DNA of 44,412 bases from a virus: positions 1-44,412 of the IMG/VR virus record IMGVR_UViG_3300023708_000986. One strand, given 5' to 3'. Below are positions 1-44,412 of the stretch, piece after piece (the stretch's first letter is position 1; each line of letters starts with the position of its first letter). Under the pieces are notes generated by a model. It saw only the letters and a program-made list of their open reading frames with translations, made no database searches and had not been told where the DNA came from. The position numbers and the translations under genes are program-made.

Positions 1-62
1 CTCTAACTTCGTGTTAGAATTCCAATCACTGCAGCGTTGCAGGTTTTATCAAGGATTACCAA
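1..62 (+). promoter_or_regulatory. Early promoter/leader element, copy 1
   Basis: The segment contains TGTTAGAAT at 12-20, which fits an extended -10 box (TGn then TAGAAT, five of six consensus bases). The box lies inside an inverted repeat, TCTAAC-TTCGT-GTTAGA (2-18). Downstream, CTGCA-GCGT-TGCAG (29-42) can form a hairpin near the expected RNA 5' end, followed by an AAGGA ribosome site and the ATG at 63. Almost the same arrangement recurs at 3074-3133. The -35 region lies outside the window. Promoter function is inferred from motif and repetition; the dyad over the -10 could be an operator. Confidence 0.55.
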
Positions 63-350
63 ATGACCACCATCACAACTTCCCCTTCTTCCGCTGACGA
101 ACTCGGCACCCTGTTGGCCCAGATCGCCACCCTGACCAAGCAAGCCGACGCCATCAAGGACGCCATGAAAGACATCGCCAGCAAAGGCGACACCAAGGTC
201 TTCGAAGGCGCATTGTTCAAATGCACATACACCGAGACCGACCGCACTATCTTTGACAAGGCTGCGTTCGTTGAGGCCTTCGGCGAAGAGACCTACGCCA
301 AGTTCACCAAGACCACCGCTGTGTTCTCCATCAAGACCACCAGCCGATAA
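63..350 (+). CDS. Small phage protein of unknown function
   Basis: 95 aa, first gene after the leader. The ATG at 63 follows AAGGATTACCA. Residues about 10-45 are an Ala/Lys/Asp-rich amphipathic helix (LAQIATLTKQADAIKDAMKD). The second half, with a YTETDRTIFD segment and a C-terminal KTTAVFSIKTTSR strand, looks like a small beta fold. Similar short helix-plus-strand proteins occur in early regions of many phages without assigned function. I cannot name a role. Its position directly behind the promoter suggests early, strong expression. Confidence 0.8.
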   Translation: MTTITTSPSSADELGTLLAQIATLTKQADAIKDAMKDIASKGDTKVFEGALFKCTYTETDRTIFDKAAFVEAFGEETYAKFTKTTAVFSIKTTSR

Positions 351-357
351 ATCAACC

Positions 358-371
358 GGGGCTTCGGCTCC
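358..371 (+). other. UUCG-capped hairpin between genes
   Basis: GGGGC-TTCG-GCTCC can form a five-pair stem with one G-U pair and a stable UUCG-type tetraloop, just before the AGGAG of the gene at 386. There is no T-run, so it is not a classical terminator. It may stabilise or process the mRNA. Confidence 0.35.
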
Positions 372-385
372 TTCAGGAGAACATC

Positions 386-574
386 ATGGAAGAATCAATC
401 GTGATCAACACCACATCCGTGTTTAACAGCGTGCGCGTAGACACCTTCGACGAGGATGTTTGGCTGCACCTGACCACGCGCCACAGCACATGCCACGTCA
501 CCCTGACTAAAGAGCAAGCCAACGAACTGATCATGGCTTTGCAGACCGTGGTGTCCGTATTGGAGGAAGCATGA
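386..574 (+). CDS. Small hypothetical protein
   Basis: 62 aa. The start is fixed by CAGGAG eight bases upstream of the ATG. The protein looks like a small beta sheet (VFNSVRVDTF, VWLHLTTRHSTCHVTL) followed by one helix (KEQANELIMALQTVVSVLEE). There is no signal peptide or metal motif. It overlaps the next gene by four bases (ATGA), so the two are probably translationally coupled. Function unknown. Confidence 0.75.
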   Translation: MEESIVINTTSVFNSVRVDTFDEDVWLHLTTRHSTCHVTLTKEQANELIMALQTVVSVLEEA

Positions 575-768
575 TTGAATTCACATTCACCGAGGTGGCC
601 CTATTCTGCTGGGCAGTGCTGGCCACTGGCTCTGCACTCAAGTGGCAGCAGCAGTTCAAAGCCACCAGTCGATTGATCGTTCTCATGGTTGATCATCCAG
701 AGGTGCGTGATCAAATCGTCGCCGCCAAAGAAGCATTCATGAAGGAGCATGGCTATGACCACTCGTGA
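571..768 (+). CDS. Small membrane-anchored protein
   Basis: 65 aa. The ATGA overlap with the previous gene and GGAGGAAGC upstream set the start. Residues about 5-25 (FTEVALFCWAVLATGSALKW) form one hydrophobic, probably transmembrane, segment. The remainder is a polar helix rich in charged residues (EVRDQIVAAKEAFMKEHG). Function unknown; probably an early inner-membrane protein. Confidence 0.7.
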   Translation: MIEFTFTEVALFCWAVLATGSALKWQQQFKATSRLIVLMVDHPEVRDQIVAAKEAFMKEHGYDHS

Positions 769-916
769 ACTCGTGCGCAGGGCGCAAAATCTTTTCAACG
801 TGCCGTATGTGCCTCCAAGCACAAACAAGCACAACAGGCACCAGTGGGTGCGCTCCGTCCAACGTCTGGGCGACAAATGGCTTCTGGCCAAACACATTGA
901 AAGAAAACCATCATGA
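755..916 (+). CDS. 53-aa basic protein of unknown function
   Basis: ATG at 755, seven bases after GAAGGAG, opens a 53-aa frame beginning MTTRELVRRAQNLFNVPYVP and ending in AKHIERKPS. It overlaps the preceding gene by 14 bases and the next gene by an ATGA. A longer frame beginning at 765 in another register is a shadow: it lacks a ribosome site and has an unlikely composition. The PYVPPSTNKHNRHQWVRSVQ stretch resembles short proteins seen in other phages of this type. Very basic with several aromatics, so nucleic-acid contact is possible but unproven. Confidence 0.7.
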   Translation: MTTRELVRRAQNLFNVPYVPPSTNKHNRHQWVRSVQRLGDKWLLAKHIERKPS

Positions 917-1167
917 CCGAGAAAAAAGAACTGAGCCAACTTGCACGCCAATTGTTGGGTGACAACAATGCCGTGAAGTTCTACACCCAACAAGAGTTCG
1001 ACGAGGCGCTGGCGCTGGGCAAAGCAGAAATCATGACCGTGGCAATCGAGACAACCAAGCAGGCCATCTTCATCGAGCGTGAAGAGTGCGCCAAGCTGGC
1101 AGAGACAGACGGCCACACAGAACTGGCAGAGCGCATTCGCGACCGCATCCCCTCACAAAGGCAGTGA
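913..1167 (+). CDS. Small hypothetical protein
   Basis: 84 aa, almost wholly helical by composition, with no membrane segment. The ATG overlaps the stop of the 53-aa gene (ATGA). The middle and C-terminal part (IEREECAKLAETDGHTELAERIRDRI) resembles the 'EREECAKLAE' helix found in many small phage accessory proteins. The gene at 1348 carries a related ADEREACGKIIE segment, so the two may be distant relatives. Function unknown. Confidence 0.75.
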   Translation: MTEKKELSQLARQLLGDNNAVKFYTQQEFDEALALGKAEIMTVAIETTKQAIFIEREECAKLAETDGHTELAERIRDRIPSQRQ

Positions 1168-1168
1168 C

Positions 1169-1351
1169 ATGAACAAACTTCTTGAGGTGTTGGCTGTTGT
1201 GGCTGCAGCGCTGGGTGTTATTTGTCTAGCCATACTCATGGTAGACCTGCTGTCTGCCAATCCACGAATGCATCGTGTGGACTGCTCACTGGCATCGTTC
1301 CATCCTGACTACACAACTAAACAGCGACAACAATGCCGAGGTGAAGCATGA
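1169..1351 (+). CDS. Small membrane protein with C-terminal Cys pair
   Basis: 60 aa from the ATG at 1169, just after the previous stop; the longer frame from 1079 would overlap the previous gene heavily. Residues about 3-27 (KLLEVLAVVAAALGVICLAI) are a single transmembrane helix. The tail has two cysteines in a CSLASFHPDYTTKQRQQC arrangement, a pattern I have seen in other small phage membrane proteins. It probably sits in the inner membrane. Role unknown. Confidence 0.65.
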   Translation: MNKLLEVLAVVAAALGVICLAILMVDLLSANPRMHRVDCSLASFHPDYTTKQRQQCRGEA

Positions 1352-1572
1352 GAGACACCTTAGAGATGGCGCGTGAGGTTTACGGCGCACACACAGAGTG
1401 GAATGAAGCACAGCTTGAGCGCCTTAATGCTCTTGTTGAACTTATTCGTGCTGATGAGCGTGAAGCGTGTGGAAAAATAATTGAAAGCAAGATTGAACAA
1501 GTCCGATTATGGAACAACGAGACATATCTTGTTGAATGCTTAACCGCCATCCGAGCAAGAGGAAACAAATGA
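1348..1572 (+). CDS. Small hypothetical protein, AIRAR C-terminus
   Basis: 74 aa, ATGA-coupled at both ends. It contains an ELIRADEREACGKIIE helix and ends TAIRARGNK. The DNA for AIRAR (1544-1560) is repeated exactly at 1669-1685 in the next gene, which points to shared ancestry or recombination between neighbouring modules. Function unknown. Confidence 0.75.
   Translation: MRDTLEMAREVYGAHTEWNEAQLERLNALVELIRADEREACGKIIESKIEQVRLWNNETYLVECLTAIRARGNK
1544..1560 (+). repeat. 17-bp direct repeat (second copy 1669-1685)
   Basis: CCGCCATCCGAGCAAGA occurs at 1544-1560 and again at 1669-1685. Both copies encode AIRAR, the first at the end of the 74-aa gene and the second inside the 289-aa gene. Perfect identity across codon third positions suggests a recent duplication or recombination rather than protein-level convergence. 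Confidence 0.8.
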
Positions 1573-2438
1573 CTGACAAACAACTACTGGAGCAGGCGCT
1601 GGCATTCATTGAAAAGACATCGACATATTTGCCGACATCTTTTGATGAAGAAGGCTTGAGCATCCATGCCGCCATCCGAGCAAGACTGGAACAGCCAGCA
1701 CCTGTGCAGGAGCCTGATGACGTTGAAATTGCGGCAGAGCAATCTGACAACTATGCCGCTTTCCATGCTGGTGTTAGGTTTGCAAGGACTCACACCACTC
1801 CACCCGCAGCACAGCGGCAATGGGTCGGTCTGAATAATTCAGAGCGTTTAAGTATTTGGGAAAAGGCAATGCTTGAAGATAACGGTAAAAACGCAAGTCT
1901 ACAAAACCAACCTTTTGTTCACTATGCCCGAGCTATTGAGGCCAAGCTAAAGGAGAAGAACGCAGCACAGCCAGCTCCTGTGCAGGATGTTGACTGGAAG
2001 GATATGTACGAGAAGGAAAAGCGCCGCAGTGAAATGTGGATTGCCAAGTACGAGAAAGACATTGGGCCACTAGAGAAGGCAGTCCCCGCAGCACCTGTGC
2101 AGGCTCCTGCACTTGTCGTGTATGAAGGTGAGATTGCGAAATCCAATTTGCCCAAAGGCTTTACAGGGATGCTCTACACGCACCCAACTTCCGCAGCACC
2201 TGTGCAAGATGGTCGAGACTGGTCTTTGCTGGAGGCTACGCAAGAGTCATTGCGTGAGCACATGGCAGAAATCCAACAACTGAAAGCACAGCGGGAATGG
2301 GTTGGGCTGACGGATGAGGAATTGAAATCTGTGACCAGACTTGAAGATACGAAAAGCCATGCTGAGCTTGACCTTGGGAAAACATTCTGGGTTGGCGCAC
2401 GATGGGCAGAAGCCAAACTCAAGGAGAAGAACACATGA
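1569..2438 (+). CDS. Repeat-built Ea22-like accessory protein
   Basis: 289 aa. Start ATG at 1569 overlaps the upstream stop. The chain is modular. A helical N-terminus (KQLLEQALAFIEK) is followed by four APVQ-type linkers near residues 43, 140, 178 and 215. There are two copies of a unit that begins WVGL (QRQWVGLNNSERLSIWEK and QREWVGLTDEELKSV) and ends EAKLKEKN. Such AAPVQ/WVGLTDEE proteins are common in phage accessory regions and are usually labelled Ea22-like. Their function is unknown. The repeated DNA offers homology for module exchange: the KLKEKN end and its ribosome site recur at the end of the next gene. Confidence 0.75.
   Translation: MTDKQLLEQALAFIEKTSTYLPTSFDEEGLSIHAAIRARLEQPAPVQEPDDVEIAAEQSDNYAAFHAGVRFARTHTTPPAAQRQWVGLNNSERLSIWEKAMLEDNGKNASLQNQPFVHYARAIEAKLKEKNAAQPAPVQDVDWKDMYEKEKRRSEMWIAKYEKDIGPLEKAVPAAPVQAPALVVYEGEIAKSNLPKGFTGMLYTHPTSAAPVQDGRDWSLLEATQESLREHMAEIQQLKAQREWVGLTDEELKSVTRLEDTKSHAELDLGKTFWVGARWAEAKLKEKNT
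2415..2438 (+). repeat. 24-bp gene-end/RBS cassette (second copy 2567-2590)
   Basis: An identical 24-base block lies at 2415-2438 and 2567-2590, with a diverged third copy near 1943-1963. It encodes the ending KLKEKNT and carries the ribosome site AAGGAGAA plus the ATGA that starts the next gene. It therefore behaves as a portable junction between genes. Confidence 0.8.
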
Positions 2439-2590
2439 ACGGACACTGCGAAACATGCGATATCGAAAAGCAATGCGACTATGAGTACAAGCCCTGTGAC
2501 TGTTGCAACTATCGCAAGTTCAAACCAAAACCGCCGCAGCCAGCGCAAGTCATCCCATTCCCGGTAAAACTCAAGGAGAAGAACACATGA
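2435..2590 (+). CDS. Cys-rich mini-protein
   Basis: 51 aa from the ATG at 2435, placed by AAGGAG and the ATGA overlap. The N-terminal half has six cysteines (CETCDIEKQC, then CDCC), spaced as in small zinc-binding knuckles. The C-terminal half is Pro/Lys-rich and ends KLKEKNT, encoded by the duplicated junction block. It may be a zinc-stabilised nucleic-acid or protein binder; that is inference only. Confidence 0.65.
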   Translation: MNGHCETCDIEKQCDYEYKPCDCCNYRKFKPKPPQPAQVIPFPVKLKEKNT

Positions 2591-3041
2591 TCCACGAAGC
2601 CAAGCAGTTCTACATCGACTACATCACATCCAAGCCAAAGTCCCACCGCACCGTGGAAAACGTGCTCATGCGAAGTTCGCCGTGTCTGGAGTCCAGATCC
2701 GCAAGCTGCTACTGGAGGATGGCCACATCAAGGTGCTCAAGAAGGACAAAGGCAAGGACGGCAAGATTTTCCTGCGCGTGGCAGCCACAGGAAAGCCTCT
2801 ACCGCCCCCAGAAGGAAGCCCCAACGCCTACCTCCCCACATGGGAAGACGGCACGCCGAAGTCCCGGGGCAACGCATTCGACTGGCGCAACTATGGCAGC
2901 AGCATCCTGAACGACAGAGACTTCCTGTTTTCTGAGACCATGAAAAAGAACTCAGCAGGCACCGGGACGGATGCACGCAAGCAATTCACCATCTACAGCC
3001 GGGCCAGACCATCGGCCCAGCGTGGAGTCGGACTCCAGTAG
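2587..3041 (+). pseudogene. Frameshifted hypothetical gene
   Basis: The ATG at 2587 has a perfect ribosome site and reads MIHEAKQFYIDYITSKPKSH up to about 2670. After that the frame turns into Ser/Arg-rich nonsense and stops at 2910. In the -1 frame, from about 2670, a sensible protein continues (AKFAVSGVQIRKLLLEDGHI, later LRVAATGKPLPPPEG and GNAFDWRNYGSS) to a stop at 3041. No XXXYYYZ heptamer lies at the junction, so a lost base (ATGGCG to ATGCG near 2668-2672) or a sequencing error is more likely than programmed shifting. The last residues, GVGLQ, are encoded by a palindromic repeat. Confidence 0.65.
3023..3037. repeat. GAGTC palindrome, copy 1 (G-centred)
   Basis: TGGAGTCGGACTCCA is a perfect 7-bp-arm palindrome around one central base. 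It overlaps the final codons (GVGLQ, stop) of the frameshifted gene. Member of a seven-copy family in this window. Confidence 0.9.
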
Positions 3042-3073
3042 AGCATTAGGGTTTGTCCCTATATTCCATGCTT

Positions 3074-3133
3074 CTCTAATTTCGTGTTAGAATTCAAGCA
3101 CTGCAAGATTAGCAGGGATTACAGGAGTCTCAA
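3074..3133 (+). promoter_or_regulatory. Early promoter/leader element, copy 2
   Basis: Bases 3074-3095 repeat bases 1-22 with one change. TGTTAGAAT (3085-3093) is again an extended -10. The inverted repeat is kept as TCTAAT-TTCGT-GTTAGA, where the C-to-T change turns a C-G pair into T-G. CTGC (3101-3104) and GCAG (3112-3115) keep a downstream hairpin even though the loop differs. ACAGGAG precedes the ATG at 3134. No convincing -35 lies about 17 bases upstream. Conservation of both hairpins argues for a real control element. Confidence 0.6.
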
Positions 3134-3340
3134 ATGCGCGTCACCCACCTCAATAAAGGCCCATCCGGCATGGCTGCAAAAACAGCATGCGGTCGTAGCC
3201 TCATTCGCACACCGTTTTCGGTCAACTGGAATGAGTTCAAGACTGAGCCATCGCAATACCGCTGCATCAAGTGCTGCGCAAGCAAGCAGTTTGAAGTCAA
3301 CACCAAAATGGACGCACGCAAGGCAATGGTGGAAGCATGA
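3134..3340 (+). CDS. Small Cys-containing protein, possible zinc ribbon
   Basis: 68 aa, first gene behind the second leader. ACAGGAG lies nine bases upstream of the ATG. It has CGRSLIRTPFS and later CIKCC, a Cys...CxxCC pattern resembling a compact zinc ribbon, followed by a Lys-rich helix (KMDARKAMVEA). Similar CGR...CxxC mini-proteins are frequent in phage early regions. ATGA overlap with the next gene. Function unknown. Confidence 0.7.
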   Translation: MRVTHLNKGPSGMAAKTACGRSLIRTPFSVNWNEFKTEPSQYRCIKCCASKQFEVNTKMDARKAMVEA

Positions 3341-3684
3341 AAATCAAAACATCTGAACTGACAGGAGCCGCACTTGATTGGGCGGTGGCGAAAGCCAATG
3401 GCGAAGAGGATATTTTCTGGGTCGATTGGGCCAAGGAAGCCGGGGCCTGCTACTCACCTTCAGGGTTCTGGGCACAAGGCGGGCCGATCATTGAGCGGGA
3501 AGAAATCAGCACAAATCGGGAATTTGCATCGAGTCGTGTTGAGTGGGCCGCATGGACGCCTGCTCCGATCCGCGACGAGGCCGAGGCTTTTGGTTACGGC
3601 TCAACACCCCTAATCGCAGCCATGCGATGCTACGTTGAGTCTAAGCTGGGCGAAGAGATAGAAATCCCGGAGGAACTGCTGTGA
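3337..3684 (+). CDS. DUF2591 (NinX-like) family protein
   Basis: 115 aa. The opening MKIKTSELTGAALDWAVAKA, the central YSPSGFWAQGGPIIEREEI and the ending LIAAMRCYVESKLGEEIEIP are the hallmark segments of DUF2591, a family found in phages and prophages near nin-region type genes. Length fits the family. Molecular role is unknown. Start set by the ATGA overlap with the zinc-ribbon-like gene. Confidence 0.8.
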   Translation: MKIKTSELTGAALDWAVAKANGEEDIFWVDWAKEAGACYSPSGFWAQGGPIIEREEISTNREFASSRVEWAAWTPAPIRDEAEAFGYGSTPLIAAMRCYVESKLGEEIEIPEELL

Positions 3685-3809
3685 CCGGGTACACCAAGAT
3701 CATTAAAGCTGAGTTCTACCTGTCGGGGGGGCTCAGCAACCCTCGGCTGGCCAGAACCACCCGCCCCGGCACAGGGGTGTTCATCTACTGGAGGAGGGAC
3801 AAGGCATGA
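3681..3809 (+). CDS. 42-aa protein, GTG start
   Basis: GTG at 3681 overlaps the DUF2591 stop (GTGA) and opens a 42-aa frame (VTGYTKIIKAEFYLSGGLSN to YWRRDKA) ending at 3809. The same overlap style joins it to the next gene. It looks like a small beta-rich protein. Similar 'KAEFYLSGGLSNPRLAR' sequences are familiar from phage genomes. Function unknown. Confidence 0.6.
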   Translation: MTGYTKIIKAEFYLSGGLSNPRLARTTRPGTGVFIYWRRDKA

Positions 3810-3913
3810 ACTGGCCCTTCCCACCACCCGGAGGCCCAGTCCCATGGACTCCAGCCCAAGAACGCGCCTATCAGCAAAAACGTCTCAGCGAAGCACCGGA
3901 GTCACCACTATGA
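3806..3913 (+). CDS. 35-aa Pro-rich micro-protein
   Basis: The ATG at 3806 follows the strong ribosome site GGAGGAGG. The frame MNWPFPPPGGPVPWTPAQER continues to APESPL and stops at 3913, overlapping the next ATG (ATGA). Pro/Trp-rich start and a short helix. The strong ribosome site and both overlaps support a real gene despite its size. Confidence 0.6.
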   Translation: MNWPFPPPGGPVPWTPAQERAYQQKRLSEAPESPL

Positions 3914-4113
3914 ACGCACCAGCATTTACCGTCCACTGGACAAGCCCAATGAGCGGCAACCGTCTCAGCAGCGCCTGCGCCACCAAAAAGGCTGGCATGG
4001 CTGAGTGCAAAGCCCTCTACATGGAAGGCGCACGGAACATCAGCCTGTCAGAGTACAAAAAAGGCATCGGAGCACGCGACATTGACTGGCGTGTGGCTCT
4101 TCGAAATCGTTAA
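3910..4113 (+). CDS. Small hypothetical protein
   Basis: 67 aa from the ATG at 3910. The frame open from 3844 is longer, but the coupled start is better supported. It begins MNAPAFTVHWTSPMSGN and ends RDIDWRVALRNR, with a mixed alpha/beta composition and no membrane segment. Function unknown. Confidence 0.65.
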   Translation: MNAPAFTVHWTSPMSGNRLSSACATKKAGMAECKALYMEGARNISLSEYKKGIGARDIDWRVALRNR

Positions 4114-4129
4114 CCAACCGGAGAATCCT

Positions 4130-4399
4130 ATGGCAACCGCCAAAAAAGCGCCAGCAAAGGCCGTAAAAGCATCAACCAAGGCCAAGGCACCAACCCCCAC
4201 CAAAAAGGCCTCCACGGCCCCAAAAAAGCAGGAGGAAACCTTCGCCATGCCCACAGAGGTCAAAGAGTGGATTGATCAGGCCATGAGCCGCATGAAGAAC
4301 ATGCAGAGCAAGATCGACCGACTGGAGACCGAGAACAAGGAACTCAAGTCGTGGCGCAAATGGGCCGAGCACCGCATTCTGGGGAGCAGCCACGAATGA
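4130..4399 (+). CDS. Lys/Ala-rich, histone-H1-like coiled-coil protein
   Basis: 89 aa; start ATG at 4130 after GGAGAATCCT. The first about 35 residues are an AK/PK-rich tail (ATAKKAPAKAVKASTKAKAP) like the DNA-binding tails of bacterial H1-like proteins. Residues about 42-80 form a coiled coil with heptad leucines and charged residues (SRMKNMQSKIDRLETENKEL). DNA or nucleoid binding with self-association is a reasonable guess. ATGA-type overlap with the next gene. Confidence 0.7.
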   Translation: MATAKKAPAKAVKASTKAKAPTPTKKASTAPKKQEETFAMPTEVKEWIDQAMSRMKNMQSKIDRLETENKELKSWRKWAEHRILGSSHE

Positions 4400-4602
4400 C
4401 TCCAATACCAACCCTGCACCTGAGGTTCGTCGAGCGCCAAGAATTTGACCCTGAGAACAGCACGCACGAATACGCCGCCCACCGCACTGTGCGCGTGCTG
4501 CAGCAATTCTGGGAAGATCCAAGTGGTGGAGATGCGGTCGGCGATATGTTCAAAATGGTGATTGGCCTCTGGCGAGACATCCCACTGGAGAGAAATGAAT
4601 GA
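4396..4602 (+). CDS. Small hypothetical protein
   Basis: 68 aa from the ATG at 4396, which overlaps the upstream stop (AATGA). A beta strand LHLRFVERQEF is followed by VRVLQQFWEDP, a combination I recognise from short phage proteins placed just before terminase genes. It ends IGLWRDIPLERNE, with a strong GGAGAG before the next start. Function unknown. Confidence 0.65.
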   Translation: MTPIPTLHLRFVERQEFDPENSTHEYAAHRTVRVLQQFWEDPSGGDAVGDMFKMVIGLWRDIPLERNE

Positions 4603-4802
4603 CTGAACGCAAGATCGAGATGTACCACGTCAGCAAGACCTACCTTGAAGGCTGGTTCACGCTGCAAGACCTGAAGCGGATCTTGGAGGCCGCCCAAAGA
4701 ATCGAAGACGTGAACCAAAGGCTGGCCATCGAAGTTCATGTGACCATGGACGAGACAATCCCAGTGCCGGAGGTCGGATGGCTGACACTGCCCAGCGCGT
4801 GA
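4599..4802 (+). CDS. Small hypothetical protein
   Basis: 67 aa, ATGA-coupled. It contains a WFTLQDLKRILEAAQRIEDV helix and a short IEVHVTMDETIP strand, ending in WLTLPSA. No signal or metal motif; function unknown. It is the second last of the small-gene run before the terminase. Confidence 0.7.
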   Translation: MTERKIEMYHVSKTYLEGWFTLQDLKRILEAAQRIEDVNQRLAIEVHVTMDETIPVPEVGWLTLPSA

Positions 4803-5026
4803 GGTTCCGAATCCTCGCCGGAAACTACGATCAGGCCAAAGCACTGGCCAACAAGGTAGGGATTCACCCATTGATGTGGGTGCCAGTCATCGACCCTTCC
4901 GCCTTGCTTGGGCTGGATGGTGGAGTCCTGATCGTCACCGGAACATGGCGCGACCGAAAGGACGGGCACGAGTGCCTGCAACTGGCCAAGCAGCGCCGCA
5001 TGAGAATCCTGCACGACGAAGGCTGA
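4778..5026 (+). CDS. Small hypothetical protein
   Basis: 82 aa from the ATG at 4778, chosen because GGAGG lies six bases upstream. An alternative GTG at 4799, overlapping the previous stop (GTGA), would give 75 aa. Alpha/beta composition with VRFRILAGNYDQAKALANKV and GGVLIVTGTWRDRKDGHECL, which suggests a small Rossmann-like or ferredoxin-like fold. Function unknown. About 90 bases without a supported gene separate it from the terminase. Confidence 0.7.
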   Translation: MADTAQRVRFRILAGNYDQAKALANKVGIHPLMWVPVIDPSALLGLDGGVLIVTGTWRDRKDGHECLQLAKQRRMRILHDEG

Positions 5027-5116
5027 TCCGCGCACCAAAAACCCCGGCATGACGGAAACACAACTCCGAGTTACACTTCAATCCAATGCGCTGAAATATC
5101 GCGTGGAAGGAAGACC

Positions 5117-5656
5117 GTGACAGACAAGACAGACAAACCCACAAAGCAGGCCGCGCCCAAAAACAAGGGTGGCAGACAGTCCACATACGACCCAGACATC
5201 GCAAAGCAGATGTGTGAGCAACTCAGTGAGGGAATACCACTGAGGGAAATATGCAGACAGGATGGGTTCCCAGCGTGGCGGACGGTGTACGACTGGATGA
5301 AGAAAGATCCCGACCTTGCCACAGCCATCGCGTATGCGCGTGACGTGGGATACGACGCCATGGCCGAGGATTGCTTGGTGATCGCCGACACCCCGATGAT
5401 GGGGGAAGAGGTGAGCGAGAGCGAGGATGACGAGGGCGTCAAGCGTGTGACCATCAAGAAGGTGGACATGCTGGGGCACCGCAAGCTGCAGATCGAGACC
5501 CGCCTGAAGCTGCTGGCCAAGTTCAACCCCAAGCGTTACGGTGACAAGCTGGTGCATGCCGGTGACGACGTCAACCCGGTGGTGGTGGAGAACAACCACA
5601 ATGTCTTTGGGGAACTCCTCAAGAACCTGAAGATGCAGCGCCAAGCCGAGCAATGA
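5117..5656 (+). CDS. terS: Terminase small subunit
   Basis: 179 aa; GTG start at 5117 after GGAAGGAAG. Residues about 18-70 (STYDPDIAKQMCEQLSEGIP, then REICRQDGFPAWRTVYDWMK) form the helix-turn-helix DNA-binding domain typical of Sf6-like small terminases. A central helical region (RKLQIETRLKLLAKFNPKRY) would build the oligomeric ring. The C-terminus (HNVFGELLKNLKMQRQAEQ) probably contacts the large subunit. An ATGA overlap couples it to the large subunit. It should recognise the phage packaging site. Confidence 0.88.
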   Translation: MTDKTDKPTKQAAPKNKGGRQSTYDPDIAKQMCEQLSEGIPLREICRQDGFPAWRTVYDWMKKDPDLATAIAYARDVGYDAMAEDCLVIADTPMMGEEVSESEDDEGVKRVTIKKVDMLGHRKLQIETRLKLLAKFNPKRYGDKLVHAGDDVNPVVVENNHNVFGELLKNLKMQRQAEQ

Positions 5657-7092
5657 GTCTTGCCCTCGAAATCCTCGAAGACGAGAAAACTCAGCAGGAG
5701 TACAGCGCACTGTCGCCGTACCAGCAGGCGGCATTTAACTGGCAGTTCAAGTGGCTCAATGAGCAAGCCCTGAAGCACCAGATCGAGCCTGCAGGGGACT
5801 GGTGGAACATCTGGCTCATGCTGGCTGGCCGTGGAGCCGGAAAGACCCGGGCGGCTGCTGAGACGCTGGCTTCATGGGCATGGGAGACGCCAAACACTCG
5901 CTGGCTGGTGTCGGCTCCAACGTCCGGCGACTTGAAGAGCACTTGCTTTGAGGGCGAATCCGGCCTGCTGAAGGTGATCCCCACCATTTTGGTGGCCAAG
6001 TACAACTCCAGCCTGCACGAGATCACGCTGGTGAACGGCAGCCTGATCAAGGGAATCCCGGCGTCCGAGCCTGAGCGCTTTCGGGGGCCGCAGTTCCATG
6101 GGGGCTGGCTGGACGAGTTGGCCGCATGGGAGTACCTGCGCGAGGCGTGGGACATGATCATGTTCGGCATCCGTCTTGGCACCCGCACCAAGCTGATCGC
6201 GTCCACCACGCCAAAGCCCAAGGAGGTGGTGATGGAGTTGATCGACCGTGAGGGCGACGACGTGGTGATCACCCGCGCCAGCACGTACAGCAACATCAAG
6301 AACCTTGCGCCATCCTTCCAGAAGCAGATCCTGCAGTACGAGGGCACCAACCTCGGGCGGCAGGAGATTCACGCCGAGATCATCGACCCCGAAGAGGGTG
6401 GCATCGTCAAGCGTGACTGGTTCCGCCTCTGGCCAAACCATAAGCCCTTCCCTCGCTTCGAGTACATCATTCAGTCCTACGACTGCGGCTATAAGGACGG
6501 CGCAGCCAACGACCCGACGGGCTGCATCACTCTGGGTGCATTCAAGCCAGAGGACGGCGGCATGTGCGTCATGGTCATCGACTGCTGGCAGGAGAAGCTG
6601 CAGTACCCCGACCTGCGCCCCAAAATCATCGACGAGTACGAGACTGTGTACGGCGAGGGGAAGAACAAGAAGCGGGTCGACCTGCTGCTGGTGGAGGACA
6701 AGGCCGCTGGCATCTCCCTGATTCAGGACTTGCAGCGTGCCCACCTCCCGGTGATCGGCTACAACCCGGGCAAGGCGGACAAGACCCAGCGCCTGTCCAT
6801 CGTGGCCAACATCATCCGTGCTGGACGTGTCTGGGTGCCTGAGAGCAGCCAGCGCAAGGGGTTTGTCAGGGACTGGGCCGAGGGCATGGTGAGCCAGATC
6901 TGCAGCTTCCCAGAGGGCACGGTGCATGACGAGTTCGTGGACTGCATCTCTCAAGGCCTGCGCTACCTAAGGGACGGCGGCTGGATCAGCATCGACGCAC
7001 CACCACGGGACGACATCGACGAGGACGACATCTTCGACGCCGACGAGTACAACCAACGGGTGAGGTCAATGACCAACCCGTATTCGGCTTGA
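5653..7092 (+). CDS. terL: Terminase large subunit (packaging ATPase/nuclease)
   Basis: 479 aa, a normal length for the family. The N-terminal ATPase has Walker A GRGAGKTR at residues 59-66, a Walker-B-like GWLDE (D154, E155) and a coupling motif STTPKP around 184-189. The C-terminal RNase-H-like nuclease shows acidic residues in SYDCGY (D277), LLLVEDK (E358, D359) and HDEFVD (D436, D440). It cuts concatemeric DNA and pumps it through the portal. The gene order terS-terL is conserved. The acidic tail ends NPYSA; two palindromic repeats follow directly. Confidence 0.93.
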   Translation: MSLALEILEDEKTQQEYSALSPYQQAAFNWQFKWLNEQALKHQIEPAGDWWNIWLMLAGRGAGKTRAAAETLASWAWETPNTRWLVSAPTSGDLKSTCFEGESGLLKVIPTILVAKYNSSLHEITLVNGSLIKGIPASEPERFRGPQFHGGWLDELAAWEYLREAWDMIMFGIRLGTRTKLIASTTPKPKEVVMELIDREGDDVVITRASTYSNIKNLAPSFQKQILQYEGTNLGRQEIHAEIIDPEEGGIVKRDWFRLWPNHKPFPRFEYIIQSYDCGYKDGAANDPTGCITLGAFKPEDGGMCVMVIDCWQEKLQYPDLRPKIIDEYETVYGEGKNKKRVDLLLVEDKAAGISLIQDLQRAHLPVIGYNPGKADKTQRLSIVANIIRAGRVWVPESSQRKGFVRDWAEGMVSQICSFPEGTVHDEFVDCISQGLRYLRDGGWISIDAPPRDDIDEDDIFDADEYNQRVRSMTNPYSA

Positions 7093-7109
7093 GTGGAGTC
7101 CGACTCCAC
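7093..7109. repeat. GAGTC palindrome, copy 2 (C-centred, 17 bp)
   Basis: GTGGAGTCCGACTCCAC, 8-bp arms around one C, extended by one further pair (A...T) to 7092-7110. It lies immediately after terL, 34 bases before copy 3. No T-run follows, so it is not an obvious terminator. Confidence 0.92.
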
Positions 7110-7126
7110 TTTGCACCAACCTTACA

Positions 7127-7143
7127 GTGGAGTCCGACTCCAC
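7127..7143. repeat. GAGTC palindrome, copy 3 (C-centred, 17 bp)
   Basis: An identical 17-bp palindrome to copy 2, in the short gap between terL and the next gene. Two copies 34 bp apart centre to centre place them on about the same face of the helix (roughly three turns), which would suit cooperative protein binding. Confidence 0.92.
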
Positions 7144-7160
7144 CTGACTGGAACCTGACC

Positions 7161-7385
7161 ATGAGACAGTTTGACCGTGAAGACCTGACAGCCGAGTACC
7201 TGAGAGGCTTGGCCGAGGGACGCAAGCAAGGCCTGCAGTTGGCTGAGGACGCCTGCACAGCACTGGAGCGCCGCAAGTGGGAACTGATGCAAAAGACCCT
7301 GACGACGGGCGGCACAATGGCCACGGTCGGCCCATTGGAGTGCGTGCAGGCCATCCGTAGACTTGCGGCAGACCTGAAGGCATAA
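7161..7385 (+). CDS. Small hypothetical protein between terL and polyvalent gene
   Basis: 74 aa from the ATG at 7161. A frame open from 7089 (TTG) would have to translate both palindromes and lacks a ribosome site. The protein is helical and charged (YLRGLAEGRKQGLQLAEDAC, ECVQAIRRLAADLKA) with no membrane segment. The ribosome site is weak. A TCGGGG-CCCCGA hairpin sits just after the stop. Function unknown. Confidence 0.6.
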   Translation: MRQFDREDLTAEYLRGLAEGRKQGLQLAEDACTALERRKWELMQKTLTTGGTMATVGPLECVQAIRRLAADLKA

Positions 7386-7412
7386 TCGGGGCAACATCCC
7401 CCGAGGGCATCC

Positions 7413-10400
7413 ATGGCATCACCCAAACAACCCAGCGTCGAGCAAATGCTCGAAGAACTGCGCCAGCAAGCAGTCGGCCCACGTCAGCCACTGACTCCGA
7501 TTGACACAGCACGACGCAACCTGCAGGGCATGTACGAAAAGGTGAGCGGCATTCCCGGCAACGTCAAGCGCATGGTGCAAGACCCGGTGGCGTATGCCAA
7601 GAGCCTGCCAGCACCTACGGGTGAGCAGATCATGGGGGCACTTGGCCCCGGCAATGTGGGCATGGCTGGCATCATGATCGGCCCCAAGGCCAAGACGTGG
7701 AATGTCGAGAACGCCTACAAGGCAGTCCAGATGGAGCATGCCGGGGCCACTCCCCAAGAGATTTGGCAGGCCACTGGCACCTATCGTGGCCCAGAGGGTG
7801 CGTGGCGTCAGGAAATCAACGACCGACCAGCGGTGTACAACTTTGCCGGAGACATCAAAGGCAAAGCAAAGGCCAACAAAGAGCAGCAGGCCGCCCTCAA
7901 GGAAGCCATCGCCGAATCACTTGGGCGTGGCAAAGAGGTGGTGTCTGATCTATTCCCAAAAGAAGCCATCGCCGCACGCAAGGCAATCAAAGGTCAGGTG
8001 GGTGAACTTGACCATGAGTTGCGTCGAGTCTTTGGCCTGAACTCCGACCCACAGTTCACGGGGAACTTCCTCCGCCACGCATACGAGCATCCCGAGTTGT
8101 ACAAGGCCTATCCTGAGTTGCAAGAGCACATCTTGCGTCAGGGCGCAAATGGCGGCCCCGGTGCCCATGGGTCGCAGCATGGTGACAACATCAACATTTA
8201 CAGCGCAGGTCTCAAGAACGACCCAAAAAGCGTGACCACACACGAAGTGCAGCACGCCATTCAGTCAATCGAGAACACACCTCGTGGCGGCAACCCTCAA
8301 GAGTTCTGGGAAGCAAAAAAACGAGCAGAGTCAATGGTAGAAAACCACAACAATCAAATGACTAGATTTTTGCAGGAGATGGATCAAACCAATGATCCAA
8401 CTCAAAAGGCCGCACTTAAACAGCAATACGACAGCCGCATGGCTGACAAAATGCAACTGATTCCATACGTGAACATGGATCCATTCAAGCAGTACGAATT
8501 GCTGGCTGGAGAGGCCGAGGCACGCGCAGTGCAAAAGCGACTGAACATGACGGACGAAGAGCGCCGCGCCAACTTCCCATTGGAGTCATACGACAAAAAC
8601 CCAAATGCCTTGAACCGAGTTGGACAAAATCAATCCATCATTGAGGGCACACCACTTGCAAAAGCCCAAGGAGGCAACGTGAAACCATTCGATTACGAGA
8701 ACCCAGAGCACGTCGAGAACGTCGCAAGCATTGCCGCCAAGCACCGCGACTTCAACAAGATCCCCGACGTGGCCAAGCACTTGGCTGGCTCACTGGCTCA
8801 AGGCAGCTACAAGATCATCGAAGACCCCCGCATTCAACAGGCCATCAAGCTGGCTGGCCACAGCGGATACTTCATTAACCACAAGAGCGGCAAAGAGCAC
8901 ATCGTCCACAAAGCGGCTGGCGGTACGGTGCCCTCGATTGACCAGATGCGAATGGAACTGGACAACAAGACCCGGTTCGCTGGCCTGAGCCAGTTGCAGT
9001 CCATTGGTGTGAACGAAGCCCCCAGCCTTGGCGTGAAGGCGTATGTGCCCCCACAAGGTCGTCCTGACAATGGCGAACCCCCAGTGGGCGGTGTCGACAT
9101 GAGCGTGTTCCAGCCCGGCCAGCAATTGATGCCCCCTCAGCAAAGCCAGCAGCCGCAGCAACCGGGCCAAGCACCTCAAGGCATGCCCGGTGCTGATGGC
9201 CAGCCTCCCATGGGGCCAAAAGGCGGTGGCAACATCCTGCAAATGACTCCACAGGGTCAGGCGCTGGCTGCAATCGGTGGTGGAAAGCAGCCTCAGCAGC
9301 AGCCCCAGCAGTTGGCTGAAGGCGGCCAAGTGGATGGCAGCGACACTCTGATCATGACTCCACAAGGCCCGGCAATGGATGCCATGGGCGGGAGCGTGAC
9401 ACCTGAGACGCAAGGCCTCAAGGAAGGCGGCACAGCACACTTTGACAAAGGTGGCATGGCTAAAAATGTCGACGAAATGCGTTTGGCTTTGGCTAACAAA
9501 TACAACCCCATGGCCGTCAAGGCATCTGAGGCGCTGGGCAAGCATGAAGGCAAGACCCTGAAGGTCACCCAAGCCGACCGCACCAAGGTCGGCGGCGGCT
9601 TTCTCGGCGGCCCGGGCTTTTCGTCGCTGCAGCATGTTGACCCCCGCTACAAGAACGCAGCATGGGGCGTGAACACTGCAGCAGCCGCATCCAAGATTGC
9701 CAATGCAGCAGGTGACGATGTCTTGTGGTCTGCCCTGATTGGAGCGCCAACGCAGCACACATCGAATCAGATGGTATTTGACTTGCTGCTGGATCAGTTC
9801 AAGAAGGGCATCAAGTCCGGCAAAATGTCGCCCGAGTTGCGTGCAGCCATCAATGCCAGACTGGCAGCAGCCAAGACAAAGGAAGGCGCACCAATCTTTG
9901 AAAACGCCGACATCGCTGGCAAAAACTTCTTCAAAAACCTGAATACATTCGACAAACGCCGAGTCATGGCTGACCTGATGGGTGGCCAAACGGTGGGCGG
10001 CAAGAAGGGTCAGATCTTTGACTACGACAAGATTGTGCGCGAGACGACTGAACCCGAATTGCTGGGTGCTCCGACTCACGCCATCGGCCCTCGCTTGTTT
10101 AAGACAACAGGTGAGCGCTCGTTCCGACCTGATCTGCACCCAGCCTTCCCGCACATTCTGCACGGCGAAGACCTTGGCGTGATGTACCACCCTGTGCCAC
10201 GCGAGGTGATGCTGCCTGAATTCCATGAGCAGATTCGTCAGACCAAAGGCCGCCCCATCGGTTTCATGGATCTGACCCGCAACACTCCGGCACAGTTCCT
10301 GTCTGAAAAGTTCTTGACTGGCCTACAAAAGCAAGGCTACAAAAAGGGTGGCGGGGTTAAACTCCACACCGATCAAGACACCATGGCCCTTGAACTGAGC

Positions 10401-10424
10401 CGCAAATCCAAGAAAGCTAAGTGA
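7413..10424 (+). CDS. Large polyvalent protein with zincin-like motif
   Basis: 1003 aa. N-terminal region about 90-380 carries YRGPEGAWRQEIND (as in phage polyvalent-protein modules) and THEVQHAIQ. The HEVQH at 277-281 fits an HExxH zinc-protease motif, and GEAEAR at 366-371 could supply the third ligand. The middle (about 420-700) holds repeated units: GGTVPSIDQMRMEL versus GGMAKNVDEMRLAL, and LQMTPQGQALAAIGGG versus LIMTPQGPAMDAMGGS, separated by Gln/Pro-rich linkers. The C-terminal about 300 residues form an unrecognised globular domain. Such proteins are thought to enter the cell with phage DNA. Protease activity is inferred from the motif only. Confidence 0.75.
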   Translation: MASPKQPSVEQMLEELRQQAVGPRQPLTPIDTARRNLQGMYEKVSGIPGNVKRMVQDPVAYAKSLPAPTGEQIMGALGPGNVGMAGIMIGPKAKTWNVENAYKAVQMEHAGATPQEIWQATGTYRGPEGAWRQEINDRPAVYNFAGDIKGKAKANKEQQAALKEAIAESLGRGKEVVSDLFPKEAIAARKAIKGQVGELDHELRRVFGLNSDPQFTGNFLRHAYEHPELYKAYPELQEHILRQGANGGPGAHGSQHGDNINIYSAGLKNDPKSVTTHEVQHAIQSIENTPRGGNPQEFWEAKKRAESMVENHNNQMTRFLQEMDQTNDPTQKAALKQQYDSRMADKMQLIPYVNMDPFKQYELLAGEAEARAVQKRLNMTDEERRANFPLESYDKNPNALNRVGQNQSIIEGTPLAKAQGGNVKPFDYENPEHVENVASIAAKHRDFNKIPDVAKHLAGSLAQGSYKIIEDPRIQQAIKLAGHSGYFINHKSGKEHIVHKAAGGTVPSIDQMRMELDNKTRFAGLSQLQSIGVNEAPSLGVKAYVPPQGRPDNGEPPVGGVDMSVFQPGQQLMPPQQSQQPQQPGQAPQGMPGADGQPPMGPKGGGNILQMTPQGQALAAIGGGKQPQQQPQQLAEGGQVDGSDTLIMTPQGPAMDAMGGSVTPETQGLKEGGTAHFDKGGMAKNVDEMRLALANKYNPMAVKASEALGKHEGKTLKVTQADRTKVGGGFLGGPGFSSLQHVDPRYKNAAWGVNTAAAASKIANAAGDDVLWSALIGAPTQHTSNQMVFDLLLDQFKKGIKSGKMSPELRAAINARLAAAKTKEGAPIFENADIAGKNFFKNLNTFDKRRVMADLMGGQTVGGKKGQIFDYDKIVRETTEPELLGAPTHAIGPRLFKTTGERSFRPDLHPAFPHILHGEDLGVMYHPVPREVMLPEFHEQIRQTKGRPIGFMDLTRNTPAQFLSEKFLTGLQKQGYKKGGGVKLHTDQDTMALELSRKSKKAK

Positions 10425-12943
10425 TGGAAGACCTCGACCCCAATCTGGAAATCACCGAGAACGATGACGGCAGCGCCCTTGTGGATCTGCCTGAAATCGA
10501 GACGGAAGAGCAGCCGGACGGCTCGGCCATTGTCACCATCGACGAGGGTGGCCCGGAAGAGAACCCCGACTTCTATGCCAACATGGCCGAAACGTATGAC
10601 GAGTACGAACTTGGCAAGTTGGCCATGCGTTACATCGACCTGCTGAAGAAGGACAAGGACGCCCGAGAGCAGCGTGATAAGCAGTACGAGGAAGGCATCA
10701 AGCGCACGGGCATGGGCAACGACGCCCCCGGTGGCGCTACGTTCATGGGCGCATCCAAGGTGGTTCACCCTGCTATGGCTGAAGGCTGCGTGGACTTTGC
10801 GGCCAAGGCCATCAAAGAGATGTTCCCACCAGACGGCCCTGTCCGCACCAAGGTGCTGGGCAAGATGGACGACATCAAGGCCGAGCGTGCAGAGCGCAAG
10901 CGTGACTACCTGAACTGGCAGATCACCGAGCAAATTGAAGAGTTCCGCGATGAGCAAGAACAACTGCTGACCCAACTGCCACTGGGCGGCTCACAGTACT
11001 TCAAGATCTGGTTCGACGAACAAAAGAAACGCCCATGCGTGGAGTTCTTGCCAATCGACCGTGTGATCCTTCCCTTCGCGGCAACGAACTTCTACACAGC
11101 CCAGCGTGCTGCTGAAGTCCACGAAATCACCGAGTGGGAGTTCAAGCGCCGTGTGAGCAACGGCATGTACCGCGACATCAATCTGGTGTCGTCGACCATG
11201 GAGCCGGAGCAGACCAAAGCACAGAAAGCCAACGACAAGATCGAGGGCAAGAAGTGGGAAGACAACGAAGACGGCGTGCGCAAGGTGTACCACGTCTACG
11301 TCTATCTGGAGTTGGAGGAAGACAAGTACAGCAAGGGCGAGATGGCCCCGTACATCCTCATGATCGACGAACTCGACAACGAAGTGGTGGGCCTGTACCG
11401 CAACTGGGAAGAGTCCGACGACACCATGTCCAAGCTGGACTGGATCGTGGAGTTCAAGTTCATTCCATGGCGAGGTGCCTATGCGATTGGTCTTCCTCAC
11501 CTTATTGGTGGTCTGTCTGCCGCTCTCACTGGTTCTTTGCGTGCATTGCTGGACTCGGCTCACATAAACAACGCCGCCACGATACTCAAGCTCAAGGGCG
11601 CGAAGATGTCTGGCCAGAGCCAGCAGGTGGACGTGACCCAGATCGTGGAGATTGAAGGCGCACCCGGCGTGCAGGACATTCGCCAGATCGCCATGCCCAT
11701 GCCGTTCAATCCACCCTCACAGGTGCTGTTCCAGCTTCTGGGCTGGCTTGACACAGCAGCCAAGGGCGTAGTGTCCACCAGCGAGGAGAAGATCGCCGAC
11801 GTGAACGCTCAGGCTCCAGTGGGAACCACACAGGCTTTGATTGAGCAGGGCGCTGCGGTGTTCTCGTCGATCCATGCACGCTTGCACGAGTCACAGGCCC
11901 GTGTGCTGAAGATTCTGTGCCGCCTGAACCGCTGGCACTTCGACGAGATGCGCAAGTCTGACGTGGTGGCCGACTTGGAAATCACCCGCGACGACTTCCA
12001 GAAGAACACCGACGTCATCCCGGTGTCTGACCCTCACATCTTCAGTGAGACGCAACGCATGGCCCAGATGCAGGCTGTGCTGGCGCTGGCCGACAAGCAC
12101 CCCGACCAGTTCAACATGAACAACGTGTTGGCCCGTTCGCTCAAGCAGATGAAGATCCCCAACATCAACGAACTGATGAAGGACGTCCCGGCTCCAGAGC
12201 AGCGCACATCGGCAGACGAGAACGCTGCCATGCTCATTGGCCAGCCAGCCTATGCGTACATGCAGCAGGATCACATCGCGCACATTCAGGATCACCTGCA
12301 GTTTGGCATGAACCCATTCTTGGGCCAGTCGCCATTCGCAGACCCGAACTACCTGAACAACCTGATCGAGCACATCAAGCAGCACATGACCCTGTGGTAT
12401 CTGAACCGCAGCAATGGCTACGTGGCTCAGTCTCGCGGCGGAAAACCTGTGGACAACTACGACGATCCGCTGCTGACAGGCACCATCGACCAGTTGTACA
12501 CCACGGTGGGTGCTCATGTGTCTCTGGACACCAAGGAAGTGTTTGGCCAGTTTGCGCCAGCCTTCCAGCAACTCATTCAGATGGCTCAAAAGCGCCAGCA
12601 ATCTCAGAAGCAGGCTTTGCCTCCCGACGCGCAAGTGGTTCACGACACCAGCATGGCCGAGACCCAGCGCAAGGCGCAGGACGACCAAGCCCGTCTGCAA
12701 CTGGACAACCGCAGACTGCAGGCGGACATGGCCAAGCACTTGGACGACAACAAGACCAAGATTGCCATCGAGAACGCCAAGCTGACGCACCAGACCATCA
12801 CGGACATCGCGACAGCAGAAGTACCCCCTGCCCCTGCTACCATGGGCGCAGGTCAACCCGGTATGCCAGAAGGTATGCCACAACCTCAAGGTATGCCACA
12901 GGGCATGCCACAACCTCAAGGAGTGCCAAATGGCAACGTCTGA
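10424..12943 (+). CDS. Portal protein
   Basis: 839 aa from the ATG at 10424 (TGATG overlap; a GTG one codon earlier is possible). The core resembles P22/SU10-type portals: GNDAPGGATFMGASKVVHPA, the LPLGGSQYFKIWFDEQKKRP segment and a long helical stem/crown (TQQALIEQ-type helices about 460-560). It forms the dodecameric ring at the capsid vertex through which DNA passes. The N-terminus (ITENDDGSALVDLPE) resembles that of the scaffold. The last about 35 residues are QPQGMPQGMP-type repeats. Position after terL and before scaffold and capsid supports the call. Confidence 0.85.
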   Translation: MEDLDPNLEITENDDGSALVDLPEIETEEQPDGSAIVTIDEGGPEENPDFYANMAETYDEYELGKLAMRYIDLLKKDKDAREQRDKQYEEGIKRTGMGNDAPGGATFMGASKVVHPAMAEGCVDFAAKAIKEMFPPDGPVRTKVLGKMDDIKAERAERKRDYLNWQITEQIEEFRDEQEQLLTQLPLGGSQYFKIWFDEQKKRPCVEFLPIDRVILPFAATNFYTAQRAAEVHEITEWEFKRRVSNGMYRDINLVSSTMEPEQTKAQKANDKIEGKKWEDNEDGVRKVYHVYVYLELEEDKYSKGEMAPYILMIDELDNEVVGLYRNWEESDDTMSKLDWIVEFKFIPWRGAYAIGLPHLIGGLSAALTGSLRALLDSAHINNAATILKLKGAKMSGQSQQVDVTQIVEIEGAPGVQDIRQIAMPMPFNPPSQVLFQLLGWLDTAAKGVVSTSEEKIADVNAQAPVGTTQALIEQGAAVFSSIHARLHESQARVLKILCRLNRWHFDEMRKSDVVADLEITRDDFQKNTDVIPVSDPHIFSETQRMAQMQAVLALADKHPDQFNMNNVLARSLKQMKIPNINELMKDVPAPEQRTSADENAAMLIGQPAYAYMQQDHIAHIQDHLQFGMNPFLGQSPFADPNYLNNLIEHIKQHMTLWYLNRSNGYVAQSRGGKPVDNYDDPLLTGTIDQLYTTVGAHVSLDTKEVFGQFAPAFQQLIQMAQKRQQSQKQALPPDAQVVHDTSMAETQRKAQDDQARLQLDNRRLQADMAKHLDDNKTKIAIENAKLTHQTITDIATAEVPPAPATMGAGQPGMPEGMPQPQGMPQGMPQPQGVPNGNV

Positions 12944-13073
12944 CAAAGAGCAACAGAGCATCAATGTGCCCCAGCATAAGCGTCTGGCACAAGGTGCTCC
13001 AATCAACGGCCAGAGCATGGGTGGCGGCAATGCCAAACCCCAAGGCGGTCTGGCCCAAGCCAAGAAAAAATGA
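12930..13073 (+). CDS. 47-aa Gln/Gly-rich micro-protein
   Basis: ATG at 12930, six bases after AAGGAG, within the end of the portal gene. It reads MATSDKEQQSINVPQHKRLA to LAQAKKK and stops at 13073, overlapping the next ATG. Disordered and basic at the end. The strong ribosome site and coupling at both ends favour a real gene. It may act with the portal; function unknown. Confidence 0.55.
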   Translation: MATSDKEQQSINVPQHKRLAQGAPINGQSMGGGNAKPQGGLAQAKKK

Positions 13074-13249
13074 TCGCTTCGGTCATTCACATGATCAAGC
13101 TGCGACAGGCAGAGATTGCGCAGTCCCTTTTGCTGGGCAACGCATTCAACTGGGAGTCGTACCAGCGCATGGTCGGTGAGGGTCAGGGACTGCAATACGT
13201 CCTCGACTCCATCGACAAGCTGCTGGATGAAGAGAAGAACAAAGAATAA
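13070..13249 (+). CDS. 59-aa helical protein after the portal
   Basis: ATG at 13070 (ATGA overlap). The frame MIASVIHMIKLRQAEIAQSL continues through NWESYQRMVGEGQGLQYVLD to DEEKNKE and stops at 13249. Two amphipathic helices. Proteins of this size with an 'NWESYQRMVG' helix commonly sit behind portals in podovirus-like genomes. Probably a small virion-assembly factor. Function unproven. Confidence 0.65.
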   Translation: MIASVIHMIKLRQAEIAQSLLLGNAFNWESYQRMVGEGQGLQYVLDSIDKLLDEEKNKE

Positions 13250-13290
13250 GTCCCACTCCGGGACTGAGGCCGCGCTGAAAAGCGCTTTAA
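13249..13290 (+). other. Two hairpins ahead of the co-chaperonin gene
   Basis: AGTCCC-ACTCC-GGGACT (13249-13265) is followed by GCGCT-GAAA-AGCGC (13272-13285) and TTTAA. The second stem has a GNRA tetraloop and a weak T-tract, so it could act as a partial terminator, a pause or an RNA-stability element between portal and capsid-assembly genes. Confidence 0.4.
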
Positions 13291-13327
13291 CGATGCACCT
13301 GAAATATGGTGTTTTAGGAGAGTGAGT

Positions 13328-13783
13328 ATGAGTGAGAAAAATCCGATCCCGACCATTGACGGAGCCGCAGGCGTGTCCGATCCAGTTGAACTGGCGTGGG
13401 CATTCCCTGACGTGAATCCGGGTCAGGCACCCTTTGGTGGACGAGTCATCGTCCAGTTGCGCCGCATCAAGAAAAAAGCGGGTCGCATCATCATCGTCGA
13501 TGAAACCAAAGAAGCCGAAAAGTGGAACAACATGATTGGCAAGGTGGTTTCGATTGGCCCATTGGCCTTCAAAAACCGCGAGACCATGCAGTCATGGCCG
13601 GAAGGTAGCTGGGCGCAAGTTGGCGACTACGTGCGCGTCCCTCGTTGGGGCGGTGACCGTTGGGAGCGCAAGGCACCAGACACCGAAGACGGGGAAGATC
13701 CCGTGCTTTTCATGACCCTGAACGACCACGAACTGATTGCGAAGGTCACCGATGACCCGCTGTCGTTCAAAGCCTACGTCTAA
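13328..13783 (+). CDS. GroES-like co-chaperonin
   Basis: 151 aa from the ATG at 13328 (AGGAG seven bases upstream; the GTG at 13322 is too close to it). Residues about 35-140 match the chaperonin-10 plan: PFGGRVIVQLRRIKKKAGRI (strand then a probable mobile loop at 46-62), GKVVSIGPLA, QVGDYVRVPRWGGDRWE and VLFMTLNDHELIAKV. A host-GroEL partner that helps fold the capsid protein, as T4 gp31 does, is the likely role. Its place between portal and scaffold fits. The N-terminal about 30 residues and the C-terminal DDPLSFKAYV lie outside the usual Cpn10 fold. Confidence 0.75.
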   Translation: MSEKNPIPTIDGAAGVSDPVELAWAFPDVNPGQAPFGGRVIVQLRRIKKKAGRIIIVDETKEAEKWNNMIGKVVSIGPLAFKNRETMQSWPEGSWAQVGDYVRVPRWGGDRWERKAPDTEDGEDPVLFMTLNDHELIAKVTDDPLSFKAYV

Positions 13784-13795
13784 TTGGAGGATCAC

Positions 13796-14803
13796 ATGGC
13801 TACCGAAGACAAAAACAACCAAGAATTGAGCATTGAGGAGACGCAAGACGGCTCCGCAGTGGTTGATTTGCCCGAAGGCATTGACTTGCCCTTGGACGGC
13901 GACGAAAACGCCTCAAAACCCGCTGAAAAGGCCGAAAAAGCCGACGGTGGCGAGGTCTCTGGCGACGACGAAGACCACGACGACGACTCCGATGCCGTCC
14001 GTGCGGCCAAACGAGCACGTCGTCGGGCCAAAAAAGACCTGATTCGCAAGACCAACGAGGAAAAAGACCTTCGTCTGCAGCAGTTGGCACGCGAAAACGA
14101 GGAATTCAAGCGCCGTCTGGCCAATGTGGAGCGTGAATCGCAAAACAGCCAGATCGCACGCCTCGACAAAGGTCTGGAAGACCAAAAAGTGCGTCTGGAA
14201 TACGCCAAGATGAAGATGGCCGAGGCCGTCCGCGCTGGTGATGGTGACGCCATGGTCGAAGCGCAGACCATGTTCAACGAGGCTCAGGCCGCAGTTGGTG
14301 AGTTTGCCCGTGCCAAACAGCAGGCAGAACAATCCCTGCGCCAGCCGCAGCAACAACAACGTGAAGTCCCGGTGATTGACCCATCCGTGCAGCGCAATGC
14401 CGCTGACTGGATGAAGCGCAATAGCTGGTACAAGCCGGACACTTCAGATCGTGACAGCCAGATCGCCAAGAAGGTTGACGAACTGCTGGTCACGGAAGGC
14501 TGGAACCCATCCGACCCAGATTATTGGGACGAATTGGATTCCCGCTTGCAAAGAGCACTGCCTCATCGCTACAATGAGGCATCAGGCAGCGATTCCGCTG
14601 TCAGGAAACCGAGGAACGTAGTGGGAAGTTCAGGTCGTGAGGCTTCTGCCGCATTTGGTGGTACCAACCGCACACAGTTCGTGCTTTCACCCGAACGGGT
14701 CAAGGCCATGAAAGAAGTGGGCGCGTGGGACAACCCTGCACGCAAGAAAGCAATGATCGACAACTTCATCAAATTCGACCGCGAAAACGCTGGTCGCCGC
14801 TAA
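13796..14803 (+). CDS. Scaffolding protein
   Basis: 335 aa from the ATG at 13796 after GGAGG. It has an acidic N-terminus (LSIEETQDGSAVVDLPEGID), then an Asp/Glu stretch and a long charged coiled coil (about 80-190, for example KDLRLQQLARENEEFKRRLA) with Gln-rich parts. A basic C-terminus (LSPERVKAMKEVGAWDNPAR) would bind capsid subunits. Composition, size and position just before the capsid genes are typical of podoviral scaffolds. The DGSAVVDLPE motif is shared with the portal N-terminus. Confidence 0.8.
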   Translation: MATEDKNNQELSIEETQDGSAVVDLPEGIDLPLDGDENASKPAEKAEKADGGEVSGDDEDHDDDSDAVRAAKRARRRAKKDLIRKTNEEKDLRLQQLARENEEFKRRLANVERESQNSQIARLDKGLEDQKVRLEYAKMKMAEAVRAGDGDAMVEAQTMFNEAQAAVGEFARAKQQAEQSLRQPQQQQREVPVIDPSVQRNAADWMKRNSWYKPDTSDRDSQIAKKVDELLVTEGWNPSDPDYWDELDSRLQRALPHRYNEASGSDSAVRKPRNVVGSSGREASAAFGGTNRTQFVLSPERVKAMKEVGAWDNPARKKAMIDNFIKFDRENAGRR

Positions 14804-14823
14804 TCAATACTTGGAGAATGACT

Positions 14824-15369
14824 ATGGAATCCCGTCTCAAAAAATCTCTCAATGCTGGTGGTCGCCATGATCGCGCAAGCGAGGACGCAAGCCGCGCAGC
14901 ACCTGAGGATAAGTTCATTTCGAATCAGGAACGTCGCAAGATGTGGAGTGAGGAATGGACGCAATCAGCCTTGCCAAAACTGCCCAACATGGATGGGTGG
15001 CACCTTTGCTGGCTTTCGACAACCAACAGCTACGACTCCATCGACAAGCGGATTCGCCTTGGGTACGTTCCAGTTAAATCTGAAGAGTTACCGGGCTATG
15101 AAGACTATCGCGTGAAGGCGGGTGAGCATGTTGGATACATCTCCTGCAACGAGATGTTGCTGTTCAAACTCCCCATGGACGTCTACCAAGAGGTCATGCT
15201 CTATCAGCACCACGAGAAGCCTCGTGAGGAAGCTGACAAGATCCGTGTCCAAATTGAGAGCCTCCAAGGGCAGCGTGACAGCAACGGCAAGTCGCTGGTG
15301 AACGTCGAGGGTGAAGGTCTTGGTAATTTTGATCAGCATGCACCCAAACTGCCCGTATTTTCGGGCTAA
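14824..15369 (+). CDS. Conserved head-region protein of unknown function
   Basis: 181 aa from the ATG at 14824, seven bases after GGAG; an ATG two codons earlier is too close. Mixed fold with SNQERRKMWSEEWTQSALPK, WHLCWLSTTNSYDSIDKRI and a C-terminal helical part (KPREEADKIRVQIESLQGQR). I recognise this WHLCWLSTTN...DSIDKRIRLGY pattern from head modules of environmental podoviruses between scaffold and capsid, but no function is assigned. It could be an assembly or capsid-associated factor. Confidence 0.75.
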   Translation: MESRLKKSLNAGGRHDRASEDASRAAPEDKFISNQERRKMWSEEWTQSALPKLPNMDGWHLCWLSTTNSYDSIDKRIRLGYVPVKSEELPGYEDYRVKAGEHVGYISCNEMLLFKLPMDVYQEVMLYQHHEKPREEADKIRVQIESLQGQRDSNGKSLVNVEGEGLGNFDQHAPKLPVFSG

Positions 15370-15384
15370 CCCAAGGAGTTTCAC

Positions 15385-15981
15385 ATGAGTTCTACCTCTG
15401 CTCCGTTTGGCCTGCGTCCTGCGTTCCATCCTTCTGGTCTGGATCGCGCTCAGGCGTTGGCAAACGGCATCACTTCTGGCTATGCCAGCAACATCTTGAA
15501 AGGTCAACCCGTTCAATACGGTACGACTGCCAACAGCGGTACTCTCGGTACCATCATCGCTGCAGGCACCACTGGCGCTCTCGCTGGTGCGTTTGCTGGC
15601 GTTGAGTGGACTGACACCACTGGCCGTCGTCGCGTGTCGAACTACTGGCCTGCCAACACAGCGTACACCGCTGGTTCGTGCGTCGCTTATTTCTACAACG
15701 ACCAAAACATCGTGTATGAAATCCAAGCCGACGGCTCGATGGCTCAAACCACCATCGGTAACGAATTCAACCTGAACAACCTGACTGCTGGCTCGACCAC
15801 TACTGGTCTGTCGCAAGCAACCCTGAACTCTGCTTCTGCAGTGGGCAACGGTTCGCAAGGTCAAGTTCGCGTGGTTGACCTCGCTCCCTACGTTGACAAT
15901 GCATGGGGTGACTCGTACACCATCGTGCGTGTCGTGATCGCCAACTCGCAATTCTTTGGCGCTGCCACTGCAATCGCTTAA
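15385..15981 (+). CDS. Capsid decoration-like structural protein
   Basis: 198 aa, strong AAGGAG ribosome site. The N-terminus SSTSAPFGLRPAFHPSGLD is a common start of small head proteins encoded next to capsid genes. The rest is Gly/Ala/Thr/Ser-rich beta sequence (GTIIAAGTTGALAGAFAGVE) ending in VVIANSQFFGAATAIA. No transmembrane or catalytic motif. Likely a head decoration or cement protein, by position and composition. Confidence 0.65.
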   Translation: MSSTSAPFGLRPAFHPSGLDRAQALANGITSGYASNILKGQPVQYGTTANSGTLGTIIAAGTTGALAGAFAGVEWTDTTGRRRVSNYWPANTAYTAGSCVAYFYNDQNIVYEIQADGSMAQTTIGNEFNLNNLTAGSTTTGLSQATLNSASAVGNGSQGQVRVVDLAPYVDNAWGDSYTIVRVVIANSQFFGAATAIA

Positions 15982-15997
15982 TTAGGAGTACCAGAAA

Positions 15998-16912
15998 ATG
16001 GCAGCCCCAATGCGCAGTACGGACTTTCGTTCGATTGTTGAACCCATCCTGAATGAGTGCTTCGACGGAGTCTATGACCAACGTGCCGACGAATGGAGCC
16101 GTGTGTTCCGTGAAGAAGACGGCATTCCTCGCAACTACCACGAAGAACCCGTCCTGTACGGTTTCGGCGCGGCTCCTCAGTTGCCCGACGGCACCCCAGT
16201 GACCTACCAACAAGGTGGCGTCCTGTTCCTGAAGCGCTATGTGTACAAGGTGTATGGCTTGGCCTTCGCCCTGACCAAAGTGCTGGTGGAAGACGGTGAC
16301 CACATCCGTATCGGCCAAGTGTATGCACGCCATCTGGCTCAGTCTCTGGTGGAAACCAAAGAACTGCTGGCCGCAAACGTGCTGAGCACCGCCTTCAACA
16401 GCGCCTACCCCGGTGGCGACGGCGTGTCCCTGATCAACACCGCTCACCCCATCGTGAACGGTACCTTCAGCAACCAGTTGGCCACCGCCGCTGTGCTGTC
16501 CCAGACTTCTCTGGAGCAGATGCTGATTCAGGTTCGCCAAGCTGTTGACAACAACGGCAAGAAGATCCGTCTGGTGCCCCGCCAACTGGTGGTCGCCCCC
16601 GGCAACATCTTCCAAGCCGAAGTTCTGCTGAAGAGCGTTCTTCGCACTGGCAACGCCAACAACGACATCAACCCCGTCAAGTCGATTGGCTTGCTGGACG
16701 AAGGTGCCGCTGTTCTGTCGCGTCTGACCTCGTCCACCGCATGGTGGGTGCAGACTGACGCCCCAGAGGGCTTCAAGCTGCTGATGCGCCGTCGTCTGGA
16801 AAAGACCATGGAAGGTGACTTCGAAACCGACTCCATGCGCTACAAAGCGACTGAGCGTTACGACGTGGGCTACACAGATCCACGTTGCGCTTACGGTACC
16901 CCCGGTATCTAA
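15998..16912 (+). CDS. Major capsid protein
   Basis: 304 aa, TTAGGAG ribosome site. It has the features of HK97-fold capsid subunits of the Mu-gpT-like type: GLAFALTKVLVEDGDHIRIG, ARHLAQSLVETKELLAANVL (spine helix), NTAHPIVNGTFSNQLATAAV and RLVPRQLVVAPGNIFQAEVL, with a C-terminal RYKATERYDVGYTDPRCAYG. It forms the icosahedral shell and would be the co-chaperonin's likely client. A terminator-like hairpin follows within 10 bases of the stop, as expected for a very highly expressed gene. Confidence 0.85.
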   Translation: MAAPMRSTDFRSIVEPILNECFDGVYDQRADEWSRVFREEDGIPRNYHEEPVLYGFGAAPQLPDGTPVTYQQGGVLFLKRYVYKVYGLAFALTKVLVEDGDHIRIGQVYARHLAQSLVETKELLAANVLSTAFNSAYPGGDGVSLINTAHPIVNGTFSNQLATAAVLSQTSLEQMLIQVRQAVDNNGKKIRLVPRQLVVAPGNIFQAEVLLKSVLRTGNANNDINPVKSIGLLDEGAAVLSRLTSSTAWWVQTDAPEGFKLLMRRRLEKTMEGDFETDSMRYKATERYDVGYTDPRCAYGTPGI

Positions 16913-16920
16913 GCAAAGCA

Positions 16921-16948
16921 GGGGTGGAGTCCGACTCCACCCCTTTTT
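16921..16948 (+). terminator. Terminator built from the GAGTC palindrome (copy 4)
   Basis: Bases 16921-16943 form an 11-bp-arm palindrome around one C (GGGG + TGGAGTC and its mirror), followed by TTTTT at 16944-16948. As RNA, a nine-pair GC-rich stem with a UCCGA loop and a U-run is a standard intrinsic terminator. It sits eight bases after the capsid stop. The core is the same 17-bp repeat found elsewhere in the window. Confidence 0.85.
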
Positions 16949-16981
16949 CAAATCTCGTCAAACTTTTCATGGAGAAAGACG

Positions 16982-17950
16982 ATGCCTCAATTTTCTGATG
17001 ACCTTTTCCTTGGCCCAGCAGTTACCTACATGGGTACTGGTCTGAACCAAACCGAAGCTGTCGTGACTGGTTCCGTAACTGGCACCGTGATGACGGTTAC
17101 ATCCATTCTTTCCGGTGAACCCCTGACTATTGGCCAATATGTTGGCGGCACGGGCATTACCGCAGGCTCATACATCACATCGTTTGGCACAGCCAGCGGT
17201 GGTTTGGGCACATACAACCTGAGCGCCTCTTCTTCGGCCACAGGTTCGATCACCATCACCGCTTCTGGTGACGGTACGCTGGGTGACCCATCCCCCATGG
17301 ATCTGGGTGTTGGCCCTCTGGGTCGCGTGTATGTCTGGGATTGCGTGCCACAAACACTGCAGACCGCAAACATTGCCGCTTCGCAGACAGCCTCTGGCGC
17401 TGGCGCTTTGGTTCTGACTGCCGGAACATCGGCCAAGTCGATTGTTCGTGCAGACGGCACAACCGTGGTTCAATTGAACACACCCCGCGCTCTGCAAGTC
17501 AACACTTCGACCACAGCCCGTGCGGTGACCATCAGCGGCTACGATTATTTTGGTCAGGCAATGACCGAGACGATCACCGTGGCCACCGCTGGTACACCCG
17601 TCAACGGCAAAAAGGCTTTCTTCCAGATTTCCGGTGCAACAATCAGCGGTTCCGCAACTGCTGTGACCATCGGTACAACCGACATCCTTGGCCTGCCAGT
17701 GCGCTGCATTGACGCTGGTTATGTTGTGAAAGTCGGTTGGAACAACACGTTGGCTCAAGACGCAGGCACTTTTGTTGCTGCAGACATGACCAACCCTGCG
17801 ACATCGACCACTGGCGATGTGCGTGGCACCTACACGCCCTCCAGCGCCTCCAACGGCGTCAAGCGTCTGGTGATGACGATTGCAATCCCTGCAATTGCGT
17901 GCGGCCCCAATGCAACTCGCACTGGTGCTCTTGGCGTAACTCAAGCCTAA
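16982..17950 (+). CDS. Virion structural protein with Ig-like beta insert
   Basis: 322 aa, ATG after GGAGAAAGACG. Residues about 26-95 form a Gly/Thr/Ser-rich module (VTGSVTGTVMTVTSILSGEP then LTIGQYVGGTGITAGSYITS) of a kind found as an insert in many phage and bacterial surface proteins. The remainder is also beta-rich (ARAVTISGYDYFGQAMTETI). No catalytic motif. Located directly after the capsid terminator, so it is probably a head-surface or neck protein. The Ig-like module may aid weak binding to host surfaces or glycans (inference). Confidence 0.65.
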   Translation: MPQFSDDLFLGPAVTYMGTGLNQTEAVVTGSVTGTVMTVTSILSGEPLTIGQYVGGTGITAGSYITSFGTASGGLGTYNLSASSSATGSITITASGDGTLGDPSPMDLGVGPLGRVYVWDCVPQTLQTANIAASQTASGAGALVLTAGTSAKSIVRADGTTVVQLNTPRALQVNTSTTARAVTISGYDYFGQAMTETITVATAGTPVNGKKAFFQISGATISGSATAVTIGTTDILGLPVRCIDAGYVVKVGWNNTLAQDAGTFVAADMTNPATSTTGDVRGTYTPSSASNGVKRLVMTIAIPAIACGPNATRTGALGVTQA

Positions 17951-17962
17951 TAGGAGGCCGAT

Positions 17963-19243
17963 ATGGGTCAATTTAAGCCAATGGTCAAAATGATGACCGA
18001 CGAGCCTTCAGTCATTCTGAAGCTCAAAAAAGGCGGTAAGGTGCATCACAAGGAGCACCACAAGCACCACGAGGAGCATGGCCACAAGTCCATGCACCAC
18101 GCTCATGGTGGCTCCATGCACGGCGCTCATGAGGCTTTTGAAGCCGAGCACGGCCACGCCCCCAAGAAGCCTTCCATGGCTGAACGCCGCAAAGCCATGA
18201 ACCCCAACTTGTACAAGAAGGGTGGCAAGGTTGAGGCTGAACTGCACAAGGTCGAGAAAGAACTCAAGCACCACGAGCATGAGAAGGCCAGCAAGGCTCA
18301 TCATGGCCTGAAGAAGGGCGGCAAAGTCCATCACAAGGCTTCTGGTGGCGAAATCGACCGCGACGAGACCCGCACAACCATCAAAGGCGACGAGAAGAAA
18401 TTCGAGCGCACCAAGGTGGTTGATGGTTCCAAGCACGACAAGCACCATGGTACTGGCGCGATCAAGGAAGGCAAACCTGCTGGCTTCAAGCATGGCGGCC
18501 ACGCCAAGCATCACAAAGCCACTGGCGGCGCTATTCCTGCCGACACCCATGAAAAGGTGAACAAGGGCAAGGTCAAGATGCACGGCACCATTGAAGGCAA
18601 CGAGCACGATTACCTTGAGACACAAATGCACCAAGCCAAGCGCGACAAAGCGCACGGCACTGGCGGCATCAAGGAGTCAAATGCTGGTGGCTTCAAGCAT
18701 GGCGGCAAGATCCACCACAAAGCTCACGGCGGCAAAGTGCCCGGTATCGGTCGTGCAATTGAAAACGATGGCGACTGGGAAAACCGTCCTGCTGACACGT
18801 CAAAAGCTGGAAAAATGAATGGCACCACTGGTGGCGTTCGTGAGTCCAATGCTGGCGGTTACAAGCGCGGTGGTTCCGCAAAAAAGCATTTTGCCACGGG
18901 GGGTAATGTTGTCGACGACGGCAAGGCAGTAAAAATGCCGAAGCACTTCGTCAGCCAACCCGTGGCAAACAGCTTGCAGTCTGGCACCTTCAAGCGTGGC
19001 GGCAAAGTTGCACGCAAAGCTGAGGGCGGTGATATGTCTGGCGGTGCTTATGACCGCTGGCGCAAAGGTGAGAGGGAAGAAAACGAAGCCATGCGCGAAA
19101 GCATCCTTGGTGCCCCCAAGCGTGCATTCAACGCTGTCAAGGACTTGTTCAGTTCCCCCAAGCCTCCAGAAGGTAGCGTGACGAAGACCAAAGAGTCGAC
19201 GACGATTGCTCCTGTGGGTCGCAAGCGCGGCGGCAAGTGCTAA
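17963..19243 (+). CDS. His/Lys/Gly-rich repeat protein
   Basis: 426 aa, TAGGAGG ribosome site. Very basic and unusual in composition. It carries about eight copies of a short unit of the form [FYL]K[KHR]GG[KSH] (LKKGGKVHHKEH, YKKGGKVEAEL, FKHGGHAKHH, FKHGGKIHHK, YKRGGSAKKH, FKRGGKVARK), often followed by ATGG or ASGG. A His-dense stretch at about 28-60 (KEHHKHHEEHGHKSMHHAHG) could bind metal. Probably disordered. It lies among virion genes, so a DNA- or capsid-associated internal protein is plausible. I cannot assign a function. Confidence 0.75.
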   Translation: MGQFKPMVKMMTDEPSVILKLKKGGKVHHKEHHKHHEEHGHKSMHHAHGGSMHGAHEAFEAEHGHAPKKPSMAERRKAMNPNLYKKGGKVEAELHKVEKELKHHEHEKASKAHHGLKKGGKVHHKASGGEIDRDETRTTIKGDEKKFERTKVVDGSKHDKHHGTGAIKEGKPAGFKHGGHAKHHKATGGAIPADTHEKVNKGKVKMHGTIEGNEHDYLETQMHQAKRDKAHGTGGIKESNAGGFKHGGKIHHKAHGGKVPGIGRAIENDGDWENRPADTSKAGKMNGTTGGVRESNAGGYKRGGSAKKHFATGGNVVDDGKAVKMPKHFVSQPVANSLQSGTFKRGGKVARKAEGGDMSGGAYDRWRKGEREENEAMRESILGAPKRAFNAVKDLFSSPKPPEGSVTKTKESTTIAPVGRKRGGKC

Positions 19244-19248
19244 GTAAG

Positions 19249-19273
19249 GTGGGGGCTTCGGCCCCCGCTTTTT
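19249..19273 (+). terminator. Intrinsic terminator after the His/Lys-rich gene
   Basis: GTGGGGGC-TTCG-GCCCCCGC (19249-19268, one T-G pair) forms an eight-pair stem with a UUCG tetraloop, followed by TTTTT at 19269-19273. It begins six bases after the stop codon. A textbook Rho-independent terminator. Confidence 0.92.
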
Positions 19274-19284
19274 AAGGAAACATC

Positions 19285-20034
19285 ATGACAGCAACAGTCT
19301 CTTCAATTACCCGTGCTGGCACGTTTGAGCCATTTGATCTTCAGATTCCTCGCTCTGAGATTTATGGTCACAGCACTGTGAACATTTACGGTTTTCAGTC
19401 TGCAGTCACCACGACTCAAATCCCCCTGTGGGAGAACGCAACAGCGTACACATTCCCCAGTTCGGCTGTGGTAATGACGCTGGCAAGCTCTTCGGCATCC
19501 GACACCGCCGTCACCATCACCATCAACGGTTTGGACTCCGGCTACAACCAGATTTCCGAAGTGGTTGCGTTGAACGGCACGACAGGTGTGAACACCACCA
19601 AATCGTATTTGCGCATCAACAGCCTGATCACAACTTCCGGCAATGCCGTGGGCAACGTGACAGCCAAGAACGGCGGCACAACATATGCTCAGATCAATGC
19701 TGGCTTTGGTCGTTCGCTGATGTCAATCTACACCGTGCCCAACGGTTTTGACTTCTACCTCGCCCGAGTGGATGCCAACTCTTCGTTCAACGGCAACAAC
19801 CTGAACTATCTGTTTTATCAAAACAGCAGCGTCAACAGCGCTGGCGTGTCAATCGTGACCACCAAGGCACCATTCACCGCTGGCTATTCAGTGCGTCGCG
19901 TGATGCCTCGCAAGTATTCTGGCAAGACCGACCTGCAGTTCTTGTTCAACACCAGCGCCAGCACCGCTGCTGTGAACGTGGGCATCGAGGGTTACTTGAT
20001 CCAGTCTGATGTGACAACAAACGTGACTCCGTGA
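19285..20034 (+). CDS. Beta-rich virion structural protein
   Basis: 249 aa, AAGGAAAC ribosome site. Almost all beta sequence (SAVVMTLASSSASDTAVTIT, GLDSGYNQISEVVALNGTTG) with a PNGFDFYLARVDANSSFNG segment and an RRVMPRKYSGKTDLQF near the end. I recognise the type from head-tail modules of environmental podoviruses, where it is listed as a structural protein. No enzymatic motif. Confidence 0.65.
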   Translation: MTATVSSITRAGTFEPFDLQIPRSEIYGHSTVNIYGFQSAVTTTQIPLWENATAYTFPSSAVVMTLASSSASDTAVTITINGLDSGYNQISEVVALNGTTGVNTTKSYLRINSLITTSGNAVGNVTAKNGGTTYAQINAGFGRSLMSIYTVPNGFDFYLARVDANSSFNGNNLNYLFYQNSSVNSAGVSIVTTKAPFTAGYSVRRVMPRKYSGKTDLQFLFNTSASTAAVNVGIEGYLIQSDVTTNVTP

Positions 20035-20041
20035 GGCCAAC

Positions 20042-20593
20042 ATGCCGTTGATCAAGTCAAAATCTGACAAAGCGTTCAAAAAGAACATCACCACTGAAGT
20101 GAAAGCTGGCAAGCCTGTTAAGCAGGCCGTGGCCATCGCGTACAGCACCAAGCGTGCTGCGAAGAAGGCCATGGGCGGCTCCATGGATGACGATGCACCT
20201 GCACGCACCCGGTACCGTCCTGCGCCGGATGCACGCCACTATGACAGCGACATCGACTACTACAACGCCAACCGTGGCAGCGATGACGACGGCGAAGAGA
20301 TGGACAACACTCCAAACCGAGTGGTTAAAGCAGACCAGCGCCGTCTGAAGCAATACCACAAGGCTGTCGGAGACCTTTCCAAAAAGTTTTATGCAGCCAA
20401 AAAGTCTGGCGACGAAGAGGCTTTGAAGAAGGTAAAAGACCGATGGGGTCGTGTCCAACTCAGCAAGACGCTGCAAAGCTATGCCAAGATGCCACCCATG
20501 GCGGAGAAGGCTCGTAAAGACTGGTCTGAAAAGATTGGCGGCGGCAAACCTGCACCGTTTAAGTCTGGCGGCAAAGCCAAGTCAAGCTGGTGA
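20042..20593 (+). CDS. Basic helical protein, IKSKSDKAF-type N-terminus
   Basis: 183 aa, GAGGCC before the ATG. The N-terminus MPLIKSKSDKAFKKNITTEV, then KAGKPVKQAVAIAYSTKRAA is a widespread phage motif with no assigned function. The middle is acidic and disordered (SDIDYYNANRGSDDDGEEMD). The C-terminus is helical and basic, ending PFKSGGKAKSSW, one of the GG motifs that recur in this module. Probably a virion-associated DNA-binding or assembly protein (inference). Confidence 0.7.
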   Translation: MPLIKSKSDKAFKKNITTEVKAGKPVKQAVAIAYSTKRAAKKAMGGSMDDDAPARTRYRPAPDARHYDSDIDYYNANRGSDDDGEEMDNTPNRVVKADQRRLKQYHKAVGDLSKKFYAAKKSGDEEALKKVKDRWGRVQLSKTLQSYAKMPPMAEKARKDWSEKIGGGKPAPFKSGGKAKSSW

Positions 20594-20596
20594 GCC

Positions 20597-21118
20597 ATGA
20601 AAAAAGGTCTGTACGACATGACGAAAACCTGCTTCAAATGTAAAGAAAGCAAATCGCATGATTTGTTTTTTAAACACGCGCAGACTTCAGACGGGCTTCA
20701 CAGTTGGTGTAAAGAGTGCTGCACAGGCGGGAATAAACGATCACAGGAAAAACTAAATTCAACTATTGAAGGCCGCGCACGGGTATTTTTGCAAAACGCA
20801 AAAAAAAGCGCAGTCAAACGCCAGCAGGTTTTTGCATTGTCCGTTGAAGATGTTGTGAAGTGTTGGCGTCAACAAGGCAAAATTTGCGCGTATAGCGGTC
20901 GTGAAATGTCGTTAGAAGCTGGGCGCTTGAATACGGTATCAATTGAGAGAATAGACAGCAAAGTTGGCTACACACCAGAAAACACAGTTTTGGTTTGCCA
21001 AGCCATCAACCGAATGAAGTCTGACTTTTCTTACGAAGATTTTTTTGAAATGTGTAAAGATGTGTCCATGTTTTTGGGCGACGAAAATCTTAACCTTGCC
21101 GTTGGGGGCTTCAAATGA
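20597..21118 (+). CDS. HNH homing-type endonuclease
   Basis: 173 aa from the ATG at 20597; an ATG at 20618 (residue 8) is an alternative. An N-terminal zinc ribbon has C12-x2-C15 and C38-x2-C41. The C-terminal nuclease domain shows CAYSGREM (97-104), SIERIDS (115-121) and GYTPENTVLVCQAINRMKSD (124-143), the HNH/His-Me core with NTV and the final Asn and Lys. Its DNA is clearly more AT-rich than the flanking genes, and it has a poor ribosome site. It lies between two virion genes, so it is probably a free-standing homing endonuclease that has moved in. ATGA overlap with the next gene. Confidence 0.8.
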   Translation: MKKGLYDMTKTCFKCKESKSHDLFFKHAQTSDGLHSWCKECCTGGNKRSQEKLNSTIEGRARVFLQNAKKSAVKRQQVFALSVEDVVKCWRQQGKICAYSGREMSLEAGRLNTVSIERIDSKVGYTPENTVLVCQAINRMKSDFSYEDFFEMCKDVSMFLGDENLNLAVGGFK

Positions 21119-21510
21119 CCAAACCTAAAGGCTTGTATGCTGCAATCCACGCCAAGCAGGAGCGAATTGCTGCGGGTTCTGGTGAGCGCATGCGCAAGCC
21201 GGGCAGCAAGGGTGCTCCCACGGCCAAAGCCTTCAAGGAAGCCGCCAAAACGGCCAAGATGAAAGATGGCGGCCCCAGTTTGGCCGTTGGCCGTGGCGAG
21301 AAGCTGCCAGCCTCAGAAGGTGCTGGTCTGACCGCCAAAGGCCGGGCAAAATACAACCGTGAGACTGGATCGCATTTGAAGGCTCCACAGCCTCAAGGCG
21401 GTGCCCGTCGTGACTCTTTTTGCGCCAGAATGGAGCCTGTGGCGGAAAAGAGCGAAAAAGGCAGTCGGGCGCGTGCATCCATGCAGCGCTGGTCATGTCC
21501 GGGTTGGTAG
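21115..21510 (+). CDS. DUF6321-like protein
   Basis: 131 aa. The N-terminus GLYAAIHAKQERIAAGSGER and the stretch LTAKGRAKYNRETGSHLKAP plus SFCARMEPV and a final SMQRWSCPGW are characteristic of DUF6321-type phage proteins. Basic, partly disordered, with two conserved Cys-containing motifs. Function is not known. Often found in virion modules. A KMKDGG motif belongs to the recurring GG series. Confidence 0.75.
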   Translation: MTKPKGLYAAIHAKQERIAAGSGERMRKPGSKGAPTAKAFKEAAKTAKMKDGGPSLAVGRGEKLPASEGAGLTAKGRAKYNRETGSHLKAPQPQGGARRDSFCARMEPVAEKSEKGSRARASMQRWSCPGW

Positions 21511-21533
21511 TCGATCAAATGGAGAAATGGTAA

Positions 21534-22604
21534 ATGGCGTATTCAGGAACAGTCGGTCAGACCGTTGTCACGGTTCAAAACTTCATTGATCAGGGTGCTC
21601 GTCATTCGGGCAAGCTGGCCGAAGAGTTGACCGTGGAACAGGTGCAAGCGTCCAAGCAAGCCCTGTTCTTCATCCTGAGCAACTTGATCAACCAAGGCAT
21701 CAACTACTGGGCCATCGAAAAGAAGGTCTATGGCCTCCAACCCGACCAGTACGAGTACTTGCTGCCCGTGGGCGGCAACGACGTTCTGAACGCCTTGTAT
21801 CGCACCTTGACACGCCCAACGCCTGCTGCAGGCGGAAGCTATTTCTCATCGTCCGGCGTCACTGGTCTAGCCTTTGACAACAACGTCCTGACGTCCGATG
21901 CGCAGACAAGCCCCAACGGCTACATCGGCATCAACTATGGCCTGAACAACCCCATCTACGCTGGCTCGATTGGTATCTTGCCTGCCACGTCTGGCTCGTT
22001 CCACATTTTGCTGGAGTGGTCGAGCGATGGCGTGACATGGAATTTGCTGGAAGACACTGGCGTCACCACATGGGTGAGTGGACAGTGGCTTTGGTACGAC
22101 ATCGACCCGGGCGTCACCGCGCAGTACTACCGCATGCGTGAGATTGGTGGCGGCACGCTGAACGTGGCCGAGTTCTACGTTGGCAACAACTCCACTGAAG
22201 TCACCATGGCTCGTTTGAACCGTGACGACTACACGAACCTGCCCAACAAGAATTTCTTGGCCAACCAGCCATACCAATACTGGCTGAACCGCACGATCCC
22301 TCAGGCCAAGATCACGCTGTGGCCAGCGCCGTCAGATCCATTCGTTCAAATGACGATTTGGTACTCGCGCCAAGTGATGGACGTTGGTGACCTGAGTGGC
22401 CAACTGGAGATCCCCCAGTACGCCAACCAAGCCATTCAGATGATGCTGTCTCATCAGATGAGCCTTCTGCTGCCCGGCGTGGATTTGCAGCGCATCCAGT
22501 ACCTTGAAGGCCAAGCCGAGAAGTATTTCATCATGATGGAGAACGAGAACCGGGACAAGTCTCCGATCTACTTCGCCCCGAACATTTCTGTATACACAAG
22601 GTAA
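21534..22604 (+). CDS. Neck/connector-type structural protein with beta insert
   Basis: 356 aa, GGAGAAATGGTAA before the ATG. Two helical ends (VEQVQASKQALFFILSNLIN; IPQYANQAIQMMLSHQMSLL and LEGQAEKYFIMMENENRDKS) resemble head-to-tail adaptors. Residues about 100-215 are an inserted beta sandwich (GSFHILLEWSSDGVTWNLLE, QYYRMREIGGGTLNVAEFYV) of F5/8-type discoidin-like pattern, as in glycan-binding modules. Role: probably part of the neck, with the insert exposed. A second adaptor-like protein is encoded at 29902. Confidence 0.65.
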   Translation: MAYSGTVGQTVVTVQNFIDQGARHSGKLAEELTVEQVQASKQALFFILSNLINQGINYWAIEKKVYGLQPDQYEYLLPVGGNDVLNALYRTLTRPTPAAGGSYFSSSGVTGLAFDNNVLTSDAQTSPNGYIGINYGLNNPIYAGSIGILPATSGSFHILLEWSSDGVTWNLLEDTGVTTWVSGQWLWYDIDPGVTAQYYRMREIGGGTLNVAEFYVGNNSTEVTMARLNRDDYTNLPNKNFLANQPYQYWLNRTIPQAKITLWPAPSDPFVQMTIWYSRQVMDVGDLSGQLEIPQYANQAIQMMLSHQMSLLLPGVDLQRIQYLEGQAEKYFIMMENENRDKSPIYFAPNISVYTR

Positions 22605-22607
22605 TAA

Positions 22608-22949
22608 ATGCCACGGTTCCTCAACACCGAAGGCAATGCATCAATCGCAATTTTTATTTGCGACCGATGCCGCATGAAGCGGCCTATCATCGAGGCGATG
22701 CCTGACCCCAACTTTAGTGGCCTCAAAGTCTGCCAACAAGGTTGTGCAGATCAAAAAGACCCGTACCGACTGCCTGCACGCAAGACAGAACGGATCGCAT
22801 TGCAGTATCCTCGTCCAGATGTCAGCGTTGCCGTAGATCCAAACCAGATTGTGACCACGCCATATGGTGGTGAGGTGCTCAGTACGGAGCAAAATACGGA
22901 CAATCCAGAGAACGACGGCAACAACAGCACCATCAAATTGCAGCCCTGA
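22608..22949 (+). CDS. Small zinc-ribbon-like phage protein
   Basis: 113 aa. It has ICDRCRMKRP and KVCQQGCADQKDPYRLPARK, a CxxC...CxxxC pair that should bind zinc, then a Pro-rich strand (RIALQYPRPDVSVAVDP). I recognise the family from many phages, where it lies beside the neck and fibre genes; its role is unknown. The first codons overlap nothing; AAGG precedes the ATG. The end (NNSTIKLQP) leads directly into the fibre gene. Confidence 0.7.
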   Translation: MPRFLNTEGNASIAIFICDRCRMKRPIIEAMPDPNFSGLKVCQQGCADQKDPYRLPARKTERIALQYPRPDVSVAVDPNQIVTTPYGGEVLSTEQNTDNPENDGNNSTIKLQP

Positions 22950-22950
22950 G

Positions 22951-25248
22951 ATGTCTTCACAAGTCACCATCACCCAACTTCCACAGGCTCTGCCCCTTTC
23001 CGGGCTGGAGTCTGTGCCGATTGTCCAAAATGGTGTCACTGTCCAGACCACCACGGGCCAAATTGCGGGTTCTCCGAACCTCCAGCAGACGTTTCTGACC
23101 GTCAACCGAGAGACATCGCTGCCAAACAGCCGATATTTCGGTGTTGGATCGGGTCTGAGTCTCGCCGACAACGGCGCTCAAAGCAATTTGGTGTTGAATT
23201 TGACCGGGGCGGTGCCGTCCTTGAACGCAAGTGGAGTCGGACTCCAAGTCAAGACGAACGCAAATACGCTTGTAGGACGCAATTTGGCCGTTGGGAGTGG
23301 TCTGGGTATCACCAACGCCGATGGAGTGCTTGGAAACCCCACCATATCCCTTGGGACGACCCTTGCCAACGTGGCGGCGCTATCAGGGACGGGCATGCTG
23401 GCCATCAATGGCACGAATTTCACGCCATTGACGCTTGCCGGGGTCTCTGGACAGGTCGTTGTGACCAATGGAAATGGTGCTGCAGGCGCTCCGACGTTTG
23501 GGCTGGCCACCACAGCGGTCACCCCGGGCACGTATTCGTCCGCGACATTCACCGTTGACGCCTATGGGCGCTTGACGTCAGCCACAAGCGGTGTTGCCGG
23601 GGGCGTGACGTTCTTCAGCGGCGGCACAACTGGCCTGACTCCAGCCACGCCAACTGCTGGATCGATCACCTTGGGCGGTGTTTTGGTGGTGGCCAATGGC
23701 GGCACTGGTGCCTCGACCCTGACTGGATACGTCAAGGGCAACGGCACATCGGCGATGACTGCCTCGACGACGGTTCCTACCACGGATCTGAGTGGAACCA
23801 TCTCCAATACCCAATTGGCCAACTCGTCTATCGTGATCAATGGTACGACAGTCAGTTTGGGCGGCTCAATCAGCGTGGGCACAGTGACTTCGGTTACGGC
23901 CACAGCGCCAGTGGTGTCATCCGGTGGATCGACACCCGTGATCAGCATGGCCGCAGCCAGTGCAACATCGAACGGATACCTGACGTCGACAGACTGGTCG
24001 ATATTTAATGGCAAAGGGGCCGGATCGGTGACCTCTGTGGGTGGCACGGGGACGGTCAGCGGCATCACTTTAACTGGCACCGTCACCACCACCGGAAACT
24101 TGACACTGGGCGGGACTTTGGCCGTGACGCCATCGAACTTCTCAACTCAGACGGCCAACTATGTGTTGGCAGGGCCAACAACTGGTGCGGCAGCCACTCC
24201 AACATTTCGGGCTTTGGTGGCCGCAGACATCCCCGCGCTTCCATATGGCACGGGCACAGTTACGAACGTGTCGGCGCTCACAATTGGAACGACTGGCACT
24301 GACCTGAGTTCGACTGTTGCCAACAGCACGACAACACCAGTCATTACGCTGAACGTGCCCACAGCATCCGCAACGAACCGTGGAGCCTTGAGTGCTGCTG
24401 ATTGGACGACGTTCAACAACAAGCAACCCGCTGGGTCTTATCTCACTGCAGTGTCTGTTGCATCTGCAAATGGGTTTGCAGGCACATCAAGCGGCGGATT
24501 GACTCCAGCCTTGACGCTGTCCACGTCAATTTCTGGTTTGCTGTTTGGCAACGGTACCGCTCTGGCTGCCGCAACGATCAGTGCGCCCTTGGCGTACTCT
24601 GCTGGTACCTTGAGCATCACTCAGGCCACCACCAGCACAAACGGCTATCTGAGCAGCACAGACTGGAACACGTTCAACAACAAGCAGCCTGCAGGCGCAT
24701 ACTTGACTGCGGTGACAGCAGATGCACCCCTGACAGGATCTGGCACGTCTGCAAGTCATTTGAGCATGCCTGCAGCCACTTCGCTGGTGAGCGGATATTT
24801 GACGTCGACAGACTGGAACACATTCAACAGCAAGGGTTCTGGGTCTGTGACTTCTGTGGCGGCGACTGTGCCGTCCTTCTTGTCGATTTCCGGCAGTCCA
24901 ATCACTACCAGTGGAACCTTGGCCATCACCTACTCGGGTACGGCGCTGCCTGTTGCAAACGGCGGAACTGGAGCAACAACACTGTCTGGTCTGGCCTATG
25001 GGAATGGCACGAGCGCATTCACGGCGGCAACTGCGGCTCAAGTCGTTTCGGTGATCGGAACAACTGCGGTCACGAATGCCACCAATGCCACCAACACGGC
25101 GATCACGGCAAACTCCACCAACGCAACCAACTACCTGACTTTTGTCAGTGCCACTACCGGAAATCTCCCTCCGTTGGTAAACTCTTCGATAACCTGCAAC
25201 CCCTCTACAGGCCAGATCACTGGCGGCGTAGCAGGTGGCTCTTTCTAA
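22951..25248 (+). CDS. Tail fibre protein with DWxxFNxK repeats
   Basis: 765 aa from the ATG at 22951, just behind the previous stop; the longer frame to 22864 overlaps a real gene. The N-terminus (VTITQLPQALPLSGLESVPI) is an attachment-type domain. Most of the rest is Gly/Thr/Ser/Ala-rich beta repeat. It contains NGGTGAST/NGGTGATT units and four copies of a 'GYLTSTDWNTFNxK' unit, near residues 341, 477, 564 and 614, as in many receptor-binding fibres. The ending is PSTGQITGGVAGGSF. It should form a trimeric fibre; the host receptor is unknown. Palindrome copy 5 lies in frame (GVGLQ). Confidence 0.8.
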   Translation: MSSQVTITQLPQALPLSGLESVPIVQNGVTVQTTTGQIAGSPNLQQTFLTVNRETSLPNSRYFGVGSGLSLADNGAQSNLVLNLTGAVPSLNASGVGLQVKTNANTLVGRNLAVGSGLGITNADGVLGNPTISLGTTLANVAALSGTGMLAINGTNFTPLTLAGVSGQVVVTNGNGAAGAPTFGLATTAVTPGTYSSATFTVDAYGRLTSATSGVAGGVTFFSGGTTGLTPATPTAGSITLGGVLVVANGGTGASTLTGYVKGNGTSAMTASTTVPTTDLSGTISNTQLANSSIVINGTTVSLGGSISVGTVTSVTATAPVVSSGGSTPVISMAAASATSNGYLTSTDWSIFNGKGAGSVTSVGGTGTVSGITLTGTVTTTGNLTLGGTLAVTPSNFSTQTANYVLAGPTTGAAATPTFRALVAADIPALPYGTGTVTNVSALTIGTTGTDLSSTVANSTTTPVITLNVPTASATNRGALSAADWTTFNNKQPAGSYLTAVSVASANGFAGTSSGGLTPALTLSTSISGLLFGNGTALAAATISAPLAYSAGTLSITQATTSTNGYLSSTDWNTFNNKQPAGAYLTAVTADAPLTGSGTSASHLSMPAATSLVSGYLTSTDWNTFNSKGSGSVTSVAATVPSFLSISGSPITTSGTLAITYSGTALPVANGGTGATTLSGLAYGNGTSAFTAATAAQVVSVIGTTAVTNATNATNTAITANSTNATNYLTFVSATTGNLPPLVNSSITCNPSTGQITGGVAGGSF
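23232..23246. repeat. GAGTC palindrome, copy 5 (G-centred, coding)
   Basis: TGGAGTCGGACTCCA inside the tail fibre gene, read as GVGLQ. The flanks give GTGG...CCAA, so arms stop at 7 bp. Confidence 0.9.
23971..24836 (+). repeat. Four internal repeat units in the fibre gene
   Basis: Related DNA segments around 23971-24015, 24378-24426, 24641-24690 and 24791-24836 encode GYLTSTDWSIFNGK, GALSAADWTTFNNK, GYLSSTDWNTFNNK and GYLTSTDWNTFNSK. Copies 3 and 4 are the closest. These are probable sites of unit gain, loss or gene conversion in the fibre. Confidence 0.7.
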
Positions 25249-25257
25249 GGAAAAATC

Positions 25258-26799
25258 ATGTCGGCAAGCGGCTACACACCCATCCTGATCTACGGCAGCA
25301 CCACGGCCTCAAACGTGCCTTTGGCGGCGAACCTGACGACCAGTTCGTCCGGCGTGGAATTGGCCATCAACGCAGCCGACGGCAAACTTTTCTACAAGGA
25401 CAGCGGCGGCACCGTGCAGGTGCTTGCCACAAAGGGTGCCGCTCAGAACTCAATCAGTTTTGGCACGACAGGACTGACTCCAAACACAGCCACTCAAGGT
25501 GCTGTGACAGTTGCCGGAACTTTGATCACATCCAACGGTGGCACTGGATTGTCCAGCTACACCTCAGGTGATTTGCCTTACTATGCCTCTGGCACAGCAT
25601 TGTCCAAACTGGGAATCGGCACCAGTGGACAGATTTTGACTTCCTCAGGCACTGCCCCTCAGTGGAGCACGCTATCTGGTGTGGCCGTGACCACATTCAG
25701 CGCAGGCACGACAGGGTTTACACCATCTTCTGCCACATCCGGCGCAATTACTTTGTCGGGCACGCTTGCCACCACAAACGGCGGTACAGGACTGACCAGC
25801 TTCACTGCCAACGGTGTTGTCTACGCATCGTCTACAAGTGCGCTGACCACTGGTTCTGCGCTGACGTTTGATGGGACAACATTCCGCACACTGTCTGGCG
25901 CTGTTGCATCAGGTGGTTCAGTCAACGGTAAGTTCCGTCTTGATCGTTCTGATGGCACGACAAACCTTGGCTATATTGATTGGGTAACTGTAGCCGATGG
26001 AATGCGCTTTTACAACAACAATGGCGGTTACTTCTCTTGGGAACAAAGCTCTGCTGGCGAATTGATGCGCCTGACCAGCACAGGGCTGGGTATTGGGACT
26101 ACTTCGCCAATCTCTCGCTTACACGTAAACAGTTTTTCAACGAACACCACAACAATCACGGTTGGTAACAACAACGGCGGGACGCAAATCGGATTCGATT
26201 CAACCAATGCGTCATTTGTTTCGGCCTATGCAAACAATGCGTTGCGCTTTGGCTATAACAGTGGCTCTACGTTTGTTGAAACCGCCCGTATCGATTCCAG
26301 CGGTAACCTTTTGTTTGGTGGAGCATATGGAACAAGTGTAGCCAGTGGTATGGCAATCACGAATCCAACATCAGCAACCATCATGTATATCGGGCATGCG
26401 GTAGGAACTGCATCGGGATCGGTGTACTCAGAATTTAGATACAACACAACAACGATTGGCACAATTACTCAAAACGGCACAACAGGTGTTCTGTACAACA
26501 TCACTTCCGACTATCGCCTGAAAAACGTCCTCGGTGCGGTGTCTGGTCAAGGTGCTCGAATTGATGCTCTGGAGCCAATCGAATACGAATGGAAAGCTGA
26601 TGGTTCCCGTACTCGTGGTTTCTTGGCGCACAAGTTCCAAGAGGTTTATCCCGGTAGCGTTAACGGCGAAAAAGACGCTGTTGATGCTGAAGGCAAGCCC
26701 GTCTACCAAACCATGCAAGCAAGCACATCCGAGGTCATTGCTGACTTGGTGGCTGAAATCAAATCCCTCCGTCAACGCCTTGCAGCCGCAGGCCTCTAA
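25258..26799 (+). CDS. Tail fibre/spike with S74 intramolecular chaperone
   Basis: 513 aa, AAGGAAAAATC before the ATG. N-terminal and middle parts are fibre-like Gly/Thr repeats (NGGTGLSSY, NGGTGLTSF) and a RIDSSGNLLFGG segment. The C-terminal about 100 residues form the Peptidase_S74 domain: TSDYRLKNVL (catalytic Ser at 417, Lys at 421), then PIEYEWKADGSRTRGFLAHK, FQEVYPGSVNGE and a final coiled coil (VIADLVAEIKSLRQRLAAAG). The domain trimerises and folds the fibre, then cuts itself off. Likely a second receptor-binding protein acting with the one upstream. Confidence 0.85.
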   Translation: MSASGYTPILIYGSTTASNVPLAANLTTSSSGVELAINAADGKLFYKDSGGTVQVLATKGAAQNSISFGTTGLTPNTATQGAVTVAGTLITSNGGTGLSSYTSGDLPYYASGTALSKLGIGTSGQILTSSGTAPQWSTLSGVAVTTFSAGTTGFTPSSATSGAITLSGTLATTNGGTGLTSFTANGVVYASSTSALTTGSALTFDGTTFRTLSGAVASGGSVNGKFRLDRSDGTTNLGYIDWVTVADGMRFYNNNGGYFSWEQSSAGELMRLTSTGLGIGTTSPISRLHVNSFSTNTTTITVGNNNGGTQIGFDSTNASFVSAYANNALRFGYNSGSTFVETARIDSSGNLLFGGAYGTSVASGMAITNPTSATIMYIGHAVGTASGSVYSEFRYNTTTIGTITQNGTTGVLYNITSDYRLKNVLGAVSGQGARIDALEPIEYEWKADGSRTRGFLAHKFQEVYPGSVNGEKDAVDAEGKPVYQTMQASTSEVIADLVAEIKSLRQRLAAAGL

Positions 26800-26817
26800 T
26801 TCCAGAAAGGAAAAACC

Positions 26818-27120
26818 ATGACAACTCAATTTAACTGGCAGATCACAAATTGCGACAGCCTGATTTCTGATGGCTTCATCACTACCGCCCACTGGACGGC
26901 ATCCGCTGTTGATGGTGATTACACCGCCAGCATTTATTCCACTTGCTCTTGGCAACCCGGCACTCCAACGATTCCTTACAGCCAAGTGACTCAGCAACAA
27001 GTGCTTGACTGGTGCTGGACTTCTGGAGCTGATAAAGACGCTACTGAAGCTGCTTTGGCTCAAAACATTGAGCTTCAAAAGAACCCTGTGGTGACTGCTG
27101 GTTTGCCTTGGGCTAATTAA
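26818..27120 (+). CDS. DUF7936-like small fibre-associated protein
   Basis: 100 aa. It opens FNWQITNCDSLISDGFITTA and contains HWTASAVDGDYTASIYSTCS, then QQQVLDWCWTSGADKDATEA and a C-terminal NPVVTAGLPW. This NW-I...AHW...G-Y...QV--W pattern is that of DUF7936-type proteins placed right behind tail fibre genes. Probably a fibre chaperone or accessory; no direct evidence. Confidence 0.7.
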   Translation: MTTQFNWQITNCDSLISDGFITTAHWTASAVDGDYTASIYSTCSWQPGTPTIPYSQVTQQQVLDWCWTSGADKDATEAALAQNIELQKNPVVTAGLPWAN

Positions 27121-27126
27121 CGGGAA

Positions 27127-27148
27127 GCCGCCACCCGACCTTGGCGGC
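27127..27148 (+). other. Intergenic hairpin
   Basis: GCCGCCA (27127-27133) pairs with TGGCGGC (27142-27148) around an eight-base loop. No T-run follows. It sits between the fibre and lysis modules and could be a processing or attenuation point. Confidence 0.4.
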
Positions 27149-27165
27149 ACATCAAAGGAAATGAA

Positions 27166-27399
27166 ATGGGCAACAACACAAAACCCCAACTCATCATTGA
27201 CGGCGTCGAATACGACGTGGAAAAACTAAACGAACAACAGCGTGCTCTTCTTGATCACGTCGTTGATCTGGAGCGCAAAGTAGGCTCTGCACGATTCAAT
27301 CTGGATCAGTTGCAAGTTGGCCGCGATGCGTTCTTCAACATGCTCAAGCAGGCATTGGTTGATCAGCCTGCAGAGGCTGAAGTCAAGCCAGCGGAGTAA
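27166..27399 (+). CDS. DUF6447-like small helical protein
   Basis: 77 aa, AAAGG before the ATG. It begins with PQLIIDGVEYDVEKLNEQQR (a short strand pair then a helix) and continues as a coiled coil (VVDLERKVGSARFNLDQLQV) with an acidic tail. Similar proteins (DUF6447) occur near fibre and lysis genes in many phages. Function unknown. Confidence 0.7.
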   Translation: MGNNTKPQLIIDGVEYDVEKLNEQQRALLDHVVDLERKVGSARFNLDQLQVGRDAFFNMLKQALVDQPAEAEVKPAE

Positions 27400-27402
27400 A
27401 AA

Positions 27403-27624
27403 ATGGACAACCAGCAACTCTTCAACATGGTGGTATCGGTTGCCGGGTTTCTGGCTGTCTGGGTCTTCAACAACCAGACCCAAAAAATCCAAAAGCTGGA
27501 AGATCGGTTGTCCAATCTCCCAAGGGAGTATGTCAACCGTGACGACTATCGCGCAGACATCAGAGAAATCAAGGACATCCTTCATCAAATCTTTGACAAA
27601 TTGGACGGGAAGGCCGACAAGTAA
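27403..27624 (+). CDS. Small single-TM coiled-coil protein (lysis region)
   Basis: 73 aa, CGGAG before the ATG. One N-terminal transmembrane segment (NMVVSVAGFLAVWVFN) is followed by a cytoplasmic or periplasmic coiled coil, with YVNRDDYRADIREIKDILHQ ending FDKLDGKADK. It is similar to small proteins seen in other phage lysis clusters. It may be a holin partner or regulator. TAATG overlap with the next gene. Confidence 0.7.
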   Translation: MDNQQLFNMVVSVAGFLAVWVFNNQTQKIQKLEDRLSNLPREYVNRDDYRADIREIKDILHQIFDKLDGKADK

Positions 27625-28124
27625 TGGAGCCAATTAGCACCGCTCTTGCCGCATTTGCAGCCGTTCAGAAGGCTGTTTCCCTCATCAAGACGGCGTCAAA
27701 AACCGCTCAGGATGTGGCAAGCCTTGGCCCATTGATCGGCAACTATTTCGATGCCAAGCACACCGCTCTCAAGGCGGTCAAAGAAACAAAACGCGAAGGC
27801 GGCTCCAATCTTGGAAAGGCCGTCGAAATTGAGTTGGCCCTGAAGGCTCAGGCCGACTTTGAAGAGCAACTCAAGGGTCTGTTCTTCCCAAACAACATGG
27901 ACATCTGGGAATCCATCCAAGAGCGGGTGCGCCAGATGGATCAGGAGGACAAGCACGCCGAACGCGCCGCCGTGGAGCGTGCCAAGAAAGCCAAGGAAGA
28001 GGCCCGGCAGAGGCTGGAGATAGCCATTGTGATCTTGTCGGTTGTCTTTCTGTTTGGATTGGTTGGAGCGGGTGTTTACATGATCCGTGATCACTGCAAG
28101 ACAGCACAATGCGGGTACAAGTGA
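27624..28124 (+). CDS. Membrane protein of the lysis region
   Basis: 166 aa. The N-terminus MEPISTALAAFAAVQKAVSL is a recognisable motif of phage proteins in this position. A central amphipathic helical region (SNLGKAVEIELALKAQADFE) precedes a basic coiled coil (AAVERAKKAKEEARQRLEIA), which leads into one transmembrane helix at about 134-156 (VILSVVFLFGLVGAGVYMI) and a short Cys-containing tail. Function unproven; possibly a structural or lysis-timing membrane protein. TGATG overlap with the lipoprotein gene. Confidence 0.7.
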   Translation: MEPISTALAAFAAVQKAVSLIKTASKTAQDVASLGPLIGNYFDAKHTALKAVKETKREGGSNLGKAVEIELALKAQADFEEQLKGLFFPNNMDIWESIQERVRQMDQEDKHAERAAVERAKKAKEEARQRLEIAIVILSVVFLFGLVGAGVYMIRDHCKTAQCGYK

Positions 28125-28345
28125 TGAAACACATTCTTGGGATCGTTCTGCTGGTTTTGGTCGGGTGCCAAGACCACTATAGGTACCCATGCCAGAACCC
28201 TGACAACTTCTACGCCAAAGAGTGCCAGAAGCCAAAATGTCTGTTTACGCAGATGTGCCCCGAGTACCTCGTCGCCCCTATTTTGGAGAAACAGGCAAAT
28301 GTTCAAGCTCAACAACCAGCATCCGAAGCCTCGACTAACCGCTGA
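28124..28345 (+). CDS. Small phage lipoprotein
   Basis: 73 aa from the ATG at 28124, coupled to the previous gene. The signal MKHILGIVLLVLVGC is a lipobox (LVGC), so Cys15 should be lipidated. The mature part has regularly spaced cysteines (YPCQNPDNFYAKECQKPKC then C) suited to disulfides in the periplasm. Homologues with the same CxxP-DN-x-E-C pattern are common in phage lysis clusters. Role unknown; it could take part in lysis or superinfection exclusion. Confidence 0.75.
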   Translation: MKHILGIVLLVLVGCQDHYRYPCQNPDNFYAKECQKPKCLFTQMCPEYLVAPILEKQANVQAQQPASEASTNR

Positions 28346-28814
28346 GGAATACGAAGTCCGCATCTGGGGCTTTGTCGTGATTGTGGTGATGCTGGTGTTT
28401 GCTGGCATCACAGGGGCCATGCTGTACTCCGTGATCTTTGTTGTGCAGCCCATCAAGACGATGGCTCCGATTGATCAGGCCTTTACCAAGATGCTCAACG
28501 ACATCGTCCTACTGATCGTGGGTGGTATTGGCGGCATCATGGCCAAAAAGGGTGTGGGAGCCATGTCGGAAAAGCTGGCTGGGCCACCCCCTGCACCGCA
28601 GGCCACAATGCCTTCCGGGGCAACCATGCCTCCAGTACCTCAGCCAGTACCAGTTACCGCTCCTTCCACGCCCAACTGGAACTGGATGGGCTACCAAAAC
28701 CCCACTTTGGATGAAAGCTGGACGCCCGGCCCACCACCCACAACTCCACCAGATCATCAAGAGCCTGACGAAGACCGTCTGTCCCTTGCAATTGCCCGTC
28801 AAGAGGTGAATTGA
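28299..28814 (+). CDS. Putative holin (two-TM protein)
   Basis: 171 aa from the ATG at 28299 after TTTTGGAG. Two transmembrane helices are separated by a short loop (FVVIVVMLVFAGITGAMLYS and DIVLLIVGGIGGIMA). The N-terminus is cytoplasmic and basic, and the C-terminus is a long Pro-rich tail (PPPAPQATMPSGATMPPVPQ). Its position next to spanins and endolysin supports a holin or holin-like role. The Pro-rich tail is longer than usual. Overlaps the lipoprotein gene by 47 bases and the spanin gene by TGATG. Confidence 0.6.
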   Translation: MFKLNNQHPKPRLTAEEYEVRIWGFVVIVVMLVFAGITGAMLYSVIFVVQPIKTMAPIDQAFTKMLNDIVLLIVGGIGGIMAKKGVGAMSEKLAGPPPAPQATMPSGATMPPVPQPVPVTAPSTPNWNWMGYQNPTLDESWTPGPPPTTPPDHQEPDEDRLSLAIARQEVN

Positions 28815-29284
28815 TGTTCGGGGTACCTCTGCCCTACGCAGCCCTTGGAGGCCTCTTGCTGGCCCTTCTGGCCTATTTCACGGGCCATCACAAGGGCTGG
28901 GCCGAACGTGACGCTGAAATGCAGGTGGAAATCGCCAAAAAGAACGAAGAAGCCCGGAACACGGAAATCAAACTAAATGCACAGGTTAATGCAAGTGCAG
29001 TTCAACTACAGGAGGCCAATAATGTCATTGACCAAAAATCAATTGCTCTTACTGCTGCCATTCGCGCTGGCCGGGTGCGGCTCCCAGCCCCAAGTTGTGT
29101 ACAAACCACCCCAAGTGCCCCCGCTGCCGCCCCAAATCCAGAAGATGGAGCCGAATCTGACCGACAGACTCTCCTCCTTATTGCTCAACTCGCCGCAGAC
29201 GGGGACAAAGCCATCACTCAACTCAACGCCTGCATTGACGCCTACACAGCCGTCCGGGAGCAAATAAATGGCAGTAACCGCTGA
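28814..29284 (+). CDS. Rz: Inner-membrane spanin (Rz-like)
   Basis: 156 aa from the ATG at 28814 (TGATG). One N-terminal transmembrane helix (YAALGGLLLALLAYFTG) is followed by a periplasmic coiled coil (RDAEMQVEIAKKNEEARNTE, VQLQEANNVIDQKSIALTAA) and a C-terminal globular helix. This is the layout of i-spanins, which with the outer lipoprotein fuse the two membranes in the last lysis step. The Rz1 partner is fully embedded in the +1 frame. Confidence 0.85.
   Translation: MFGVPLPYAALGGLLLALLAYFTGHHKGWAERDAEMQVEIAKKNEEARNTEIKLNAQVNASAVQLQEANNVIDQKSIALTAAIRAGRVRLPAPSCVQTTPSAPAAAPNPEDGAESDRQTLLLIAQLAADGDKAITQLNACIDAYTAVREQINGSNR
29022..29267 (+). CDS. Rz1: Outer-membrane spanin (Rz1-like), embedded
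   Basis: 81 aa in the +1 frame inside the Rz gene. AGGAGG precedes the ATG at 29022. The signal sequence MSLTKNQLLLLLPFALAGC ends in a lipobox (LAGC, Cys19). The mature part is Pro-rich (VVYKPPQVPPLPPQIQ), as in lambda Rz1. It is an outer-membrane lipoprotein that bridges to the i-spanin. The strong ribosome site and embedding make this call firm. The stop lies directly before the endolysin ATG. Confidence 0.88.
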   Translation: MSLTKNQLLLLLPFALAGCGSQPQVVYKPPQVPPLPPQIQKMEPNLTDRLSSLLLNSPQTGTKPSLNSTPALTPTQPSGSK

Positions 29285-29870
29285 ACAACTTGCCAAAATT
29301 GGAGTCGGACTCCAGTGGGTCGACCCGCTGAACGAGACTTTCCAGCGTTTTAGCATAGTGACTCCACGTGAGCAGGCCATGTTTATTGGTCAGTGTGCCC
29401 ACGAATGCGGCAACTTCAGTGTTCTGGAGGAGAATCTGAATTACCGTGCGGCCACCCTGATGCGGGTCTGGCCAAAGCGCTTTCCTACGCTGGAAGTCGC
29501 CAACGCCTATGCCGGGAACCCCAAAAAGATCGCCAATTTGGTCTACGCGAACCGCATGGGCAACCGCGACGAGGCTTCCGGGGACGGCTACCGATTCCGA
29601 GGCCGTGGCTGCATCCAGTTGACTGGCTCGGCCAACTATTACCACGCTGGTAAGGCTTTGGGGGTGGATCTCATCATGAATCCCGATCTGGTGGCCACAC
29701 CCAAGTACGCAGCCCTGACAGCCGGGTTTTTCTGGTCAACCCATGGGCTGAACGCTTTGGCTGAAGCCGGGGACGATTTGGGCTGCTGCAAGCGGATCAA
29801 CGGTGGTACCCTTGGACTCGATGACCGGAAACACCGCACCCAGCAGGCACTTGCCGTCCTGACGGCCTAA
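29268..29870 (+). CDS. Endolysin, GH19 (chitinase-like) family
   Basis: 200 aa, GGGAG upstream of the ATG. AHECGNF at 44-50 carries the likely catalytic Glu46, followed by a second acidic pair in VLEENLNY (E54/E55). DGYRFRGRGCIQLTGSANYY is the substrate-groove signature of GH19 phage lysozymes. A C-terminal GGTLGLDDRKHRTQQALAVL completes the domain. No signal peptide or transmembrane segment, so release depends on the holin. Three cysteines could be of interest for regulation. The palindrome falls in its N-terminal helix. Confidence 0.9.
   Translation: MAVTAEQLAKIGVGLQWVDPLNETFQRFSIVTPREQAMFIGQCAHECGNFSVLEENLNYRAATLMRVWPKRFPTLEVANAYAGNPKKIANLVYANRMGNRDEASGDGYRFRGRGCIQLTGSANYYHAGKALGVDLIMNPDLVATPKYAALTAGFFWSTHGLNALAEAGDDLGCCKRINGGTLGLDDRKHRTQQALAVLTA
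29300..29314. repeat. GAGTC palindrome, copy 6 (G-centred, coding)
   Basis: TGGAGTCGGACTCCA in the endolysin gene, read as GVGLQ (residues 12-16). The repeat sits in the start region of the domain without disrupting the fold. Confidence 0.9.
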
Positions 29871-29901
29871 TGGGACAATCGGAACAACCGAAAAGACTGA
29901 C

Positions 29902-30540
29902 ATGACCACTACGCCAAGTTTTGTTCTTACTTACGATAGCCTGAGCAGTACAGTCCTCCAATACTTGGAGCGCTCTGACCCCGCCGTCGTCGCCGCCATC
30001 CCAACTTTTATCACCCTGTGCGAGTATGAAATCGCTCAGGAAATCAAGACTTTGGGCCAACTGGCGGTGGCCACGGCCACAATGACTCCAAACAACCCCG
30101 TGTTGGCCAAGCCAGCCCGGTGGCGCAAGACCGTCTCCATGACGTTGACCAATGGCACGAGCACCCAGCCCGTGCTGCTGCGCAAGTTTGAATATCTGAA
30201 GTCGTACTGGCCAAATGCATCGCAGACCGATGTGCCCCAGTTCTATGCCGACAACGACTATGAGCACTGGTATCTGGCACCGACTCCAGATCAGGCCTAC
30301 ACGTTTGAAGTCCTGTTCTACGAGCGCATCGCCCCACTGAGTTCGACAAACCAAACCAACTGGCTGACTCAGTACGCCCCCAACGCCATGCTGTATGGCA
30401 CCTTGCTGCAGGCCATGCCGTTCCTCAAGAACGACCAACGGCAGATTTTCCAGCAGAAGTACACTGAAGCCATTCAGGCTCTCAAAACCGAAGATGTCGC
30501 CCGTGTTGGTGACCGTCAGGCTATTGCCGTGGATTCCTAA
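29902..30540 (+). CDS. Head-tail adaptor (SU10/P22 gp4-like)
   Basis: 212 aa. The pattern FITLCEYEIAQEIKTLGQLA, NPVLAKPARWRKTVSMTL, VPQFYADNDYEHWYLAPTPD and TNWLTQYAPNAMLYGTLLQA, with PFLKNDQRQIFQQKYTEAIQ, is the signature of the SU10-type adaptor family. Such proteins form a ring beneath the portal and join the tail nozzle. The ribosome site is weak and the gap to the endolysin is only about 30 bases. A downstream neighbour likely to be the nozzle fits the order. Confidence 0.82.
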   Translation: MTTTPSFVLTYDSLSSTVLQYLERSDPAVVAAIPTFITLCEYEIAQEIKTLGQLAVATATMTPNNPVLAKPARWRKTVSMTLTNGTSTQPVLLRKFEYLKSYWPNASQTDVPQFYADNDYEHWYLAPTPDQAYTFEVLFYERIAPLSSTNQTNWLTQYAPNAMLYGTLLQAMPFLKNDQRQIFQQKYTEAIQALKTEDVARVGDRQAIAVDS

Positions 30541-30542
30541 TC

Positions 30543-31757
30543 ATGACAACATATACCTCGCCCTTCACTGGCCAAACGCTGAACCCCACGGACGTTGGCT
30601 ATGAATCGCTGACCATCAGCAACGACACGTTCCTTCAGTGGCCCGTGAACGGCAACAACGGCAACGTGGTGTCAAGCATCATTGATGTGACGGCAACCAC
30701 AACCGGGTTGCATTTGGCGCTTCCTCCGGCAACTCAGGTGTCCACAGGTCAAAGCCTTATTGTCCGCAACATTGGCTCAAACGCCTTTACAGTGACAAAC
30801 GTCATTGGTGGGACAATCACCTCGGTTCCTTCTGGAATTGCGGAATACATCTACCTGACGGACAACACGACTCAAAACGGCACATGGGCCGTGGTGACGT
30901 TTGGTGCAGGCACTTCAGCGGCCAATGCAGCCACCTTGGCTGGCTATGGCTTGATGGCCATCAACACCACGTTGAATCAGGCCTACAACGTCACTCAGGT
31001 CTACTCAAACTACACGTTCCTTGCCGCAGACCGTGCAGGGTTTTTTGTGTGGGACAGTGGTGCTGGCACATTCACCATGCCGACGGCATCCTCAGTTGGA
31101 AACAACTGGTTCGTGATGATCCGAAACAACGGTACGGGCATTTTGAACATCGTCCCATCCGGCACTGACACCATCGACGGCAATGCCAATGCCCAATTGC
31201 AGATTGGCGAATCGTTCGTCATTTGCAGCAACGGCTCCAGCTACAACACGTTCGCCTATGGACGCTCTGCGCAGTTTTTCTTCACGCAACTGACAAAGGT
31301 CGTGACTGGCGGCACGGTGACGTTGAGTTCTGCCGAAGCGGCCAACTTGATCCAAGAGTACACCGGGACTCTGACGTCGAACTGCACGGTGATTCTGCCT
31401 CCAACGGTGCAGTTGTACTCCCTGCAAAATAAGACCACTGGCTCGTACAGCTTGACGTTCAAGACGGCGTCTGTCGGGGCGTCCACAGTGGTTCTTCCGC
31501 AAAACCAAACCATCATCGCCATCTGTGACGGAACGAACGTCTATAACTCGCAGACGGCCATTGGCTCGATCACTTCGATCACGTTGGCCAACGGATCTGC
31601 AGCAGCGCCATCTTTGAACTTCATCGGCGACACAACCACTGGTTTGTACCTGATCGGTAGCGGCCAGATGGGTGTGGCCGTCAGTGGCTCCAATGCAGCA
31701 ACATTCACGACCACTGGCCTGTTGGTTCCAGTTGGCATCCCCGGTGGGTCGTTCTGA
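30543..31757 (+). CDS. Beta-rich virion/tail protein
   Basis: 404 aa. Gly/Thr/Ser/Asn-rich with LHLALPPATQVSTGQSLIVR and a later QVYSNYTFLAADRAGFFVWD, then LTSNCTVILPPTVQLYSLQN. These repeated beta modules are typical of phage tail proteins that line fibres or spikes. The C-terminus (DTTTGLYLIGSGQMGVAVSG to GIPGGSF) resembles fibre ends; the fibre at 22951 also ends GGSF. Role: tail structural, inferred. TGATG overlap with the next gene. Confidence 0.65.
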   Translation: MTTYTSPFTGQTLNPTDVGYESLTISNDTFLQWPVNGNNGNVVSSIIDVTATTTGLHLALPPATQVSTGQSLIVRNIGSNAFTVTNVIGGTITSVPSGIAEYIYLTDNTTQNGTWAVVTFGAGTSAANAATLAGYGLMAINTTLNQAYNVTQVYSNYTFLAADRAGFFVWDSGAGTFTMPTASSVGNNWFVMIRNNGTGILNIVPSGTDTIDGNANAQLQIGESFVICSNGSSYNTFAYGRSAQFFFTQLTKVVTGGTVTLSSAEAANLIQEYTGTLTSNCTVILPPTVQLYSLQNKTTGSYSLTFKTASVGASTVVLPQNQTIIAICDGTNVYNSQTAIGSITSITLANGSAAAPSLNFIGDTTTGLYLIGSGQMGVAVSGSNAATFTTTGLLVPVGIPGGSF

Positions 31758-33727
31758 TGACAGCGAAAGTCGCGGTTTTACAAGTCAGGCCGGGCATTCA
31801 GCGGGACGGCACGCAGTTTGCCGCGCCCTGTTTTGTCGACGGCAAGTGGGTGCGCTTCCAGAATGGCCTGCCACGCAAAATGGGGGGCTACAACGGCATC
31901 TTCCTGAACGTGACAGACGTCTCTCGTGGCATGACGATGACGTCCACCAACGGCCTGAACTATGTCATCTCTGGCTACAGTTCTGGTCTTGAGCAGTGGT
32001 CAACAGACAATGACGATGGTATTGGCTTCGGCCCAACTGGATACACTTTGAGCGGTTTCACCGCCAATCCTGACAATCTGTGGCAGTTTGACATTGGGTA
32101 CGACTCCACTGGCGGCAATCAAAACCAACTGATCGCTCACCCCGGGCAAAACCTCAGCGCCATAGACAGCACGGTAAATACCCGTCCGCTGTATGGTTCA
32201 TTCCCGGGCACCGTTTTGTCCCCTGTGGGCGTTTTTACGGCATCTGGAACAACCACGAACGGTTCACCCAACGTAACCTTCGCAACGACGAACGTCGCCA
32301 TTGGCGCTGGTTTATCGGTCTCCGGTACAGGCATTCCAGTAGGCACTACCGTGGTCAGTGCATCTGTAGTGGCTGGTGTGTTCACCGTGGTGTTGTCGGC
32401 CAACGCCACGGCATCCGGCACCGTGACCCTGACGTTCGACGCCAACATCTCCGTGTCTGGTGGTGTGGTGATGTTGCATCCGTACCTGTTTGTGTACGGC
32501 AACAACGGCCTGATCCAGAACTGCGCTGCAGGCAACTTCAACGACTGGGTCTCTGCTGACGCCAACGCCAACAACGTGTCCACGGGAAAGATCGTCAAGG
32601 GTCTGCCCCTGCGCGGTGGCACAACGTCACCCGCTGGTTTGTTCTGGTCTTTGGACTCCGTCATCCGTGTGACGTACTCACCATCGACGGTGAACAACAT
32701 CAACTACTACTGGAAGTACGACCTGCTGACCAGCCAGACATCCATCATGTCCAGCCAGTGCGTCATCGAGTACGACGGCATCTTCTATTGGTGCGCAGTG
32801 GATCGCTTCCTGATGTACAACGGTGTTGTTCAAGAGATCCCCAACAGCCAAAACCAAAACTGGTTCTTTGACAACCTGAACTATGCGCAGCGTCAAAAGG
32901 TCTGGTGTACAAAGGTGCCTCGCTGGGGTGAAATCTGGTGGTTCTACCCTCGTGGTGATGCAACAGAATGCACCGATGCGATCATCTACAACGTGCGTGA
33001 AAAGACTTGGTACGACGCAGGCTCCGCTCAAGGTGCGCGTCGTACTGCCGGGACGTTCTCCGAGGTGTTCCGCAAGCCAATCTGGGCAGGATATGACCCT
33101 GTGATAGTCCCATTCAAGGACGTGGTGTCCTTCAGCAGCGGTGCGACCACATTGACACTATCGAGCGCAGACATCCGTGTCAAGGCTGGCCAGACAGTGG
33201 CAGGCACTGGCATTGCTTTGGGCACAAAGGTCACCAACGTGGTGGGCACAGCAATAACGATTGACACTGCCACCACCTCGGCTCAGTCTGGTGTGAGTGT
33301 GTCGTTCACTGGCCCCAGCTACATCTTGTGGCAGCACGAGACCGGAACGAATGCCGTCTACACAAACAACGTGGATGCCATCCAGTCCTACTACGAGACA
33401 AACACCTTGGGTGGAAACGTCGGCTTGGTGGGTTCTATGCAGCAGCCCGGACAAAACGTCTGGACTCGCTTGGAGCGCTTCGAACCCGACTATGTGCAGT
33501 CTGGCACCATGAACTTGTACGTCTTGGGTAAAGGCTATGCTGACGACACTGACGTCATCACTGGGCCTTATACGTTTGAGCCAGATACACTGAAGATTGA
33601 TCTTCGTGAGCAGCGCCGAGAGATGCGTCTGCGGATCGAGTCGAACACTCAAAACGGTGACTACTATCAAGGCCTTGTGGTCTTGAGCATAGACACTGGC
33701 GACGTGCGCGGCACTGGGAATCCGTAA
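31757..33727 (+). CDS. Tail nozzle-like protein (P22 gp10/T7 gp12-like)
   Basis: 656 aa. N-terminus VLQVRPGIQRDGTQFAAPCF then WVRFQNGLPRKMGGYNGIF, with many beta-propeller-like repeats (VVMLHPYLFVYGNNGLIQNC, FYWCAVDRFLMYNGVVQEI, GEIWWFYPRGDATECTDAI). This fits tail-tube nozzle proteins that follow the adaptor. Two inserted beta modules, at about 158-234 and 455-515 (FTASGTTTNGSPNVTFATTN and VVSFSSGATTLTLSSADIRV), resemble the one in the 16982 gene. It should be the distal tail hub through which DNA exits. Confidence 0.72.
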   Translation: MTAKVAVLQVRPGIQRDGTQFAAPCFVDGKWVRFQNGLPRKMGGYNGIFLNVTDVSRGMTMTSTNGLNYVISGYSSGLEQWSTDNDDGIGFGPTGYTLSGFTANPDNLWQFDIGYDSTGGNQNQLIAHPGQNLSAIDSTVNTRPLYGSFPGTVLSPVGVFTASGTTTNGSPNVTFATTNVAIGAGLSVSGTGIPVGTTVVSASVVAGVFTVVLSANATASGTVTLTFDANISVSGGVVMLHPYLFVYGNNGLIQNCAAGNFNDWVSADANANNVSTGKIVKGLPLRGGTTSPAGLFWSLDSVIRVTYSPSTVNNINYYWKYDLLTSQTSIMSSQCVIEYDGIFYWCAVDRFLMYNGVVQEIPNSQNQNWFFDNLNYAQRQKVWCTKVPRWGEIWWFYPRGDATECTDAIIYNVREKTWYDAGSAQGARRTAGTFSEVFRKPIWAGYDPVIVPFKDVVSFSSGATTLTLSSADIRVKAGQTVAGTGIALGTKVTNVVGTAITIDTATTSAQSGVSVSFTGPSYILWQHETGTNAVYTNNVDAIQSYYETNTLGGNVGLVGSMQQPGQNVWTRLERFEPDYVQSGTMNLYVLGKGYADDTDVITGPYTFEPDTLKIDLREQRREMRLRIESNTQNGDYYQGLVVLSIDTGDVRGTGNP

Positions 33728-33960
33728 TGATTTCATACGACCCTCGCGGCATGGATTGGCCACAGTACAACAAGCTGATGGCCGAACTGTTTGCGCCAAA
33801 CGAGTTGGGCTATGTACCGGAAGAACGCTGGCGCGAGTGGGTCGATGGCATGAACGGCATCGGGTATTTTGGACAGTCTGCAATTCCTGACCAGCGCATG
33901 TGCGCAACATGGCAGGAGTGGGCAGAACAAATGGTCGGCATCATGAGTATCGGTGCTTGA
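33727..33960 (+). CDS. Small tail-region protein
   Basis: 77 aa, TAATG-coupled. Trp/Met/Glu-rich helical sequence (GMDWPQYNKLMAELFAPNEL, ERWREWVDGMNGIGYFGQSA, WQEWAEQMVGIM). The WxxW pattern is seen in small proteins between nozzle and internal-protein genes of similar phages. Possibly a chaperone or small tail component. Function unknown. Confidence 0.7.
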   Translation: MISYDPRGMDWPQYNKLMAELFAPNELGYVPEERWREWVDGMNGIGYFGQSAIPDQRMCATWQEWAEQMVGIMSIGA

Positions 33961-33970
33961 GGAAAAGAAT

Positions 33971-35620
33971 ATGATGATCAGCAATTTTCCCAACTTGATT
34001 GCGGCTGAGGACGACGGAACAGACGCGCCCGTAACAAAAGCTGGCTCTCTTGCGGCAGCACAAGCAGCAGCCAAAAGAGAGGCGGCTGCTCAGGCTCAAG
34101 CGGCAGCACAAAAAGCTGCTCAAGACAAATTAGCTCAACAGATTCTTGGTTCAAGCGACACATCAAAGTGGAGCGGTGAAGGCTTTGGTTCGGCTCAGGC
34201 CAACGCTGCCGACATGGCCAAGATCCTGAATAGTATCGGCATCACGGACATCAATCAGTTTGGTCAGATTACAAAGCAAGTTCCAACGTATGATGAAGAC
34301 GGGAATCAGTCTGGTACTCAAACGGTAACAACCTATGGCAACAAAGTAACTGGACAAGAAGTTCCCAACACATACAGCGAACGCCAGACAGGCAACGCTT
34401 GGGGTGGAACATTTGCGGGTTCTGGCAACACTGGCTACCGTGTGCAGTTCGATGCACAGGGCAATCCGATGTTCTATACAACCGGGGCGTCCAGCAGTGA
34501 CTTGGGTGCAATTGCTCCCTTGCTTGCGATTGCCTCGATCATTCCATCTCCAATTCAGCCTTTTGCCGCTGCAGCCAATGCTGCTGTGGCCGCAAGCAAT
34601 GGCAACGTCTTAGGTGCTCTGGCGTCTGTGGCAGGCATTCCCGGAGCCAGTGAGGCACTGAGCAGCATTCCGGGCGTGAGCGATGCCATGAGTGCCGTCA
34701 AAACAGCCAACCAAGTACAAAACACGGTTAAGGCAATAGAGTCTGGTAACGCTCTTGGCGCACTGTCTGGTGCCGCTGGCTTGACTGGAACTGGTGGGAC
34801 TGAAATTGGTGACACTGGAGTCACAGTCTCTGGTGCGCTCAAGGCCGCAAACTTGGCAAATGCAATATCCTCCTCCAATCCAAACGCAATCATCTCTGCC
34901 GCCTCAGGCATGATTGGCGGATTGCCAAAAACAGACAGCAATGCTCCTATGGATGCGGAGGGATTGTCCCAACTTGATCCAGAAGAGCGTGCGGCATACG
35001 ACAAAGGCGGAATGCAGGGCCTCAGAGACTACGTTGCCTCGAAAAAAGCTGAGGCAAACGATACGTTAACCCCAGAAACAACACCCACTTCAGTTTCTGG
35101 AACAGAATCTGCTGCGCCACCTCTTTCGTCTGAGACTCAAGTCGCTTCAACTCAGTCACCGCTAGAAAATACGACTTCCACTGCACCTCAAGAGCCACAG
35201 CCCAGTGTGGAAATTACAGCACCTTTGTCCAGTGCGCCAGAGGTCATTTACGAGCCAGTGGTGAGCAAGTTTGTTCCATCAGAAGATACCGAAAAAAATC
35301 TTCTTCCAGAACTGAACAATGTGGTGGTCACGGCACCAAAACAAACCGACAACACGAATGTGGAGCCTTCCGCCCCATTAAATAATCCTGTCGAGAACCC
35401 TTTAACGGACAATGTTCCAAACATTGAAATCACAGCGCCTCGCATCAGTACGCCTGAAATAACCTATGAGCCAAAGGTTGATACCTTCACGCCTACTGAG
35501 ACGATTGATACGACAACACCACCCTCTTCAACCCCTTCAACCCCAAAAACTCCGTCGACTCCATCGACCACAAAGACCACAACAACAGGCGGATTGCCAA
35601 GCCCACGCCATCAAAGCTGA
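33971..35620 (+). CDS. Ala-rich internal/tail protein with VEITAP repeats
   Basis: 549 aa from the ATG at 33971 (GAGGA upstream; a GTG at 33953 lacks a ribosome site). An N-terminal Ala/Gln coiled coil is followed by a YDEDGNQSGTQTVTTYGNKV segment, a long Ala/Gly-rich helical and membrane-tolerant region (about 180-330), and a Thr/Pro/Ser-rich C-terminal linker. The linker has two copies of [SN][VI]EITAPxxSxPEVxYEP, near residues 412 and 485, plus a shorter VVVTAP. Probably an ejection protein (inferred from composition and position). A slippery CCCAAAA near the end could join it to the 35632 frame. Confidence 0.65.
   Translation: MMISNFPNLIAAEDDGTDAPVTKAGSLAAAQAAAKREAAAQAQAAAQKAAQDKLAQQILGSSDTSKWSGEGFGSAQANAADMAKILNSIGITDINQFGQITKQVPTYDEDGNQSGTQTVTTYGNKVTGQEVPNTYSERQTGNAWGGTFAGSGNTGYRVQFDAQGNPMFYTTGASSSDLGAIAPLLAIASIIPSPIQPFAAAANAAVAASNGNVLGALASVAGIPGASEALSSIPGVSDAMSAVKTANQVQNTVKAIESGNALGALSGAAGLTGTGGTEIGDTGVTVSGALKAANLANAISSSNPNAIISAASGMIGGLPKTDSNAPMDAEGLSQLDPEERAAYDKGGMQGLRDYVASKKAEANDTLTPETTPTSVSGTESAAPPLSSETQVASTQSPLENTTSTAPQEPQPSVEITAPLSSAPEVIYEPVVSKFVPSEDTEKNLLPELNNVVVTAPKQTDNTNVEPSAPLNNPVENPLTDNVPNIEITAPRISTPEITYEPKVDTFTPTETIDTTTPPSSTPSTPKTPSTPSTTKTTTTGGLPSPRHQS
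35542..35548 (+). other. Candidate -1 ribosomal frameshift site CCCAAAA
   Basis: The heptamer reads C CCA AAA in the frame of the 33971 gene, exactly the X-XXY-YYZ layout. A -1 slip leads into an open frame that continues without a stop through 35632 to 36465, giving a fused product of about 831 residues. The downstream frame has no ribosome site and only a TTG or a late ATG as a start. No pseudoknot could be judged by eye. Confidence 0.45.
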
Positions 35621-35631
35621 CTGCGACTCCA

Positions 35632-36465
35632 TTGGATTCTTCGCCTCAGATGCTCAAGGCGGCACCCATTCAACAGCAAAACCCAGCACGTATGGCAGAA
35701 CTCCATCAGCTTTATCAATCATTGACTCCTGAAATCAAGGCTGCTTTGGCCACACACGGCATTGAAGAGCCTCAAGTCAACAAAGTGGAGTCCGACTCCG
35801 CTCCGACTTTCATGGCTGATGGTGGCTCGGCCTACCAGACCGCTGTTGATGCCATGTCACCAAGGTGGGCACCTGCCGCCAAAATTTTCCTTGAGGCAGC
35901 ACCTGTGGTTGAACAAAAGCCTCGACTTGGTGCCCTGACGCACCTGTCTCAGGGCGTCCTGAAGGGCGCGAGACAGCTTGGAGGACTTGCCCATGGGGGT
36001 CTGCCCAACAAGTACGAAGAAGCGGCTCCAAAGGGCCATAAACCCGAATTCATCACGGGTCTGACCGGGTACTATGCCCATGGCGATGGCACGGGTCAGT
36101 CCGATGACATTCCGGCCATGCTACATGAAGGCGATTTTGTTGTGGACGCAGAGGCTGTTTCTGCCCTTGGTGACGGCTCCAGCAAGGCTGGCGCTGAAGT
36201 TCTGTCCAAGTTCCAGCACCAGATCCCCCACCGTGATGGTGGCCCGGCACACGGCAAGCCCGTGGCGGCCAAGATCGCTGATGGTGAGTACGTTTTCCCA
36301 GAAGCATTTGTCACAGCCCTTGGAGGCGGCGATAATAAGGCCGGATCTAAGTTGCTGGACGGGATGCGCAAAGAACTGCGAGAGCACAAGCGCTCCGCAT
36401 CCATCAACAAAATTCCACCCAAAGCGAAAAGCCCACTTGATTACCTCAAGATGGCGAAAGGTTAA
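35632..36465 (+). CDS. Duplicated-domain phage protein, probably frameshift-fused
   Basis: 277 aa as listed from a TTG at 35632 with no ribosome site; an ATG at 35650 is also unsupported. In the same frame, coding-like sequence (RIAKPTPSKLTATPLDSSPQ) already runs upstream of 35632, supporting translation as an extension of the previous gene. It contains a pair of related units: DDIPAMLHEGDFVVDAEAVS with ALGDGSSKAGAEVL, and AKIADGEYVFPEAFVTALGG with GDNKAGSKLLDGM. It ends with KIPPKAKSPLDYLKMAKG. The domain is common in environmental phages and its function is unknown. MADGG fits the recurring GG motifs. Confidence 0.65.
   Translation: MDSSPQMLKAAPIQQQNPARMAELHQLYQSLTPEIKAALATHGIEEPQVNKVESDSAPTFMADGGSAYQTAVDAMSPRWAPAAKIFLEAAPVVEQKPRLGALTHLSQGVLKGARQLGGLAHGGLPNKYEEAAPKGHKPEFITGLTGYYAHGDGTGQSDDIPAMLHEGDFVVDAEAVSALGDGSSKAGAEVLSKFQHQIPHRDGGPAHGKPVAAKIADGEYVFPEAFVTALGGGDNKAGSKLLDGMRKELREHKRSASINKIPPKAKSPLDYLKMAKG
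35785..35799. repeat. GAGTC palindrome, copy 7 (C-centred, coding, imperfect)
   Basis: GTGGAGTCCGACTCC at 35785-35799, then GC where the 17-bp palindrome would have AC, so the outermost-but-one pair is broken (A to G). Read as VESDSA within the duplicated-domain gene. Orientation as in the intergenic copies. Confidence 0.85.
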
Positions 36466-36467
36466 AA

Positions 36468-37526
36468 ATGGCGAACTTGCTCCAATCATCTCAGACGCAA
36501 GCCACACAGGCTCCATCGTTTTATACCGACTACCTGAGCAATCTTGCGACGGCTGGCAAAGAAGCCGCCACTGGCGCTCAATACGTCGGTGCTCAGCCTT
36601 TGCAGGAGCAGGCGTTCCAGAATGTCGGTGAAGCAGCCTCCGCCTTCCAGCCTACCCTTGAGGCTGCTGGGAACACCCTTGGTGCCGCAACCAGTGCAAC
36701 AAGTCCCCTGTCTGCTGCATCGCCCTACCTGACTTCGGCCAGCGGTGATGTAGGTGCTGCAGCCAGCGGCCTCATGAGTCCGTACATCCAGAACGTGGTG
36801 AACTCCATCGGTGATGTAGGCCAGCGCAACATTACGCAAAACTTGGCTCCTCAGGCCACGGCTGCTGCGGTGGGTTCGGGTCAGTTTGGATCGAAGCGTG
36901 GCGCTGAGGTGCTGGGTCAGACTATTCAAAACGCTGATCGTGACATCCTGAACCAGCAATACAACGCCCTGAATACGGGCTACAACACCGCCTTGCAGAC
37001 CGCCTTGGCTCAGAAACAACTGGAAGGCACTCTTGGCAGCACCGCAGGCAATTTGGCGTCTGCAGGTCAGCAGAACCTGATCAACGCAGGCGCACAGCAA
37101 GGTCAGTTGGCATCGACCAACCAGAATTTGAACTTGGCCAACATCAACGCCTTGGCCACACTGGGCGGTCAGCAGCAGACGATTGCCCAAAACAAAGAAC
37201 TGTTCCCATTGACCAATCTGTCGACCTTGTCCGGCATTCTGCGCGGCTACAACGTGCCAACAAGTACGACGACGACTGCAAATATGTCGCCGCTGTCTGC
37301 ACTGGCTGGAGTTGGTACCGGAGCCGTCGGCTTGTTCACGCCAAACGCAAGTGGTCAGACTCCATATGACAGCATCAAAGCTGCTTGGGACAAAATGACC
37401 AGCGGATCATCAAGCGGCGGGTCAAGTAGTGGAACAGACATTTATGGAAACCCAAATGGAACAGGTGGATCAACCGGGTACATTGACCCAAATACTGGCG
37501 AATGGGTTGACGCACCCGCACCATAA
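36468..37526 (+). CDS. Ala/Gln-rich internal virion protein
   Basis: 352 aa, AAAGG before the ATG. Almost all helical and Ala/Gln/Asn/Gly-rich (AAGNTLGAATSATSPLSAAS, QNVVNSIGDVGQRNITQNLA, SGQFGSKRGAEVLGQTIQNA), with a Gly/Ser/Thr tail. The 'SGQFGSKRGAEV' segment and overall make-up match ejection-type internal proteins of podoviruses, which are packaged and enter the cell before DNA. Function inferred. Confidence 0.65.
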   Translation: MANLLQSSQTQATQAPSFYTDYLSNLATAGKEAATGAQYVGAQPLQEQAFQNVGEAASAFQPTLEAAGNTLGAATSATSPLSAASPYLTSASGDVGAAASGLMSPYIQNVVNSIGDVGQRNITQNLAPQATAAAVGSGQFGSKRGAEVLGQTIQNADRDILNQQYNALNTGYNTALQTALAQKQLEGTLGSTAGNLASAGQQNLINAGAQQGQLASTNQNLNLANINALATLGGQQQTIAQNKELFPLTNLSTLSGILRGYNVPTSTTTTANMSPLSALAGVGTGAVGLFTPNASGQTPYDSIKAAWDKMTSGSSSGGSSSGTDIYGNPNGTGGSTGYIDPNTGEWVDAPAP

Positions 37527-37541
37527 TTAAAGGAACAAATC

Positions 37542-39056
37542 ATGGCAGGCGAAACAAAAACACCAACCCTTGGCGCACTGTCTGGGTCTTTTGATCCAAA
37601 CAAGTTCCCAGTGTATGACCGAGCCGAGGGCGCTCAGGAAGAATACAACCAAGGCATTGAAAAAATGATCAAGTCGCTGGAGCAGCGTTATGCCCAGCCA
37701 AACTGGTTCAAGGTGGCATCAGGTTTTCTGAAACCCCAACTTGGGGGCTTTGCTGCATCTTTGGGTTCCGCTTCTGAGGCTCTTGGTGAAAACGTAGAAC
37801 AGCAACGTGCTATGGAATTGCCGATTGCAGAGTTGCGTGCCAAGTTGGCTCAGTCCAAAGCTGTCATGGGACAAAACGTCGCTGTTGCCGATGAAATCAA
37901 GCAATGGCACAAGGACAACCCAAATCAAGTACCGCCTCCCGGCTTGGTTTCTCATTGGCTTGCCAAAGCACCAGATCTTCCTGCGGCAAAATCATTGGGA
38001 GCACAGCAAGAGCTTTCAATGAAACAGCAGCAACTCCTTTCAACTCAGCAGGCCACAGAACTTAAATTGCTGTCGGAACTGCGTACAGAGGGAAAAATTA
38101 CACCGCAAGAATATCAATCTCGACTTTTGGAATTGCGTTCTCGCTTGAGCGGCATTCCCAGCTTCCCGAATGCGCCTTCCACGCCGGGAAGCGCAACATC
38201 GAGCACCACAAGCACTACACCAACGCCAGTGGAAACAGGCGCACCCGCAGAAGCGACAAATACTGCTCAACCACCAGCGGCTTCCGCGCCTGCAGCGCCT
38301 GCAACAAAACCACCAACGCCTCAGCAAGATTTTGAAAATTTCCAGATCAAGCCAACGTACACCTCAAGCATGTTGCATGATCGCCCCGTGACGGCCAAAG
38401 AGCAGGCGGACAATGCGCAAGTCTTGAAGAATGCCGCATTGCTTGAAGATGAAAAAGCAGCCCAATGGAAAGGTTTGCAACGGGTGATGAACCCAACAAA
38501 TTATGCAACCGCAAACAAGGCCAATGAGGCAGGCCTGAAGATGATGAAAAATGAGCCTGATACCGTAGCGGAAATAAGCGAATTGCTGCGCCAAAAGGGG
38601 CCAATTGCCAACTTGTTGGCTGGTGGTGTTGGCGTTCACGTCGGGCCTTATGGAGCAAGTTTCAGCCTTCAAGGCCTTGCTCCAGCATTGGTTTCAGGGC
38701 TTAAACAAGAGAAGCGTAATGCATATGACAAACTTCTCAACGCATTGGCAAAAAGCACGTACTACGACTTGTTGAGTCGAGGTATTGATCCCGAAAAAGA
38801 GGGTGCAGAAAAGTTTGGTCAGCGTATGCTTCAAGAGGCAAACATTGGACAAGGCTCCGAAGCAATCCACCGTGCTTTTGCGGAAAACGATGTTCGTTTG
38901 CGTCACAACAAGAATGTCTATAAAGCGTTGACAAAGTTGTATCCCAAAGCCACAGCAACAGGCTCTCTTACACCCTTGCATGATCTGTATTCGCAGCATC
39001 CCGAGATGCGCGTCTTGGACAAAATGCTTGAGATGAAGTTGGGCGAAATCCAGTAA
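37542..39056 (+). CDS. Internal virion (ejection-type) protein
   Basis: 504 aa, AAAGGAAC ribosome site. N-terminal helical domain with AQPNWFKVASGFLKPQLGGF, then a coiled coil (KSLGAQQELSMKQQQLLSTQ), a Ser/Thr/Pro-rich linker at about 205-265, and a C-terminal helical domain (QKGPIANLLAGGVGVHVGPY, YYDLLSRGIDPEKEGAEKF). Modular helix-linker-helix architecture is typical of phage ejection proteins. No lysozyme motif was seen. Located in the large-gene block before the operon end. Confidence 0.65.
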   Translation: MAGETKTPTLGALSGSFDPNKFPVYDRAEGAQEEYNQGIEKMIKSLEQRYAQPNWFKVASGFLKPQLGGFAASLGSASEALGENVEQQRAMELPIAELRAKLAQSKAVMGQNVAVADEIKQWHKDNPNQVPPPGLVSHWLAKAPDLPAAKSLGAQQELSMKQQQLLSTQQATELKLLSELRTEGKITPQEYQSRLLELRSRLSGIPSFPNAPSTPGSATSSTTSTTPTPVETGAPAEATNTAQPPAASAPAAPATKPPTPQQDFENFQIKPTYTSSMLHDRPVTAKEQADNAQVLKNAALLEDEKAAQWKGLQRVMNPTNYATANKANEAGLKMMKNEPDTVAEISELLRQKGPIANLLAGGVGVHVGPYGASFSLQGLAPALVSGLKQEKRNAYDKLLNALAKSTYYDLLSRGIDPEKEGAEKFGQRMLQEANIGQGSEAIHRAFAENDVRLRHNKNVYKALTKLYPKATATGSLTPLHDLYSQHPEMRVLDKMLEMKLGEIQ

Positions 39057-39065
39057 AGGCACGTT

Positions 39066-40601
39066 ATGGACGAAGAAGAAATCGCAAGGATTGCAGCGCA
39101 ACGGATCAAAGAGGAAAAGGCTAACGAGAAATCGTCAACGCCAACAGATTCTCATGTTCATCGTGAGGCGCAACGCAGAATTGAATCCGAGAGGGCTGCA
39201 CCAGCACCCGCGCCACGACCAACTCGTGAACAATGGATGTCGTACAACCCGGGCGGTGATTACGGTGCGGCCATGAGGGAGCGTGACGCAAATCCAATGA
39301 ACGTGGTGACGGAAGATTCAAGCGCATCGAACTTTGCCGAAACTCAAGCAAGGCTTGCAGAGGCGGCAAAAAGGCTGGAAGAAAAAAAGAGCAAGGAAGG
39401 TTCTGGCAGTAACATTGCTGGAACCTTGGGCGCTGCATACTCCGAAATTCCAGATGACTTGAAGCCATTGGTTTTGGGTGGTGCTGGTGTAGCCGCAGGA
39501 AAAGTTCTCAGAAGCACACTGCCTCAAGAGCACGTCATTGGCACGCCTGAATATCTGGACAAGCAGCAACAATACAAAACTCTGGTGAGAAGCGAAGACC
39601 CGGCATATCGTGCAGCCACACAGGCCTACAACACGATGGTTGGATCTGAGCAACAGCATTTTGATCAACAAAAAATGCTGGAGCAGCAGCGCCTTGCGGC
39701 TCAGTTGCAGCATGAGGCTCATCTCGATGAGTTGCGACGTGCTCAAGCTGCTCATGCCCACGCGCAGACACTGACATTCGAAGATGAAATGGCTCGTCGA
39801 TCAGGTGCTCCGACAACGACAAGTGCTCCTCAATTGACCTTCCAGCCTCGCGGTGGTGAAGGAAGCCAAAACTACGCTCTGAAGTTTGGTGCTGGTGAAG
39901 AAGAGGCTCGTCGAGTTCCCAGCATGTCTGTGATGCAGCAGCAAAACATCCCAGCACAGCAGCAGGCTTGGCAGAAAATTTCAAACATTGCACCCACCTT
40001 TGACGTTGTCAAGGAAAGCCCATTGATCCTTGGCACGGAGGGTCAGCAGGCTGTGCGTGAGCGCGTTGGTCAACAGCAACAACAAAAAACTCATGTCGAG
40101 ACCGAGCAAGAGCGACTCCGTCGTGAAATTGCACGTCGTAAGGCCGAGGCACAGATTCGTTTGGAAAATGCTCAAGAGACAGCAAGGTTAAGTGCAAGGG
40201 CTGCAGAGGCTGCAAACAAGGCTCATGCCGCCCATGTGGTTAAGCCACCAATTACGGCAGCCCATCAATCCGCTTATGAATCCACAAGGGATGCCTTGGC
40301 GGACATTCAGGAAAAAATTATTGAAGGCAAGCAGCACCCGTTGGCTCGTTTTGGCGCTAAGGTTGCTGGACGTTTCGTTCCGACTGCTGGCGCTGCTTTT
40401 GCTCCTCTTGAGGCTGAAGCTGCAAAGCGTGAGTGGGAAAACAAAAACTATGGCCGGGCAGCCATCCATGGCCTCGGAACTGTGGGTGCGTTGGCCCAAG
40501 CAACTGGCGTCCCCCTTTTGATGGGGGCTGGCGATATTGCACAGATTCCAGCCGCTGGATTGGCGGCATACGATCTTTTCAGCCGACCAACAAAAGACTG
40601 A
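39066..40601 (+). CDS. Large coiled-coil internal protein
   Basis: 511 aa, AAAGGCACG before the ATG. N- and C-terminal helical parts (EEEIARIAAQRIKEEKANEK; ERLRREIARRKAEAQIRLEN) surround Ala/Gln-rich stretches. A hydrophobic C-terminal region (AAIHGLGTVGALAQATGVPL, MGAGDIAQIPAAGLAAYD) could enter a membrane. Last gene of the rightward operon and a candidate ejection protein forming the trans-envelope channel. Its last 23 bases overlap a leftward micro-gene. Confidence 0.6.
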   Translation: MDEEEIARIAAQRIKEEKANEKSSTPTDSHVHREAQRRIESERAAPAPAPRPTREQWMSYNPGGDYGAAMRERDANPMNVVTEDSSASNFAETQARLAEAAKRLEEKKSKEGSGSNIAGTLGAAYSEIPDDLKPLVLGGAGVAAGKVLRSTLPQEHVIGTPEYLDKQQQYKTLVRSEDPAYRAATQAYNTMVGSEQQHFDQQKMLEQQRLAAQLQHEAHLDELRRAQAAHAHAQTLTFEDEMARRSGAPTTTSAPQLTFQPRGGEGSQNYALKFGAGEEEARRVPSMSVMQQQNIPAQQQAWQKISNIAPTFDVVKESPLILGTEGQQAVRERVGQQQQQKTHVETEQERLRREIARRKAEAQIRLENAQETARLSARAAEAANKAHAAHVVKPPITAAHQSAYESTRDALADIQEKIIEGKQHPLARFGAKVAGRFVPTAGAAFAPLEAEAAKREWENKNYGRAAIHGLGTVGALAQATGVPLLMGAGDIAQIPAAGLAAYDLFSRPTKD

Positions 40602-40656
40602 AAACGCATGCACCAACAAACCAAACCAAAATGCAAATTGCAAAATAACGCAACAT
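40579..40656 (-). CDS. 25-aa single-TM micro-protein
   Basis: Leftward frame with ATG at 40656, preceded on its strand by GGAGAA, and a stop at 40579. It reads MLRYFAICILVWFVGACVFS then LLLVG, essentially one transmembrane helix. It is the last supported frame of the leftward operon and overlaps the end of the rightward gene at 39066. The good ribosome site is the main support. Confidence 0.5.
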   Translation of the reverse strand: MLRYFAICILVWFVGACVFSLLLVG

Positions 40657-40718
40657 GATGTTCTCCTGATCACGACGGCTGTCTCCCCGCCGTGAACCCT
40701 GTAGGGGGTTGGTTCGCC

Positions 40719-40749
40719 CCCCCCACTCAAAAGGTGGGGGGTCTTTTTT
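40719..40749 (+). terminator. Terminator of the rightward operon
   Basis: CCCCCCAC (40719-40726) pairs with GTGGGGGG (40734-40741) around a seven-base loop, followed by TC and TTTTTT ending at 40749. It lies about 120 bases after the last rightward gene and marks the convergence with the leftward operon. On the opposite strand the loop-side T-run is absent, so it should stop rightward transcription mainly. From 40657 to 40748 I see no gene. Confidence 0.88.
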
Positions 40750-40820
40750 CATGAGGCCAGAATCATCCAGACCATCATTACAATGAAGATGATCGGGAAG
40801 ATGTTGAGAAGGCCCCTCAC
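40749..40820 (-). CDS. 23-aa single-TM micro-protein, GTG start
   Basis: GTG at 40820 overlaps the stop of the upstream gene (GTGA). The frame reads VRGLLNIFPIIFIVMMVWMI then LAS and stops at 40749. It is one hydrophobic helix. An AGGGG seven bases before the GTG may serve as ribosome site. Coupled position plus hydrophobic coding pattern support it; size limits certainty. Confidence 0.45.
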   Translation of the reverse strand: MRGLLNIFPIIFIVMMVWMILAS

Positions 40821-41050
40821 GCCTTGCCCCTGACCTGCTCGATTCGCTCGGCCACCAGATAGTTGACTGAGCGTGCCACGTCGACGCACTTGGCGCGTTC
40901 CTCCTTCTGGATGGCTGGTGTTGCAGCGGCCACAAATGCGTTGGCCAAGAGCACCAGATCGTCCTCAAGGAAGTTGTAGTTCTCTTCCAGCTTCACAGAG
41001 CGGAAGGCCTCACCCACTTGTTCGGGCGTCAGTTCAATTTTTTCGGTCAT
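40817..41050 (-). CDS. Small helical early protein
   Basis: 77 aa. Sequence (ELTPEQVGEAFRSVKLEENY, EDDLVLLANAFVAAATPAIQ, EERAKCVDVARSVNYLVAER) resembles a widespread family of short phage proteins that carry the 'LVLLANAF...KEERAKCV' pattern. ATGA-type overlap with the gene upstream. All-helical, no membrane segment. Function unknown. Confidence 0.75.
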   Translation of the reverse strand: MTEKIELTPEQVGEAFRSVKLEENYNFLEDDLVLLANAFVAAATPAIQKEERAKCVDVARSVNYLVAERIEQVRGKA

Positions 41051-41517
41051 ACGATTCCCCAGTCTTCACAAAGCATGTCGGATTGCGATGCAACCCAAGG
41101 CATGAACTGATCATCCACAGTTTTGATTCCCACCCATGGACGGCCATCTAGCAATTCCAGACCTCGCGTGGTCTCCCAGTGCGAGGCCGGGATCAAGTGC
41201 AGCCACATCCCCTTGCCATTCCAGCCCTTCCGAGCCACCTTGTGGCCCATTTTGAGCGCTTCCAAGGCCATGCTGAAGGTCAGGCAGTCTGCAGGCCTGT
41301 AGGCCTTCTCAAACACTTCCTTGGGCGACCACGAAATGTAGCCCTTGAAGTTGGGGTGATTGGCTTGGCCACCGTCAACGTACTCGACGAGGTACCCGGC
41401 GTCATCACCATTCTCGTCAGCAGGGAGTTCCCAGCCTCGGAGGATGTTGTACGCCGCACGGGTCATGTCGATGGCGTTGATCAGCTTGGTGCCGATATAC
41501 GGCTTCATGTCGCTCAT
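41047..41517 (-). CDS. DUF2829 (Tad2, anti-Thoeris-like) fusion protein
   Basis: 156 aa, GAGGA before the ATG. The C-terminal about 80 residues match DUF2829: CLTFSMALEALKMGHKVARK, GWNGKGMWLHLIPASHWE, PWVGIKTVDDQFMPWVASQS and DMLCEDWGIV. DUF2829 is the family of Tad2, an anti-defence protein that sequesters Thoeris signalling nucleotides. The N-terminal about 75 residues form another phage domain (IGTKLINAIDMTRAAYNILR, GDDAGYLVEYVDGGQANHPN, YISWSPKEVFEKAYRPAD), often seen next to DUF2829. Anti-defence activity is inferred from family membership and not shown here. Confidence 0.78.
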   Translation of the reverse strand: MSDMKPYIGTKLINAIDMTRAAYNILRGWELPADENGDDAGYLVEYVDGGQANHPNFKGYISWSPKEVFEKAYRPADCLTFSMALEALKMGHKVARKGWNGKGMWLHLIPASHWETTRGLELLDGRPWVGIKTVDDQFMPWVASQSDMLCEDWGIV

Positions 41518-41524
41518 GGTTTCC

Positions 41525-42448
41525 TCACTTCAGGTTAATAAATGGGGTGGATGATCCAGCCATAGTCTCTGGCAGCTTGCCATTCCATTTTTCAATGGCT
41601 TTGAGTTGCACGTAGGATGCGCCGCCTTGGCTATTGATCGCCTGAGTCTCGATCTGGATGGCTTTGGCACGGCCTTCAGCCTTGGCAATCTCTTGCTTGG
41701 CCTCGACCTCGATACGGGCCAGATCTTGCTCGGCCTTTAGCTTGGACTGAGTGGCCGTCACCTTTGCTTCGATGGCCTTTTGATACTCAGCACTGAAGCC
41801 AAAGTTGACCAAAGAAATGTCGCCAACAGTGATGCTGTATTTCATCAACTTGCTGTTCAATTCCTCGCGGATCTGCTGAGAGACTTGATCGCGTTTTGTG
41901 ATTAGCTCTTCGCTGGTGTAGTGCGCCGTCACAGCCTTGAACGATTCGTTCAGGATCGGCAATATCACACGGTCTTGCAGGTCAAGACCAAACTCTTTGT
42001 AGATGTGCGCAGCCTTCGTGCCGTCCAGTCGGTAGTTCACCACAATGTTGGTGTGAACTTGTTGGAGGTCACGAGTACCAGCACTGGCATTTTCCAGCTT
42101 TGTGGAGACCAGCCTCACTTCGACATTTTTGATCCCGGAAAACGGGTTCACGAAATGAAGGCCTTCAGTCAACGTCGTTTGATTGACCGTGCCAAACGTC
42201 ACTTGCACTCCGATGTGGCCAGCAGGAACGATGACGTAGGACTCTGTGAGGATGTACAGCGCCACAACAATGACGGAAACAATGCTTGCCATCTTTGTAT
42301 GGAACTTTGGAGCGGAAGGTGGCGTGGTACCACGCATTCTGGCTTTGCGTTCTGCATATCCGTAATTGTTTGCCTCATGGGCGTAGATTGCAGACGCAAC
42401 CCCAAATGGAATTGCGGCAAGAAAAATTGACAGAAAAATGATGATCAT
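41525..42448 (-). CDS. SPFH/prohibitin (Band 7) family protein
   Basis: 307 aa, GAGGTG before the ATG. Two N-terminal hydrophobic segments (MIIIFLSIFLAAIPFGVASA at 1-20; SIVSVIVVALYILTESYVIV at about 55-74) precede the Band 7 domain (VPAGHIGVQVTFGTVNQTTL, EGLHFVNPFSGIKNVEVRLV, VHTNIVVNYRLDGTKAAHIY, ILNESFKAVTAHYTSEELIT). A C-terminal helical oligomerisation tail follows (KLKAEQDLARIEVEAKQEIA, KAEGRAKAIQIETQA). Such proteins form large membrane rings or cages and control FtsH-type proteolysis in hosts. A phage copy may protect or modify the host membrane (inference). Confidence 0.85.
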   Translation of the reverse strand: MIIIFLSIFLAAIPFGVASAIYAHEANNYGYAERKARMRGTTPPSAPKFHTKMASIVSVIVVALYILTESYVIVPAGHIGVQVTFGTVNQTTLTEGLHFVNPFSGIKNVEVRLVSTKLENASAGTRDLQQVHTNIVVNYRLDGTKAAHIYKEFGLDLQDRVILPILNESFKAVTAHYTSEELITKRDQVSQQIREELNSKLMKYSITVGDISLVNFGFSAEYQKAIEAKVTATQSKLKAEQDLARIEVEAKQEIAKAEGRAKAIQIETQAINSQGGASYVQLKAIEKWNGKLPETMAGSSTPFINLK

Positions 42449-42457
42449 ATTGACACC

Positions 42458-42625
42458 TCAAAACATTCCAAACCAAACGCAAGTTCCGTGGATGCAGCCA
42501 ACGGGGAACACGATGGTCCCAATGAGCAACAGAATCCACTTGGCGCTGCTGATGCAGGTGACCACATGGGTGAGCCATGCAAGGCCCACCCACGCGACCA
42601 CGCTCAAACTGAGTAGGTCGCCCAT
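42458..42625 (-). CDS. 55-aa membrane protein
   Basis: ATG at 42625, eight bases after GGAGT on its strand, to a stop at 42458. It reads MGDLLSLSVVAWVGLAWLTH, then VVTCISSAKWILLLIGTIVF and PVGCIHGTCVWFGMF. Two hydrophobic segments with a short polar turn and four cysteines. I recognise this type (LSLxxxAWxxxAxLTHxxTC) from other phages. The frame lies between two good genes and just before the SPFH start. Role unknown. Confidence 0.68.
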   Translation of the reverse strand: MGDLLSLSVVAWVGLAWLTHVVTCISSAKWILLLIGTIVFPVGCIHGTCVWFGMF

Positions 42626-42628
42626 GGA

Positions 42629-42835
42629 TTACTCCACGCCGGGCAGTTCTTGCTGCTCGGGGTTCTTGTAGTTCTCCACAGTCACACCTGCGGTCATCAA
42701 CTCCACCAGATCAGTCTGGGACGCCACATGGGCGTGGATGGTGTTGTGTGCCACATGGGCAATTGCTTGGGACTTGGTGTTTGCGTTCACCAGACGGATG
42801 CCGCTAGGGCCACCAACTACATAAATACGTGCCAT
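42629..42835 (-). CDS. Small hypothetical protein
   Basis: 68 aa from the ATG at 42835, just behind the stop of the nuclease gene; the longer open frame would run into that gene. It reads MARIYVVGGPSGIRLVNANT, then KSQAIAHVAHNTIHAHVASQ and VELMTAGVTVENYKNPE. The 'RLVxAxxxxQAxxHVA...VASQxDLVELxxxGVxVE' pattern is frequent in small phage proteins that follow nuclease genes. Alpha/beta, cytoplasmic; function unknown. Confidence 0.75.
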   Translation of the reverse strand: MARIYVVGGPSGIRLVNANTKSQAIAHVAHNTIHAHVASQTDLVELMTAGVTVENYKNPEQQELPGVE

Positions 42836-42837
42836 GA

Positions 42838-43626
42838 TTAGACTCCAAAACGATTTTTCAATTTCCAAAAGGACAGCAAAGACTGGAACATGCTCCAGCC
42901 GCGCTGCAGGTCGTCTTCGCTCCATTCCTTGATCTTTACAAGACCGGGATGCGAAACGGAAGCAAAGACGTTTGCACACCGTGCATTGGGCATACCTACA
43001 CCCACTCGGTAGGAACTCAACTGCATGAGGTGTTCGTCATACGCCGGGACTTCATCGTCGGGGCCAAACTCTTTGGTTTTGGCGTCCAACATGATGCCCA
43101 CGGGCGCAGATTCATCAGGTCGGGTGAAGAGGTCAGTCTTCCCGCCAAAGCCCAGAGGATGGGCAAAAGACACTTCCGTCTCCCATTTCTGGAAGGGGTG
43201 CGTTTTGAAGTGATTGAAGATGGCCTCCTCGACTGCCTGAGCAATCTCGACGTGCTCCACATCACGTTTGCCCCCGTACCATGATTCGATGGATTCATGG
43301 ACTCGGGTGCCACGCTCTGCAGCGGCCTTGGCGGTGGCTTTGGAGTCCATCACCACACGGGCGATGAATTCCTTCTCCGACTCGCCATCGACGCGAGGAA
43401 GGGTGAGTGCTGCCAGCAGCAGTTGCTCATTCTTCCAGACGTCCAGACCGGGCTTTGCAGCCACTTTCATCACGGTGGTGACCGAGGGCACCAGATTCAG
43501 CTTTCGTGCGTCCCTGAGGGTCGTAGGACGGTCTGAGCCATCCTTGGCCTTCACGGTGTACTGAGGCTGGCCGTCGTCACCGCGATACCAGTGGACAGAT
43601 TCGGCTGCGCGAACAATGATGGTCAT
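42838..43626 (-). CDS. PD-(D/E)XK nuclease (RecB-like)
   Basis: 262 aa from the ATG at 43626 after AAGGAGAA. Motifs in order: LVPSVTTV at 46-53, GTRVHES with H110, FGGKTD with D165, IMLDAKT with D181-x-K183, and HLMQLSSY with Q202 and Y206. These are the H...D...DxK...QxxxY signatures of the RecB/Cas4-like branch of the superfamily, used by phage exonucleases for recombination and host-DNA turnover. Lying between SSB-like and other early genes suits a replication/recombination role. Strand preference cannot be judged. Confidence 0.82.
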   Translation of the reverse strand: MTIIVRAAESVHWYRGDDGQPQYTVKAKDGSDRPTTLRDARKLNLVPSVTTVMKVAAKPGLDVWKNEQLLLAALTLPRVDGESEKEFIARVVMDSKATAKAAAERGTRVHESIESWYGGKRDVEHVEIAQAVEEAIFNHFKTHPFQKWETEVSFAHPLGFGGKTDLFTRPDESAPVGIMLDAKTKEFGPDDEVPAYDEHLMQLSSYRVGVGMPNARCANVFASVSHPGLVKIKEWSEDDLQRGWSMFQSLLSFWKLKNRFGV

Positions 43627-43646
43627 TTGTTCTCCTTGAGTCAAGC

Positions 43647-44297
43647 CTAAAACGGAATGTCCGAGTCATCTTCATCCATCGCGGGGGCGGCTGGTGCTGC
43701 ACTTGCTTGCGCTGGTGCTTTGCCGTTCAGCTTTTCCCACTCGGGCGTGGCCATGATCTTTTTCTTCAGGTTGTCGCTGAAGGTGTTGAACATTTCCATG
43801 TCCGGTGTGTCCAACATGAACACCTCGTTCTTGTTCACAGCAGTGGGCAGGCCAGCTTGCTTGATCATGGACGGGACAGGGGTGATGCCGTTGACGTTGA
43901 CATAGGTCTTGCCGTCGTTGCCTTGCTTCTCGATCACGTTGAGCATGCACCATGCACCCAAGACGGTCTTGAGGTCAAAGCGGCGCATTTCCTCCTGCGA
44001 GAAGGGCTTGCCACGCCACGACTGAAGGTCAGCACGCAGGTTGGCTTTTTCGGCCCACGACAGGGTGTAGTTCTTGAACATGGCGAACGGGCGACCGTCC
44101 TTCATCTTCAGTGCGGCGCCGGAGTCATCAGAGCCATGGATTTCCCAGCCCAGCATGACTTTGCGCAGGTATTTGACTTGGCCAAGGTACTCAGACTTTT
44201 GCGTGCCCAGATCAATGATCCGGTAGCAGCGTGCCAAGTGCAGGCCCGGGGGTGTGGATTCGAAGGAACCACCTTTGTCTTCAACGTAAAAACTCAT
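43647..44297 (-). CDS. SSB-like replication protein
   Basis: 216 aa from the ATG at 44297 (GGAG upstream; TGATG overlap). The end DEDDSDIPF is the acidic D-D-IPF tip typical of single-stranded-DNA-binding proteins, preceded by an Ala/Pro-rich flexible linker. The body (HLARCYRIIDLGTQKSEYLG, KVMLGWEIHGSDDSGAALKM, FAMFKNYTLSWAEKANLRAD, AWCMLNVIEKQGNDGKTYVN) is the OB-like core of a phage family often paired with such nucleases. It should coat single-stranded DNA and recruit partners by its tail. The family assignment is from memory of pattern. Confidence 0.68.
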   Translation of the reverse strand: MSFYVEDKGGSFESTPPGLHLARCYRIIDLGTQKSEYLGQVKYLRKVMLGWEIHGSDDSGAALKMKDGRPFAMFKNYTLSWAEKANLRADLQSWRGKPFSQEEMRRFDLKTVLGAWCMLNVIEKQGNDGKTYVNVNGITPVPSMIKQAGLPTAVNKNEVFMLDTPDMEMFNTFSDNLKKKIMATPEWEKLNGKAPAQASAAPAAPAMDEDDSDIPF

Positions 44298-44389
44298 CAG
44301 AATCTCCAGATAAAAATGTCCATCAGGACAACAACAAGGCCAACGGCGCAAACGGTCAAAAGCACTTTGTCGTGCAAGTCGTAATCCAT
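44297..44389 (-). CDS. 30-aa single-TM micro-protein
   Basis: ATG at 44389, with AGGAG seven bases upstream on its strand, opening MDYDLHDKVLLTVCAVGLVV, then VLMDIFIWRF and a stop at 44297 that overlaps the next ATG (TGATG). One transmembrane helix with a charged N-terminus. The strong ribosome site and coupling to the SSB-like gene support it. First recognisable frame of the leftward operon in this window. Confidence 0.6.
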   Translation of the reverse strand: MDYDLHDKVLLTVCAVGLVVVLMDIFIWRF

Positions 44390-44412
44390 AACAGACTCCT
44401 AACAACGGCAAC

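Follow-up and report, generated by a model that had tools for sequence, protein, structure and literature searches.

Tad1, Tad2 (Thoeris anti-defence 2), Acb4 and RyR proteins, which act on nucleotide immune signals, have so far been treated as independent inventions, each discovered and investigated on its own. Within the Tad2 family, binding of cyclic dinucleotides (CDNs) has been attributed to a long insert between strands 2 and 5 (PMC12043709). Acb4 is the sponge family represented by PF13876 (PMC11722364), and RyR proteins belong to the families that bind or cleave nucleotide immune signals (PMC13232231). The Acb4 study mentions "additional extensions" on homologues that are left unexplained there, and parts of the pattern described below may therefore have been seen without being named. 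The window, i.e. the whole stretch of 44,412 nucleotides of viral DNA analysed here, encodes a protein in which a Tad2 domain is preceded by a second domain, referred to here as the N-domain. The relevant features are as follows.

41047 to 41517, minus strand: N-Tad2 gene, 156 amino acids, two domains (open reading frame, matched by PHROG 872 from end to end, under purifying selection)
41290 to 41517, minus strand: N-domain, residues 1-76, an undescribed module common to Acb4, Tad1/Acb2, RyR and PF21825 proteins
41047 to 41280 (stop codon included), minus strand: Tad2 domain, residues 80-156, in the short-insert form (PF11195; matches Tad2 folds with Z 11-12)
41525 to 42448, minus strand: SPFH-like gene immediately preceding N-Tad2 in the operon (open reading frame, PHROG 200; linkage in few other phages)
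40817 to 41050, minus strand: 77-aa gene downstream, the start of which overlaps the N-Tad2 stop (open reading frame; a homologue is joined in-frame to the N-domain in locus L065)
40749 to 40889 and 42458 to 42625: small hydrophobic open reading frames

The preliminary description had placed an open reading frame at exactly 41047-41517, which is borne out, but for the minus strand, as the plus strand there contains a stop. The N-Tad2 start codon lies 7 nt past the SPFH stop and is preceded by GAGG, and the TGA of the gene overlaps the ATG of the 77-aa gene (ATGA). The spacing and the overlap place the gene within a tight operon, in which it is translationally coupled. The operon also encodes an exonuclease-like protein and a PHROG 862 protein, and the terminase, portal and tail-fibre-type genes of the phage lie on the opposite strand. 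The PHROG 872 match covers the whole protein (E 4e-60), and full-length homologues with ~45-80% identity are found in dozens of viral contigs. With respect to close relatives, dN/dS ranges from 0.07 to 0.14 in the N half and, where calculable, from 0.07 to 0.21 in the Tad2 half, with synonymous sites near saturation in some pairs. Both halves are thus under purifying selection, and the homologues, the end-to-end match and the low dN/dS together establish the gene as real, far beyond chance.

The SPFH gene and the membrane peptides that had been remarked upon are indeed present; as to a functional link, all that recurs is that an SPFH/Band_7 gene directly precedes the N-fusion gene of a few unrelated phages. 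Besides the window, this placement is seen in the related locus L065 and in two phages of Acinetobacter (L089 and L376), where the N-domain is joined to PF21825 rather than to Tad2. A functional link between the SPFH gene and the N-fusion gene is possible, but an SPFH gene occurs anywhere nearby in only ~10 of 378 loci. We also note that in locus L002 the position occupied by the SPFH gene in the window, directly 5' of N-Tad2, is taken by an Acb4-family gene (2696-3004; PF13876, 83 bits), an arrangement seen where the N-Tad2 gene is closely related to that of the window.

The C-terminal half of the protein, residues 80-156, matches Pfam PF11195 (Tad2-like, formerly DUF2829) with 82.2 bits (cut-off 25; E 3.9e-23), and its best sequence matches in the PDB are to ModTad2 (9eib/8v3e, E about 1e-17). 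Among solved relatives, ModTad2 (apo and hisADPR-bound) ranks first, followed by HgmTad2/AcrIIA7 and SPO1 Tad2. The AlphaFold model of the whole protein has a mean pLDDT of 89 and a pTM of 0.61 for the full chain, such that the placement of the two domains relative to each other is uncertain. Compared with solved Tad2 proteins (VIA-align), the predicted fold reaches Z 11-12 with 36-51% identity, 72-81 aligned residues and an rmsd of 1.6-3.2, as against Z of at most 6 for unrelated proteins. Profile, sequence match and predicted fold thus agree with the earlier assignment of this half to DUF2829/Tad2. The Tad2 residues that are invariant among 56 aligned two-domain sequences (alignment A1) are all retained, namely R96, W99, N100, G101, K102, W141, D147, D152 and W153.

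The GWNGKGM and EDW motifs are separated by 46 residues in the window protein, which places it at the short end of the family range of 31-71; by hand count, the same spacing is 52 residues in ModTad2 and SPO1 Tad2. The long insert of the CDN-binding Tad2 subtype is absent from the window protein. Given this short-insert form, an ADPR-type ligand would be a better guess for the window Tad2 than a cyclic dinucleotide. ModTad2, the closest to the window Tad2 half, binds His-ADPR. By analogy with the family, the Tad2 half would most likely assemble as the known Tad2 homotetramer, which has two signal pockets, and take up an ADP-ribose-type signal (gcADPR or His-ADPR) made by Thoeris TIR proteins; with the signal sequestered, the effector would stay off. 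We consider it likely that the N-Tad2 protein, a putative two-domain counter-defence protein encoded in a tight operon, is a Tad2-family signal sponge that carries a shared counter-defence module.

Residues 1-76 have no match in Pfam or NCBIfam. When modelled alone, this region adopts a confident separate fold (pLDDT 94.6) with the element order strand-helix-strand-strand-helix and with the YLVEYVDGGQANHPN core at residues 42-56, in keeping with the earlier view of the N-terminal half as a separate phage domain. Searches of the PDB by sequence and by fold yielded no significant relative of the N-domain. The best comparison with a chromodomain gives Z 2.9 over 46 residues, a value that is not usable (Z <3), and there is no sequence match; matches to cytochrome c, argonaute and MAC/perforin proteins were dismissed as short chance motifs. 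A shorter form of ~48 residues, which lacks the helical insert, aligns to the window N-domain at E 2e-26. R, W, E and SWSP positions are near-invariant, and the strongly conserved residues are alike with Tad2, PF21825 and Acb4 partners, and largely also in stand-alone copies. This likeness across partner classes argues for one constant role of the N-domain rather than a fit to each partner. A partial search of the literature found no description of the domain, so that an earlier mention is possible.

A natural allele bears on whether the N-terminal half has any meaning. Locus L065 has the same operon as the window and an N-domain that is 92% identical, but the Tad2 half is missing and the N-domain continues in-frame into a homologue of the downstream 77-aa gene. 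Such an allele would suit an ordinary Tad2 whose N-terminal extension is meaningless, or a relative of Tad2 that has lost signal binding. We regard this as very improbable, as the N half folds, is conserved and stays under purifying selection when Tad2 is missing as well (dN/dS 0.09 in L065), and the invariant Tad2 positions of the window protein are intact.

To define the partners of the N-domain, phage records, viral contigs and genomes were searched with the N-domain alone and each open frame was classed by local profiles. Frames were taken from stop to stop, contigs were dropped only if nearly identical, and examples were cross-checked with Pfam and the PDB. This yielded 341 distinct open frames, from scans whose loci overlap in kinship, 45 with the N-domain alone and 296 with a partner. 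By profiles that were built from the same loci and spot-checked with Pfam, the partner belongs to a family with known binding or cleavage of nucleotide immune signals in 260 of the 296 partnered frames, most often Tad2, followed by Acb4, with Tad1/Acb2 and RyR as rare cases. Counted among the 260 are six frames missed by the local profiles, i.e. L309 and L347 (PF11195), L373 (PF24729), L423 (judged Tad2-like by eye), L220 (Acb4-like, truncated by the end of its contig) and L387 (a divergent frame judged Acb4-like by eye). A further 30 frames have only PF21825 (crAss001_48) as partner, and the other six (L374, L121, L081, L159, L065 and L084) have a different one. Of the other frames of at least 100 codons in the same loci, 1-3% belong to these families.

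The share of Tad2 in this census is inflated, because the first viral scan was queried with the full-length protein. The genome scan, performed with the N profile alone, is free of this effect and gave 62 distinct frames, of which 57 are partnered, all with a signal family or PF21825 (33 Tad2, 11 PF21825, nine Acb4, three Tad1/Acb2 and one Tad2 plus PF21825; five alone). Partner identities are further seen in matches to PDB entries 9e4w for Acb4 (E 3.9e-9) and 8kbb for Tad1 (E 3.4e-34), in an Acb2/Tad1 hairpin (62 bits) and in a RyR domain (PF02026) that shares its frame with an N match of E 9.5e-8. A protein of Ruegeria phage 45A6, considered as an N-RyR fusion, proved to be N-Tad2. Parsimony gives 35 partner changes on an N-domain tree that is too poorly resolved for counting fusion events, the starred branches forcing almost none. 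By association, the N-domain is thus a module whose fusion partners are nearly all sponges or hydrolases of nucleotide signals, and we suggest that it is an autonomous module that phages put onto proteins disarming such signals. The earlier reading of the fusion, partly supported, extends in this way to a general module.

Up to three such partners accompany the N-domain in a single protein. The most elaborate case seen, L066 (2968-4254), has N, Tad2, Acb4 and PF21825 within a single frame of 428 aa. Other combinations are N-Tad2-PF21825 (L222), N-PF21825-Tad2 (Bacteroides phage BS-TP1), Acb4-N-PF21825 (Stenotrophomonas phage Philippe and others) and N-Acb4-PF21825 (cr107_1), and C-terminal of the N-domain lie a complete Tad1 in L221 and a RyR domain in Yersinia phage TG1. 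Separately, L121 (1372-1956) and L084 (1456-2043) have in common a C-terminal domain (DPEYAWSWHCNIAM ... AARFM ... GVDT) with no Pfam match, possibly a further counter-defence family. In gut-type sequences L237 (2647-3171) and L238 (2641-3171), a KFRRKPVVVDAF-type domain, whose sole match is a weak PGDYG-like one, stands ahead of a short N-domain in one frame. An extended Tad1 (gp184, PDB entry 8y6v) was considered as a possible hint at virion packaging.

The N-domain also occurs as a gene of its own, and in 28 of 29 such cases the flanks contain no sponge ORF, which suggests that the domain can act by itself; these genes might otherwise work together with a sponge that the genome encodes outside the flanks. 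A stand-alone N gene of Erwinia phage Fifi051 is annotated as "virion RNA polymerase", seemingly in error, since a properly sized namesake gene adjoins it. The stand-alone copies, together with the likeness of the N residues across partners, lead us to prefer a small binding domain with a conserved ligand of its own, by which the fusion would become a sponge of double specificity. We hold this reading at somewhat less than an even chance: since no known sponge fold and no known ligand-binding domain resembles the N-domain, the idea of an own ligand draws solely on association and conservation. Nothing speaks in favour of the nuclease binding that had also been considered for this domain.

The single conserved pattern irrespective of partner would also be expected of a docking domain, which binds no signal itself and holds sponges beside one common protein; this might be a phage protein or, on the host side, a scaffold or an enzyme that makes the signal. 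The N-domain sits on unrelated sponge folds and at either end (Acb4-N and N-Acb4), and a three-stranded sheet with a C-terminal helix is a common build for protein recognition, the chromodomain-like topology being weak (Z <3). However, no partner protein is known, sponges act on signals that diffuse and, in the solved cases, do so without docking, and stand-alone N genes that have no sponge close by are less easily explained. We rate docking as a tentative alternative that is nearly as likely as the preferred own-ligand reading.

The presence of the N-domain on many folds could also reflect a scaffold, i.e. an aid to folding, stability or oligomerisation that raises dose or valency and has no specificity of its own. 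Known sponges act stoichiometrically as oligomers (PMC12043709), and stabler or larger assemblies would help. Yet many Tad2, Acb4 and Tad1 proteins function without an N-domain, and a mere solubility tag would neither demand near-invariance at the R, W, E and SWSP positions nor be so specific to signal-binding partners. The scaffold, one of the two roles first proposed for the fusion, thus appears unlikely; for the other, a second anti-defence function, the partner bias is circumstantial, strong evidence and suggests that the proposal may be correct.

Taking the own-ligand reading further, the N-domain may be a new and widespread phage signal-binding domain that acts alone or as a bead of multi-specific sponges, with PF21825 as a further sponge or hydrolase family, which we consider less likely than not. 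PF21825 is nominated as a candidate signal-binding family because it partners the N-domain in the same set as the known signal families. If both do bind signals, phages would be assembling sponges from modules to counter several immune signals together. The association points to a putative shared trick for silencing bacterial immunity, and one unnamed domain joined to all these families provides a sequence handle for finding counter-defence families by partner. Laboratory phages such as N4 would allow multi-specific sponges to be tested directly.

Compared with the known systems, the C-terminal half of the window protein is a full Tad2 domain in the sense of SPO1 gp34.65 and ModTad2. The solved Tad2 proteins are ~88-90 aa long and lack the N-domain, whereas the window protein has 76 residues ahead of a Tad2 domain whose middle loop is ~6 residues shorter. 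Acb4 (PF13876, the N4 gp49/Sf6 gene 66 family) differs from Tad2 in fold and in ligand (3'3'-cGAMP), but the same N-domain is found on it in at least 41 distinct ORFs, and Acb4 genes often adjoin N-Tad2 genes; with the profile used, no Acb4 was found in the window. Tad1/Acb2 (PF24729) and RyDEP-type RyR (PF02026) have unrelated signal-binding folds and are rare partners, fused to the N-domain in L221, L373 and Yersinia phage TG1. The crAss001_48-related protein (PF21825), the profile of which gave no significant match in a PDB search, is likewise an N-domain partner and shares chains with Tad2 and Acb4. Judged from matches, PHROGs 872, 9467 and 32732 cover N-Tad2, N-Acb4-like and N-PF21825 proteins, respectively; all three are listed as "unknown function", and the common N-domain is unnamed there. 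The N-Tad2 pair itself is not rare, as it constitutes PHROG 872 and is present in coliphage N4, where an Acb4-like gene overlaps the N-Tad2 gene (L077, 2594-3453).
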